DNA from: Entophlyctis helioformis | Taxonomy: Eukaryota; Chytridiomycota; Chytridiomycetes; Chytridiales; Chytriomycetaceae | Assembly: GCA_025526915.1 (NCBI GenBank) | Contig: JAHLKH010000036.1 | Span: 116,916-180,915, forward strand | Reading direction: 5' to 3' | DNA: 64,000 bases | Part shown: piece by piece, positions 1 to 64,000 of the stretch | Layout of the letters: each line of letters begins with the position of its first letter | Numbering within the stretch: the first letter of the stretch is position 1 | The notes under the pieces: model-generated | Seen by the model: the letters and a program-made list of their open reading frames with translations, nothing else | What the model was told of the DNA's origin: nothing | Databases searched by the model: none | Translations under genes and position numbers: made by a program

Positions 1-351
1 CGCTCGATTGCTCGGTTTTCTAGGAGGAGGAAGTGTCAACGGCCCGTATCCACGGTCGTTGGGTTCTTATGGCGTTTCAGTGTTTTACTAGGATCTTAAC
101 TTAACGATTGAAACCTATTACTACCAGCCCTCGTTCTGGAACTTTCATTCAGGTACTGTCGCCGTTTATATGCCAGTCTCCCCCATCTCTCTGACAATGA
201 ACCCTGTGTATTACGACCGCCAGTACAACTGCCTGGCACCCATTCTACACCATCATCCCATTGCCCACTGTCCTGTTGCATGTCATGATATTTGCTGTTT
301 GCATCTATTTATTGGCTTTAAGGTCCACAATCCAAGCCCTTATCCTTAGTG
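1..351. other. 3' flank of the kinase-LRR gene
   Basis: I see no convincing gene in this stretch. The short open frames lack domain features and are not supported by codon pattern. It lies just downstream of the TGA of the kinase-LRR gene on the minus strand. Confidence 0.4.
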
Positions 352-3300
352 TCATGCCTTGTCTTGAGACTCCAAGTGCTGCACCTTGTCCTGTAGCTCT
401 TGGATCTTCAATTCAAGGACCGGCAGACGCTGCATCTCCAATTCAAGGACTGCCAGACGCTGCATCAGTGTGGTTGGCACCGGGCTCTCTGCAGCCATAT
501 CCGGTGTGCGGGTCAGTGGGGAGCCAGAGTCTCTTGTTGGTGTGGTGCTGTGATCGTGGCTGAGAGGGGCAATGCTGGGCAGTTGGGGTGTAGAAGGAGT
601 CAAATCAACATGGCTTGACCCAGCAGTCTGTGCACTTGAAGCATTTGAAGTCACGTTTGTGAGAACAGTGGCGATCTTCTTCTTCTTGCGGTACTTTTTG
701 GAAGCCGCCCTTGCAGCCTCGCGGCGACGACGCAGCACATCCTCGGCAGACGATGAGTTGTCTGACGGGGTGGAATTTACGGGCACCTGGTTGCCGACCA
801 AGAGTGGCAGCTGTGCGAAGGGCTGCGGGAAGTAGTTCAGCTGCTGCTGCTGAGGCTGAAGCTGCTGAAGCTGAAGCTGTTGAAAAGGCTGCTGCAGAAG
901 CCGCTGCTGCTGCCGGAGGTTGTTGTTGTCCTGCTGAAGCTGCTGCTGAAGCTGCTGCTGAGGCTGAAGCTGCTGCAGAAGCCGCTGAACCTCTTCCGAT
1001 GACAATGTTTCAACGTTGTTTGGCAGCTGAGGCTGCTGCGGCTGAGGCAGTGGGGGGTTGAACATCGCCTGAAGGTGCTGCAAAATCTGGGAATCAGCAC
1101 CTGTCCCAAAGGAGAAAAATGGGGATTGGCCTGTTGGAGGGTTGGAAGCGCCGGAGTGGTGGCCTGTGCCTGATAAAGCCCCAGATTGGAATTGCAGGGA
1201 GGGATGGCCCTCGCTCTGGCCAGTCCCACTTGATGATTGCCAATATTCTCTACAATCACCAAGTCAGTCCCTATATGCAATCAGAACTTTACACAATGTA
1301 ATGCTTACTGTCCAGTCTGATGGGCAGAATTGCCCAGTCCAGCTGGTGTACCTTCTTGAAAAAGATTGTTGCTAACAGTACTGCAATCACCATGTCAGTT
1401 CCTATCTGTAAACAGTCACTTGAGACAATGCAAAGCTTACAGAACAGTCAAATTGGTCAGATGACCCAGCTCAAGTGGGATGCTTCCTGACAGCTTGTTG
1501 TTGTCAAGATGCCTACAAATCATCAAGTCAGTCCATCTGCAACCAGGAACATATGCCAGTACAATGCTTACAGCTCAGTCAAATTGGCCAGTTTGCCCAG
1601 CTCACTTGGAACACTGCCTTCCAGTTGGTTTTTGGAAAGAAGCCTTCCATAATCAATTCAGTCCATCTGCAGACAGGCACATGAGACAGTGCAATTCTTA
1701 CAGCACAGTCAGATTGGTCAGATGGCCCAGCTCAGTTGGGATGCTTCCTGACAGCTTGTTGTTGTCAAGACACCTACAAATCATCAAGTCAGTCCATCTG
1801 CAACCAGGAACATATGCCAGTACAATGCTTACAGCTTAGTCAAATTGGTCAGTTTGCCCAGCTCACTTGGAACACTGCCTTCCAGTTGGTTTTTGGAAAG
1901 AAGCCTTCCATAATCAATTCAGTCCATCTGCCAGCATATACTTGAGACAGTGCAATTCTTACAGCACAGTCAGCTTCTTGAGGTTGCCAATCCACTCTGG
2001 CAGTTTAGTGAGTTGGTTGCCATACAGATTCCTGTTCATCCCACTCTGTCAGCAGTACACTCAACAAAGTACTCTTGTGAATCCATACACTCACAGCCCA
2101 GTCAGCCAGGTGAGGTTGCCAATGGACTCTGGCAGTTGAGTGAGCTGGTTGTTCCACAGATTCCTGTTCATCCCACTCTGTCAGCAGCACACTCAACAAA
2201 GTACTCTTATGAATCCATACACTCACAGCCAAGTCAGCCAGGTGAGGTTGCCAATGGACTCTGGCAGTTGTGTGAGCTGGTTGTCACTCAGATACCTGCC
2301 CATCTCACAGTTAGCAGTACACACAACACAGCTCTCCTGTGCATCCAAACACTCACAGCTCAGTCAGCCAGGTGAGGTTGCCAATGGACTCTGGCAGTTG
2401 TGTGAGCTGGTTGTCACTCAGATACCTGCCCATCTCACAGTTAGCAGTACACACAACACAGCTCTCCTGTGCATCCAAACACTCACAGCTCAGTCAGTTG
2501 GGTGAGGTTGCCAATGGACTCTGGCAGTTGAGTGAGCTGGTTGTCACACAGATCCCTGCCCATCCCACTCTGTCAGTAGTACACTCAACAAAGTACTCTT
2601 GTGCATCCATACACTCACAGCTCAATCAGTTGGGTGAGGTTGCCAATGGTCTCTGGCAGTTGAGTGAGCTGGTTGTCACTCAGATACCTGCCCATCCCAC
2701 TCTGTCAGCAGCACACTCCACACAGCTCTCCTGTGCATCCAAACACTCACAGCCAAGTCAGCCAGGTGAGGTTGCCAATGGACTCTGGCAGTTGAGTGAG
2801 CTGGTTGCCATACAGACCACTGCCCATTTCTTCTGTCAGCAGTACACTCAACACAGTACTCTTGTGCATCCATACACTCACAGCTCTGTCAGCTGGGTGA
2901 GGTTGCCAATGGACTCTGGCAGTTGAGTGAGCTGGTTGTTCCACAGATTCCTGCTCATCCCACTCTGTCAGCAGCACACTCAACACAGTACTCTTGTGAA
3001 TCCATACACTCACAGCTCAATCAGTTGGGTGAGGTTGCCAATGGTCTCTGGCAGTTGAGTGAGCTGGTTGTTCCACAGATTCCTGCTCATCCCACTCTGT
3101 CAGCAGTACACTCAACACAGTACTCTTGTGCATCCATACACTCACAGCACAGTCAGCTGGGTGAGGTTGCCAATGGACTCTGGCAGTTGAGTGAGCTGGT
3201 TGCCATACAGACCACTGCCCATTTCTTCTGTCAGCAGTACACTCAACACAGTACTCTTGTGCATCCATACACTCACAGCTCAGTCAGTTGGGTGAGGTTG

Positions 3301-6033
3301 CCAATGGACTCTGGCAGTTGAGTGAGCTGGTTGTTCCACAGATTCCTGCTCATCCCACTCTGTCAGCAGTACACTCAACACAGTACTCTTGTGCATCCAT
3401 ACACTCACAGCACAGTCAGCTGGGTGAGGTTGCCAATGGACTCTGGCAGTTGAGTGAGCTGGTTGCCATACAGACCACTGCCCATTTCTTCTGTCAGCAG
3501 TACACTCAACACAGTACTCTTGTGCATCCATACACTCACAGCACAGTCAGCTGGGTGAGGTTGCCAATGGACTCTGGCAGTTGAGTGAGCTTGTTGCCAC
3601 GCAGACCACTGCCCATCCCACTCTGTCAGCAGCACACTCCACACAGTCCTCCTGTGCATCTATACTCACAGCTCTGTCAGCTTGGTGAGGTTGCCAATGG
3701 ACTCTGGCAGTTGTGTGAGCTGGTTGTCACTCAGATACCTGCCCATCTCACAGTTAGCAGTACACACAACACAGCTCTCCTGTGCATCCAAACACTCACA
3801 GCTCAGTCAGTTGGGTGAGGTTGCCAATGGTCTCTGGCAGTCGTGTGAGCTTGTTGTTCAACAGATTCCTGCCCATCCCACTCTGTCAGTAGTGTATAGA
3901 CACAAGGAGATACTCTACCAAGAAACAGCTTACAAAGTCTTGAGGTGTGAGAAGCCTCCAATATGGGGTGGCAAAGGACTCTTGATATCCTGATGGTACA
4001 TGTGGCTGTGCAGCAGATGCAACAGTCAGCATCACAATCTGTAAAGTAGGCCAGTACAAACAGCAACTTACAGTCTGACAAGATGGCCATTCTCCCACTC
4101 AAGGATCCTGTACTCAGACCCCTGGAAATTCACAACTCCATCAAAGCTCTGGGCATTGGCAGCTGTGATGCCCTTTCTGGCACGCCACTCTGGGAAAGCC
4201 TTGACCAGACGCTCAGCATCAGAGATCTTGGGCTGGGAGGCAGCATAGCCAGAGTCCTGGTTCTGGAACCGGAGAGAGACTCGAGGCAGTTGCTGATTGT
4301 CCGGGGCTGCAGGCTGTGCAGCAGGTGGCTTGAGATCCTGCCCGGCCAAGCTGATGCTGGCCATGCTGGCAACAAGTGAGCTCGCAGCAGGCTGTGCACC
4401 AAAGTCTGGCTTGGTGTGTGGCAGCATGTTGAGGCGTGCAGCAACCTGGCGGAACGTGGGCCGCTGTGCAGGGTCGTGGGCCAAGCAGTCCTCAATGATG
4501 GCCCACAGCGAGTCAGGGATGCCATCGGGGCGGTTGGGACGCTCGCCTTGAATGACCCAGTCCTTGACAATCTCGTCGTCGAACTTCTTGGCAAATGGCA
4601 CCTTGCCCGTGAGCACCTGGAGGGCTGTCATGGCAAAGGCAAACACGTCCGATGGCGGTGCGAGCGTGTATCCGCGCTTGTACTTTTCCGGTGCGATCCA
4701 GCAGGTGGCACCTCCTTTGCGGTTGGTGTTGGCTGATGACGACGTCTTGATGAAGGCGAGGCCAAAGTCGGTGATGCACGCCTCGCCATCAAAGCCGATC
4801 AGGATGTTGTTGGCCTTGAGGTCGCCATGGATGACGGGGTTGGGCAGCTCGTGCAGGTGCTGCATGCCGCGGGCAGCACCGAGCAGCAGGTGGACGCGCA
4901 CGGCCATTGGCGTCTCTGGCGCCTTGCGCAGAAAGGCGGCAACGTCGCTGTGCATGAGCGGCATGACGAGGAATGGCGAGTTGGTGTTGAGGCACACACG
5001 CCAGAGCGGCAGCACGTTGGGGTGGCGTAGCAGAAACCAAACGGCGGCCTCCTTCTCGATGGCTTCGATGGCCTCTCTGCCGATCGCACCACTGATGACC
5101 TTGATGGCAACGCGGCGGCCATTCCACTCGCCATGAAAGATCTGGCCATAGCTGCCCTCGCCAATCTTGCGGTCCGAGAAGATGTCAACGTCGTCAGGGT
5201 CGACAGACCATTCGTGCGGTGCAGACAGTCCACGGCCCGAGCGCATCATAATGCTCTGCTTGGTGCTTTCGAGCAGCTCGGTGGCACGCGGACGAACCTG
5301 GTCAGGCAGCACGGCGAGCAGCTGTTCCTGGTGCTCCTTGATGGCAAGCAGTGTCTCGAGCTGCCTGTGTGGCGTGTGCGGGGCGGCATTGAGTGAGCGC
5401 AATGGTGTGGATGGCAGGCGTCAGCACAAGGGCAATGCAGCGAGTGCACAACGCGAGGTGTGGTACTCACTGCTGCTGCATGTCAAACTTGGTGGCCATG
5501 AGCTGGGCCATGAGAGTGGGCAGATCGGCCGTGTCTTGGGCAATGGCCTTGGCCACGGCGTCGGCCTGGAAGGCGACGGCAAGCTGCAGAGACTGGAAGG
5601 TGCAGGCAGGGGGGCGTCAGCACAGGAGCAGCAGGGCGGCAGCAAACGCAGGGCATGAGATGCTATGGGGTGGTGGCAACGGCAAGCAGCACACCTGTTG
5701 CAGCTGCACAAGCTCTGCATCAAGACTGCGGATGGTGTCGGCCGTCTTGCTGATGGCGAGTGCCTGCTGCAGGGCATTCTTGGCGGCCGTCTTGGCGAGG
5801 AAGCGGTCGATTCTCGAGAGCACGGCCTCGAGCTCAGCGATGTTGGCGAGCACGGCAGGACCCTGCGAGTCGCCGACTTGGTTGGCGAGCGTGACGGTCA
5901 CGAGCTCGGCATGGTGGGCGAGGGCGGTGGCAGCGGCACGGTTGGTGCGCACGTTGTCGGCGAGCGAGACGATTCCCTTGACGAGCGTTTCGACGATATC
6001 GAGCGATGCCATGTTTGTTGGGAAAGTCGCCAT
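352..6033 (-). CDS. TKL-type protein kinase fused to ~21 LRRs and a bZIP-like tail
   Basis: About 25 exons. Exon 1 (6033-5695, ATG start) and exon 2 (5592-5471) encode an Ala/Leu-rich helical region of about 150 residues. Exon 3 (5364-4072) carries the kinase: glycine loop IGEGSYGQIF, VAIK lysine, catalytic HGDLKANN, DFG and an APE segment, so all catalytic residues are present. A first LRR exon (4005-3934) is followed by 20 more 72-nt phase-2 exons down to 1309; the last is degenerate. The tail exon (1249-352) encodes about 298 residues: Gln-rich, then a basic block REAARAASKKYRKKKK like a bZIP basic region, then a short Leu-heptad coil. No signal peptide or membrane span is seen, so it is probably an intracellular kinase of about 1,390 residues. 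All frames join in phase. The N-terminal helical region could be a four-helix adaptor of the MLKL sort, but that is a guess. Confidence 0.8.
1309..4005 (-). repeat. tandem array of 21 LRR exon-intron units, period ~131 bp
   Basis: Each unit is a 72-nt exon (one 24-residue LRR, phase 2 to phase 2) plus an intron of about 59 nt. Both exon and intron are conserved between copies, including intron ends near GTGAGTGT and GGGATGGGCAG. The upstream units encode the NQLTQLPESIGNLTQLTEL type. Those nearest the C terminus (below about 1,960) encode the NKLSGSIPLELGHLTNLTVL type. The high intron similarity points to recent unit-by-unit duplication. Confidence 0.85.
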
Positions 6034-6049
6034 GGATCATTGTCCATGG

Positions 6050-6749
6050 ATCAAGCGGGCACGAGTGGCGGCGTGGGTATGAGTGGTTCCCGTGGAGAGA
6101 CTTGTGCCTGGTTGGTTGGTCGAGCACAGAGCAGCGGTGCCTGTGCTGACAGCGTGCGGCATCCAACCACACATCGTCTGCAAGGATCAGCCCACAGATG
6201 CCATTGCCGTTGGCCACAGCTGGGATGCAGTCACGGCCGTCGCCTGCTGCTGATGCGATGACCGAGTTGGCGGTCGACGGCATGAGCATGGCCGAGAAGA
6301 TGTTGGCACTGTGGCCGGTGGGGAACCTCGACACGAGCCTGGACGGGCAGCCGGTGGTCTGTGGCGGGAGAGTGCTGTCGCAGGCTGCTCGACGCAAGGG
6401 TCTTGACGGTGATGCACCATGTGGCGAGTGTGTTGATGGCGGCGGGTTGAAGGCTGCTGCCAGGGACGTAGCGCCAGATGGCCAGGTGCAGGTCGTCAGA
6501 GCCAGCCAGCCAGCCAGCCAGCAGGTTGCCGTGCTCGGACCAGGCGAGCGAGTTGACGCAACCAGTGTGGGCAGGCAGCACCAGCGAGAGCGTCATGGCG
6601 GCGAGCACGGCAAGCGAGTCGGCCACAGTCCGCTGGAAGACTGCAGGCACAGACGACGGTGGAGGAGCATCCTGGCGAGCAGCAAGCAGGGCGTGGCTGC
6701 TGCCGTGTGTCGGTGCCGTCTGTGCAGGCGAGCTGCCGAGTGTGCTCAT
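6050..6749 (-). pseudogene. WD40-repeat (DCAF/WDTC1-like) fragment
   Basis: An ATG at 6749 opens a frame containing HTGCVNSLAWSEHGNLLA then SDDLHLAIWRY, the first WD repeat of the DCAF8/WDTC1 group of CUL4-DDB1 adaptors. A second frame downstream carries TGHSANIFS, MPSTANSVIASAAGDGRD and so on, which matches the next repeat of that family. No good intron joins the two frames, and no further blades follow before the kinase gene begins at 6033. The repeat turn is disrupted by a GGCTGGCT tetranucleotide expansion (6501-6522). Family members have about 500-700 residues; here about 200 are visible. A truncated relic is the best reading, though assembly error could account for the frame change alone. 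Confidence 0.55.
6501..6522. repeat. GCCA tetranucleotide tract inside the WD40 fragment
   Basis: Five to six copies of GCCA interrupt the loop that should read LASGSDD, turning it into repeated LAGW. The same motif recurs in intron 1 of the neighbouring Skp1 gene. Confidence 0.8.
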
Positions 6750-7086
6750 GCTGCTGCTGCTGCCTGTGTTGTTGTTGGTTGTTCGCTGTTGTCGCCGTGA
6801 TCTTGGCAAGATCAGTCGCGTCGGCTGCAACAGGCACGCGTATGAGTGCACGGCAGTCGTTGTGGCACGGCTGGCAGACAGCAGCAGACAGCGCAGCAAT
6901 CCACACATCGAGACCCAACCACCGACAGCCAGTCCCACGCACGACGGGTGGAAGAAAGATTTTACTCGAAGGGAAACAGATCAGGCCGGGAAACGCAGTG
7001 AGCACAAAAGACGCCAACAGGAGGGTGCTAAGAAAATGTGGTTGCTGGGTTGTGCAAATGCTGGGGTTTGTGGAGTTGAGTACACA

Positions 7087-8006
7087 TCAGCGGTCCTCGC
7101 ACCACTCGTTCTCCTGCAGCACGCCGATCGAGACACGCAGAAACGAAAGCAGTCAGCGGCTGGCACGCACGAGGGGCGTGTAGAGTGAGTACGGACGGGG
7201 TCTTACCTTGCGGATCTGCTCCTCTTCCTCGGGTGTAAAGTCGTTGACAATGTTAAAGGTCTGTCGAGTTGATCGGGAATTGCTGTCATGATCAATAAGT
7301 GTAAACAATGGGGGTCAGGTCATGGTGGACAGCTCAAGTGTGGGGGGCTTGCTTACCTTGCGGATCTCCTCGACGGTCTTGCCCTTGATCATGTTGGCAA
7401 CCGTCTTGCAGCCAAGGTCCAAGAGGTTCTTCATGTCGAGGTAGTTGGCAGCGAGGATGATCTCAAAGAGCGTGCCCTGGTCAACGTTGATAAACTCCTT
7501 GTCCCACTCGTCAATGTCGTCCGACGACTTGGTGACGTTCTTGCCCTCCTCCTCGGCAGCGACGGGAGCGTCGTCCTTGTGGTGGGTGGCGAACTCGATG
7601 ACTGCGTGAGACAAGAGACAAGCCAGCCGGCGATGATGAGGATGAGGATGGGCGGCAGCCAAGTGACATGGCGGAGATGGCAAGACAAAGGTGTGAGCCG
7701 ACAGCAGCAGCAGCAGCAGTTGTGCAGAGGGACAGTGTGTGAAGAGCGTGCGAGCGGTTACGAGGAGGAGATGGCAGCGGATGCAAGTGCTGGCTGGTGC
7801 AGCGGGTCGAGCGTCACAGCAGCCGAGGCAGTGACGCTCTTGTCCAGCCACACGCTTGGCGGCTGTCTCACGACGGCTGTGACGCTGGACAAGAGGAGCT
7901 GCTGGCAGGCTGGCTGGCAGCGTTCGGACACCAGCCAGACAGCCAGCCAGCTGGCAGGCCGGCACGAGGTCTGGCACAGATCCAAGGCAGCAGATGCAGC
8001 AGGCGG

Positions 8007-8037
<31 letters not shown>

Positions 8038-8513
8038 GCAGGACGAGCGCAGCGGCAAACCAGGGGCCAGGGACCAGCGGCAGCGGCAGCGAGCGTGCAA
8101 GGCAAGGCAAGCAGAGCAAGCGACAGGCAAGCGGCACAGAGCGGGCAGGGAGTGGGTCGCAGGGCAGGGGGGCAGAGTGGAGACGAGAGGAGACGGGTGG
8201 AGCGTGGCGGGGCAGCAAGCCGAGGCAGCGAGGCGCTGTCCCGGCTGTCGTCCAGACAACCGACGCAGCCCACACGCCGCATCGTTTGTTCCAGCGACTT
8301 CCACGAGCAAGACAGCACATGGCACGGCACGGCACAACACAGCACAGCAAGCGTACCCTTGGCGAGGATGTGGCCCGAGACGTTGGGGAGGGGGATGGGA
8401 GCGTCGGTCTCGTCGCCGAGGTCCTCAAGCATGTTCTTGATGAGGATGGACTGGATGGCGACCTCCTTGGACACCTGGAGCGTGATACCGTCGGAAGATG
8501 TGAGCGAGGGCAT
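7087..8513 (-). CDS. skp1: Skp1, SCF ubiquitin-ligase adaptor
   Basis: Four exons: 8513-8357, 7601-7357, 7260-7207 and 7113-7087, all GT-AG and in phase, giving 160 residues, the usual Skp1 length. The N terminus begins [18 protein letters not shown] (BTB/POZ fold). The middle has [20 protein letters not shown] and [20 protein letters not shown]. The end has [27 protein letters not shown] and EDR, the F-box-binding helices. Skp1 bridges Cul1 to F-box proteins in nucleus and cytoplasm. Intron 1 is 755 bp, far longer than the others in this window, and contains a GCCA microsatellite. Confidence 0.95.
8007..8037. repeat. GCCA microsatellite in Skp1 intron 1
   Basis: About eight perfect copies of GCCA, with other scattered CAGC/GCCA runs nearby, in an otherwise unremarkable long intron. 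Confidence 0.85.
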
Positions 8514-8567
8514 GCTGATGGATTGTTGTTGCGACTGAGGAGAAGTCTAAGAAACCGATGCCAGATT

Positions 8568-9209
8568 TTAAAAGGCCGTCATATGAGACTCTTTCAGTTG
8601 TGTGCCACTTGCTGCGTCAGTCGTATGACTACTGCAGCCACATAGTGTCGTGGCAGAAACACAGACACATGCCATTTTGACAGACGGAGGCGGCTGCTGC
8701 GACGGCTGCTGCTCGATGAAAACGACAGGTGAGACGCCGCTCTCGTCGATGAGCATGAGCGACGCACGTCTCTTGACCGCTGCTGTCCGCTCGATCCATC
8801 TGCACGGCCTCGCGGCTTCTTGCCCCATGCCCGCGACAGATCCGCCCACGAGTTGCTGGCGTAACTGCGCGCCGACTTGAGCTGCTCCCCATAGCTATAG
8901 TAGCGTGCCCAGCTCTCGATACTGTCAACCAGGAACGGAATGATTGCTTGCGGAGCTACCGTCACTGCCAACCGCTGTCGCTCGGCGTCAGTTGTCGCAT
9001 CATCTCACATGCCGTCACATTGCATCATATCACAGCATCTTACCGCGACTGATGACGCCTTGCAGAATATAGATGGGGCTCCAGAACATGTCCGTGCCCA
9101 GCACAGTTGCCTGCTCGGTCGCGCTCTGGTCCTCCAGGCTCTCTGCAATCGCGCGCTGCAATGCCGCCTCGCTGTCGTCGTCCTCGATCTGATCGGCCGG
9201 TGACGGCAT
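8568..9209 (-). CDS. small ubiquitin-interacting-motif (UIM) protein
   Basis: Exon 1 runs from ATG 9209 to 9044 and encodes MPSPADQ followed by EDDDSEAALQRAIAESLED, a textbook UIM (acidic patch, then AxxxS with Leu and Ile). A GTAAGA donor joins in phase to exon 2 at 8964, beginning VTVAPQAIIPFLVDSIESWA and then a Tyr/Ser-rich helix. The 3' part is uncertain: one frame runs to a stop at 8594, while a short 38-nt intron would switch to a frame ending at 8568 (RASLMLIDESGVSPVVF). I do not recognise the family beyond the UIM. It probably binds ubiquitin. Its start faces the LRR receptor gene about 200 bp away. Confidence 0.55.
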
Positions 9210-9412
9210 GCTGCTGACAGTTTCGTTAAAGGACGACCACAGAGTGCCAGGCTGGTCGGCATTCCCTCGCCGAATTGCCACCCTCGTTAGAGATCGCCAA
9301 CCAATGACTCGAGCATGCCCTTGGATGAGCCCAAAAGGCGTGCTTGGCCCTCTCAACCAAAATTGCTCAAATAGACGCCGCTGCTCGCTGCACACAGCCA
9401 TCCAGTCGATCC

Positions 9413-11363
9413 ATGAGTGTACCTGCAGACTGCGCTGTTCTGGCCCAGGCGTTCCCGTCGGCCTTTGCCAATATCTCCAACTGCTGCACCTCTTCGCTTC
9501 CAAGGTTTCTAAAGGTCCAGTGCACCAACGGCAGAGTCACCAGCCTGTGAGTCGCCGTCATCGCTGCCGTCTGCCTCCTGTGCCCGCATCTGCACGCCCT
9601 CGCTGACCACCACTTGAACGCCACCTGCTTGGCCGACCGTTGCAGCTCGCTGAAGAATGCCAAGCTGGCGAGCCCACTGCCCGAGTCGCTCGGATCGCTC
9701 ACTGAGCTTGTTGAGCTGTAGGTTGCACCGGCCCAACTCTGTTATTGCTGCAATCCACTCACGCCTTGCCGCTTGCAGTGAACTCAGCAGTACCAGTCTG
9801 ACGGGCAGCATCCCTGCCTCACTTGGCAGCCTGACAAAGCTGAGGATGTTGGATCTCAACAGCAACAATCTGTCGGGTCCACTGCCTGCCATCTTTGGCA
9901 ACATGTCCTCACTTGGAGCCCTGTGAGTTGTGCCTGTGCACTGGCCGCATTTGCAACCAGTCAGATCTGCCACTGACACACATTGTGGCGATGAGCAGGG
10001 GTCTTGGCTATAACTCACTCTCGGGCCGCTCGATGTTCTCAAGCCCTTGACCAACTTGAATGGCCTGTGAGTCCATCTGAGCAGCAGTCTGGACCATCTT
10101 CTTGCTGACCATCCAAAAGTGACTTGTCATACAATCAGTTTTCCTCTGATCTGTCGCACTGCCTACTTTCCCAAGACTGTCCAGTCTGTAAGTTGCATGC
10201 TTGCCACTGGTCGTGGCTGCGCATTGGTTGAAGCTGACAGCGTCATGCTTTGTCTGTGCAGGGACATTTCCAACAACAGCTTCACTGGCGCACTTGATAG
10301 CCTGGTCAGATTCACAAACCTGACCATGGTGTAAGCCAACGGATGCATCTCAGTTTCATTGACTGCATTGCTTGCATCATGGACTGACATGCATGGCATT
10401 GCCTGACAAGTGATGCCTCTGCAAACCGCATCTCAGGCAGCATTCCAGAATCCATTGGTCGTCTTCCATACCTCAGCAGCCTGTAAGTGCACACCGTTGC
10501 ATCACATGTGGATCGGTGATGCTGCATGACTGACGTGCTTGAATGCAGAGTTCTGAGCAATAATCAGCTGAATGGCTCAATCCCCGACTCCATGAGCCAG
10601 CTGCCTCTCGTCTTCCTGTAAGCCGCTGCCACAGTTCCATGCTGTACTCACGACATTGCATCCACCTGATATTCTAACCATTATGTTGGCTGAATGTAGC
10701 TATTTGGGCAACAACGAGCTGACCGGTCCAATCCCAGCATCCTTCAGAAACCTGTCCAAGCTCAGACGCCTGTAAGTAATCAACAAGAGCGTCGGCCTTG
10801 CTATCTTCGCATGCCGTTTACCAACCACTCTTGCTGGATGAATGTACAGGTCGCTCGAGAACAACCAGCTGTCTGGCAGCGTGTCGGCAGTTTTGGATGG
10901 CAAGAGGCTCGAGATTTTGTAAGTTGCCGTCCACTCTCAGTCTCATGTCAAATGCCCCCTGATGCTGACTCGCATCCTCACAACAGGCGACTCTTCAACA
11001 ATCCAAAGCTTGAAGGCAGCACCAACGTTACCAATCCAGGATTTTTCTATCAAGAATGCGACACTCGCAACACAAGCATCACGTTTACAGATGAGAAAGT
11101 TGCCAGACTGTGCATAAAAGGTACGCCACTCCATGCTCACCATTTCATGCCTGTCAATAAGTCATAACCACTGACACATTCTGGCAGTTCCAGTGCCAGA
11201 GCCGCCAAAGCCCTTGTCGACAGGTTACATCATTTCGCTTGCCCTCGTCGGCGTGATTGTCCTTGCAGTCATTGCCAAGGTTGCCATGGTCTATCGCAAC
11301 AGAGCAAGAAAGGCCGCCACGGCCGCTGCTTCAGCTGATCCCATTGCCATGACGCCTCTGTAA
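9413..11363 (+). CDS. LRR receptor-like membrane protein without a kinase
   Basis: About 12 exons. The first encodes an LRR N-cap with paired cysteines ([10 protein letters not shown] then [11 protein letters not shown]). Phase-2 exons each carry one or two plant-like LRRs, for example [19 protein letters not shown] and [14 protein letters not shown]. An LRR C-cap ([23 protein letters not shown]) follows, then one membrane span ([20 protein letters not shown]) and a 26-residue basic tail ending at TAA 11363. No signal peptide is seen after ATG 9413, so an upstream exon may be missing. Two adjacent LRR exons, near 10,025 and 10,155, each lack one base relative to the repeat, and the first puts TGA in frame. 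The gene is broken as assembled, but see the general indel problem. Likely a surface recognition protein. Confidence 0.75.
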
Positions 11364-11689
11364 AACGGAGCCAACACTGCTTGTGAATGTATCCCAATGA
11401 CTACCCTACATCCATTCCACACCCACATGCGCACGAGCTGTTCTTTGCCTTGAACCTCCATGATGGTCAACTCGATGACATTGAGTGGCCAATAGGCACA
11501 CGCCAGTCTGTCAGAGCGCAAGTGTCCTTTATCAACTCGGAATGGTTGGAGCATCCAAGGACGCACAGACCTGACCATCCTGTTGACATCCTCAGAAGAG
11601 GATTGCGTGGCATTCTCCAGCCACATGGCAATGCCATACTGCTGGGCATTATCATATCCATCAGATCCTGCTCCTTGGCCCTGATTTGG
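11364..11689. other. gap between LRR receptor gene and retrotransposon fragment
   Basis: No gene, RNA gene or recognisable LTR is seen here. Any 5' part of the retroelement (gag, protease, reverse transcriptase) is not recognisable in this stretch. Confidence 0.4.
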
Positions 11690-13737
11690 AGTGATTGCAC
11701 AGATGCAGGATGGCTTGGAGTGCACAATGGCCAAGAAGCAGCTCAAGGGCAGTGCATCTCACCGTGCCAGGGCAGACGTGCTCGTGCAGAGTCTGGATCA
11801 AGGCTGAGTGGACGCATCCGAGTTTGCCATTGGTGGCTGGATTGGCCAGAAGCATGTCGAGGCGGACGGCACGGCCAAGATCCATCCGGTCTCGTTCTAC
11901 TCGCGCAAGCTCAATGATGCGGACGCAACTACCCGACCCACGAGCGCGAGATGCTGGCGATCGTGGACACCTGCGACAAGTACCGGCACTACCTGCTCAG
12001 CGTGCACTTCACCATCCACACCGACCATGCTTCCTGCGCTGGATCTCGACGCAGCCCAAGCTGTCGTACCGCCAGGCTCGCTGGATCATGGAGCTGCAAG
12101 AGTTTGATGCTGTGGTCCAGTACATCCAGGGGGGCGACAACAACCTTGCCGACATGCTGTCGCGCCATGTGACTGTTGCCCGCACTGGCCCGCTGCCGCT
12201 CGACGGTGGATGTGTCTGCCCTGACGACAGTCACCTCTGGCATTGCTGCTCGCATCCGTCCGCTGCTGGCTGCCGATCCGTTCCTGCTCAACGTCGCTCG
12301 CTGGAAGGCCGATCCTGCTGGTGCTGTTGCACACGAGCGTCAGTTGGCAGCCAAGCTCGAGCTGGTCGACGGCCTGTGGTTCTACGAGGGCCGCATGTAC
12401 ATCCCAGAGGTCAAGTGCGCACAGACCTGCTCACTTTGGCCCACGAGCCGCCTCATGCTGGCCACCAGGGCGCGAACGAACTACGCCGTCTGCGTGCGCA
12501 TTACTACTGGCCGGACATGGGTGCGTCGGTCGGCCGCTTTGTGGGCTCGTGCGACGCCTGCCAGCGGTTCAACTCGTCGACGCAGGCTCCTGCCGGTCTG
12601 CTGCACCCGCTGCCCATCCCTGCCGACCGCTTCCAGTCTGTGGCGTGCGACATTGCTTCATGCCCATGTCGGACGAGGGCAACGATGCTGTGTTTGTGTT
12701 GTGGATCGCCTGACAAAGCTTGTCAAGTGCGTGCCGACGCGACGCGATGCGACTGCCGAGGATCTTGCCGCGCTGTTCCTCAACCGATGCGTGCTCACTG
12801 GCCATGGCCTGCCGTCGTCTATCGTCTCGGACCGCGACGCCCGCTTCCTGTCTGCCTTCTGGACGGCGCTCTGTGCGGCGCTGGACATTGAGCAAGTCAT
12901 GGCGACGGCCCGCCACCAGGAGACCGACGGCCAGTCCGAACGCACCATCCGCACGCTCAAGGACCTGCTGTCCAAGTATGCCAACCACCGCGGCAGCAAC
13001 TGGGAGCACATGCTCGATGCGGCTGTCCATGCCCTCAACTCTGCTCCAAGTGCATCGACTGGCTATGCTCCGTACTTCCTCGCCTTTGGTCTCGAGCCTT
13101 GCACGCCGCCACACGAGCCTGCAGCATTGTAGCCGCCTGCTGTCCACGACCTGCTCGCCGCCATTGACAAGGCTCGCGTGGATGCCACAGCCAATCTGGT
13201 CAAGGCTCAGGAACAGCAGAAGCGCAACGCCGATCGCCACCGTCGGGATGCTCCTGCCTACGCTGTCGGCGACATGGTCATGCTGCAAGCCGCTGGCATT
13301 GTGTGGCCCACCGACACGCATCGCCCCAATGCGTTCCTGCCCAACTGGCTGGGTCCATTCCCGATCACAGAGGTCAATGCCGCACTGGATGGTCTCAACT
13401 GCAAGCTGGCTCTGCACCCGACCATGCATCGTCTGCATCCGTGGTTCCACGTCCGTCTGCTGAAGCCGTACCGCGATCCGGCCGCTGCTTTCCCCAGCCG
13501 GCCACTGCCTGCTCAGCCGCCTGCAGTCGCCTTTGCTGATGACCCTGCAGCAGCTGAATGGGATTGTTGGACACAAGGTCGCTCGCAACGGCCGCCGCTC
13601 CTTTGTGGTCTCGTACCTCGGCTACGGCCCGCAGCACAACGAGTACCGCTCAGTGGCCGAGCTGCGTGAGACGGCATCTGATCTGCTGGACCAGTACCTT
13701 GCTGCCTTCCAGCGTCACTCTACATCCAACAATGCCT
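11690..13737 (+). mobile_element. decayed Ty3/gypsy pol fragment (RNase H, integrase, chromodomain-like end)
   Basis: Read across several frames, the order is: end of the RT connection (11,700-11,800); RNase H beginning DASEFAIGGWIGQKHVEADG and continuing through SVHFTIHTDHA to GGDNNLADMLSRHV (11,808-12,175); integrase zinc finger HAGHQGANELRRLRAHYYWP with CDACQ (12,440-12,570); integrase core with DRLTKLVKCVPT, SDRDARFLSAFW and TDGQSERTIRTLKDLL (12,700-12,970); and a chromodomain-like end (13,540-13,730). There are several frame breaks, and a TAG in frame at 13,130. Gag, protease and most of the reverse transcriptase are missing and no LTRs are visible. It is a dead remnant directly downstream of the LRR receptor gene. 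Confidence 0.85.
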
Positions 13738-13842
13738 GATGCAGGTAGCCTGTCTAGATGCAGCCTCTAAACAACGAATGAAGCAAAGAGTTCGACCGTT
13801 TGACATTCCGTCCCTCTGCAAACGCGCACTTTGCCACGGACC

Positions 13843-16660
13843 ATGTCACAATACCACGCCTTGCAGATGCCCACGACGACGCGGACGCGGAGACGGACAT
13901 GGAATGGGTCCTCTGTCTCCAGCACAGGACCCGGCCGCCGACAACCAGCCCCCGACGCATCACTATGGCACGGCGGATCCACACAGCGGGCCGCACATGC
14001 CCCAGCCGTCGCAGCCATTCTCTCAGCCCCCTCAGCACGCGTCGCGAACACGGCAGCCGTCCTTCCCGCGGATCAGCCCTTTGTACCGCGCCATACAGAC
14101 TCGCGCTGGCAGCCGCTCGAGAAGGATGGCAAGACCAAGCCGGTGGCAGGATCGCACTCGCGAGCCAGCACCGGCAGCAACGCAACCTCTGTGACGACGG
14201 CGGCATTCCCATGTCCGTCATGAAGACCGGTACGATTGCCAGCCGCTTGACACTGACTGGCGGGTCTGCATGCCTGACACGTACTCCGAATGGATCCGTG
14301 TGGGGGTCCCTGGCCATTCATCACCACTTTTCTTACAATCCGTCTGCCTGACACTTTGCGATCCGCACAGCAAGCGTCGCTCGCCTGGGCACGTCGGAAT
14401 CGGAGCTAGATTCAGTCTCTCTTGGGCACGGCGGATACTCGCGCCATGGCAGCACCGAGGCCCTGTCGTCGATCCACATGCCCAACTACAACACGGGCCC
14501 AGCTGGGCATGGCCGCAAAGGCAGTGTTCCGACGGTCCCCCTCGATTCCCAGCAGCAGCAACAGCAGCAGCAGCAGCAGCAGCGACAACCGCCGGGTCTG
14601 CTCAACCGCGTCATATCAGGGTTCATGACCAATGCCGCAGCCGCGCCAGCGCGGTTCCGTTCCGCCACGCGCACGAGCTCATTTTTCGGCTCACGCCAGC
14701 CGTCCATGGTCATGCCACGCATCAACGCCATCCGGTCCACGTTCCACCACGAGCCGCTGCAGTCGCATGTGCCATGGACACCAGGCGGGCAGCCGCGCGA
14801 CCGCAACGAGGCGCAGCTGCTGCTCGATCTGGCTGCTGTGCTTGTAGCGCATGGCGCGCCGCTCTACCGCGTCGAGCACCGCATTGCCGACGCGGCGGCG
14901 GCCCTCGAGTTCCCCATCTCCTTCTTCTCGCTGCCGTCGACCATGATGATCAATCTGGGCGACGGCGGTGCCCAGCACCCGTCGCGCACCGAGTTTCTCA
15001 AGATCAAGCAGGACTATAACATGTTCAAGTTGCATCAGGCTGATCGGCTGGCACGTCGGCTGGGCATGGTGCATATCCGCTTTGAGCGGCTCAAGATGGC
15101 CATGATGGCGCGGCGTGGGGTCGGGCCGGGCGGTGGTCCAGGCTGGGCCCCCGAGCTCCGCAGATCTCATGGGTGCGGGCCATACAGCCAGTCCCGACAG
15201 CGAAGGGCCGACCCATGCCAATGCGGGGTGCACGCAGAGCACGTGGCACTCGATCTGGAAAACGAGCCGCGACGCAGCGTGTTGAGCATGTCGCAGCCGA
15301 GTACCGGTCCGTCATCAAACGGCCCATGGCGACGCCAGTGGCCGAGCGCAGCGACTCGGAGCCCGTTGAGATTATGGAGATTATCGAGGACCTTGCCGAG
15401 ATCCGCCGTGCGGACGACGGGTACTCGCGGTACACGCGGATCATCGCTTCATCCACGCAGTCGTCGTGTCTGGCGCTGCTGCTCTTTAACGGATCCATTG
15501 CAGACGGGATTGCCTCGTGCATCCTGGGTGCGCTGGCCACGACGCAGCAGATCATGGCCGAGGAGCTCGATGCCTCGACCACGGGCATCATCTTTGTCTC
15601 GATGACCGTCTCGTTTCTGTCGCGCATGGCCCAGATCAAGTACATTTGGTGGTGGCTGCCGGGGTCTCCGTACGGCCTCTGCCACGACACTGTCGTGCTA
15701 TCGAGCGTTGTGCAGTACATGCCGGGCACACAGTTTACTCTTGCGATGCTTGAGCTCGGGTCTGACCATTCAGTTGCTGGTGCTGTGCGCATGTTCCAGG
15801 CGTTCATGCGGTCGATCATGGTTGGGTACGGTTGCTCACTGACTTGCAGCAGAAAGTCGCGAGCTGACATCTGACGGTGGCGCAGAGTACGGCATCGCGT
15901 TCGGATCAAGATGCGCCGTGTTCTTACTGCAGGCATCAACCTGTACAATGCAGAGGAAATAGCGCAGTCGTGTCCCAAGCCATCAACGGCTGTGGACTGG
16001 TGGCGCATGCCCTTCTTCTTCCCTGTACGTCTGTCAGCCTCCTTGTTGTGCACACGGGCGGTCGCGCTGACATTCACGACACCAGATGACGCTGTCCATC
16101 ATGATCTTTTTGAAGGCCATCGCAAGCAGTGGCTCCATATGTTTGTGACATCGTTCATCGGATTCGTCGTGTCAATGTCCACGTCGCGGTTCATGAGCTC
16201 AGTGAGTTGGCCACCGCATTCTGTCATGTCCATCTGCCTGCCGTCTCATCATGTCCACACTAACACACACGCATGCCACGCGACAGGATCTGTCGGCAGC
16301 ATTGTCGTCAATGTCGCTCGGCCTCGTCGCCAATATATGGGCACGCTACAGAGACGACATTGCCATTGCATCCGTGCTCTCTGGCATCTTCTGGCTCGTT
16401 CCAGGCTCGGTGGGTATCCGCGGTGCGATTGCCGCGTTTTCGCAGAACCTTGCAACGAGCGGAACCATATTCGGCACCGAGATCATCCTGCGCACGCTGT
16501 CCATCGCCGTCGGACTCTAGTAAGTTGGGCTGCGTCGGCTGTGGGGTTGTGTGCCCTTGGATGAACGGCTCACATGTGCTGCAGTGTGGCCAATGCGATC
16601 ATGTTCCCAATGACGCCGAAGCGGCGACAGACGGACGAGGCGGATGCTCTCGCCATCTGA
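13843..16660 (+). CDS. Prm10/ThrE-like threonine/serine exporter family membrane protein
   Basis: The core matches the two-domain ThrE family (fungal Prm10). A cytosolic domain has NEAQLLLDLAAVLVAHGAPL, YRVEHRI, FFSLPSTMMINLGDG and HPSRTEFLKIKQDYNM. Membrane helices follow: SSTQSSCLALLLFNGSIADG, then GALATTQQIMAEEL, WWRMPFFFP, then LSAALSSMSLGLVANIWA, SVLSGIFWLVPGSVGIRGAI and a last exon ending KRRQTDEADALAI at TGA 16,660. Introns include GT at 16,025 and the last one near 16,519. A one-base loss near 16,116 breaks frame between MTLSIMIFLKA and HRKQWLHMFVTS. The low-complexity N terminus (13,843-14,360) has unresolved exon frames; a poly-Gln tract lies at 14,550-14,582. Probably an amino-acid carrier in an internal or plasma membrane. 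Confidence 0.7.
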
Positions 16661-16789
16661 GTGCCGTGGGTCGTGTACTGTGTCGTATGCTCTATCGTGT
16701 CTGTCTGTCTGTCCGTCTGTCCTTGCATCCTTGCATCCAAACCATTAAAGCCCGCCATCAAAAATTTCCATAATTATTCCACAACGTCA

Positions 16790-17419
16790 ATGCCCAGCGT
16801 CGTGCTCATCGAGACAGCGTCCATCGTTGGATGGTGGACAACGTACACAGCGTCCGTGTCGCTCGCACAGCGCAAGTCGCCCGAGACGGTCGCCTTCTCC
16901 GGCGCCCTTGCCGGCACGCTGCTCGGCACCGTGTCGCTGCTCGCCCGAGTGCCGTCATTCCCAGAGACGTGGGCCGACCACGCACAGGCCACGTCGACGG
17001 CCCCGAAGCCGCAACGGGATGCCACGCAGACGACCATCAGGAAGGCGACGCCAAGCACGCTGGCCGCGCTGAGCAGCACGTCCGGCCCGCTACTGACGCT
17101 CGCCAAACCCGCCGCGGGCCATGCCGCCTTTTTCTGCATCTACGAGGGCCTGCGGGCGTCGGGCCATCGCCGCATCAGACAAGACCCCCGTGACGACGTG
17201 CCGCTGGTCGTCATGCGCGCCGCGGTCGATGCCGTTGCCGGTGGCCTGGCCGGCATGGCGTACCGTGCCACGGCGATCCCGTTTTACATGTCCGGGTCGG
17301 TGCCGAGCCCGCTGCTGCGTCCCGGCGGCCCCATGGTGCTCGCCACCACGTTTGCCGTCACAGCGACCTGCACAGGCGTGTTGCAGACGCTCACGGATCT
17401 GGTGCTGGGCCAACAATGA
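16790..17419 (+). CDS. small hydrophobic membrane protein, family unrecognised
   Basis: A single uninterrupted frame of 209 residues from ATG 16,790 to TGA 17,419. The start is preferred because the frame upstream of it is a low-complexity run in the flank of the previous gene. Hydrophobic Gly/Ala-rich segments (VAFSGALAGTLLGTVSLLA, then AVDAVAGGLAGMAYRATAI, then ATTFAVTATCTGVLQTLTDL) alternate with a hydrophilic loop. The pattern recalls small Tim17/22-type or peroxisomal membrane proteins, but no diagnostic motif is seen, so the function is left open. It converges tail-to-tail with the CASP gene 84 bp away. Confidence 0.55.
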   Translation: MPSVVLIETASIVGWWTTYTASVSLAQRKSPETVAFSGALAGTLLGTVSLLARVPSFPETWADHAQATSTAPKPQRDATQTTIRKATPSTLAALSSTSGPLLTLAKPAAGHAAFFCIYEGLRASGHRRIRQDPRDDVPLVVMRAAVDAVAGGLAGMAYRATAIPFYMSGSVPSPLLRPGGPMVLATTFAVTATCTGVLQTLTDLVLGQQ

Positions 17420-17503
17420 CCGTCACTGTGCACGAGGGGAATGAAGGCATGCATGCGTGTATGGTGGTGCTGCCAGAGTTTAATGGTGCTGGGTGCGTTC
17501 GGT

Positions 17504-20500
17504 TCAGCCGTCGCCCGGATGCTTGCTCCCGCCGTGCACGTTCCAGAGACCCGCCTGCTTGTTGCCTGCACAGGATGCAACGCATGTCAGTTGCCCGCAA
17601 CCCAGCAGAGTCGCACACAGCCGACCGATGCCTACCGTGCTTGCAGTCTTCGCACTGGGAGAGCTGGTACAGCGTCACAAACACGAGAAGGTGCAGTGCG
17701 CCGCTGTACACGACAAACAGCCATCGAGAGTACTTGTTGGTCGACAGGAGACGCGTGAGTCCCAGTGCCGCGCGCTCTGCCGGATTCATGGACCGCGCGC
17801 GACGCAGCTCTTCCTGCTGATGGAACCGGCGGAACGGGTCCAGCGTGTCTTCGTACATGCCGCGGTACTTGTTGCTGACACTGTCGGCAGCGTCTGGCCC
17901 GCTGCCACTGCCGCCGCGTCTGCCCATGCTGTTGTCGATCGTGATACCACCTGCGACTGCGCGTCGTCACGTCAGTCCATCCACTCGCTTTGTCTCGTCG
18001 GCATACAGCCGCCAACGGGGTGCACTCACAGCGGACCCCTTGTTGCCGGTTGTGAAGAAGCTTTCAGAATACCGCAGCTTCTCGTACAGCTTGACGTTGT
18101 CGGATTTGAGGTTGGTCACCTCGTACCGCAGCTCGGCAATCGTCTGCGTCTGCTCGCGCGAAGTCTGCTGTGCTTCCTCGTACCGCTGCTTGTACCGGTC
18201 TCGCTGCGAGGTCAGGATGGGCACAATCGACGCATCGGCCGGCGAGTGCCCGACAGGCGGCTGCGCAGCCGCCAGCTGGTCGGCCGATCCTGCCACCTTG
18301 GCTGCCGACAGCGTCTTGGTGTAGCTGTCGGACATGAGCGACTCGAGGCCCTGCCACCAAGCATGGCGCGTGAGTCGACAGTGCCAAAACAACAGCACAA
18401 GAACGAGAGACGGGGTGTACCTCGCTGACAGACTGCTTTTTGGACTGCATGGAGGCCCACGATTCGTTCACGCGCAGCAGATCGCTCTCCAGCTTGCGCA
18501 CAAGCGTCTGGCTCTGATCCAGCTTGACATTCAGGTCGTCGCGCGCCAGCTGCGTCTCTTGCAGCATGGCTGTTGTTTCCATCAGATCCGTCTGTCATAT
18601 CTCCGAGTCAGCAAGCAGCGACAAGCCAACCAAGCCGCCAACGGCCAGAACTTGCCTTGAGTGTGGTAATCTCGCTCTGCAGTTTCTTGTTCTTGGCCAT
18701 CATGAGCGTCTCGAGCGGGTGGTCAAGATTGACGGGCGATGCACCGTCAGCCGCCTGGTCCTGGAAGCCGTCAAACTCGATGCCCTTGATGATCTCGAGC
18801 TCGCGCTTGATCTCGTCATAGTCGCTGTACTCTTGTAGCGACGACTGCAGCTGTGCGACTTCAAACGACTGTGACCGCATGCGTTGCATGAGTGAGTCGC
18901 GTGGCAGCAAGATCGGCGGGACTGGCGACCGCAGGACACACACCTTCATGGCAAGCTCGCGTTCAGTGTCGGCCTGGCGTGATTGTTGGCAACCTCGTGC
19001 ATGCGCTGTGCGGCAAGCGTCTCGTCCAGTTTGGCCGTGACTGTTGCGTTCTCTGTCTCGACTTCGGCAACACGCTCGCGCAGTCTGTTGCATCCAAAAG
19101 TCAGTCCCACTGGTTTGCACAACGGCATTGCAACTCGACGCACCGCGAGATGAGCTCGTCCTTTTCAGTCTCATCGACAGGTGCATTCAGCTGGTCCTTC
19201 AACAGCCGCTGTTGGGGCACGAGGGAATTAGACGACAGGGCGTGTTCAGGCCAACGCCAAAGCAATGCCACATACGTTTTCACGCTCAAGCTGCGACACC
19301 TTGAGATTGCTGCGCTCAAGGTCCATGGCAACAATATCGAGCTCGGCAAGACGGCTGGCAACGCCCTCGTCTGTCGAATGCTGTGAGTCGGCTGCGCGCA
19401 TTCAAGCAGCCAGCACACAAAGGCCACACACCAAACTGCTGCGTCTCGTCGACGAGCTTGGCCTGAGTGACGGCATGGTTGCTCTTGAGGTTGGTGAACT
19501 GGTCCTTGAGCTGGCTCAGCTGGCGGTTAAGCGAGTACTCGCTGATCAAGAGTGGCCAGTCAGCCACGGGGGCCAGTCGCGAGGACACAAGAGTGCAATG
19601 GCGAAGCGTACGTTTCCTTGTATATCCGGATCTTGTCGTCCATGATGAGCTTCATCTCCTCTTCCTTGGTCGCCACCTTTTCAGCCACCATCTCGTCCAG
19701 CTGTTGTGCAAGGCGAGTCAGGACATTTGGACGCGCCGCGTGTGGCATATGCACCGGACAGGCACCAACTTGCCATGGCTTCGTACTTGGCGAGCCGCTG
19801 CTTGAGACTGGCGACGGACGACTCTGCGCCCTTTGCAGCAGCCACCTGGGCTTGGGCCGCGGCCATGTCGTCGCGCAGTCTGCGGTTCTCTGCCTGCAGA
19901 TTGGCGACCTCGGCCAGCTGCTTTGTTTGTTCCTGTCGCCAAGGCAGTCAGCAGTTGTTGTTGTTGGATGCATGCATGCATGCATGCATGCATGAAAGGG
20001 ATGAACTGCAGGATGGCGTCTTACAAGGGCAGCCGAGACGAGCGAGGCCGGATCGGGCAGATCGGACAGCAGCTTGTACAGGTTGAGGAAGGCGGTCTCT
20101 GCAAACTTGGAGCGTCTGTTCATGTTGTCGATCTCGCTCTGGTACGCTGCAACGAGGGCGGGTCAGCACGACAGACGGCGGCAAACGTAGACGGCAGCAG
20201 CAGCAACACAGACGCACCCTTGACGAGGCTCTTGACCTCCTTGAGCTTCTCGTCGTCGGGCACCTTGCGGAAGTCCTTGGTCTGGTCGGCAAGCCTCTTG
20301 CGGCTGGCCGTCGACTCGCTCTGGTGCTCGATGATGCTCAGGCCTTGGCTGTCGAGCTGCCGCTGCAGCTGCGGCAGGTTGGCGGCTGCAAGCTGCGTGT
20401 CAGTCTCGATGTGTGTATCTGTCTATGTCTGAATCTGCACGACTCTGCTACTGCCTGTCTACCAGTAACGCCAGATATCCCTTGCCGTCCTCACCCTCCC

Positions 20501-20531
20501 ACGCCTGCAGTGCCTGTGCCAGCCCATCCAT
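17504..20531 (-). CDS. COY1: CASP/Coy1-type golgin, tail-anchored Golgi coiled-coil protein
   Basis: Multi-exon gene from ATG 20,531. The N terminus has QAWEGEDG then LPQLQRQLDSQGLSIIEHQS and SRKRLADQTKDFRKVPDDEK, as in CASP/Coy1. Next come MNRRSKFAETAFLNLYKLLS and DLPDPASLV, followed by several hundred residues of coiled coil (for example QLSQLKDQFTNLKSNHAV and EYSDYDEIKRELEIIKGIEF). The C-terminal CASP_C domain has YRGMYEDTLDPFRRF, ALGLTRLLSTNKYSRWLFVV and the membrane anchor YSGALHLLVFVTLYQLS, then a last short exon ending at TGA 17,504. The family tethers vesicles within the Golgi. An intron holds a GCATGCAT repeat at about 19,970-19,994. Confidence 0.88.
19970..19994. repeat. GCAT palindromic microsatellite in a CASP intron
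   Basis: Six copies of GCAT, self-complementary, lie inside an intron of the golgin gene. Such tracts can form cruciforms. Confidence 0.85.
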
Positions 20532-20758
20532 GGCGCACTCGTCGAGATCTTGCGTGAGTCTGGTGCGAGTTTGCGAGGCGCTTGCGTGCTTGTGCGTGTG
20601 GCGCCGGCGCCTGATCTGTTCATGCAGACAGCGTGACCTGTGTCGGAAGGGCCGTCGGAACCCGGTTGGCCGTCCCTTTAAAAGGCGGCAGGCAGTACGC
20701 AGGGCAGATACGCAGGGCAGATACGCAGCCAGCCAGACCAACGCAGCGAGTAGCGGGC

Positions 20759-21433
20759 ATGGGCGCCTTTCTGAGCACAAACAGACGCAGCAACGGAAGC
20801 AGAAGCAGAAGCAGCCGCACCGCCGCAACCACCACCGCCGCAAGCAGCCTCAAGCACAGCAGCCGCGACTTTGTCGTCACTTACAACACCATGCAGGCTG
20901 CCCACGACGACCACCACGACGCTAACACCGCTGTCGACCGCGCCAACGACCACGCCGACGACCCGGCCAACGACGAGGAGATCAAGGAGTGGCACCTGCA
21001 CGTCTACTGGCACATCCAGCCGTCGTACCACGGCAGCTCGTCCGTGTCCGCGACCGAGCAGCTCGCCATCGACTTCCGCAACCGCATCCTGGCGCTCAAC
21101 GAGTCGGGCTACTTTGTCGCCGTGCCGCTCAAGACGGTCAACCGCGAGCCGCGCGGCCCGCACCCGATCGGCTCGTACGAGGTGTGGGTGCCCGCCGAGC
21201 ACTTTGCACGCGTCTACGGCTGGTTCGTCCTGAACCGCCCCAAGGAGCTCAAGGTGCTGCTGCACCCGCTCACGCGCCACGAGCTGCTCGACCACACCGA
21301 GCGCGCCGTGTACCTCGGCGGCCCCGCTGCCCTGCCGCTCAAGCTCGACGAGCTCGGCGACGTGCTGGACCACGTGCCCCTGCAGTATCCCGAGCTCGGC
21401 CTCGGCTACTCTGCCCCGCCTCGCCAGTCATGA
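20759..21433 (+). CDS. DOPA 4,5-dioxygenase-like protein
   Basis: A single exon of 224 residues from ATG 20,759. A Ser/Arg/Thr-rich lead of about 75 residues precedes the conserved domain: EEIKEWHLHVYWHIQ, FRNRILALNESGYFVAVPL, REPRGPHPIGSYEVWVP, HFARVYGWFVLNRPKELKVL and LHPLTRHELLDHTERAVYLG. The histidines of HLHVYW, GPHPIGS and LHPLT are those expected to bind iron. The family opens catechol rings extradiol; in basidiomycetes it makes betalamic acid, and most fungal members have unknown substrates. An internal ATG at 20,891 would remove much of the lead. Its start faces that of the golgin gene about 230 bp away, and the shared region contains short CGCAGGGCAGATA direct repeats (about 20,697-20,725). 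Confidence 0.85.
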   Translation: MGAFLSTNRRSNGSRSRSSRTAATTTAASSLKHSSRDFVVTYNTMQAAHDDHHDANTAVDRANDHADDPANDEEIKEWHLHVYWHIQPSYHGSSSVSATEQLAIDFRNRILALNESGYFVAVPLKTVNREPRGPHPIGSYEVWVPAEHFARVYGWFVLNRPKELKVLLHPLTRHELLDHTERAVYLGGPAALPLKLDELGDVLDHVPLQYPELGLGYSAPPRQS

Positions 21434-22180
21434 AGCAGCGAAGCAATGAAGCAGTTGTCTGTTCAAGTGTCTGTTCGTGTGTGGTCGTCTATGTGGTTGT
21501 TTTGTGTGAAGGCTTTCTTGTAAGAGCTGTCTTGTGAAAGCTTTCTTGTAAGAGCTGCCCTGTAAGAGCTTCGCTGTGCACTGGCACAGATCTCTGTGCT
21601 GGTTGAGATGGCGCTGCCCCTGGCAAGCAGCACACGCAGCACACGCAGCACACGCAGCACACGCAGCACACGCAGCACACGCAGCTTTCGCTGCAATCTC
21701 GCCAAGACGCACGTCGCGACCCAACGTCAAAGGTCAGTCGTTGGTCGTCTGCGTGCGAGCCCTCGGCGTCAGCGTCTGCGTCTGCGTCTGCGAGTCGGCG
21801 TGCGGGCCACGAGGCGTGAGACACGGCGTGAGACACGGCAGCGGCCAGGCAGGCAGGCAGCCAGACAACCCGTATGTGGCCACCACGGCCACCACAACCA
21901 CCACCAGCACACGCTCGCTGATCATGCGACGCTCGCCCACGGCCACGCCAACGCCTGTGCCCACGCAGACCGCCCTTGCCCGGCTGCCCAGGCTGCCCAG
22001 GCTGCCCGTGCCAGGCTGTCTCACGCCGCCCGCCTCACGCCGCCTACTTGCCTGCAGCCTCGCCTGCCGTGCCGTGACGTGCCTCGCACACACCAACTCA
22101 CCAACACGCACCAACACGCAACTGACCCTCGCTCCCACCTCCTGCCTCTCGCCCTTGAACGGCCGTGGCCACCAGCGCAC
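21434..22180 (+). other. leader region of the Not2 gene with short tandem repeats
   Basis: No separate gene is supported. The region has imperfect CTTGTAAGAGCTG repeats (about 21,510-21,570) and a run of the 9-mer ACACGCAGC (about 21,628-21,682). It stays open in the Not2 frame from 21,596, so an upstream start (ATG 21,608) cannot be excluded, but the predicted Ser-Thr-Arg repeats look like untranslated repeat rather than protein. Confidence 0.4.
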
Positions 22181-25095
22181 ATGGCTGACTTTCCGGCTCT
22201 CTCGGCCATGGGTGCTGCGGGCCGAGATGCAGGCAGCGCTCCCGCCAACCAGCATCTGCAACAACAACAGCAACAACAACAGCAACAACAGCAGCAACAG
22301 CAGCAGCAACAGCAGCAATCCACCTTTTCCAGCATAGCGGCCGCCGCCAGTGCTGCCAACCAGTCTGCTGCACAGGCCGCCGCCCTCCAGGCCGCCTACC
22401 GCGCAAAGGTCGAGTTCACGCCTGAAGACTTTCCTGCCCTGGGTGCCGTGTCTGCCGCCGGTGCATCTCAGCAGCACCGCTTCGCTCAGCAACAGCAGCA
22501 ACAGCAACAGCAGCAGCAGACGAGAGAAGAGATTCTCATGTCCAATCTGCTCGGCAGCAACCTGCCCCTGCCTGGATCTGCTGCTGGTGCTGCCGGTAGT
22601 GCTGCCGGTGGTGGTGGTGCAGGTGGCGCATCCCTTGCGCAACAACAGCTGCAGCAGCAACAGCAACGGCCAGGAGGTGCCATGGTGGATCCCTCGACGG
22701 CCGGGCTGCCTGGCCTCTACTCGTTCAGCGCAAACACCGGCGGCGTGTCTCGGCTGTTCAAGCAGCAGCAGCAGTCCATGGGATCCCAACAGCAACAGCA
22801 ACATTTGCAGCAACATCAACAGCAGCAGCGCGCATCCGTGTCTGCGAATATCCTCACGGCCATGCTGATGCCCGGACAGGCGGGCCAGGCGGGCCAGGCG
22901 AGCAGCGCTGCCGGCCTGCGGAGGTCGTTGCTGGAATCCAATCTGGCCGGCGGCCCGGGCACCAGCGACCCGTCCATGATCGGCGGCGTCGGTTTCTCGC
23001 AGTCGCTTGCTTACGCGTCCAAGCTCACGGCGAATGGCGCCGGCGACGAGGCCACGCAACTCGCTGTCGCGCAGCTTGCAGCCGCTCAATTGGCCGGCAC
23101 TGGTGCGGGCGGTCTCGGCGGCAATCTGGGCAATCTGGGCAGTCTGGCCGGCTTGGGCGGACTGGGCAGTGCCGGTGCTCGTGCCGCTGCGGCGGCTGCA
23201 ATGGGCGGGTTTAGCGGAGGCCCGCCGCTCGAGCTCACGTCTGCGCAAGCACAAGTACAGGCGCAGGTGGCTGCGCAGCTGCGTGCTGGCGGCGGTCTGG
23301 GTCGCGGCGGCGGCGGCGGCACGCTTGCTGCGCTAAACGCCGGCGCGTCCATCGGCCTGGGCGGCTCTGCAGGCGTATCCTCGCTCTCTGGCGTCAGCGT
23401 CGTCGGATCCGGGTCGTCCATCATGTCCACCTCGTCTGGCGCATCGACCGACACGGTCATGGCCGCCAACATCCCCGGCGCAACGGCTGTGCCTCCGTCG
23501 GTCGGCCTACCGCCCCCAACAGGCGTGGTAGGCGGCGCCACTGGCACAACGCCGCCTTCGTCGTCTGCATTATCGTCGTCATCCAACTCGTCTTCAGCAC
23601 AGCCAGTGGACCGCTACGGCCTGCTGGGTCTCATTGACGTCATCCGCATGACGAGCGACGACGTCAGCATGCTTGCGCTCGGCTGCGACCTGACGTCGCT
23701 GGGCCTTGCGCTCAACTCGGGCGACCCGATCCACACGACGTTCCTCACGCCGTTCACCGACGCGCCGTCGCTGGGGTCGGACCCGCCATACTCGCTGCCG
23801 ACGTGCTACGCGCCGTTGCCAGGTGTGCCGCCGATGCCGCCGTCGGCCGCACTCGCCAAGATCACATCGTTTTCCGACGAGACGCTGTTTTACGTCTTCT
23901 ACGCGCTGCCGCGCGACGTGATGCAGGAAGCGGCCGCGCAGGAGCTGTACAACCGGTCGTGGCGGTTCCACAAGGAGCTCAAGCTGTGGCTGTGCAAGGA
24001 CGCCGGCGTCGCGGCGATGGAGAAGATGCCCGGGTCCGAGCGCGGCGTGTACATCTTTTTCGATCCGGCCACGTGGACGCGGGTCAAGAAGGAGTGGGTG
24101 CTGTACTATGACCAGCTGGAGGAGCGTGCGCCGCCCGTGGCTGTATCGGGCGGCGCGGGCGTGGGCGGCGGCCGCGGGCCGGGCACTCCAGGCGTCATTG
24201 GGTCCGGGACCGTGTCTGGCTCTGGTACGTCACACTTTCAACGCCGTGTGTCCACGCCCGTGTATGCATGCATGTATGTGGTAGCCAGCGTGTATTGACT
24301 GACGGAATGGTCGCGACACACACATACACACACACACACAGCTTCGCCCGCGCTCGGACTGCCGCTGATGGGCAACGGCGCAGGCAACGCGAATGGCAAC
24401 GTGGCGTCGCCGTCGGCTGCCACGCTCGCGTCCGTGTCGGCTGTGCTCGCTGCCGGCAACGGGAGCAACGCAAACCACCCCACCACCAACGGAGCGCATA
24501 CACCGCCAGGCGGCATCGCAGGCGGCGGTGCCAGCATCCACGCGCTGTCGGCCGGCATCGCCGGGCTCGGGCTCGGCGGCGCGAGTCTCGGCATGGGGTT
24601 CGCGCGCAACCATGGCGGCAACGCGGCAGCCGGGCTCGGCGTCGACTCGCTCAACGGCATGGGGCTCAGTGCGGCCATGGCGGCATGGGACTTGGTGCGG
24701 CGACGGCCGGCGGAGCCAACAACAATAGCGACGCGGTGTCGTTTTTGAGCAGCGGCATGGGCATGGGCATGGGCGGCGTTGGCATGGGAATGGGCATGGG
24801 AATGGGTATGGGCATGGGCATGGGTATGGGCATGGGAATGGGAATGGGCATGGGCATGGGCATGGGTATGGGTATGGGTCTCGGCGGAGCAAACGGCAAC
24901 GGGATGAATGCAGCGACGTTGGCGCTCAAGAACACGCTGCTCAACGCGGGCGGCGGCGGCGGCGGCGGCGCGGCATCTGCGTTTAGCGGGTTCGGCGCGT
25001 CGGCAGGCGGCGGATCTGCTGCAGGAGGAGGTGCTGGGCCGTGGCCGAACGCGGCGGGATCGGGTGCTGGCCACGGAGGCGCGGGCGACCGATGA
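22181..25095 (+). CDS. NOT2: Not2 (CNOT2) subunit of the CCR4-NOT complex
   Basis: ATG 22,181 gives MADFPALSAMG. Poly-Gln runs and the CNOT2 peptide FTPEDFPALGAV follow, then a long Gly/Ala/Gln-rich linker. The conserved NOT box (22,181-relative residues about 475-645) has DRYGLLGLIDVIRMTSDDV, LTSLGLALNSGDPIHTTF, SFSDETLFYVFYALPRDVMQ, ELYNRSWRFHKELKLWLCKD and WTRVKKEWVLYYDQLE. Not2 scaffolds CCR4-NOT, which deadenylates mRNA and tunes transcription. An intron at 24,225-24,341 (with a CA microsatellite) leads to an unusual C-terminal extension of about 250 residues including about 20 Met-Gly dipeptides. A one-base loss near 24,685 breaks the frame in this extension. Most Not2 proteins end soon after the NOT box. 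Confidence 0.9.
24757..24882 (+). repeat. ATGGGN hexanucleotide tract encoding a Met-Gly repeat
   Basis: About 20 copies of ATGGGC/ATGGGA/ATGGGT in frame with the Not2 extension, giving alternating Met and Gly with one GGV interruption. Confidence 0.85.
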
Positions 25096-25362
25096 GGTGC
25101 GCTGACGAGGGCGGAGATCTTGGAAGAGAGACGAGAAGAGAAGAGAGAGGCGAGGGATGCAAGTGTCGAACAATGAAAATCTGGTACCGCAGCCGTCGTT
25201 ATTGTGGCCGACAGTGTGTGCGCGGACGTGGCACAACGTGGCCATTGTCGCGTGGTGCACGGCCACATCGCCAGCCAGCCAAGCACGGTGTGCGAGCAGG
25301 CACTCAGATAAACAGTCGCTCGCTCGCGACCTTGCCCCGACAACGACCAACAACAGCACAAC

Positions 25363-25957
25363 ATGGACAACCGCCCCCTGCCGCCCGGCTGGATCTCGCA
25401 GTGGGACCAGACACACCAGCGCTACTTTTTCGTCAACACGGCGACCGGCGTCTCTTCCTGGGACGACCCCCGCAACGCCATGCCCATGTCAGCGCCGCCG
25501 CCGCCGCCTCCCGGCCACCAGCAGCCGTACGGTGCACAGCCGTATGGTGCACAACCCTATGGCCAGCAGCAGCCTCCGTACGGCGCACACCCTACGGTGC
25601 ACAGCCGTACGCTGAGCAGCAGAAGCCGGCCAAGGCAGGCGGGCTTGCAGGCATGCTGGTGCAGGTGCGCTCGGCGGTCTGCTCGGCAACAAGCTCGGCA
25701 AGTCGGCAAGCAGGCGGCGGCGGCGTCGGCGGTCACGGCAGCAGCGGCGGCCACGGCGGAGCGATGCTCGGTGCTGGTCTGCTGGGCGGTGCTGCGGTCG
25801 GCGCTGGTGCCATGTACGTCGGCCACAAGGTCGGCCACGGCTTCAAGGGCCACCACGGTCATGGCTTCAAGGGCTTCAAAGGCGGCTACGGTTCAAGGGC
25901 GGCTACGGCGGCGGCGACTTCAAGGGCAGCTACGGCAGCGGCGGCGGCTGGGACTAG
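25363..25957 (+). CDS. WW-domain protein 1, Wwm1-like
   Basis: ATG 25,363 starts MDNRPLPPGWISQWDQTHQR, then [19 protein letters not shown], a complete WW domain (both Trp, PPGW start and DDP end). A Pro run and repeats of QPYGA follow. The C-terminal part is Gly/Lys/His-rich with a glycine-zipper stretch (GGAMLGAGLLGGAAVGAGAM) and FKGHHGHGFKGFKGGYG, ending GGGWD at TAG 25,957. At least three frame changes occur after the PYG repeats. The order WW, Tyr/Gln-rich linker, GGA-rich glycine zipper resembles yeast Wwm1, a metacaspase-binding protein. The role is inferred from that resemblance. Confidence 0.7.
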
Positions 25958-26231
25958 ACGCAGCCCTGCACTGTGCCAATGAAGATGTCTGTATCTGTGT
26001 AGCTGTTGTGCTGGCGCTTCCCTGATCCGTGCTCCTCGATCGTCGTGGCCAGATCCTTGTGGAATGCCCCCGCACCTGTGCACCAGCAGCAGGCGGATAA
26101 ACGCGCGTGCTTGGCACTCGGCTTGGCTGGCGCGCTTGGCTGGCGGAACATCCTTTAAGTAGGCCGCTGCCGCCGCCACTTTCCCGCAGACCCGCACACT
26201 CTCGCCCACTCCTTGCATACACACTCCAGCC

Positions 26232-26944
26232 ATGGCCATCATCAGCGACGCTCAGCCCCTGCCGCCCGGCTGGGTTGCCCAGTGGGACGCGGCGCACTCG
26301 CGCTACTTCTTTGTGAACACGGCGACCGGCGTCTCCACCTGGGACGACCCGCGCCGCCGCTGCCGCACAACCCGCTCGAGACTCCCGTCATCTACTCGCC
26401 CCCGGCCCGGCCCCGCCGCCGCCGCCGCCCGCCGCTGATCACGCCGCTCCGGCGACCACGGCAGAGGCCACGGCTGCGACTGCTGCAACTGCTGCTGCCG
26501 GTGCCGCCGCCGGTGCTGCCGCCGTCGCCTACGGCCAGCCCGCGCCTTACGGTGCTCCGCCCGCCCCATACGGCGCCCCGCCTGGCCCGCCTGGCCAGTA
26601 CGGCGCCCCGCAGCCCTACGGCGCACCCGGATACCCAGGCGGCTCGCCGCAGCCGTACGGTGCACCGCCTGGCGCGCCGGCTCCCTACGGCCAGCAGCCT
26701 GCCTATGGCCAGCAGCCTCCGTACGGCCAGCAGCCTGCGTACGGCCAGCAGCCCCGTACGGCCAGCAGCCTCCTTACGGCCAGCAGCCCTACGCCAGCCG
26801 TACGGCCAGCAGCCTTACGGCCAGCCGCAGCAGCCGCAGCAGGGATCGTCACAGGGCGGTCTGGCCGGCATGATCCCCGCTGGTGCACAGACCGCCCTCA
26901 CCGGTCTGCTTGGCAAGAAGTTTGGCAAGCTTGGCAAGTTCTAG
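26232..26944 (+). CDS. WW-domain protein 2 with PYG repeats
   Basis: ATG 26,232 gives [20 protein letters not shown], then [20 protein letters not shown], an intact WW domain. After a frame change near 26,350 the protein is Pro/Ala-rich, then has about 12 copies of (Q/A)PYGQQ or PYGAP. It ends [20 protein letters not shown] and [10 protein letters not shown] at TAG 26,944. Unlike its neighbours it lacks the long Gly/Lys tail. Frame changes near 26,350 and 26,755 are probably assembly errors, because the repeat pattern resumes on each side. It is the middle member of a tandem trio on the same strand. Confidence 0.7.
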
Positions 26945-27250
26945 TCGCTCCCTCTCGTCTCGTCTCGTCTTATCTCGTCCAGGTTACGTAATAATGAACA
27001 CGCCTTTTCTCCTGTGCAGTGTCTTGGTCTGCGAGGCGTCCATGTCGTGGTGCCGGTGGCATTGCAGGATCTGCAGCCCAAGCCGTTTACTGCCACTGCG
27101 ACGCTCTTTGTAGTGCCTGGTTGTGTTCAGCGCAACGAGCCAGCTGCTGCTTGGCCCGCACTGCCACGCCACCGCCGCGCTCTTGTGCGCCGATCTCCAC
27201 GTTCCCGACGTTCCCGCAAAGCCAGCAAGGCCAACGACAACAACAACAAC
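26945..27250. other. spacer between WW genes 2 and 3
   Basis: Holds a TCTCG pentamer run just after the WW2 stop (26,955-26,975) and the CAAC-rich leader of WW3. No gene is seen. Confidence 0.4.
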
Positions 27251-27879
27251 ATGGACAACCGCCCCCTGCCGCCCGGCTGGATCTCGCAGTGGGACGCAAA
27301 CTACCAGCGCTACTTCTTTGTGAACACGGCGACCGGCGTGTCCACCTGGGACGACCCCCGCAACGCCATGCCCATGTCTGCCCGCCTCCGCCGCCTCCCG
27401 GCCACAGCAGCCGTACGGTGCACAGGCCGTATGGTGCACAACCCTATGGCCAGCAGCAGCCCTATGGTGCGCAGCCCTACGGCCAGCAGCCACCGTACGG
27501 TGCACAGCCGTATGCCGGAGCACAACCATACGGCGGGCCACAGCCCGTGTACGGCCAGCCGGCACCACCGCCCAACAAACAGTCGGCCATGGGCGGTCTG
27601 CTCCCAGCAGGCATCGCAGGCGGCGTGCTCGGCAGCATCGCAGGCAACAAGCTCGGCAAGGCCGGCAAGCACGGCAAGCACGGCGGCGGCGGCCACGGCA
27701 TGGGCATGGGCATGGGAGCCGGACTGCTGGGCGGCGCGGCCGTCGCGGGTGCGGGTCTTGGCGCGTTGCACTTGGGCAAGAAGATGGGCAAGGGCTTTGG
27801 CAAGTTTGGCAAGTTCAAAGGCGGCTTTGGCAAGTTCAAGGGCGGCGGCTTCAAGGGCTTCAAGGGCGGCTGGAAGTAG
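27251..27879 (+). CDS. WW-domain protein 3, Wwm1-like
   Basis: ATG 27,251 starts with the same 15 residues as WW protein 1 (MDNRPLPPGWISQWD) and a full WW domain ending STWDDPRNAMPMS. After one frame change near 27,390 it has about six QPYGA/GQQ repeats. A glycine-zipper and basic tail follow (GGLLPAGIAGGVLGSIAGNK, then GAGLLGGAAVAGAGLGAL, then KKMGKGFGKFGKFKGGFGKF), ending at TAG 27,879. The basic Gly-Phe-Lys tail could bind nucleic acid or drive phase separation; this is inference. It is probably a recent duplicate of WW protein 1. Confidence 0.72.
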
Positions 27880-27897
27880 TAGCGCTGTGGCAGTAGC

Positions 27898-27946
27898 AGA
27901 TGCCCTCCAGATGCCCTCCAGATGCCCTCCAGATGCACTCCAGATG
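27898..27946. repeat. 12-bp tandem repeat after WW gene 3
   Basis: Four to five copies of CCAGATGCCCTC, the last ones slightly diverged, lie 20 bp after the stop codon, probably in the 3' UTR. Confidence 0.85.
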
Positions 27947-28034
27947 CTGGCGATATCATCAACTAAAGAAAGCGTTCGCAAATGTAGCGGTTTCAGTGTT
28001 TCCCAATTAGCCAAACGCACCCGTTGGTATCGCA

Positions 28035-28756
28035 ATGGCCGGCGTGTTTGCCAAGCGGCTGTCCAAGGAGCTGCGCGACCTGCAGGCTCGGCCACCGGCC
28101 GGCATCTCCATCAGGGACCTGCCCGACATCGACAGCCTCGCCTGGTGCGTCTGCGCTGGCTGGCTGCCTGGCTGGTGTGCTGCTCTGCTTTGTGCTGCTC
28201 TGGCTTGCTGCCCGTCTCTATGTCGGCACCCCTGGCCAGCCCCGCCTGCCCACTCACACGCCCATTGCCTTGCACAACGACGACGACCGACGGACGACAA
28301 CGACGCCGGCAGCTGGAACATCCGCATCGAGGGCGCACCGGGCACGCTCTTCCAGGGCGAGGTCTTCAACCTGCAGGTGCGCTGCCGCCTGCTCTGTTCT
28401 GTCCTTGCCTTGCGGGCCACTGCGTCCAGCCAGCCAGCCCCTCGCTCACGCCTGCACCCCCGACACCGCCAGTTCAAGTTCTCCAAAACTACCCGTTAGA
28501 GTCGCCCGAGGTGGTGTTCACAGGCCCCAACATCCCCGCCCACCCGCACATCTACACCAACGGCCACATCTGCCTGTCGATCCTGTACGACCAGTGGTCG
28601 CCCGCCCTGACCGTGTCGTCGGTGTGTCTGAGCATCCTGAGCATGCTGAGCTCGTGCACTCGCAAGGGCCTGCCGCCCGGCAACGACGCCTATGTGGCAT
28701 CGGCGCGCAAGTCGCCAAAGGACACGCTGTGGGCCTTCCATGACGACTCGGTGTGA
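28035..28756 (+). CDS. UBE2W: UBE2W-type ubiquitin-conjugating enzyme E2
   Basis: Exons 28,035-28,144, 28,313-28,376 and 28,473-28,756. The protein starts MAGVFAKRLSKELRDLQARP. The E2 core has WNIRIEGAPGTLFQGEVFNL, NYPLESPEVVFTG and NIPAHPHIYTNGHICLSILY with the active-site Cys in HICLS. It ends DQWSPALTVSSVCLSILSML then SSCTRKGLPPGN and WAFHDD, matching the UBE2W group, which attaches ubiquitin to protein N termini. As in that group, the usual HPN is replaced by HPH. One A is missing from the run at about 28,487, which would bring an early stop; the rest is intact, so assembly error is likely. Confidence 0.88.
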
Positions 28757-29119
28757 GCGGCAGGCATCGCAGTTGGTGCCGGCCGTAGGGGGCTTGCGAG
28801 GCAAGAAGCAACAGGCGAGAAGCAACAGGCGAGAAGAAGCAAGAGGCAAAGGGCGTCGCATCTGGCGTGATATGACAGGTACGGTCAGGACAGAGCAGGA
28901 CACGGCTGGCGTGCGACTGTACGCGTGCGTGGCGTGCGTGCGTGCAACTGTACGCGTGCCGATGGCTGGCTGACACTCGGGACAGGGCTGCAATGTATGT
29001 ATTTAATCCACCTCTCGCTTGCCCAGGCTAGCATCGCCAACACAATACTACGCATCCAGCCTCTACGCCGCGAATGAAGATCAGTCAAGAGGGACGGTTT
29101 GCGGGCTGGCTGGCCCCGT
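28757..29119. other. convergent 3' region between UBE2W and DENN genes
   Basis: Contains a short GGCGAGAAGCAACA repeat (28,800-28,835) and CGTGCGTG-type runs. No gene is seen. Confidence 0.4.
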
Positions 29120-32100
29120 CTACATGGCGGCAGGCTCGCCGCGTCCGGTGGGCGACCACGACGGTGGAGGCGAGTCGTCGGGTCCGCTGCCGCCGCCGCT
29201 GCCGACGCGGCTCTTTTCGCTGCCACTCCTGACAGCAGCGTCATCCCCGGCATGCGGGGAGGGGGCCGCCTCGGTCCACGACTCGGTCTGCCGCAGCAGA
29301 TGCGGCGCGACAAGGGGCAGCTCGTGTCCGGCATGCCCAGGCATCGGGCCAGCTGTCGCCGCCAAAGCGGATGCTGTTGGAGGGGTTGGCGCTGTGCTGG
29401 GCCGTGCGCTCGTGCTGGCAGACAACAGATCGCTGTCCGACATCGGGTCGTTGAAGATGTCGGCTGCCCACTCTGCCACGCGTGCACCAATGCTGGCCAT
29501 GTTGCGGTGGTCGGCCGTCGCTTTGCGCGATGCGGCTGGTCCGGTTTCGGGGCGGCCATACACGGACGGCTGCGGCGTGGGCGGCTCGGCAAACGAGTAG
29601 TGGTCCGAATCAGTGTGGCTGCTGTTGTGGTGCAGGCCGTGGCTCGCGGCGAGCAGCTGGGCCGCCAGCAGCTGGTCGCCGTCGGCCGTGAACAGCGACT
29701 GCGAGAACGCGAGCGACGAGAGAGAGTCGAGATGCGGGGCGTCGCGGGATATGGGCACATCCGACGCCGACGCCTTGACGGCAAGCTGTGTCGCGTTGGA
29801 CGTCTCGAGCGTCTTTTGGTGGTCCTCGTAGATGGTGATGACGCGTATCAGACGCATCAGCATCTGTTGCAGGTCGTCTTGCTCCGCGCTTCACTCGCAC
29901 AACCCACCCCACGAGTCAGTCGTCTGCGTGTCAAAGGTTCACCAACAGCACAAAACAGACAAGGATGACCACCACACCTGTCAACAAGCTGCTCCTCGTC
30001 CGTTGCCTTTGCAAGGACGGCGTTCTGCTCGTACAGCACAACCAGCGCCGCCTTGACCTGTGCCGGTGTCTGGCTCGACACATGCGCCGCCTCGTACTCG
30101 TCAATCACATTCGCACCTGCGCAAGCCGCTCCTCCAGCAACTCTCTACATCGAGCCAACAGTCAGCCAGTCGGTCAGCGAGCCAGTCGCCTGCCCCACCA
30201 TCACCAAGCCAACAACTTACAGTCGCTGGTCTTCAGACACGAACCCGATCGACGCAATCTCGCCCGCACCCATCTTTTGGAAAAACTTCATCTTGGTGCG
30301 CATCCATTTCGAGAAATCCTGTTTGCGTCTCTGCGGTCCCATGTCAGCCCCACTTCCCCGTCCTCGCATGCAGGGCATCCGTCTCACCATGGACGAGGCC
30401 AGCCGCGCTCGCTGGACCAGCTCGTTGGTATGTGACCGCATGATGCGGTTGTCCGATTCAGTCAGCAGCGGCTGGATAAGCCGCGCTTCCATCTCGTTGG
30501 CTTCGGTCCATGCAAACGGATCGCCGGCCGGCGGTGCATAGTCTATCCCACCACCACATGCATCAGTATACACATACACACACATGGTGAACACGCTGTA
30601 CATGGCACTACACGGATACCTGGCGGCACGTCTTCGAGATTTGGCGGAAGCGTTTGGATCGAGGTGGCGATACTGTACGACGCGTCCTTGAGAAACGGCG
30701 TCGTTTCCTTGGTGAAGCGCAGTTTGGAGCGGTTGAGTTTGGCCTTGATGGACTCGTCAAAAAGAGAATCTCGTAGTCGTTTTCGGGGCGATCGACGCGG
30801 TCGAGAATAAACTGGGCAAACGCCTGTGTGTCAACAATCTGCGTCATGAACGGCTGTGGATGTGCATGCGTGAGTGAGTGAGGAGTGACTGGAGCGAGTG
30901 CGTGTGCATGTCTGCTGGCCATGTTCTTTCAGCGAGCACAGACACACTCACCTTGCTCTCACTATCAAACTCGGCAAGAAAGTCTGCTTTCTTGAACCAG
31001 TCGTCGCCCGTGCCATTGCCCTCGATCGGATTCTCAGAGTTCGGATCGGACGGTTTGATGCTGGACGCTTGCTCCGCGATGACCAGGCGTCGGCACGGGC
31101 TCGGGCTTGAGCAGGTTCTTCAGATGCGAGCGGTACGATTTGAGCAGCGACGTGAATACTTTGAGGAACGACGAGCGGATCTTTTCTTCGTTGAAGACGC
31201 CCGCGCATGGATGTGCCTCGGTCGACATGAGGCAGCCGGCATGGATCTGGATATGGCATACTGCACACACAACGACATGAGATCGGGGGGCGACACGTTA
31301 GCCAGTTGGTCGATCAATCCGTTGGTCGCCGCCAGCAGTGACATACTTTCGCACATGAGGATCTTTTCCTGGTTCGTGTGGAGACCCTCGCGGCACATGC
31401 GGCACAGTGCCAGATCAGTGTTGCGCACAGTCTCTCGCCTGGACAGCACCAGACTTGACCCGAAATTGCTTTGCCGCCGCTCGCTGCCAAGCATGTCGCC
31501 CGACGCCGCTTTGGACATGGCAGACCCGGTCATCTGGCCAGGGCCCATTCCAGCAGCGCCAGAAACGCTGCCAAGCCGCCGACCAGCAGCGCCAGAGCTC
31601 GACGATCCGAGCCCGAACCGCGACGCCTGCGACCGCACATCCGTCGACACTTCGGATCGCGTGTAGTCGTCCGACGACTGCGAGTCCACGCCAAACCTGT
31701 CCGCGAGATCGTCGCTCTCGGGGTAGGGTATCCCTACAACGCTGCTCGCACAGCTGCCTTCGCCAACGCCAACACTGCCGCCACCTCCACCCGTGCCGCC
31801 CGTCATAACGGACGGCGCTTTGCTCGTCCCATGCCCGCCGGCCAACGGTCCGCCAACGCCAGCATCCCCAGCATCAGACGCCGCGTCATCTCCACCAATG
31901 TCCGCGAACCGGTGGTTATGAGCGTCGGACGCGACCACGGGCAGAAGCGATACAGGGATCAGCTCGTGGAACTTGTGGCCTTCCTTCAAGATGATCCGCA
32001 CAGGTGGTGGTGCATCCACGGCTTCTTCAGCGCGGTCCGCTCCCTCGAGGGATGTCCTGAGAGGCGTCTGGCCAGGCAGACTCGTCGTTGGTGCGATGGA

Positions 32101-35100
32101 CCGCGGTTGGAGAGCGCCAGGAGCCGAGGGGACGCATTGAGGGGAAGCGACTTGCTGCTCATGTTGCTGTGCGTCATGGGCTTGTGTGCAGTGTCGGGCG
32201 GAGTGGATCCAGCCGGCGATAACGCGGACGTGGATGCCGTTGCAGACGCGTTGGCAGGTGCCCAGAGCCGTTGCAAGATGTTCTTTTGCGGCGATACGCT
32301 GACACCTGCCTGCTCAGTGGCAGGGTTTGGGCTCGTTTTCCGCGTCGCGGGCACATCGACTGCGGCGTTGACGTGCGTTTGGATGTAAAGTCGAACCCGA
32401 CAGACGATGGACGGCCGCGTGTGCGGGCAGCTGCACCCGTGGCTGTCGATTGCGGTGCTGGCGGCGCGGCTGATGTCGTCGACGCAGGCTTCTGCACCGT
32501 CGATCCAAAGTTGGAAAAGATGTTTCCAAACGCCATCGGAGACTTGGCCTCATCCGACGTTGCGCTCTGTGCACCAAAAGCCACCATTCATGCCAGTCAG
32601 TCAGTCAGTCAGTCAGTCAGTCAGTCACACCACGCATTGAGCCCATAACGCGTACCTTGGTTTCGCTGCGACTGGAAGCCCACCACGTGTTTGGGCGTTT
32701 GACAGAAGGCGGCCGGTCATTGCCAAAGACATTCAGCAGCGCGCCGCCAGCAATCGGCCCATCCTCCTTCTCGGGCGACGAAAACATGTCCGAGTCATCA
32801 TCCGCCAGCACCGAGTGCGTGTCGGAAGGCGTCAGATCCCCACTGACGCCTACGCGAACCGCGCTGGGACGTGTGGCGCACTGCTGCCGCTTTCGGGCGA
32901 CCACTCATAGCCGGCGTCGGAGCCCGGCACAGAGCGGTCGCCGTTGCTGCTGCTGCTGCTTGTGGCAACGAGCCGCGACAGGCCCGAGGGTACTTGTCCG
33001 CGCTTGGCCGGCGAGCTCTCGTCGCTGCGCGTGGCCGGCGTTTCCACGGGCGAGGAGAAATCCGACGTGTCGGGGTCGATCGACCCGCCGACGCAGCTGT
33101 CGCTGCCGTGGCCGTCGTCGCCGTCACAGACGACTCGTATCCACCGGCACCCGAGCCACTCACGGGCGATGTCGCACTGCCCGTGTTAATGGTCAGCGAT
33201 CCAAACGCCTGTCGCGGCGGCAGCCGCAGGGGCACAGTCGGTGCTGTCGTGGGTATTGGCCCAATCGTCGACGCGCGTGGGGGCCGATGCAGGTTATCAA
33301 AGCTCTGCGACACGCCGTGCAGCAGCTGCGAGTGGTGGTGGGGCGATCCTGCAGTGCTGACCAACGGGTGTTTGGACGACTGGGATTTGCGCGACACCTG
33401 CGCCTTGGCCTGGAGAAACTCTTGGCGTACTTGGTGTACATGGATTTGGGGATGTCGTGGACCTTGCGGGCACCAATGTGCGAGTCTGCCGTCGTGAACA
33501 CGGCGCGGCCGCGTGGGAAAGCGGCCTGCATGGTGAGCGGAACGCCGCGGGTGTTGCGGACGTCCGTGATGCCGTCAGGAAGGTTGGGCGGCGCGGGTGT
33601 CGACATGCGTCTGCTGAGGAGGTTGGAGAAACCGTTGGACGTGGTCGCAGGAGTCGGCAGTGGCGGCGCGCCAGCGGGGGATGATGTAGACGAGTTCTCA
33701 GATAGCCGTGGCAGGCCCTTGGACGCGGCAGACGCGGCAGGATTGCCGCCTGCATACGCCATGCTGCTGAGAGCGTTGCCGGTGCCTGACCGTGACAAGC
33801 CGGACGCCTGCGGCGGCAAGAAGACGGGTATATACTTTTCAATTCGCGACACGAGCTTGCGGCGCTCGCGGCCGGGGATGCCCACAAACGCCTCCTCGTT
33901 ATCGATCGTGTCGTTGTCAATGTCCACCACAGCCGCGTCGGGGGGCCGCAACTCTGCTTGCACGGCCTGTGTAAAGTACTTGCGGTGCACGCCCATGATG
34001 TACGGCATAGGCACGTCGAGACACTTCATGAGCCGTGCAGGGAGAATCGGCACAATCAGGTGGTGCCAGTAGAACGGGTAGATGAGGTTGATCATGGTCT
34101 CGGCGGCCGCGTTGAGCATCGAGTAGTGCGACGACACGAAGATAACCTTGTGCTCCATGAGCAGCAGCTCAAAGATCATGACAATGTGGTGCACCGACAT
34201 GCTTCTGAACAGCGGATACATGGAGAACTGTTGGCCAGGTGCTGCGTCAGTCTTGAGCCATCGATAGTTGGATGGATGGATGGATGGATCGATCCATGCA
34301 GACCAGCTCATAGCACAATAAAACTTGCGTTTTTGAGGATCGAGATGGTGTTGACAGGCGGCCTCGCGCAATGCAGTTGCACGTTGCCGATATTGATGCT
34401 GATCTCCAGTTTTCCAGGCGGCGGCAACGGAATCTCGTGAAGCAGGTTGATGACGCACCTGGGCATATGCCATCACGCTTGTCTGTTAGCCTTCCGGCAC
34501 TCTCATGACACAGCCACAGCACCGTTTTGCAAACACTGCACACCGTTCAAGCGGCGCGTAGTACAGCCCACGCTGGCTTGGATTCCGCATCTGCCGTACA
34601 AGCTCGCACAGCCAGTCCTTGAGCAGCGCATACCACGGCCAATGGCTCGTGACTCCAATCGACCGCGGCACATAGATATGCTCCGGCTTGACGACAACGG
34701 TCACCTTGAGTGGAGCAAGGAGCTCCTCATACAATGCGACCTTTTCTTCGTACATGGAGATCTCAAACGGCTCTGCGCTGGGATCCAGCCGTGCTTTCTG
34801 CAGCTTCGCTTGGTGTGCGACCAGCTGGTCATTGACGTGGTTAAAGTACTCGAAATCGCTCTCGGACTGTCAGATGCGGGCTGGGTCAGGTGCGACACGG
34901 GGCAATACGTGATATGGGCAGACTCATGGCCAGACACACGTACAAGATTCGCTTGGCCCCATTTCGTGATGGCCGACTCGAGCTGGCGGTACAGCTCGCC
35001 TTTGGGCTTCTCGTACACGGTCACACACGTGCCATAGGACCGCACGCCGGCCTGATCTGTCGAGATCTGCAGCCAGATGGTCAGCCGCATGCCATCGCTC

Positions 35101-35795
35101 GAGCAGTGCGCCACCAGCCCCCTGGGCGACTCACAAATGTGTGGAATGTGTCGGGCGGCGTGCTGGTCTCGTTGTAGACAAGCGTCAGATCGTTTGGAAA
35201 GCAAAACTGTCGCCGCCACAAGCGTCAGTGGTCCGTTCATACACAGCCCACACGAAGCACTCAGCGCATGCGCACGCACCATGTGCAAGTTGGATGGAAA
35301 CTGTTCGTCCTTGGACCAGTCCGTTTTGGGGTAGCGCACAAGCGTCTCTGCCTGGAAGTGGTATTTCAACGGATGCACATCCTTGGCGGCCGGATCTACT
35401 CTCGCGCACAGAGGTCAGTCGGTTGGCCGGTCAGCAAGCCTGCCAACCCTCGAGCCAGCCAAGACCAACGCGACAAGCCGCAACATACCATGCTTGCCGT
35501 CAGGAGCAGTTGTGGCAGCAGGCGGTGGCGGCGCGGTGCCGGTGACCTCCAGTCTGCGAAGCACGTGGCACGGCAATGACGCTCAAGTCGACCTGCGAGC
35601 CCTCGACAGAGTTGTGTACAGGCAGTCGCTTGTCGAGAAGGCTCTGCTTGTTGTCGGGCTGGCCCAACCCAACCTCGAAGAAATAGTCAACGAAGCGGCT
35701 GGACGTGAACTGCACATACTGGTTCGGGTCGGCCGGTGGTCTCCGCCGTCTTCATCCTGATGCCGCTGTGCCTGTGTTGCAGCGGCAGTGCTCAT
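29120..35795 (-). CDS. DENN-domain Rab GEF with a C1-like zinc region
   Basis: A large many-exon gene. Upstream DENN: SRFVDYFFEVGLGQPDNKQ (35,700), HPLKYHFQAETLVRYPKTDW, SYGTCVTVYEKPKGELYRQL and NPSQRGLYYAPLER. Core DENN: NLLHEIPLPPPGKLEISINI, SVHHIVMIFELLLMEHKVIF, NLIYPFYWHHLIVPILPARL and DVPMPYIMGVHRKYF (33,960-34,470). After a long Ser/Gly-rich stretch comes a cysteine/histidine region, HKFHELIPVS with LCRMCREGLHT and later CHIQIHAGCLM (31,200-32,000), like a stretched C1 domain. Downstream DENN: KVFTSLLKSYRSHLKN and TQAFAQFILDRVDR. The C terminus is helical then disordered, ending at TAG 29,120. The DENN fold exchanges GDP on Rab GTPases. The start (ATG 35,795) needs one frame change before DPNQYVQF. 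Internal exon limits are approximate. Confidence 0.8.
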
Positions 35796-36191
35796 TGCTG
35801 TATGTGTGTGTGGTGTGTTTGTGTATGTGTCCGTGCGTCTGATGGCTGGTTGAGGGTATCTGTATCGAGCGGCTCGATCGACACCAGGCCAAGATGTGGC
35901 CGGAACTACAGGAGGCGGCGCGGTGTGTGTGTTTGGGCCAAATGCAGCTGCGCAAGGGTTGGGGCTCGTTGTCTATGGATATGATATGCGCCGACTGAGC
36001 AAGAGTGCCGATGCCTCTGTCCTATGAAACCAGCTGCTCGCCCGTCAGACCCGATGGTTTGCGAGAGCCGTCGGCCTTGCTGTTGTTGTGCCGATGTGGC
36101 TATTGTGGAGCAAGTCGCGCGTCGCGTCACTCACCCCTTTGCCGGAAACCGGACGCCAATCACACCCCGCGCTTTGCGGGAAAAGGCAGAT
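35796..36191. promoter_or_regulatory. shared divergent promoter region
   Basis: A 396-bp interval between the diverging DENN gene and the 1,130-residue gene. It has TG-rich runs near 35,800-35,835 and no TATA box I would trust. It probably holds both promoters. Confidence 0.35.
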
Positions 36192-39100
36192 ATGGATTCA
36201 GGGGCGAGCAAGTCGCAGGCAGCATGGCACGCCAATGGCGAGGCGCTGTCGCAGAGCCTTAACGGCGGCAGCGGATCCGTGTCATCCTCCGCAGCAGCAC
36301 TCGACAGAGCGCAGATGGCGGGATCGGCAGGAGAGTTTGGGTCGGCAGCGGAAGACGTCGCGAGTCTGAGCAGCCTGCACGCCCGCAGCGACCGGCATGC
36401 CAGTGACCACGATCGGCCGCCTAATCCAGGCTCGGTCGGCGGCGGGTCAGGCTCGCTCGGCCCGGCCACCAGCACCGGCAGTCATGCAGACATCGCAAGC
36501 GGAGCCGCTCTTCGGCCACCGCAGGCACACGGCGGATCAAGCACCAGCAGGGGATCGTCGGTTGCGGCCAAGAAGCAGATTATGCGCACCGTGATCGTGC
36601 CGCTGTCGCTCGATATCCGCAGTGGGTCAACGGCGCTCATGTCAGGCGGCCCCACATACACACGAGCACTCAACGCGTCGCTGGCATTCCGGCTGCGCAA
36701 GTACACGCCTCTGTACATGCCCAGCATCCCGCCTGGAGAGAGTGCAGACGACATCGTGAGCTTGACGGACCAGAGCCTGCTGAGCGAGTCGGTGCAGTGC
36801 CACGAGTCTGCAGCGTCGGCAGGCGCGATCCCGTCGGCCGGACAGCAGCACGGCGAGTCGTTTATCCCTGCATCGCAGACGGCGTACCAGCACCACCAGC
36901 TGCTGCCACACGGACACGCGGGCCACGGTCACGCCCAGCCACACCATCCGCTCGCCAACGTCGCGCACTACCACCACCGGACGCCCCAGACGCAGTCGCC
37001 GTCACTGCCGCCGCCTTCCGCTGCACACCGCCGGCAAGCAGGCGACGATCGCGTCCAGACGCCGCACGCCGCACTGGCCATGGCACCGATGCCGCCAAAC
37101 ATACCGCCGCCGCCCGTCATCAAGAAGAAGACGCGCAGACCAGGGATCAATGCACTCAATGTCGTCGGCCACGGTCGTGGCCAGCCGGCCGTCCCGCATC
37201 TGCCTCCAAAGACAGCACCGGACAGCACGACCCCAGCCAGTAATCGCAGTCTTCCCATCCAGGTGCCGCGTGCGGACCGGCCCGCCGCAGACGCACCGCC
37301 CGTGTACTCTGAGGGCGACGCCGGGAGCGTGGTGCGTGAGGACAGCGTTCCGCTGTTCATCTTGGCCGGAGCAGTGATTGGCGATGGTGGCATGGTGGCC
37401 ATGACGACGAGCCCAACGTCCATGTCGACGGCCTCGAACACACCGCGGCATAGCAATGATGGGAGCGAGCGATTCTCGGGACACCAACAGCAACAACAGC
37501 AACAACAGCAACAGTCGGGTCCAGTGCATGGCGAGAGCCTGGCAGATGCAGTTGCGCGTGCATCAACGCGGCTGGAAGTGCGAGCCAGCGTGACAAGAGC
37601 GCGATCGGGGCATGGCAGGACTCCAACCATGCCTGCTGGCGGCGGCGGCGAGAGTGGCAGGGACGCAGGGACACCACTGCCGCTAGCTGAAACAGGTACG
37701 GATGACGCATCGCCAACGCCTCAAGCAGCACCGATCCATGATGACGAGACGCGACAAGTAGTGTCACCAGGCGGCGGTGATGGATGGAGTGTGCACCAGT
37801 TTGGCGGGCCGACGTGCACGCCTGCACCGGAAGCCAGTGGCACAGAAGGAGGCCTGCATCCTGGCGGTTCCGAAGACGAAAACGGTCTGAGCGTCTCAAC
37901 CACTGCCCTGCGCCACCGCCAACAGAAACTCAAAGAGGTAAGTGGACGCTAGTCGCTGAGCTCTGCAGAGTGCACGCAGCTACACGTATCCGCACACGAG
38001 GCTAACAACCAGATACCGCGACAGCTGGATATGCAGGACAGGATCAGCAAACAGCAGGCAAAGGATATCCTCAAATCCACCATCACATTCACAAAGCGCG
38101 AGCATCTCCAACGCACGGATCTGGTGCACAGGAAACGCGACCCAGTGTCGAAATACTCTGACCTGGTGTCGACGCTAAAGTGGGGCCCGTCGTTTGCATC
38201 GCCGCCAAAGACCGCGGGGTACGTGTGCCCGTCGCGGCCGCCGGCAGCGCTCAAGCCAATGCTGTCCAAGATATTCGGGCCGCACGCCTCGCGGCTTGAT
38301 CCGTCGGATGTGGGAGCGGACCCGCAGTTTGTCGAGGTGTCTGCCCGAACGGTCCTGCCTGCAGGCGTGCACCTGATGCCGAACCCGCGGGTGGTGCAGG
38401 TGCACCGCGATCCGATTACACGCAACATGGCGATCCCGCTCGGGCCGACCATGTGGCACGATGTGCTGCGTGTGGCGAACGCCAGTGTGCCGAGTGCCGA
38501 CAAGGTGCTTGAGGGGTTCGCTGGCACTGCGCTTGGCTTCACCGTAAAGGGCGGCAAGGGCGACGTGGCGCCGGCTAGCGAGCCGTGGCTCTCTCCGATG
38601 GAGCTGTACAGCCTTGGCCCGCATCGTGAGGCGATCCAGCGGGCGATCGAGGCGGTTGACCGCGCGTCGCGACGTAAGCGGTCAGCAGGGTCCAGTGCGT
38701 CGCATCGACGCAGGAAATCCGGGATCGACGTTGACGCTCCCGTGTCGTCTGGCAATGTTGCTGCGACGCCGCCTGCCGACCTGCCGACTCGCGGGATGAC
38801 GGTGTACGCGTCAGCCGAATCAGTGTCCGCGCTGGACGCCCCACAGCCGTCGTTGTCGGTGCCACAATCGGCGACACAATCCACGCCGTCGCTGCCCGCA
38901 TCCCAACCGCAGGATGCTGTCCAGTCGACCGATGCCATCGACACGTCGCTGGAAGACGCCAACAACGGTGCCTCGTCTGCCCCCCAAACGCGGCCACAGA
39001 CATCGCAAACACGGGCATCAACGTCGTTTTCGCTGCTCACGCCTCCAACGCCGACATCGCCGACCACGCAAACGCTAGCATCAGCGAGCGCGTCTGCGTC

Positions 39101-39659
39101 GAAACGCCGCCGCAACCTGTCAGTCAACCTCACGCAGTTCGAGTGGCCCGCGTCGTGCACCGTCGACCGCCAGCGCCGAATCATCCAGCACTTTAGCACG
39201 CTCTATGCCCAGCACAAGGCCGCCGTCCATCCAAAGACGCTGCCGTCAAGCCACCCATCGTCTCTCGCGGCATCGGGCACGCACAAATCGCGGCCCGTGT
39301 CGGCCGTCTCGATGCCGTCCGTGTCGTTGGCCGCAGAGGCGGAATCGCTGTCGCAGCCACAACCGCCTGCGCAACATCAAGAAGGCACGCCCGGGCAAGG
39401 AGCTAGAGCTGCCCGTCGACTAAAGGCTGTACCCACACCGGGACTGATAAACGGCAAACGCGCACCACCTGCGCTGCGCAAACAGTATGTGGAAGTGGTT
39501 GCTGATCCAGAGATTGGGCTGTTCCGGTCGTCCATGCTTGCATCGCCGGACGTCGATGATGCCAAACACATGCACGCGCACGCACATAATCCGTCGCCAC
39601 CGCCCGCGCTGATCCCAACCACCTCCTACCTGACTGGATCTGCCCATGATGTCCAGTAG
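36192..39659 (+). CDS. large, mostly disordered protein of unknown function (1,130 residues)
   Basis: ATG 36,192, one 75-bp intron (37,938-38,012), TAG 39,659; both exons are open and in phase with no frame break. The first half is Ser/Gly/His/Pro-rich, with MRTVIVPLSLDIRSGSTALM, TYTRALNASLAFRLRKYTPL and a short Gln run. The second half has an ordered-looking block: DRISKQQAKDILKSTITFTK, REHLQRTDLVHRKRD, VSKYSDLVSTLKWGPSFASP and RNMAIPLGPTMWHDVLRVAN. I recognise no domain. The block at about residues 585-800 is the part most likely to show homology. It shares a promoter region with the DENN gene. Confidence 0.8.
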
Positions 39660-39751
39660 CTCTGATCCATCGCCACCTTGACGAATGAACACCATATGTA
39701 TGTACACTTCATTCACAACCGGCCGCGCTTGCCACCTTACACATCCTACTC

Positions 39752-42700
39752 CTACTCCTCCTCTTCCTCCTCGCCGTCATCAATCGCATTGGTGATAAAC
39801 GCCGCAAGATCCGAGGCAGATCGAGGCATGGCTGACGACGCAGCCGTCTGCCCACCGCTCTCCAGACTCCCCCCGCTGTCGTCATCCTCCCCGCCATCCA
39901 CAATGGCATTGCAAATCTCTTGAAACAGATCCGATGGAGTTTGCATGCAGCTGGCCGCATCGCCCATGACCGTGTCTTCTTCCTCTTCGTCGTCCTCTTC
40001 GTCGCCATTATCAACAATGGCATTGCTGATCTCGGCAAATAGGTCTTGGGGATTCGGATTAGGAGGACCGCCGCCCTTTTCATCGCCCGTCGCGCCGTCT
40101 TGGGCAGTGCCAGCTCCGACGTCGTCGTCTTCGTCTTCGTCAACATCCACAATCGCATTGCTGATCTCGGCAAACAGGTCGTGCGGCGGTTGCTGCGTCT
40201 CCTCAACTGCCGGGACGCTTCCGCCGGTGTTCTCGTCGTCGTCGTCCTGGTCGTCATCAATGATGGCATTGTTGATCATGTCCGCGAGGCTCCTACCCTC
40301 GAGATTGTCAGTCGTCGCGGCAAGCCGGCCAACCGATGGCGGCAACTCAGTGTCCGTGGCAGCCGGCGTAGGTGGCGTCGGCGTTATGGCATGTGTGGCG
40401 CCGCGCTGACGCTCATCCAAGCGTAGCGACGCTGTTGGCGGAGACTCTGATGACTCGGTCGGCTCACGTGGGTTGACGCGCAAAAGAACCGGCCGACCAG
40501 ACAACGCCGTTTGCTGTCCTGACTGATACGACACGCGCTGTCGCTTGTCAGCATGACCCACGCTGCTGTCGATCGTGTCTTCTGGCGCAAACCGGATAAT
40601 GCCCGATGCTGCTGTTGCTGTCGTGCCTGGCGCAGCACCAGGCCCCGCAGGTTGACCAAGTTGTGTATCCAGAGTGGCGGCAGTTGGGTTGCTGGCGCGT
40701 CTTTGGATGCAACGTGCCGTGCCGAAAGCGTGGACGTTTCGGCTGCCTCCGCTGCTCCGATCGAGCCAGAGATTACAGAGGTTTGCAGATCGACTTGGCA
40801 AGCGTCACGTGGCTGCGTCTGATCAGCAGGCGTCTGCAGCTCGGTGGTCGGGATGCCGGGCAAGACACCTGGATCAATGTCAGGGTGGTAGTAGCGTGTA
40901 GAAGGGTCGTCGGGCAGGCTCCAGGAGGCATCCTCGTTCAAAAAGACTTGGAGCACGTCTTCTGGCGTGTGGTCGATGATAAACTGCATAAACGGATCGA
41001 TCCTGATCTTGTCGATTGACAGCCGAATGGAGCACACGGGACATGTAAAGGAGCAAAACTCGATCTTTTTACCGGCTTCGTGCGACCGCAGAAGGTTGTC
41101 GAGATCAAAGCACATGATGTGGGTGCAGTCCCTGCCACGTGCCGCCTTCTTGATGCGTGTCAGCACGACCGGGCACTTGAGGCTGACCGACGCCGTGCTC
41201 ACTGTCTGCAGGTCGTCGTCCATGACAAACAGTCGCGACGCTGTGCCGACAACCACTGTAAGCAACGATTCAAAAACATGCGGCATAGCAGTGCGATCGG
41301 TGCAGTTTACTCGCAGCACTTACCCAGCTTGGCCGATTCTTGGATGGTAAACTTCTCATTCGCCTCCAACTCAACAAGAGCCTCCTTGAAAGTCAGCATG
41401 GCGACGAGGGTTACCGCAAGACTAAACTGGGAGTTATCGGCTCGCTTGTCCAGTGCAATGTCGATCGTGTTGGCGCCAAGCTTGACTGCTTTGGTCAGGT
41501 CGCTTGGAACGTCTATTCCGTCATGGTGCATGTGCCCGTTTCGGATAAATCTACGCGCCGCCGAAGTGGAATGGGATTGGTGCTGCATTGAATGGCTGAG
41601 ATGCCAGGCGGCCAGCGGTGGCGGCGAGACGGATCGGTCGCATTGACGGACTCGAGGATAACAGAGAACTGCGGACCGGTTCCAGGGTCGTTGCTGAGCA
41701 AGGCCATGTTGTCCTCTTCCATGACGATCTGCAGCCGCTCGGCGGAGGTTGAGCGCGTGATGAGGCTAGTCTCGACAAGGGTTTCGACAATGTACATGTA
41801 TCGTCGGAGCGGGTTTGGGGCTGCCGGATTGCTCGGCGGCGAGGCTGTGGTTGCACTAGGAGCGGCGTTTGCTGGCGCAGCCACAGCAATACTAGCAACG
41901 TCCCCAGCTGCCATCGGTGCCGTGACTGGAGCTTGCAGCGCAGCCCGATGTGCGTTGGTGGGCAATGCATGCAAAGGTGCAGGTGGGCCGTTCTGAGATG
42001 CCTGCGGGTTGGCTTGCTGAACACGAGAGGCTGTAGGCTGGGTTGGAGCTGTGGGGGTTTGAAGCGCGTCAGGAGCAGATACTCTTGTCGTGGGAGCGCT
42101 GAACGCAGAGACCGCAGATTGCGTGACAGTCTGCCGTCGCTGCTGTGCCTGTGCCTCTAATGCCTGTATCCGCTCTCGCGCTTGAAGCTGCTGCTGTAGT
42201 AGTTGCTGCTGCTGATTCTGCAGTTGCTGCAGCCTCTGCTGCTCCTGATGCTGCTGCTGCTGTCTCTGCTGCTGCCGACCTCGTTGACGCTGCGCCTGAT
42301 ACTGCAAACCCCGATCTATGGCAGCTGGTGCGGCAACCGTAGGAGCCGTCGAGATGGCTGACGCTGGCGGGCCAGCTGGGTGATCTGGCTGCAGGGATGA
42401 CGCAACGCTTTGTGTTTGACTGGCAGGTGCACCAACACCTTGTCCTTGAACGGCACGAACAGGAGCCTGTGCTGCTGCTGCTGCTGAGGCTGAGGCTGCT
42501 GCCGCTGAGGCTGAGGCTGGATGGCCAGGCGCTGTTTGTGAGCGTATCTCGCTGGGGCGATTGCTGCCCCTTCCAATATAATCGAGCGTTTCTGCTGATA
42601 TTCCGGCATTGAGCGAGATCTGGCGCAGCTCGTCCTTGTAAACCCAAAGACCCTGGTGCACGACATGGAAAGACGAGCCTGAAAAGTTGAACGGCACGTT

Positions 42701-43231
42701 CAGCCGCAACCCGATGTTTGCCATTGAAACTAGCGACCGCAGCAGCAGAACCGACTCTGTCGTGCGACATTGAGCGCGCGTCAGTTCATTGCCACAGGGT
42801 ATCCTTTGACACAATGACGAAGAAACAAACCTCGTGCACTTTGCTTCATGAAGATCTGGAACCCAATGGCGACATCCAGCAGGTCGATGACGAGCATGAT
42901 CAACTCGAGATTGTCAAGGCAACGACCAGCCAGCTCGGCAAAGAGATCGTTGAGCGTGTACGCGTACATGTCCGAGAAGGCTGCCTTGTCTTGGCACCAA
43001 AGCTTGAGCTGGCGGACGATGCCGATAAACTTTTGAGTGTCGACGCCGGCTCGCAACGAACTCGTGAGCATCTGCAGAATCGCAATGTTGTCCAGCTGAG
43101 TCTTGCGCTTGGCTGGATCGGTTGACAGACTCTGAGTATCGTCCTGGGCACCGTTCGACTGCGGCTGAGGCTGTCGAATCGGCTGTCGAGCCTGTTGCTG
43201 CCGTTGTTGCTGTTGAGGCTGCCGAGCCTGT

Positions 43232-43263
<32 letters not shown>

Positions 43264-43797
43264 TTGCATAATCTGAAGGTAGATGGCCTGCATTGCAGCA
43301 TCCTGTTGTCGATTCTGATGCTGCTGTAGCTGCTGTAGTTGTTGCTGGTGCTGCAGCGATGAAAGCGCTGCGGCGGTGGACTGGGCTCGCTCCATTGCCG
43401 ACAGCACGGGCCACGACTGTCTGTCGGATGGTGCGGCTCGGCGAGCAGGCGCACCAGCAGCAGCGCTCGAGGCGGAGGCAGCAGCAGTGCTTGCATTCGG
43501 GCCGCTGCTGGCACTGGCACTGGCACTGGCACTGGCACTGGCACTGGCACTGGCACTGGCACTGGCACTCGCACTGGCACTGCCTTTCGAGGCGCCGTCT
43601 GGCGGCGGCCGTGGTCCAGCTGCTGCAACCGTCAGACTGCGTGCCTGGCTGCCGTTGGCATTGGCGCTGACGTTGGCGCTTGCGTTGGCGTTGGTCGTGG
43701 GGTTCTGCGACGACAGCAAGTGGCGCCAGCCAGATGTGTGTGCGTCTGTGCGCCTGCCATCGTGGCCCACCATGGCGTTGATGGGTTCGACGGTCAA
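39752..43797 (-). CDS. SP-RING (PIAS/Zmiz-type) SUMO E3 ligase with repeated acidic SIM-like motifs
   Basis: Exon 1 (ATG 43,797 to 42,831): an Ala-Ser dipeptide run, poly-Gln and a helical domain (FIGIVRQLKLWCQDKAAFSD). Exon 2 from 42,756: NIGLRLNVPFNFSGSSFHVV, a long Gln/Ala region, and a PINIT-like part, DPSRRHRWPPGISAIQCST. After an intron at about 41,323 comes the SP-RING: SVSLKCPVVLTRIKKAARGR, DCTHIMCFDL, CSFTCPVCSIRLSIDKIRID. The C terminus has five repeats of D-L-x-x-x-I-x-N-A-I-(V/I)-D followed by acidic runs (40,290-39,760). Frame changes near 41,563 and 40,690 are single-base and likely artefacts. SP-RING proteins promote SUMO transfer from Ubc9 in the nucleus. Confidence 0.85.
43495..43582. 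repeat. GCACTG hexamer tract encoding Ala-Ser repeats
   Basis: About 12 copies of GCACTG/GCACTC on the plus strand, read on the minus strand as alternating Ser and Ala within the SUMO ligase N terminus. Confidence 0.85.
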
Positions 43798-43824
43798 TGC
43801 GTTTTTTCACAAACGTCGACGACA

Positions 43825-43857
43825 CACACGGCGTCCAAAAGCCATCGAATGGACCCC
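43825..43857 (+). repeat. left 33-bp direct repeat of the candidate element
   Basis: Core CGTCCAAAAGCC then TCGAATGGACCCC. Differs from the right copy at two positions (G/A and A/G). It includes a copy of the CUE gene's start codon region, which here opens only a very short frame. Confidence 0.85.
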
Positions 43858-43939
43858 TGGTGGAATCGCTCTGATTGGCCGATCCTGGTGGGATCGCTGT
43901 GATTGGTCGATCCTGGTGGGATCGCTGTGATTGGTCGAT
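43856..43939 (+). repeat. three 28-bp tandem repeats at the left end of the element
   Basis: Units 43,856-43,883, 43,884-43,911 and 43,912-43,939. The second and third are identical (CCTGGTGGGATCGCTGTGAT then TGGTCGAT) and the first differs at three positions. They directly follow the left direct repeat, a typical place for transposase or recombinase binding sites. Confidence 0.85.
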
Positions 43940-43976
43940 CTAGAGAGCCCTTGCACGGTGCAGACACTGCGCGATG

Positions 43977-45092
43977 CGAGCACAGCAACAACGCTCCATG
44001 CCAGATCCAGACGCTGCTGCACTTGCCGCCCAACTGCACACAAGCAACAACGAGCCAAACGACAACGACGACAACGCAGGCGACAGCACGGATATGGGAC
44101 AGCACTCGCTTGGTCGAGTCCTTCAGGGGAGACTGCGAGGCTCACCGCTCAAGGTGGCATGCAGCAGGCCGTCGAGCGGCCATCCAGCAGAGCAGCGTGG
44201 TCGTGGCCGTCTGAGAGGCGTGCCCAACAAGGCGGGCGGACAGAAGGCAGGCTGCAGACAGGCAAGCAGGTGCGTTGACTCGCTGTCTGTCCAGGCATGC
44301 TCCATTGCCCGTTGACGACGACGGCACAGCAGTCTGACGGCCGTGTCTGTGTGGGCTTGGCACTGACTGTGTGCATGTCTGATGGGTCCAAACAGCAAGG
44401 GACGTCGGCAAGACGGCTGTGAACAGGGCGATCTGGTTGTTGTTCAAGAGGACAGCGAGAGCATTGGCATCGCAGGACCAAGCTGCCTGGTGCTTTCCGA
44501 CTGCGACAAGGGATGCAGCAGCAGCAGATGAGCAGCCACTGAGACGTGCTCGAAGGGCCAATCCTTGGAGTTGGCTGCAGGAACTGCTTGCTGGACAGCT
44601 GGATTGGCATGCCGACTTGGATGCCAAACTCGGCAGTCGCAGCACACTCGATGAGCGTCACACTCGGTGACACTGATCCAGACGAGATTGGTGAGGAGGA
44701 CGCGAGTTCTGGCAGGCGTGTCTGGCCACATTGCACTTGGTGCGATGGCATCTTGGATGCGATCCACTGAGCAGCACATGGAGTGGCCAGACAGACAGAC
44801 CAAGCACTCTCGATTCATTCAACAACCACAACGACGAGATGATGGCAATGATCCTGACGATCCCAGTCTTGCATGCACTGTGCGTGTTGACAAGGACGAT
44901 CCAGAGCAGAGCGGCGATGCAGGCAGTGCGCCAACGGCCAACCTGTCCATGGACCAGCTGGCCAGTCAGGCAACACCAACTGCATCGCACTGGGTCACAA
45001 TGCAGATGCATATCAGGACGCTTGTTGGATGCAATGGGACATTGACTGAGAAGACGACACTCGGAGAGAGGCCGCTGCAATGCAGCTCATGA
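43977..45092 (+). other. possible extra exons inside the element, function unknown
   Basis: Several plus-strand stretches look coding but are not joined with confidence. One starts MRAQQQRSMPDPDAAALAAQ (43,974 on) and runs to a GTGCGT donor near 44,269. Another is GDLVVVQEDSESIGIAGPSC (about 44,420-44,500). A third is PDRQTKHSRFIQQPQRRDDG, then DPEQSGDAGSAPTANLSMDQ (44,780-44,970). No domain is recognised. They could be an upstream gene of the element or 5' exons of the nuclease gene. The stretch 45,100-45,370 shows no convincing exon. Confidence 0.3.
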
Positions 45093-45373
45093 CACGCAGA
45101 GTGATGCTGCACAGTGCATGTCGAGCTGCGCACTGGGTGGCATCACATCAATGACTGTGCCAGCAACACACGACCGCATCTTGAACGCCTGGCTGTTGGC
45201 TGTGCTCGCTGCTCCCTTGATGGCTGTTGGACAGTGGGCGGCAAGTGCCAGACTGCCCGCTCTCTATCCACTCGCTCTCTGTTTTCATGCAATGAAAGTT
45301 CAACTCCGCCAGACGCTCCGATTCTTTTCTCGTAAACACAGATACAGACACCCCACGCACCAGCAGCACCAGC

Positions 45374-48300
45374 ATGACTTTTGTAGGCCTGCTGAGAGCC
45401 TTCAAGGTACGCCATGCCGTCTGCGACCACACCGGCAAGACTTTTGGCCATGCTGTGCAGCGTGTGCTCCACAGCATGCTGCCACAACAGCCGCCTCTGC
45501 AACAGCCGCCTCTGCAACAGCCGCCGCCGCAACAGCAGACTGCAACAGCTGCAACAACAACAGCTGCAACAACAACAGCCGCAACCACCCAGTTCATCAG
45601 CGGGATGCTGCACGTCGACTTCCTTAGCATCTTTCACCCAGCATTAGTCGCAACAGCCGCCATCAGCCAGCCAGGCTCCAAGGCCGGCTGGAAAGCCATC
45701 ATCCAGCCGGCCTTTGAGCAGTTCATGGCATCCCTTGGCGGCGGCCACACCATCCGCTTCCATGTGGATGGCCAGCTTGGCGACCTGGGCCTCAAGCTGG
45801 TCCACAACAGCCGCACCAACAACATGCTGCATGCGGCAGCCAAGGTCTTGCAGCATGCATTCCAGCGTCAGGAAGGTCGCCACTCTGGTTCACTTTCAAA
45901 GTAAGATCGCCGCTCTATACTGTCTGGTTGCCTTACTGACCATTGTCTGCTGTTGGCCATCAAGGACAGAGAAGCACGCCCTCCACCGCTTCTTCTGTCT
46001 TACAATCGCCGATAAGAAGGCGATCTACGAGGCTCTCTCAGAGCTGGCTGGATCCAAGGAGGCGTGCACAGTCTGCCCATGCGACTATGAGGCAGACGTG
46101 TGCATTGCCTGCCGTGTTCGCGAGTCCAGGTTAGATCGCCTTGCATTCTTCTGCTGTAGTTGATGGCTCACAGTCTGTATTCTGTGACAGTGACCAGCCG
46201 ATCATTGTCATTGCCAATGACTCTGATCTGGTGGCACATTGTGCTGGGCACTGTGCGGTCATTTTGACGCACTTGGAGCATGGGCAGCTTGTGCAGATGC
46301 GATCCTACAACCATGGTGGGCTGGCCACCATGGCATCTGTCTTGGGCGTGCGCGACTTTGCTGGAGCATGCCAGCTGGTCGCTGCACTGTCCAGGACAGA
46401 CTATTTTGGCCGCCCTGGCCACGGTGAGTTGCCGCGCCTGTTTTGTAGTATCTGCCATCACTCACATGCCATTCTTTGTCTTCATGCGTGATTCTGCTTG
46501 CATTCCCTGCCAGGAATCGCCGCCGCGGTCAAGTTTGTCAATGCGCGGTTTGATGCCAAGGCCAAACAGCTCAACATCAAGGCGGCCGACCTCTACGCGA
46601 TCCTCGAGACTCCTAACGAGGCCAAGGCGTTCATGGACGGCGTCAGGGACGCGTACATCGAGGAGCTGGTCAAGAATGGTGATGAGAGCCTCGTGCAGTC
46701 ATTCAAGAACGCATTTGAAGTCTTTGTCAACCGGAATGAGGTTGGGGCCTCTGCTGGTGCAATCACAGCACCGATCGTCGCGAGGTAGGTTTATTCTTGA
46801 AGGATGTCATGGACATGATGCATTGACGCGTTTGAATGCCTTGCACAGATCTGAGCCTCAAGCCGACCACACCAACCACATGGATGTCAACACGACTCCA
46901 TCTGTTGGAATGAAGTATGAATGCATGGAATCTGTGGCGTTTCTGGCAAAACTGACACTGAGTTTCTGTTTCTGATGCTGCGATCTTGTTATTGTGCAGG
47001 TGCTTGATGGATGGATGCTGCTTGAGCCATACTGCGCAGCAGCAGCAACAGGCTGAGAATGGTGTCCAGCTTGTCCACCTGACACGTGGCAGGGTCGAGC
47101 AGCTTGTCAGCAGCACTGTTGGCAGCAGGCGGTTGGATGCTGCCTTCAGTGAGGTGAAGGGTTGCCATGTGGCACTCGACACCATCATCAGGTGCACAGT
47201 CAACCGCCTTGCGAGCAGCTACGATGCTGTCACGCGTCGCGACATCCTGGCAGCCATCTGCAAGCAGCAAGTGCCCAGCTGCTGCAGATTGCCAGCGAGC
47301 AGTTTCTTGGAGCAGATGGCATTTTTAAGCTCCTCCCAGCAGATGAGCCAATCTATCGCGCATTGGTATGTTTGCATGGCTTGAATGCATGCTGTTGCTC
47401 TTGCACCATGCGCATTTACTGATTTTGAATGCGGCTGACTTGATCCATTGCTTCTGGACAGAACGCAGCAATGAGAATGCAGACGCAGCTCGACAAGATT
47501 GCCAATCCGCCATGCGCATCCCACCGGCATACATCCACTCCCAGTAGGTGTTGATTGCATTGAAATGATTCAACAGCATCCACTCACAGATCCATTTGTG
47601 TTGAATGCATAGTACTGGACACAGAGACGCAGAAAGTCGAGTACCACGGCAGGATGACCACGCGAGTTGCACCGCGATCCATTGTCGCTGCTATCCACGA
47701 CAAGGCGTCAGCCTGGCTGTATTTCCTGGAGCACCCCATAGGTCCACATCCAGAAAACGCCAAACCGCCGACACTCATCAATCAGCGCCAAAAGGCCGTC
47801 GCCCTGCTGCAGTCCATCATTGAGCAAAGTGCAGTGCGTCTCGACTTCCACTGACTGCATGTGCATGGAATGATTTGGCGCGATTGCTCACCATCCCACT
47901 CCACAGGTTGGTCCTCCTCCACCGCCGCCCAAGCCACCACGGTTGTCCAACAACATCTTCGCAGCACTGGCATGCTCCAAGACCTTTCCGTTGGCGATCT
48001 TGCCGACACTGAGACGACGGTGAGTTTGGTGCACCATTGGCGATTGTGGCTGTGTTTGGTGCACTTGGAATGGCCGCCTGATGCTGCATCCAACCGTCAC
48101 AGGCGCCATTCCAATTCACGGCAGCCAAGCGGGCTGCGCACACAAAGGAGCGTGCCAAGAAAAAAGAGAAGGCCACACTACAGGAGATCATCAGAGAGAA
48201 CAAGAAGAAGTCAGGCCTGCATGCTCGCAAGGCTGGAACTGTTGGCAAGAAGCAGGCGTACGCGACATATGGCATGTCATGTGCCTTGAATGTGCTTGCT

Positions 48301-49302
48301 GACACGTGTGTCATGCCACAGATGGGTTGCTGGCAGTCGAGTGGCAACTCGTCAGAAGCTTGCAAAGCTCGGCCGCATGATTGCGATGCCAGTCATGACA
48401 CTTGCCGCGGCCACCCATCCCAAAGGACAGCCAAGACCTAAAGGCAATGCACACAGCCGCCCTGAGCAGATTGTCAAAATGGCGGTATGGGGTTTGATCG
48501 GCATGCTGCTCTGTTTGCTTGGCTTTGTGTATGCTGACTTGTGTGGTATGCAGGAGATGCAGTCATGCGATCTCGCAAACACCAAGTTTTTTGGGCCCCA
48601 AACCAAGACACCACTCGCCGAGCAGACACCCAGTTCAATCAGCCACGACACCACCCTCACAGTCTACTATTTCACGGCCGGCTTGTGGCGTGCTGCCCTT
48701 GCCTTGATCGGCGCCATGGTCGCGGATCTGGTCAAGCTGGATGCAGACGCGCCACTGCCTCTGGAGTACTGTGTCCTGGAGGCAAGCCAAGGCAAGCTGA
48801 CGCAGTATTACTATGTCAACCCCGAGGACTTTGATGAGGACGAGAGCGCGACGCTCTTGTCAGGTGGATGCATTCACAAGCAGGGCATCATTGTTTGGCA
48901 CATGTACGGCACCGGCCCGCACAGCAGCGACACAAAATCCCTCGCTATGGCAGCTTGGTGACTCTCGAGAGTGACACGGCTCTCAAGATCTGCGCCTTTG
49001 ATACTGCCAAGATTGCCAAGCAACCCAACATGCATGGCGACCTCGACGAGCAGGAGAGCAGAACGAGCAGGACGAGCAGGACGAGCAGGACGAGCACGAT
49101 GAGCACGAGCTGCCTGTGCAGCCTGACGACCATGCATCCAGGACGAGCATGATGTGCACAATCAGCCGACAGCAGCGCCAGCAGCACCGGCGCTTCATCT
49201 TCAGCCGTCCAACCGCCACCACCACCACCACCACCAGCTGTTCCATCAGCAAATGAGCTGCTTACGGCCCTCACCAGCAGTATATCAGGTGGAGGCGGTG
49301 CT
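45374..49302 (+). CDS. FEN1/XPG-type flap nuclease, element-encoded (5' part of a long unit)
   Basis: ATG 45,374 gives MTFVGLLRAFK, then a 54-nt intron and a Gln-rich insert. N region: SGMLHVDFLSIFHPALV. I region: CPCDYEADVCIACRVRES (about 46,075-46,130), spliced to DQPIIVIANDSDLVAHC, matching the acidic pairs EAD and DSD. H3TH region: GACQLVAALSRTDYFGRPGH, spliced to GIAAAVKFVNARFD. Together these are the metal-binding and DNA-binding parts of FEN1/XPG nucleases. Downstream exons add a basic coil (KERAKKKEKATLQEIIRENK), a conserved-looking block LTVYYFTAGLWRAALALIGA and QYYYVNPEDFDEDES, and an acidic EQD repeat. Frame breaks near 47,285 and 48,945 look like single-base losses. No stop, gap or new start clearly separates it from the Fanzor part, so both may be one protein. 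Confidence 0.65.
49063..49109 (+). repeat. GACGAGCAG repeat in the element coding region
   Basis: Four to five copies of a 9-mer. In one frame it reads DEQ repeats (acidic), in another TSR. It lies at the join between the nuclease part and the Fanzor part. Confidence 0.75.
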
Positions 49303-49308
49303 GTGGAC

Positions 49309-52300
49309 ATGCTGCTGCGCCATCTTGGCTATGTCCTGGCGGACAGCATGATGGTGCAGCCGCAAGCAACAAAGCATGCCATCCACTCCTGGATCGTAAC
49401 AGTCATGCAAATGACGATCCATCGCACCTGGACGCGGAGGGTGCTGCAAACCAACGCAGCCAAGCTGCAGGATGACACGGTACGGATGGACATGATGCAG
49501 ACGTGCACGATGCTGATGGACATGTCACTGATTGATGCAATGCAGCAGGCGGCCACGGCACACAGCGACACGTTCCAGAAAGACGCGCGGCAAGCAGCCA
49601 TGATGGACATGGCACAGATGGACACAATGCGAGCAGCCATGATGGATGTCGACATGATGGACGCGACGCAGCAGACGGTGACAATCCAGGCCGACGCGAT
49701 CCTGTCAGCCGTGGTGCAGGCAGATGCAGAGCTGTCAGCCTTGATGCACACAAGTGCACAGACGGCAGACGCTGTGCACGCGGGCACTATGGAGGCTGTC
49801 TTGCCCTACAGGCTTGATGGCAGCCTTTGCGCGGATGCAAGGCATGACATTTACAGCAATCTGGCCAGGGATGTGTGTGGCATGCTCGCGCGGCACTACA
49901 TCTCTAGCCAGTCTGAGCTGGCCGTCACTGCAGCCCTCAAGCTGATGCCCAGTGCATCCATTGAGGACGTGAGAGTGTGGATTGCAACACTTTTCAAGAC
50001 CGCCAAGGCTGCCAAGGCCGCCAAGGCTGCTGCTGCCAAGGCTGCCAAGGACGCTACACCACCGGCGATCGAGGACGCCACACCGCTGGCCACTTTGGAC
50101 GCTGCTCCTCCCACCTCAAGTCTCAAGCGGGGCCGGTCCACCTCTTCGTCAGCCAACAAGGGCGGCAGGCCCAAGAAGCGACGGGGCAGGAAGGCAGCCA
50201 CCACCAAGGACGCGGCATCCAGCTCTTCCTCGGCCACTGAGGACAGCGGTATTGATACAGTCCCGCAAGAGCTGCACGAGCTCAAGACGCTGGTGCCTGA
50301 TGTGTCTCGGTCAGAGATCGTGATCTTTTACGAGCTGTCCAAGCTTGCTGGCACGACAAACAAGCTGTGCCCGCAAGCAGCCAGCCGCGATCCCTTCATC
50401 CTCATCACCGAGACAACGCTCTTTTGGGCGGTGATGGGGAGTAGTGATGATCGCATCCGTGGCGAGCAAAGTGCTGCTTTGGCATACTTGCGACTGCAGC
50501 TCCTTGCTGTACTCAGTAGGTCGCACTTGTTTATGCCATGTCTACATGATATGATGCTAACACTCCACTTTTATCCAAGACTACCAAAAAGCCAGCTTGG
50601 GCCTCGCATCATCCAACAGGACGATCAAGAAGGCGTTCAGCAATGCAAGGAGCTCTGTATCCTCAACATACTCCTTCCCGGCCTCCGCCCCAAGAAAGGC
50701 CGCTATCAGACGCCAGACGAGGCCGACAAGGAGGTGTTTGAGCAGGTCCAAGCAAATGACGCAGTCATTGCTGATGCGATGCAACTGGCTGAGCACGAGG
50801 GTCTGGTTGGCAAGGAGCGCCAGGAGTTTATAGACGCCGTGATCGATGGTCTTCCTCCTGCAAGTCCAAGCAAACCGACCGCGGTGGGCAGCTTCCGGAC
50901 GGACGGATACAGCATCTTTCAGTTGGCGCTGGACTATCGCACAGACCGTCCAGAGTCGCCTCGCAGTATGTGGCGTGCTTGAATGCTTTGGTGCACACAT
51001 TGGTTCTGACTGCCGCCTTGATCTGCATGCTCCAACATGGCATCTTTAGGCGAGCAGCCCAGCCTTGCTGATGGCATGCCTGATGATGATGATGATGACG
51101 ATGAGGCTGATGAGGCGATGATGGGCATGATGGGCATGATGGGCATGATGGGCATGATCACTTGGATGGCGAATGTTAGTTGCTGTGCCAATCCAGACGC
51201 ACACTTGTTGTCCACACCGACTGACATGCCATCCACAGCCCCGATCCAGCCGACCCATCAGCCACCAAGCCAAAAGCACCCAATCCTGTAAGTCACTGCA
51301 TGCCAACCTCGTGCATTGGTGCACATGCATTGCACATTCCTCACTCATGCCATGGCATGACAGGGCAAGCTCAGCTTCTACGCCTCGCAGCGACTGCACG
51401 ACATTGTCAAAGCCAACAAGTTGTTCACCAACAAGGGCTACCGGTTTGTGCGTATTGTCGGCATTGATTGGGGCGAGCGGTACATGTATGGCGCGTCCAG
51501 CATGCTGGTGGATCTGGCAACCTTCACCTATACCCTCGAGTCCAACTACGTGCTCTCCTCTGGCATGGCACGAGCAGAGCACAGCCTTCAGCGGTGGTAT
51601 GCATGCAATGACTCTGCCACGGGCACTCTTGACCAGATCAACTCACAGTGCCTGCCTCTTGTGCCAGGTTCAACAATCGATATGCCAAGGCTGCGGACGT
51701 CCACGAGGCCATTGCATTCAAGACAGCAAAGCATGCCGATCCAAACGTCAAGCCTGGCGAGAGAGCCTTTTGGGATCTGCGCTGCCATGCGTACTGCACG
51801 CCATTCCTGAATGCACGGGTACGTTTTCTCTGTTTCTGGATGCCCATTGACATGCCGCCATGCTGCTTGATCGCCTGCTGATTGCACTGGATGGCATGGC
51901 ATGGCATGGCATTCCACAGAAGGTCAAGGCCAAGCGGTTCACCATGCGCAGCAGCCGCACATCTGATCGCGGAAACGCTCTTGAGGGCATCATGAAGCTG
52001 GCAGGATCGACCACTGGCAAGCGCGCATCAGCTGCATCTCAAGGCTGCTGTGACGAGCCAACAGAGAAGGACATTCCCGTTGTCTGGGCATTTGGCATTG
52101 ACTTTACAGGTCAAGGTGGCCGGCACGCTGTGTTTGAGAAGTTTCTCATCAGGCATCTGCGGTCGTCTGGATATGCTTATGTGCGTCTGATGCCATGCTA
52201 TCCATCCATCCATCCATCTGTGCACCAACTGACACACACACACACACACACACACACAGATCTACCGCTGCAACGAGAACCTGACCAGCCAGATGTGCCC

Positions 52301-52715
52301 GCAGTGCAAGCAGCGGATCCCATACGAGAACCGCACTAACCTGCGACGCTACGAGTGCATACCATGCACGACCGTCTACCACCGAGACGTGCTTGGAGCC
52401 ACCAACATCGGGATGGTCGCACTGTGGCATCTGCTCTATGGACAACGGCCGCTCTACTTGACGCACACGCCACCTGACAGCAATCCAGCCACACAAGAGT
52501 ACCTTGCAGACATCAAGGCAACTCATCATGACATCCAGTGGCGTGCACAACATCACATCATGCTGCTCGGACACCGCCTGATCAGCCTGTCGTCCAGCAG
52601 CCTCCGTCACCCGATCTGCTTCCCTTCAAGTCGCATGTGGCCTCATGGGATCAGATCATGCTGCCATGTCTGCCAACAACAACACTTTGAATCGGGGACC
52701 TCCCGATCGACCTAA
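49309..52715 (+). CDS. Fanzor/TnpB-like RuvC nuclease with zinc ribbon
   Basis: The N-terminal part (49,309-50,970) is helical: VDMLLRHLGYVLADSMM, then an odd Met/Asp-rich stretch (AAMMDMAQMDTMRAAMMDVD), an Ala/Lys run and an AT-hook-like block GGRPKKRRGRKAATTK. An MMG repeat follows at 51,115-51,160. RuvC-I: RIVGIDWGERYMYGASS, with Asp at 51,466-51,468. RuvC-II: IPVVWAFGIDFTGQGGR (about 52,076-52,123). Zinc ribbon: LTSQMCPQCKQRI then RRYECIPCTTVY. RuvC-III: HRDVLGATNIG, with Asp at 52,385-52,387. Stop TAA 52,713-52,715. This order is the TnpB/Fanzor core, which cuts DNA guided by an RNA from the element's end. The usual RuvC-II Glu is not evident; Fanzors are known to vary there. The start at 49,309 applies only if this is a separate gene. 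One frame break lies near 50,690. Confidence 0.7.
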
Positions 52716-52884
52716 CGGGTCACTTCAATAGAAGGTGAGACCCTTGTTGGATGTGCCTCGCCCGCCTGTCGTCGCATGCTCGTTGCTGACTCGAACCTTC
52801 ATCGTGTGATGTGCGGCTTGCATCCGTCGCCTCTTGGGTCGAATTTAACTCCAAAACGCTTGGTAATTGTATGAATATCGGGCC

Positions 52885-52917
52885 CACACGACGTCCAAAA
52901 GCCGTCGAATGGACCCC
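52885..52917 (+). repeat. right 33-bp direct repeat of the candidate element
   Basis: This copy includes the true ATG of the CUE gene at 52,909 and its leader, so it is probably the original target sequence. The 169 bp between the Fanzor stop and this repeat would be the element's right end, the usual source of the guide RNA; I can see no confident hairpin by eye. Confidence 0.85.
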
Positions 52918-53964
52918 AACGTGCTGATTCTCAGCGGCATCTTCCCCGACGCAGACGACTCGCTCATCGAGTCGGTGCTGGACGCCCACGACGGCGACCT
53001 CTACCAGGTGCGTGGCTTGCCGTGCCAACGTGCGTCTTACAGGCGCCCCTCCGTCCTTCCTTTAACATCCGCGACAGTCCCAGGCGTATCTGGCCAGGCA
53101 CTTTGAAGCCAACGAGACGGCCGCCGGCGCACTACGCCCACGGGAGCTGTCGTTCACTGCTGCGACGATGGCCGCGTCTGCGCAGCTGAACGCCCTGTCT
53201 GCCCAATACCCGTCCATGGACGCCTCGGTGCTGCAGTCGGTTCTGGACGCGCATGACGGCAACATGGAAGACACCCACGCGTATCTGGCCTCCAAGGGCC
53301 ATGTCATGCACTTTCGCAAGATGGTCCGAGGAGACCAGGGGTCTGTCGAGGGGTCTGCCGAGGGGTCGGCTGGCCTGCGAGCGACGGCAGACGATGATGC
53401 CAACGAGGATCTCAACAACCCCTTCAGTGACAGAGCAGCCATCACCGCAGCAGATCGTGTCCGCATCCGTCGCACCTCCTCCGTATGCTGCTGCTGTCAG
53501 CCCCTTGCATGCCACAGAAGCTGCGACTTTTGCGAGCACAGCCAGCATCGCCTCCCGTCCACCTGCATATTCTGCTGCTGCGTCGCGCTCGTCCATGCAC
53601 TCTCGGCCTTCCATCCACTCTTTGTCAGGCTCGGCCAGACATAGTGCTGCATCGTCTGTTCCACCGCCGCTGCCACCGCGACGATCACAGGCATCCGATC
53701 TTTCCCTTCAGCCTCCAGTGCCGACGTGCGGGCTTTGGACGCAAGTGCCGTGAGCTATCGGCTGCTGCCTTGGCACTCAACACGCCTCAAGACGCAGAAC
53801 AGCAGCGATCCGTGGGCTTTGCGGCCCTCGCAGGCCTCGCCATCACAAACATGGCCAGTGCCGCCGCAGCACTATCCGCTGCAGACAATGCAGACTGCCC
53901 CGCGACAACAGCAAAGTGCACACGATCCGCTCCGATCTCTGGCTGGGATAACGGCGGCTGGTAG
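52909..53964 (+). CDS. tandem-CUE-domain ubiquitin-binding protein
   Basis: ATG 52,909: MDPNVLILSGIFPDADDSLI then ESVLDAHDGDLYQ. After an intron (about 53,008-53,078) it continues SQAYLARHFEANE. A second CUE follows: QLNALSAQYPSMDASVLQSV, LDAHDGNMEDTHAYLASKGH. Both have the CUE pattern (FP or YP, then a Leu-rich second helix). The first half ends DLNNPFSD; after a frame change near 53,440 a Pro/Ser/Tyr-rich tail follows (VAPPPYAAAVSPL, SVPPPLPPRRSQASD). The C-terminal frame is unresolved between stops at 53,964 and 54,208. CUE domains bind ubiquitin, often in endocytic or ER-degradation proteins. Its promoter and leader appear to have been displaced by the 9-kb insertion. Confidence 0.7.
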
Positions 53965-54212
53965 TCTGTCCAATACAGTCATGCATTCATTTGCACCTCT
54001 CCGTTTCAGTAACTGCCCACCATCATCCACGTCATGCGAGTCTCAAGGGCAGCGGCCGGCCGATGCGTGCTGCTTGCCCAGACACGCGCGACATGGACGC
54101 GTCGGCCTCTCCCCCGCAACAACAATAACAAAACCAGGCGGACAGACACAAAGACGTTGGCCAGATAGGACGCAGCACATTGACATACACAGCCAAAAAA
54201 CGCAGTAGCAGC

Positions 54213-57200
54213 ATGTCGTCAGAGGCTGCCTCACAGTCGTCCTCTGGCAACCAGGGGCTGGCTCTGCCGCAGCTCCAACAGCAACAGCTGGCTCCTGGCG
54301 CGCAGCTGTCGCTCTTGGACAGTAGCAGCAACAACAGCAGCAACTTGAGCGCTCGCCGCGTGTCTTCCGGCGGCTCTCGCAGGGGCAACAGCGGCCACCT
54401 CAGCCCGGACAGACCCTCGAGCGGAAGGGCTCCATCCCGGTTCCCCGCTCCCGCTCCAAGTCGGGCTCCGTCATCCGCGCCGACCCAACAGACAGCCTCG
54501 TCAGCGACCTGCAGTCGCGTCTTTACACGGTCGCCGGACGCAAGCAAGGCCCGCACTTTGAGCTTGGAAGCAAGCGCAAGTCTGCCGTCGATGGCGGCCC
54601 AGGTGGCGATGCCGCACTTGTGCCACCGGCCGCAGTCGGCGCCGTGTCGACTGGCTCGGTCGCCCAAGTCCCTGGCTCAACCGGCTCGCTCGCGGCCATG
54701 GGCCAGCCTTCCCCATCGTCTCTGGCCCAGCAACAACAGCAGAAACCGCCCCAGCGTCTGGCTCCCATTCGCGGCGGATCTGGCGCGTCCGTCAACACGG
54801 TTCCTCTCGTGCCACAACAGGCAAGCCTTGCTCGCCCTCTCGCCTCTCGCTCTCTCGCCGAATGCCTGCACTCGTCCTGCCACCGCCCGGCTTGAACTAA
54901 CCCTGCCACGCATGCCACGCATGCCACGACCCACCCACCGTGCTCTTGCTCGACAAGCAGTACATCCCAGACACCATCTTCTCCTCCTTCCAGTATGCCA
55001 AAAAGGACAAGGCGCCGCTGCGTCCAGTCATCCTCAAGGCCAAGCGTCCTGTCGTCAATCCGGCTCGTCCAAAGACGCCTGCCTTGCACGACCAGCTCGC
55101 CTCAACCTCGCCAAACTCGATGCGCGATCCGTCTCGCAACCGCCACCTTGCCGGTCATGCGCCAACGACGACCTGTTTGACCAGAGCATCGATGAGCATG
55201 GCAACATCCTCGTCGGATTCGCTCCACCAATCATCCCACCGATTCAGGGTGACCGCGAGCAGAAACGCATCCGCATACAGGACACGTCCATTGACGAGAA
55301 CGAGGACATGCAGGTCGACAACGTTGACGAGCATGAAGATGGCGACGGCGATGCAGTCGATGAGCAGGGCCACATGCACGTCCGTAGTACTGCCCGCGCT
55401 ACTAATCTGAGTGCCGGCACCATGAGCAGCACAAACAGCGGCGGCACTGTCGATAAGAAGGTGTCGATCAACCAGGGAATAGCGCGCAAACCCAGCCAGG
55501 TTGTCCCTGACGTCCATATGGACGACATCAACAGCCTGCTGGACGTGTCGGCCAACGCGGGCAAAGACGGAATCGCGCCAAGCGCCGCAGCCCCAGCCGG
55601 ATTCGCAGCTGTTCTGCCCAAGAGCGACCCACGCAGCCCCTTTAAGTTCCTGTCGTTCATCAAGTCCCACCCGGCGACACACGAGTTTGTGTACATGGTC
55701 CCGATCAAGACATCGCTCAAACGCGGCCAGCCGACATTCAACCCATACAATCTCCAGATTGTCGAGTTTTCGCAGGTCAACACCAAGTCCGCCGACGGCT
55801 ACTACACCATGTCGTCCGAGGGCGTGACGCACTTCAACAACCTTGGCCATGGCGAGTTTACGCCACTGCACCAATGGGTGCGCGAGCACCATCTCTTCCA
55901 CTCGTTGCTCAAGATCCCTTCTTTGCGCGGTACCGCCTGTGGAAGTGCTTCACGCTGTGGAAGAAGACGGTGCTGCACACCAAGATCATGCACGCCAAGA
56001 AACAGCTCGGCAAGAACCTGTTTCTGCTGCATCCGGTGCTGCGCTCGGCACTTCTCGACATCCAGAAACTCAACATGGAGGTGGTGTTCAGCAAACGGCT
56101 CGTGGCAGTCGACACCGACAAGAACTACGAGCTGGGCGAGTTTGTGCGCGACCAGAAGATGTGGGTCGACCAGATCTCCATTGTGGTGCTGCGGACGTGG
56201 GGCGAGCAAGTGCGCGGCATCGTTGAGCGCGCCAGTCTGCTCTGTCTCAAGGAAAAGGGCTTTGATGTCGAGAACCAGATGATCAATAACGCCGCAAAGG
56301 CGGCGAGGCGGCCGGCGAAGAGAAGCCGCAGGCTGCTGGTCTTGCGTCGCCGCCGCCCGCCGCTGGATCGACACAGGCGCTGCTCGCCATGAATCTCAGC
56401 GGTGCTTTGGCGCGCAAGAGTCTGGAAAACATTGCAAACGGCCCCAAGAAGCTCACGTTCACGGAGCAGGCAGCGCGCCGCACCGAATGCCGCCGTCTGC
56501 AGCGGTTTGTCAAGCTGGTCGACTACACCATCATCTATACGCTGCAGCTGCTCGCCATCCAGAGTGTGCAGGACTTGCTGCGGTTCGCGTTCCACGGGTG
56601 CTCTGACGCTGATGTCGTCATTGACAACTCGGGAACAGGCACCATTATTGTGAGCGAGAACGGATACGTGCAGGCGACAGACGGCGCTGGCGCTGCTGGC
56701 GAAAAGTTTGGCGGCGGCAACCGCGGCGGAGCTGCTGCTGCTGCTGCTGCTGCTGCTGCACTTGCCATTACAGCAGGCGATCAAGACGCGGTGTCCCACA
56801 CTGTCGCTGCCGGCCAGAACGCCGTGACAGGCGTGCAGGTCGGCGGCTTGGTTGTCGGCAGCGAGGTGCCGACCAGCCAGCTCTGCGTCTGCGGCTTCGA
56901 CGGATTCTCTGATATCCTGAGCCGCATCATCATGGCGACGATCCCGCAGCTGCAGCTCATCGAGATCGTCGAGGAAGAAGGCCCGATGCTGGACGCAAGC
57001 TTCAGCGGTGGCTCCAAGTCCAAGTCAGGTGATCGTCTTGCGCAGCAGGATGGCAGCGCCGGGTCCATCAATATCATCCTCTCGTCGAAGCTGCCCGTCA
57101 AGGTCGACGACAAATGGAAAGGCGCGGGCGACCGCACCGTGCGCCAGTTTGTGGCGCTGTTCCGCACCGAGCTGCTCGTCCATCAACACGACCAGACCAA

Positions 57201-60200
57201 AAAGTTTTACTTTGCGCCGTCGCTGCAGGACTACCTTGGCGCCATTGACACGATCCTCAAGATTTACATGACGACCGTCGAGCGGTTCCCGACACTGACC
57301 AACTCGATTGCGTTTCTGGACCCGGCGAACCTCGCGGGCGGCGCTTACTCGGCCGTCCGCGGACTGGAGGATTCCGAGTTTGGCGAGGGTCCGCAGATCG
57401 GGTCGATTATCATGGACGGCGGATACTTCCGCGAGTTGTGTGGCCGCATCCGCGGTGTGCTCGTGGCATGTTCACCAATGCCGCCAACTGGGTCAACACG
57501 CTCGAGGACGTGCGCGCCATGTGGATCGAGAATGAGCGGTTCCATGGCCTCGAAGCGCTCCGTGCGTCGGCCGGCGAGACGGCGTACCTGCTTGCAACCA
57601 CATCCGCCGAGAGCGTCGAGGGTGGCGTGGCGGCTATTGCTCAACGCCAAGGCCGAGCGCGACCGTCTGGAAGCTGAGCGCGCTGCTGAAAAGGCCGAGA
57701 AGGCCAAGAAAGGCCACGGCGACATGGAGGTCGATGGCGAGGAACAAGGGGAGGAGGAGGAGGAGGCAGAGGAGGAAGACGCCGGCCCGCCCAAGGAGCA
57801 GACGATTCTCGAGCTTGGATCAAACGTCGCATCCAAGCCAGACGGCACCAAGTACTCGCCCCTTGTCGAGTTTTTCGAGACGGCGCTAGCCAAGTTTGCA
57901 TACCAGAAGCAGACCATGACGGCCATCCCCGTGCGCTCGACGATCAACAACCTGCTCATCGACACCAACAAGCTCAAGAGCGTGCTTGTGCCCAGTCCCG
58001 AGCGCTGCTTCAACGAAGTCGCGCGCATCCTGCCAGGTCTGGCTCGCGACAAGAACGAGCTGTTGCTGACCGAGGTGCAGACATGGGTGCGTGTTCTCAA
58101 CACACAGCCCACAAACGTCGAGGGCTTCGTCGAGTACCTCGGGTGGCTCGAGAAAGTGCGCGACAGCATGCCCGTCGTCGACCAGCTGGAGGACGAGGTC
58201 ACCAAACTCTACGGCCTGCTGGACACGTACAAGATCCAGATCCAGCCGACGGATCTGGCCATGTTCCAGACACTCGGCCCGACGCTGCGCACGCTCAAAG
58301 ACTCTGTCGACGTAGCCATGGATACAAAGGAGGAGTCGATCACGCGGTTCACAATCGACCTGGAGAAGAGCATGTCCGAGCTCATGAGCGAGGTGTCGGA
58401 TATCCGCAACAGAGCGCAGGACCCCATGGTGCTCAACTCCATGTCCAAGAGCGATGTTGTCATCAAGTTCCTCGAGGACCTCCGGCAGCAGCTGGAAAAG
58501 GTCGAGATCCTCAAGAAGCGGTATGAGCAGTGGGGCGAGCTGTTCAAGCACGGCGGAAGCTCAAAGCCGGCTGCGGCGTGGATGCCGCGGCTGCGGCTGT
58601 CGCAGGTGATGGAAAGGCGGCCCCTGCCGGTGCTCCAGCTCCGGCTGCTGGCGCTGCGGCGTTGGCCAAGGGCTCAGAGCTCGAAGAAACCAAGAGCGAG
58701 ATTGAGCTCAAGCGCACGCTGTGGACGAGCCTCAACGAGTGGGAGTCTCTGACCGAGTAAGTGCACGCTTGCCGTTGAGTGTCTGCATGTCTGCATGTCT
58801 GTCTATCTGTCTATCTGCGTGTCGGCCTCGCTGGCGATCAGAGATGACACGGCCATCCGCCCTTGCAATGGATGCAGTGGATGGAAAGCACAGCCCTTTG
58901 ACTCGCTCGTCACGGATGACATCAACACGCGAATCATGTCGTTCCTCAAGATCGTGTACAACCTGGACAAGGGTCTGCCGCCCAACGAAGTCGTTCCCCG
59001 TCTCAAGTCCATGGTGGACGAGTACCGCGTCATGTACCCGACAATCGTCGATCTGCGCAATCCGGCGCTCAAGCAACGCCACTGGGAGAAGATCCAGGAA
59101 GCGATCGGCAAGACGCTCGTCAAGGACGAAACCTTTACGCTCGCTAAACTCATTGAGCTGCGCGTGTTCGAGTTCAAGGACGAGCTGAGCGGCATCTCGA
59201 GCCAGGCAGGATCAGAGGCTGCCCTCGAAGAGATGCTCAGCAAGGTGGTCAAGAACTGGAGCGAGGCCGAGTTTATTGTGACGCCATACCGCGACAAGGA
59301 CGTGTTCATTCTTGGCACGGTCGAGGACATCCAGACGCTGCTCGAAGACTCGCAGTGACCATTGCCACTATCAAGGGATCGCGGTTCATTGGCCCAATCA
59401 AGACCGAGGTCGACCGGTGGGACAAGCAGCTGACGCTCTTCTCCGAGACGCTCGAGGCGTGGCTGACCTGCCAACGCAACTGGCTGTACCTCGAGAGCAT
59501 CTTCTCAGCGCCAGACATCCAGCGGCAGCTGCCAGACGAAGCGCGCATGTTTTCGCAGGTGGACCGGTCCTGGAAAGACGTCATGCGCAAGGTGTCGCGC
59601 AACCCCAACGCCATCAAGTCTGGCACGATGCCGGGCCTGCTCGAGACAATGCAGCAGAACAACGTGCTGCTCGACCAGATCCAAAAGTGTTTGGAGGACT
59701 ACCTCGAGTCCAAGCGTCTGCTTTTCCCGCGGTTCTATTTCCTGTCCAACGACGAGCTGCTGGAGATTCTGTCGCAGACCAAGAACCCGCAGGCCGTGCA
59801 GCCGCATCTGGGCAAATGCTTCGATGCCATCAAGAGCCTCGAGTTCTCGTCCAACGACCCCAAGAGCATCGACATTGTCGCCATGCTGAGTCCCGAGGGC
59901 GAGCGCGTGCCGTTCCTCAAGACCATCAAAGCGCGTGGCAACGTGGAGGGCTGGCTCGGCAATGTCGAGGAAGCCATGGTGGCCGTGCTGCGCCGGCTGG
60001 TCAAGTCTGCGATCGCCGACTTTGAAGACGCCAAGCGGTCTGAATGGGTGCGCGAGCACGTCGGCCAAGTCGTTGTGACTGGCAATCAGGTCATCTGGTC
60101 GCGCGACGTGACAGACTCGCTCAAGTCGAGCGAGCCCGGCAAAGCGCTCGTGGCACTCAAACAGAAATGCATCTCGAATCTGTCCGGCGTAGCCATGCTT

Positions 60201-63200
60201 GTGCGCGGCGAGCTGACGCGCATCCAGCGTGCGATTCTCGGTGCGCTCATCACGATTGATGTGCACAACCGCGACATTGTCGCGGGTCTGATTGCGGCCA
60301 AGGTCACCGGTGCAGGCGACTTCGAGTGGACCAAGCAGCAGCGGTACTATTGGGACGTTGACTCGGACACCTGCCATGTCAAGATGTCCACATCCGTGTT
60401 CTCGTACGGATTCGAGTACCTCGGCTGCAGTCCGCGCCTGGTGATCACGCCGCTCACGGACCGATGTTACCTGACGCTCACGGGTGCGATGCAGCTCAAC
60501 CTTGGTGGCTCGCCAGTGGGACCCGCCGGCACAGGCAAAACCGAGACGGTCAAGGACCTTGCCAAAGCAATGGCACGGCAGTGTGTGGTGTTCAACTGCT
60601 CCGACGGCATGGACTACAAGATGATGGGCAAGATGTTTGCAGGTCTGGCCCAATCCGGCGCATGGTGCTGTTTCGACGAGTTCAACCGCATCGACATCGA
60701 AGTGCTGTCCGTGATTGCACAGCAGCTGCTCACGATCAAGAACGCCAAGGACATGAAGGCAACCAAGTTCATGTTCGAGGGTCGCGAGATCCGGCTCATC
60801 GAGACGTGTGCCGCGTTCATCACCATGAATCCCGGCTATGCCGGCCGCACCGAGCTGCCCGACAACCTCAAGGCGCTCTTCCGTCCCATTGCGATGATGA
60901 TCCCAGACTACGGCCTCATTGCCGAGATCATGCTCTTCTCGGAGGGTTTCGAGAATGCAAAGCCGCTGTCGGGCAAGGTGGTCAACCTGTACAAACTCTG
61001 CTCCGAGCAGCTGTCACAGCAGGACCACTACGACTTTGGCATGCGTGCCGTCAAGTCGGTGCTGATCATGGCCGGTGCTCTCAAGCGGTCCAACCCGGAG
61101 CTCAGCGAGGACGTGGTGCTGATCCGGTCTCTGCGCGACTCGAACCTGCCCAAGTTCCTCGCAGAGGACATTGGCCTGTTCCGCGGTATCCTGTCAGACC
61201 TGTTCCCAGGCGTCATTGTGCCAGACCGCGACTTTGGCACGCTCGTGGGTGCGGTCAAGGACGTCATGCTTGAGCGCAACCTCGAGATTGTCGACGGGTT
61301 TGTCAGCCGTGTGTGCCAGCTCTCCGAGACCATGCACATCCGCCACGGTGTGATGCTTGTTGGGCCGACTGGCGGTGGCAAGACAACGTGCTACGAGGTG
61401 CTGCAAGAGGCATCTAACCGTCTGCGCGAGCAAAACTACGGCGACTTCCAGCGCGTCAAGACATGGGTTCTCAATCCAAAGGTGTGTTCATGTTGACACC
61501 CCGCTCGTGATTCGCGTGTTTCGCCTGCTGACATTGTCAATGCTTCCTCTTCCGGTCATGTGTGGCAACTGCAAGTGCGTGGCCATGACCGAGCTGTACG
61601 GCGAGTTCAACTTGGCCACGATGGAGTGGAAGGACGGTCTCATTGGATGCATCTTCCGAGCGCAAGTCTCTGAAAACACGCCAGACGAAAAGTGGACCGT
61701 CTGCGACGGACCCGTCGATGCGCTCTGGATCGAGAACATGAACACCGTGCTCGACGACAACAAGCTGCTCACGCTCATCAACGGCGAGCGCATCAAGATG
61801 AATCCGACCATGCACATGCTCTTCGAGGTGGCCGATCTCGCCGTTGCATCGCCAGCAACCGTGTCTCGATGTGGCATGGTGTACATGGACCCCGCGACTC
61901 TCGGCTGGCGTGCATATGTGCGCATGTGGCTGCGCAAGCTGCCCGCCACCGTCAATGACGAAATCAAGGCGCACATCTGGGCCTGTTTGATGGTCTCGTC
62001 GATCCTGGCCTGCGCTATGTGCGGCGCCACGGCAAGGAGTTTGTAAAGTCTGTCGACCTCAACCTTGTGACGAGTCTGTGCAAGATGCTGCGCACCTATG
62101 TCGGCCGCAAAGAGCTCGAGGGCAAGATCCAGATTGCCGACCTCAAGGCACTCTACTCCAATCTCTTCTTGTTCTGCTACGTGTGGTCGCTTGGCGGCAA
62201 CCTCGCAGACGGCTACCAGGACGGCTTCGACACATTCATGCGCGACATGCTCGAAAACTCTCCCGTTGGCGAGCTGACGATGCCGACGGCCAACACCGTG
62301 TTTGGCTACTTTGTCGACCTCAAGACCCGCAGCTTTGTGCAGTGGGACGACATCGTGCCCAACTTCAAGTACTCGGCAGACGTGCCGTACTTTGAGATGA
62401 TGGTGCCGACCACCGACACGGTCAAGTACGCCTACCTCCTCGAGATGCTCCTCAACAACAGCTTCCCGGTGCTGTTCACGGGTAACACGGGTGTGGGCAA
62501 GTCGGTGATTGTGCAGGACCTGCTCAACCGCACCAGCAAGGCGTCCAAGTCTCTCCAGGTAACGCTCAACTTCTCGGCACAGACCAACAGCGCGCAGACG
62601 CAGCAGATCATGGAGCTCAAGCTCGAAAAGAAGAGGAAGAACATCTCGGGTGCGCCGACCGGATTCAACAAGATTGTGCTGTTTGTGGACGACCTCAACA
62701 TGCCCAAACTCGACACGTATGGATCGCAGCCGCCCATCGAGCTGCTGCGCCAGTACATTGACTTTGGCGGATTCTACGACCGCGAGAAGCTCACGTGGAA
62801 AGTCATCCAGGACATTGACCTTGTCGCTGCGTGTGCACCTCCAGGCGGCGGCCGCAACAACGTCACGGCTCGCCTGCTGCGGCACTTTAACATGCTCAAC
62901 ATCCCTGCGCCGAGCGAGCAGTCGCTGTCAAAGATCTTCAAATCCATCGTCGAAGGATTCCTCAAGCCGTTCTCGGCCGAGATCAAGTCGTCCTGCGAAG
63001 CCATTGTCAACTCGGCAATTGAGATCTACCACCGCATGTGCACAGAGCTGCTGCCCACACCGGCCAAATCGCACTACACATTCAACTTGCGCGATCTGTC
63101 CAAGGTCATCCAGGGCATTCTGCAGATCCGCCCGGGTGTCATCACGACAAAGACCGAGCTCGCACGTCTCTTCTGCCACGAGTCGTCGCGAATCTTCCAC

Positions 63201-64000
63201 GACCGCCTCATCGATGACACGGACCGGCAGTACTATAACCGGCTGCTCTCGGAGCTGGTTGAAAAGAGCTTCAGCATCCAGATCCCCAAGGAGACGTTCT
63301 CGCAGTCGCCCATCATGTTTGGCGACTTTTCCAAGCGTGGCGTCCCGGCCGAAGACCGTATCTACATCGAGATGGCAGACATGAAAGCCATGACAACCCT
63401 GCTGGAAGAGTATCTGGAAGAGTACAACGTCACGATGAACAAGGACGTGCGGCTCATCTTCTTCATGGACGCCAAACAGCACATCACACGCATTTCGCGC
63501 ATTATCCGACAGCCGCGCGGCAATGCACTGCTGATCGGTGTGGGCGGCACGGGCAAACAGTCGCTCACACGGCTGGCGTGCCATATTTCGGACTATCAGT
63601 GCATCCAGGTCGAGCTCACGCGCACGTACGGCGAAGAAGAGTGGCGCGAAGACCTCAAGAAGCTGTACCGGCTCGCGGGTGTGGATGGCAAGAACACCGT
63701 CTTCCTGCTGTCGGACACGCAGATCAAAAAGGAGACGTTCCTCGAGGACATCAACTCGATTCTCAACTCGGGCGAGGTGCCCAACCTGTTCGAGACGGAC
63801 GAGCGCGAGAAGATTCTGGGCGACCTGCGGCCCATGGCACGCGAGAAGGGGCTGGGCGAAGATCGCGATTCGGTGTACCAACTGTTCATCAACCGTGTGC
63901 GTGACAACCTGCATATCGTCTTTGGCACGAGCCCTGTGGGCGATACGTTCCGCACACGGTGCCGCATGTTCCCGTCGCTCGTCAACTGCTGCACCATCGA
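54213..64000 (+). CDS. axonemal dynein heavy chain, DNAH6-like inner arm; 3' end outside window
   Basis: ATG 54,213; a Ser/Gln-rich head, then VLLLDKQYIPDTIFSSFQYA. Tail: NPYNLQIVEFSQVNTK, FARYRLWKCFTLWKKTVLHT, LGEFVRDQKMWVDQISIVVL. Linker from about 58,900: RFIGPIKTEVDRWDKQLTLF, WLTCQRNWLYLESIFSAPDI, SRNPNAIKSGTMPGLLETMQ. AAA1 P-loop GPAGTGKTETVKDLAKA (about 60,520) with CCFDEFNRIDIEVLSVIAQQ; AAA2 GPTGGGKTTCYEVL (about 61,364); AAA3 LFTGNTGVGKSVIVQDLL (about 62,473); AAA4 IGVGGTGKQSLTRLACHISD (about 63,535). The stalk, AAA5-6 and C terminus lie beyond base 64,000. An intron is seen at about 61,481-61,570. About ten single-base frame breaks are scattered through this otherwise intact motor. 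It powers flagellar beating, so the organism has motile cells. The DNAH6 assignment rests on the tail and is moderate. Confidence 0.88.

Follow-up and report, generated by a model that had tools for sequence, protein, structure and literature searches.

Spu-1, from the chytrid Spizellomyces punctatus, is a terminal inverted repeat (TIR) element with a Fanzor-type product, SpuFz1, and no transposase with matching inverted repeats is reported in the parts of the published descriptions available to us, a combination that resembles the locus studied here (PMC3627910, PMC10432273). The TAM of SpuFz1, CATA, resembles the C-A-R-A-like start of the target site duplications (TSDs) at our locus (PMC10432273). 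Spu-1 differs in its length of about 2.1 kb, its single 633-aa ORF, its TIRs of 33 bp and its putative TA TSDs, and in that an XPG-like domain goes unmentioned in those same parts of its description (PMC3627910, PMC10432273). The Chlamydomonas Fanzor1 elements CRe-1, CRe-2 and CRe-3 are alike in having 5'-truncated copies whose 3' ends are intact and whose TSDs vary and can be long, but have Helitron-type ends, and their copies that reach the consensus 5' end lack TSDs (PMC3627910). Fanzor1 is carried by DNA transposons of several kinds (Helitron, Mariner, IS4-like, Sola and MuDr), including an IS4-type element with an 8-bp TSD, the length found here; unlike those transposons, ours appears to join an XPG-like domain to its Fanzor and is assignable to no superfamily (PMC3627910). 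The DNA that we analysed, hereafter the window, is a stretch of 64,000 nucleotides from Entophlyctis helioformis, and the block of interest in it belongs to a DNA transposon with many copies in this organism, of which it is a damaged one.

AcademX transposons encode an XPG nuclease together with a DDE transposase and, to our knowledge, no Fanzor. They too are DNA transposons with a link to a nuclease, but their TSDs are 3-4 bp long, and those of AcademH 9-10 bp, as against 8 bp here (PMC10045372). Among protein families, XPG_I_2 (PF12813) matches the N-terminal domain best, though below the cut-off, and here that domain lies within a transposon protein.

A preliminary description of the window had placed a mobile insert at 43825 to 52917, bracketed by 33-bp direct repeats. 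The repeats are identical at 31 of 33 positions, and the insert's mobility is borne out by dispersed copies that have different flanks and TSDs of their own. The limits proposed for it were nearly right: similarity to two other copies (C60 and C122) starts at 43858, left flanks differ between copies, and the element itself runs from 43858 to 52884, the repeats being flanking target DNA (Table 1). The family's normal TSD, however, is 8 bp, and the 33-bp repeat belongs to a left-truncated copy; we read it as most likely an overlong TSD, as we do the repeats of 15 and 20 bp at two further copies truncated on the left. The gene at the right flank has a CUE domain (PF02845, 3.8e-9 in Pfam); no empty site was found there among five pattern matches, and all three flank-pattern matches outside the window have the element directly upstream. 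The window copy carries seven single-base frameshifts in its coding exons, absent from all six other aligned copies, which are either decay or assembly errors. Three contigs with an identical right flank stop at one and the same base, so that the assembly has probably collapsed here.

Table 1. Features of the transposon copy and its borders in the window.
Feature	Position	Strand	Remark
33-bp direct repeat, left copy	43825..43857	+	host DNA, best read as overlong TSD; 31/33 identical to 52885-52917
Three tandem 28-bp repeats, element's left end	43856..43939	+	copy number variable among elements
Transposon copy, left-truncated, left TIR missing	43858..52884	+	from comparison with other copies
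Exon 1, XPG-like N-terminal motifs (HVD, HVDG)	45374..45900	+	
Exon 2, XPG-I motif CDYEADVCIA	45965..46129	+	
Exon 3, XPG-I motif ANDSDL and TDYF aspartate	46191..46423	+	
Exon 4, presumed H3TH-like region (GIAAAVKF)	46514..46784	+	H3TH reading by eye
Exons 5-11, link between nuclease regions	46849-46914, 47000-47365, 47462-47543, 47613-47833, 47907-48019, 48103-48257, 48322-48484	+	frame open in C395
Exon 12, large middle region	48554..50515	+	620 aa open in copy C198
Exons 13-15, start of Fanzor region	50580-50965, 51050-51174, 51239-51287	+	exon 15 placed by eye
Exon 16, RuvC-I (GIDWG)	51364..51596	+	
Exon 17	51668..51818	+	
Exon 18, RuvC-II region	51920..52180	+	3' border placed by eye
Exon 19, E-alt, C4 zinc ribbon, RuvC-III (HRD), stop	52260..52690	+	PF07282
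Invariant block, stop codon into 3' end, candidate guide-RNA scaffold start	52686..52725	+	
Right TIR GGTAATTGTATGAATATCGGGCC	52862..52884	+	166 genome places with at most 3 mismatches
33-bp direct repeat, right copy	52885..52917	+	holds start codon of CUE-domain gene (52909)

The family is large and high-copy. A 25-base right-end pattern, with at most three mismatches, matches the genome at 166 places and its reversed control at none; left-end matches number 86 (reversed control 0), two of which are reversed right ends. The TIRs of intact copies are imperfect (19/23, beginning GGCCCGG), and GGCCCGGTTCTCATACCATTACC with up to three substitutions is present in 28 of the 37 left ends read. Among the 25 copies with both flanks read, TSDs match at 8/8 positions directly at the ends in seven and at 7/8 in five, two of these five having one common flank pair. 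One copy (C219) is flanked by a perfect 11-bp repeat, and apart from it eight of the 25 pairs, all with a left TIR, match at 6/8 or fewer at the junction or only when shifted. The target motif is C-A-R-A-like, with A at TSD position 2 in 26 of 39 flanks (p 2e-10) and at position 4 in 27 of 39 (p 3e-11), relative to host base composition. Terminal inverted repeats and a fixed TSD at dispersed sites identify a TIR DNA transposon, of which internally deleted copies of about 1 kb carrying both ends also occur. A Helitron or LINE was considered and rejected, since Pfam gave no RT or Rep match for the four pieces described below and intact-ended copies have TIRs and 8-bp TSDs. That the longer copies, of 14-16 kb, are autonomous and bear a transposase was rejected on the single one inspected, C297 (15.9 kb), which carries a nested chromodomain Ty3/gypsy element.

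At the C-terminal end, the RuvC-zinc ribbon-RuvC order of TnpB/Fanzor that had been recognised earlier proved correct. A spliced 539-aa piece from copy C395 matches PF07282 (TNB) at 4.4e-10, with 40 bits against a cut-off of 26.3. The published Fanzor motif, D-X(125,275)-[TS][TS]XX-C4-X(5,50)-RD (PMC3627910), is represented by D216, T405-S406, C409/C412/C429/C432 and R438-D439, with spacings of 188 and 5 residues, and E402 lies six residues before C409, as does E-alt, the RuvC2 glutamate of Fanzors, before the first CxxC (PMC10711439). The RuvC1 DPG motif, 'near exclusively' Fanzor in the available part of that source (PMC10711439), is replaced by DWG in both C395 and C60i, and we therefore call the protein Fanzor-like. 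Judged from the PF07282 match and these motifs, we consider the TnpB/Fanzor assignment secure. A protein search with the Fanzor piece returned five E. helioformis fragments and one distant 379-aa metagenome protein, and our scans found no viral relatives of the element.

XPG/FEN1 nucleases share an ordered list of metal-binding acid motifs. The FEN-type motifs (D, DG, [DE]xE, DxD, DY/DF) occur in order in the N-terminal region, with their FEN1 counterparts visible in the alignment, and in variants sharing 38-73% identity with the window copy they are kept in all five that have the N-terminal part, except for one acid in L119; a sixth variant is without exon 1. XPG_I_2, whose Pfam cut-off is 24.2 bits, is matched by five of six divergent members, all below that cut-off, the best being L120 at 4e-5 (23.7 bits), just under it. 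Further values were 0.025 for the window's 507-aa piece (below cut-off), 0.011 for the window core, 0.02 for C60i, 0.036 for C67 and 0.002 for L116; C198 also matched, and L119 gave no match. Of the FEN1/XPG fold claimed in the preliminary description, the ordered and conserved acid motifs stand; in the profile searches it had proposed, PF07282 is above its cut-off and XPG_I_2 below. The XPG exons are swappable, divergent cassettes among copies, and between cassettes A and B dN/dS is 0.31 over 230 codons.

The two nucleases, previously taken for partner genes, are probably domains of one polypeptide of about 1950 aa, which would be the one product recognisable in the element. Nineteen exons of compatible phase make up an open frame of 1947 aa, with the XPG/FEN-like end first and the RuvC-zinc-RuvC end last. 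This frame is a composite of four pieces from three copies, no read-through copy being intact end to end; the pieces contain no stops, and their junctions no phase break. Exon junction 12/13 matches the NCBI-annotated protein fragment P0122, and 16/17 and 17/18 match P0121. Among the matches listed, a Fanzor exon lies downstream on the same strand at 45 of 83 XPG loci, upstream at none, and on the opposite strand at one. Of the linking exons we compared 6, 8 and 10 with the divergent copy C60i, and purifying selection is evident in exon 6 (dN/dS 0.30) and exon 10 (0.54), exon 8 having no match there; for exon 12a dN/dS is 0.39. The one-gene reading rests on the open, phase-compatible frame and on purifying selection in the linking exons. 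An AlphaFold model of the middle region (49237-50523) was uninformative, with a pLDDT of 41.7.

We infer that the element's 3' end may yield a guide RNA. In 26 right ends there are runs of 12 and 28 invariant columns. Covariation is of no use as evidence, a two-sided change affecting one of 56 pairs, and structure lends a guide RNA no support, z being -0.29 for the whole 3' end; no Rfam or tRNA match was found in the stretches searched. Measured against C60i, synonymous differences per site drop to 0.07-0.11 in the two final exons from 0.39-0.82 before them, which suggests that the right end is homogenised among copies, and conservation of the 3' block is therefore partly confounded. At the other end, left-truncated copies have flanking repeats of 33 bp (31 matching), 20 bp (19) and 15 bp (15), a pattern that rests on three copies; a fourth, C122, has no clear flanking repeat. 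A translocation breakpoint inside the element was rejected for C122, its 86% stretch being mostly divergent XPG cassette. The roles suggested for the flap nuclease in the preliminary description, flap processing or replacement of a transposase in homing-like copying, are conjectural, although the mosaic modules and the left-truncated copies with their long TSDs fit copying of some kind.

Several other readings of the locus can be weighed against these results. A collapsed assembly might be taken to mean that the direct repeat arose by chance or from a join in the assembly and that the block is not mobile, but the repeat pattern has two matches in the window against none expected from 100 shuffles, and with dispersed copies showing differing flanks and their own TSDs this is close to negligible. 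The N-terminal domain could have another fold with similar acid motifs. Such a fold would suit XPG_I_2 staying under its cut-off, a better score for an unrelated DUF in C60i (0.0081), the acid replaced in L119, an hhalign comparison with 18 FEN1s that was not significant (probability 0.07 and 0.15%) and PDB searches that returned no FEN/XPG chain; yet all FEN motifs are in order and XPG_I_2 is the only Pfam family matched by most members, making this quite improbable, and we hold the assignment to an XPG/FEN-type nuclease domain with moderate confidence. That the two ends are adjacent genes of one element and not a fusion is distinctly unlikely in our judgement, although the fusion model has frame and selection as its basis. 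At 272-332 aa, the E. helioformis annotations that match the Fanzor piece are short proteins, but broken copies are expected to give short models; the 1947-aa query found no fused relative among the 7998 candidates scored and none of at least 1070 aa, and exon 8 is unmatched, but the frame is open through all seven linking exons and two of the three compared are constrained. An XPG-Fanzor fusion was not found in the literature searched.

On the fusion reading, the account we favour, with somewhat better than even confidence, is that the window copy, truncated on the left and frameshifted, belongs to a high-copy TIR family encoding an XPG-middle-Fanzor protein of about 1950 aa. Intact-ended members insert at C-A-R-A-like sites and leave 8-bp TSDs; a guide RNA from the 3' end would lead the Fanzor end to cut guide-matched DNA, and the XPG end would trim 5' flaps arising from the cut and repair synthesis. 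In ordinary insertions the ends would be joined by a transposase, either one acting in trans or one that escapes recognition within the middle region, and right-end-first copying with early left-end joining would produce a left-truncated copy with an overlong TSD, as in the window. The same protein might instead cut and copy the element unaided, by RNA-guided cleavage, flap resolution and copying primed at the right end, a DDE transposase having no part in it. TIRs together with TSDs of a fixed 8 bp normally result from DDE-type transposases, two-ended internally deleted copies are expected with machinery acting in trans, and half of the left ends lack a Fanzor exon among the matches listed; we regard such self-sufficiency as unlikely. 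As the preliminary description had it, no transposase is recognised: for the four pieces Pfam gives one related hit, PF12835 (Integrase_1), at an insignificant 0.24. Within 16 kb of left ends, and among the matches listed, a Fanzor exon faces inward at 43 of 84 and outward at 3, so that no other gene set is seen owning these TIRs. Right ends outnumber left ends, copies are mosaic, and left truncation with long TSDs recalls the 5'-truncated, variable-TSD pattern of CRe-1 to CRe-3 in the available description (PMC3627910). The fullest form of the self-sufficient reading, in which the two-nuclease protein would be the element's transposition machine (a guide-RNA-directed cut, XPG flap resolution, right-end-first copying and swappable cassettes tuning the reaction), is an improbable conjecture; if true, transposition would here dispense with DDE transposase, recombinase and HUH enzyme alike.

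Spu-1 raises the question of how Fanzor-only TIR elements move, at least in the available part of its description (PMC10432273), and an XPG-Fanzor fusion could point to a way of moving with no known transposase. With its TSDs, its target motif and its truncated copies, this large chytrid family allows the mechanism of copying to be tested both by sequence comparison and in vitro. A second nuclease, apparently fused to a Fanzor-type nuclease, could process the ends that the latter cuts, and a natural flap-nuclease fusion of this kind would be of interest in genome editing, wherever the ends left by RNA-guided cutters are to be controlled.

The element in the window belongs to a dispersed family, since the last 285 bases before its right repeat have at least 40 genomic matches, the first 343 bases after its left repeat also have at least 40, and the flanks are not alike from copy to copy. 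The family's left end, GGCCCGGTTCTCATACCATTACC (up to three substitutions), was present in 28 of the 37 left ends read, followed by 28-bp tandem repeats, of which one to five were recognisable. The right end is GGTAATTGTATGAATATCGGGCC, and the two ends (TIRs) are imperfect, matching at 19 of 23 positions. A pattern search with up to three mismatches returned 166 right ends and 86 left ends (two of the latter being right ends read backwards) and none in reversed controls. This roughly 2:1 excess of right ends hints at left truncation and no more, because the two patterns are not equally long and the left end may vary between subfamilies. The ends listed (82 left, 88 right) gave 44 pairs on a shared contig, mostly spaced 7.2-9.8 kb apart. 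Three pairs with ends ~1 kb apart represent internally deleted copies, two of them with a common right flank, and in the 14-16 kb class one pair (locus L092 on contig C297) holds a nested chromodomain Ty3/gypsy retrotransposon; the copy on C67 has the same flanks and is free of this nested element. Copies on C280 and C125 (loci L045 and L046) end in TTTGAATGTCGGGCC. Because the flank ATTTGCCGGCGG follows the right end in both, this subfamily may truly end beyond that point, or the copies may sit inside another repeat.

Both flanks were read in 25 copies to survey target duplications (TSDs). Seven copies (C66, C12, C151, C5c, C24m, C102 and C395) had a perfect 8-bp TSD directly at their ends, five (C23, C39, C35, and C67 and C297, which have both flanks in common) matched at 7 of 8 positions, and C219 had a perfect 11-bp repeat. 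The other copies with a left TIR matched at 6 of 8 positions (C69, and, only when shifted, C2 and C5a), 5 of 8 (C52, C5b), 4 of 8 (C198) or 3 of 8 (C239, and C49 when shifted). The standard left TIR was absent from four of the 25: C168, with a variant left end and a 7/8 TSD by eye, and the left-truncated copies C172 (15-bp repeat, all 15 matching), C24p (20 bp, 19 matching) and C36, the window copy, whose 33-bp repeat (31 matching, none expected by shuffling) bears out the preliminary description. No flank repeat was found around C122, a fourth left-truncated copy. In a hand-compiled list of 39 right flanks, which takes in truncated copies and counts the flanks of duplicated loci once except for two with nine bases in common, A occupied position 2 in 26 (p 2e-10) and position 4 in 27 (p 3e-11), against 20% A in host DNA, and A or G occupied position 3 in 31; C at position 1 (16/39) was not significant (p 0.11). 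The survey and the base counts together indicate a short TSD of fixed length and a target motif for the family, and by this standard the window copy is an aberrant, left-truncated insertion.

Inside the right repeat of the window copy, a CUE-domain gene (PF02845, 3.8e-9) has its start codon. Four contigs (C36, C60, C122 and C408) of the 29.6-Mb, 482-contig assembly share, at ~98-99% identity, the right flank, which spans at least 11 kb and carries the CUE gene and a dynein heavy chain gene; where a left flank is present, three different ones occur. Three of the contigs terminate at an identical base, which argues that the arm is duplicated and that the assembly probably collapsed there.

Positions of features in the window and of one related locus
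Feature	Position	Strand
Left direct repeat	43825-43857	
Window copy of the element	43858-52884	
XPG exons occurring as two cassettes	~45330-46450	
GGTTCGAGTC, invariant in 26 right ends	52788-52797	reverse
Right direct repeat	52885-52917	
Right flank with CUE and dynein heavy chain genes	52885-64000	
Family's Fanzor 3' fragment directly adjoining the host's own FEN1 gene, by eye (3' part of locus L114)	contig C2, near 292.5 kb	

Among the matches listed, XPG exons occurred at 83 loci and Fanzor exons at 117. A Fanzor locus lay 2-14.5 kb downstream on the same strand for 45 of the 83 XPG loci, upstream for none and on the other strand for one. The 44 TIR pairs enclosed both kinds of exon in at least 20 cases, Fanzor exons only in 15, XPG exons only in 2 and neither in 7, these contents being lower bounds because, for example, C60i (a divergent copy), which carries both, was counted as Fanzor only. 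A listed Fanzor exon lay within 16 kb inward of 43 of 84 left ends, and outward of 3.

Exons 1-6 of the window copy give an open XPG-like reading, and at seven places in its coding exons the copy is missing one base that is present in all six other aligned copies. In C395 and C198 the frame runs on through exons 6-19 with GT-AG borders. Four spliced pieces (A-D), taken from three copies, hold no stops and join into a composite frame of 1947 aa; neither C395 nor C198 is intact over its whole length, the frame breaking in exon 12 of the former and exon 13 of the latter. C60i, with ~30-60% amino-acid identity in the XPG and middle segments, keeps the frame, with dN/dS of 0.30 in exon 6, 0.54 in exon 10, 0.39 in exon 12a, 0.33 in exon 13 and 0.33 in the RuvC-I exon, in a comparison that covered exons 6, 8 and 10 of the linking exons 5-11; exon 8 had no match in C60i. 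Junctions 12/13, 16/17 and 17/18 also occur in the NCBI-annotated E. helioformis fragments P0122 and P0121. Given the open frame, the constraint in C60i and the annotated junctions, one fusion gene is the simplest model. The XPG-like and Fanzor-like ends of the block first described were both recovered, and the composite frame favours their fusion over a separate pair.

The C-terminal end matches the Pfam profile PF07282 (4.4e-10), in agreement with the RuvC-zinc ribbon order noted earlier. Residues D216, E402, C409/C412/C429/C432 and D439 fit the Fanzor pattern of Bao and Jurka 2013 (PMC3627910), and E402 sits where Yoon et al. 2023 (PMC10711439) place E-alt. The latter paper gives the DPG motif as near exclusive to Fanzors and places E-alt, D-hydrophobic-G proteins in a separate clade; the element has DWG in place of DPG, and we therefore name its C-terminal nuclease, as judged from these motifs, Fanzor-like. 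The only match to the Fanzor piece outside E. helioformis, the metagenome protein P0126 (379 aa), is also D-hydrophobic-G with E-alt.

The N-terminal end is probably XPG, which is short of proof. Single copies matched XPG_I_2 weakly (0.011-0.036), and in C60i an unrelated DUF (0.0081) outscored it. The window XPG region had at least 229 exon matches in the genome, with identity down to 43% among the matches listed. Five divergent loci were fetched, three of which were aligned with the window copy, C198 and C60i. This six-member alignment keeps the motifs HVD or LVD, [VI]DG, [DEA]xEADVCIA, DxD and [TN]D[YF], one acid being lost in locus L119. Five of the six members matched XPG_I_2, at best with 4e-5 and 23.7 bits, just below the 24.2 cut-off; L119 had no match. 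The FEN1/XPG fold proposed from the sequence alone is favoured by the acid motifs and the sub-cut-off matches; against it, hhalign with 18 FEN1 orthologues was not significant, and sequence and profile searches for a FEN or XPG structure found none.

Identity to the window copy, scanned in 500-base windows, was 93-98% through the XPG exons in the copies C60m and C395. C122, C172, C198 and C67 fell to 75-79% over the cassette interval and reached 91-99% beyond it. The two cassettes are ~77% identical in elements otherwise 91-99% identical, with dS 0.76 and dN/dS 0.31 (230 codons). Compared with C60i, C395 or C198 showed 0.07-0.11 synonymous differences per site over the last two exons, against 0.39 in RuvC-I and 0.47-0.82 across those linking, middle and exon-13 segments that were measured. 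The divergent cassettes and the low values in the last two exons indicate that modules are exchanged among elements and that the right end is common to old lineages.

When 26 right ends were aligned, those of C60i and further divergent copies among them, the sequence beginning at the stop codon had invariant runs of 12 and 28 columns, and 122 of 218 columns were invariant in all. This block could be a guide-RNA scaffold, and its conservation may in part be homogenisation. Covariation is scant (of 56 pairs, one has a two-sided change), shuffled sequences fold about as well (z -0.29) and an Rfam search of the right end gave no match. The stretch GGTTCGAGTC resembles a Pol III B box; no tRNA was found in the stretches searched.

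That a TIR element can carry a Fanzor but no transposase is already known from Spu-1 (PMC10432273). We found no prior report of an XPG/FEN-Fanzor fusion in our searches of open-licence papers; one preprint, in its accessible part, has the phrase 'Fanzor flap endonuclease homologs' without detail. Copying of the element would begin at its right end, which fits the left truncation with long TSDs, the excess of right ends and their sharing among lineages. Chlamydomonas Fanzor1 families likewise combine 5' truncation with variable TSDs, a pattern linked to Helitron-type one-ended transposition by Bao and Jurka (PMC3627910). It is possible, if less likely, that the fusion alone does everything. Taken together, the features suggest a TIR transposon with target-selective insertion, whose protein could both cleave guided targets and trim 5' flaps; most likely a transposase would supply the insertion chemistry, and the fusion protein would act in target cleavage and repair copying, that is, in homing-like retention and spread.
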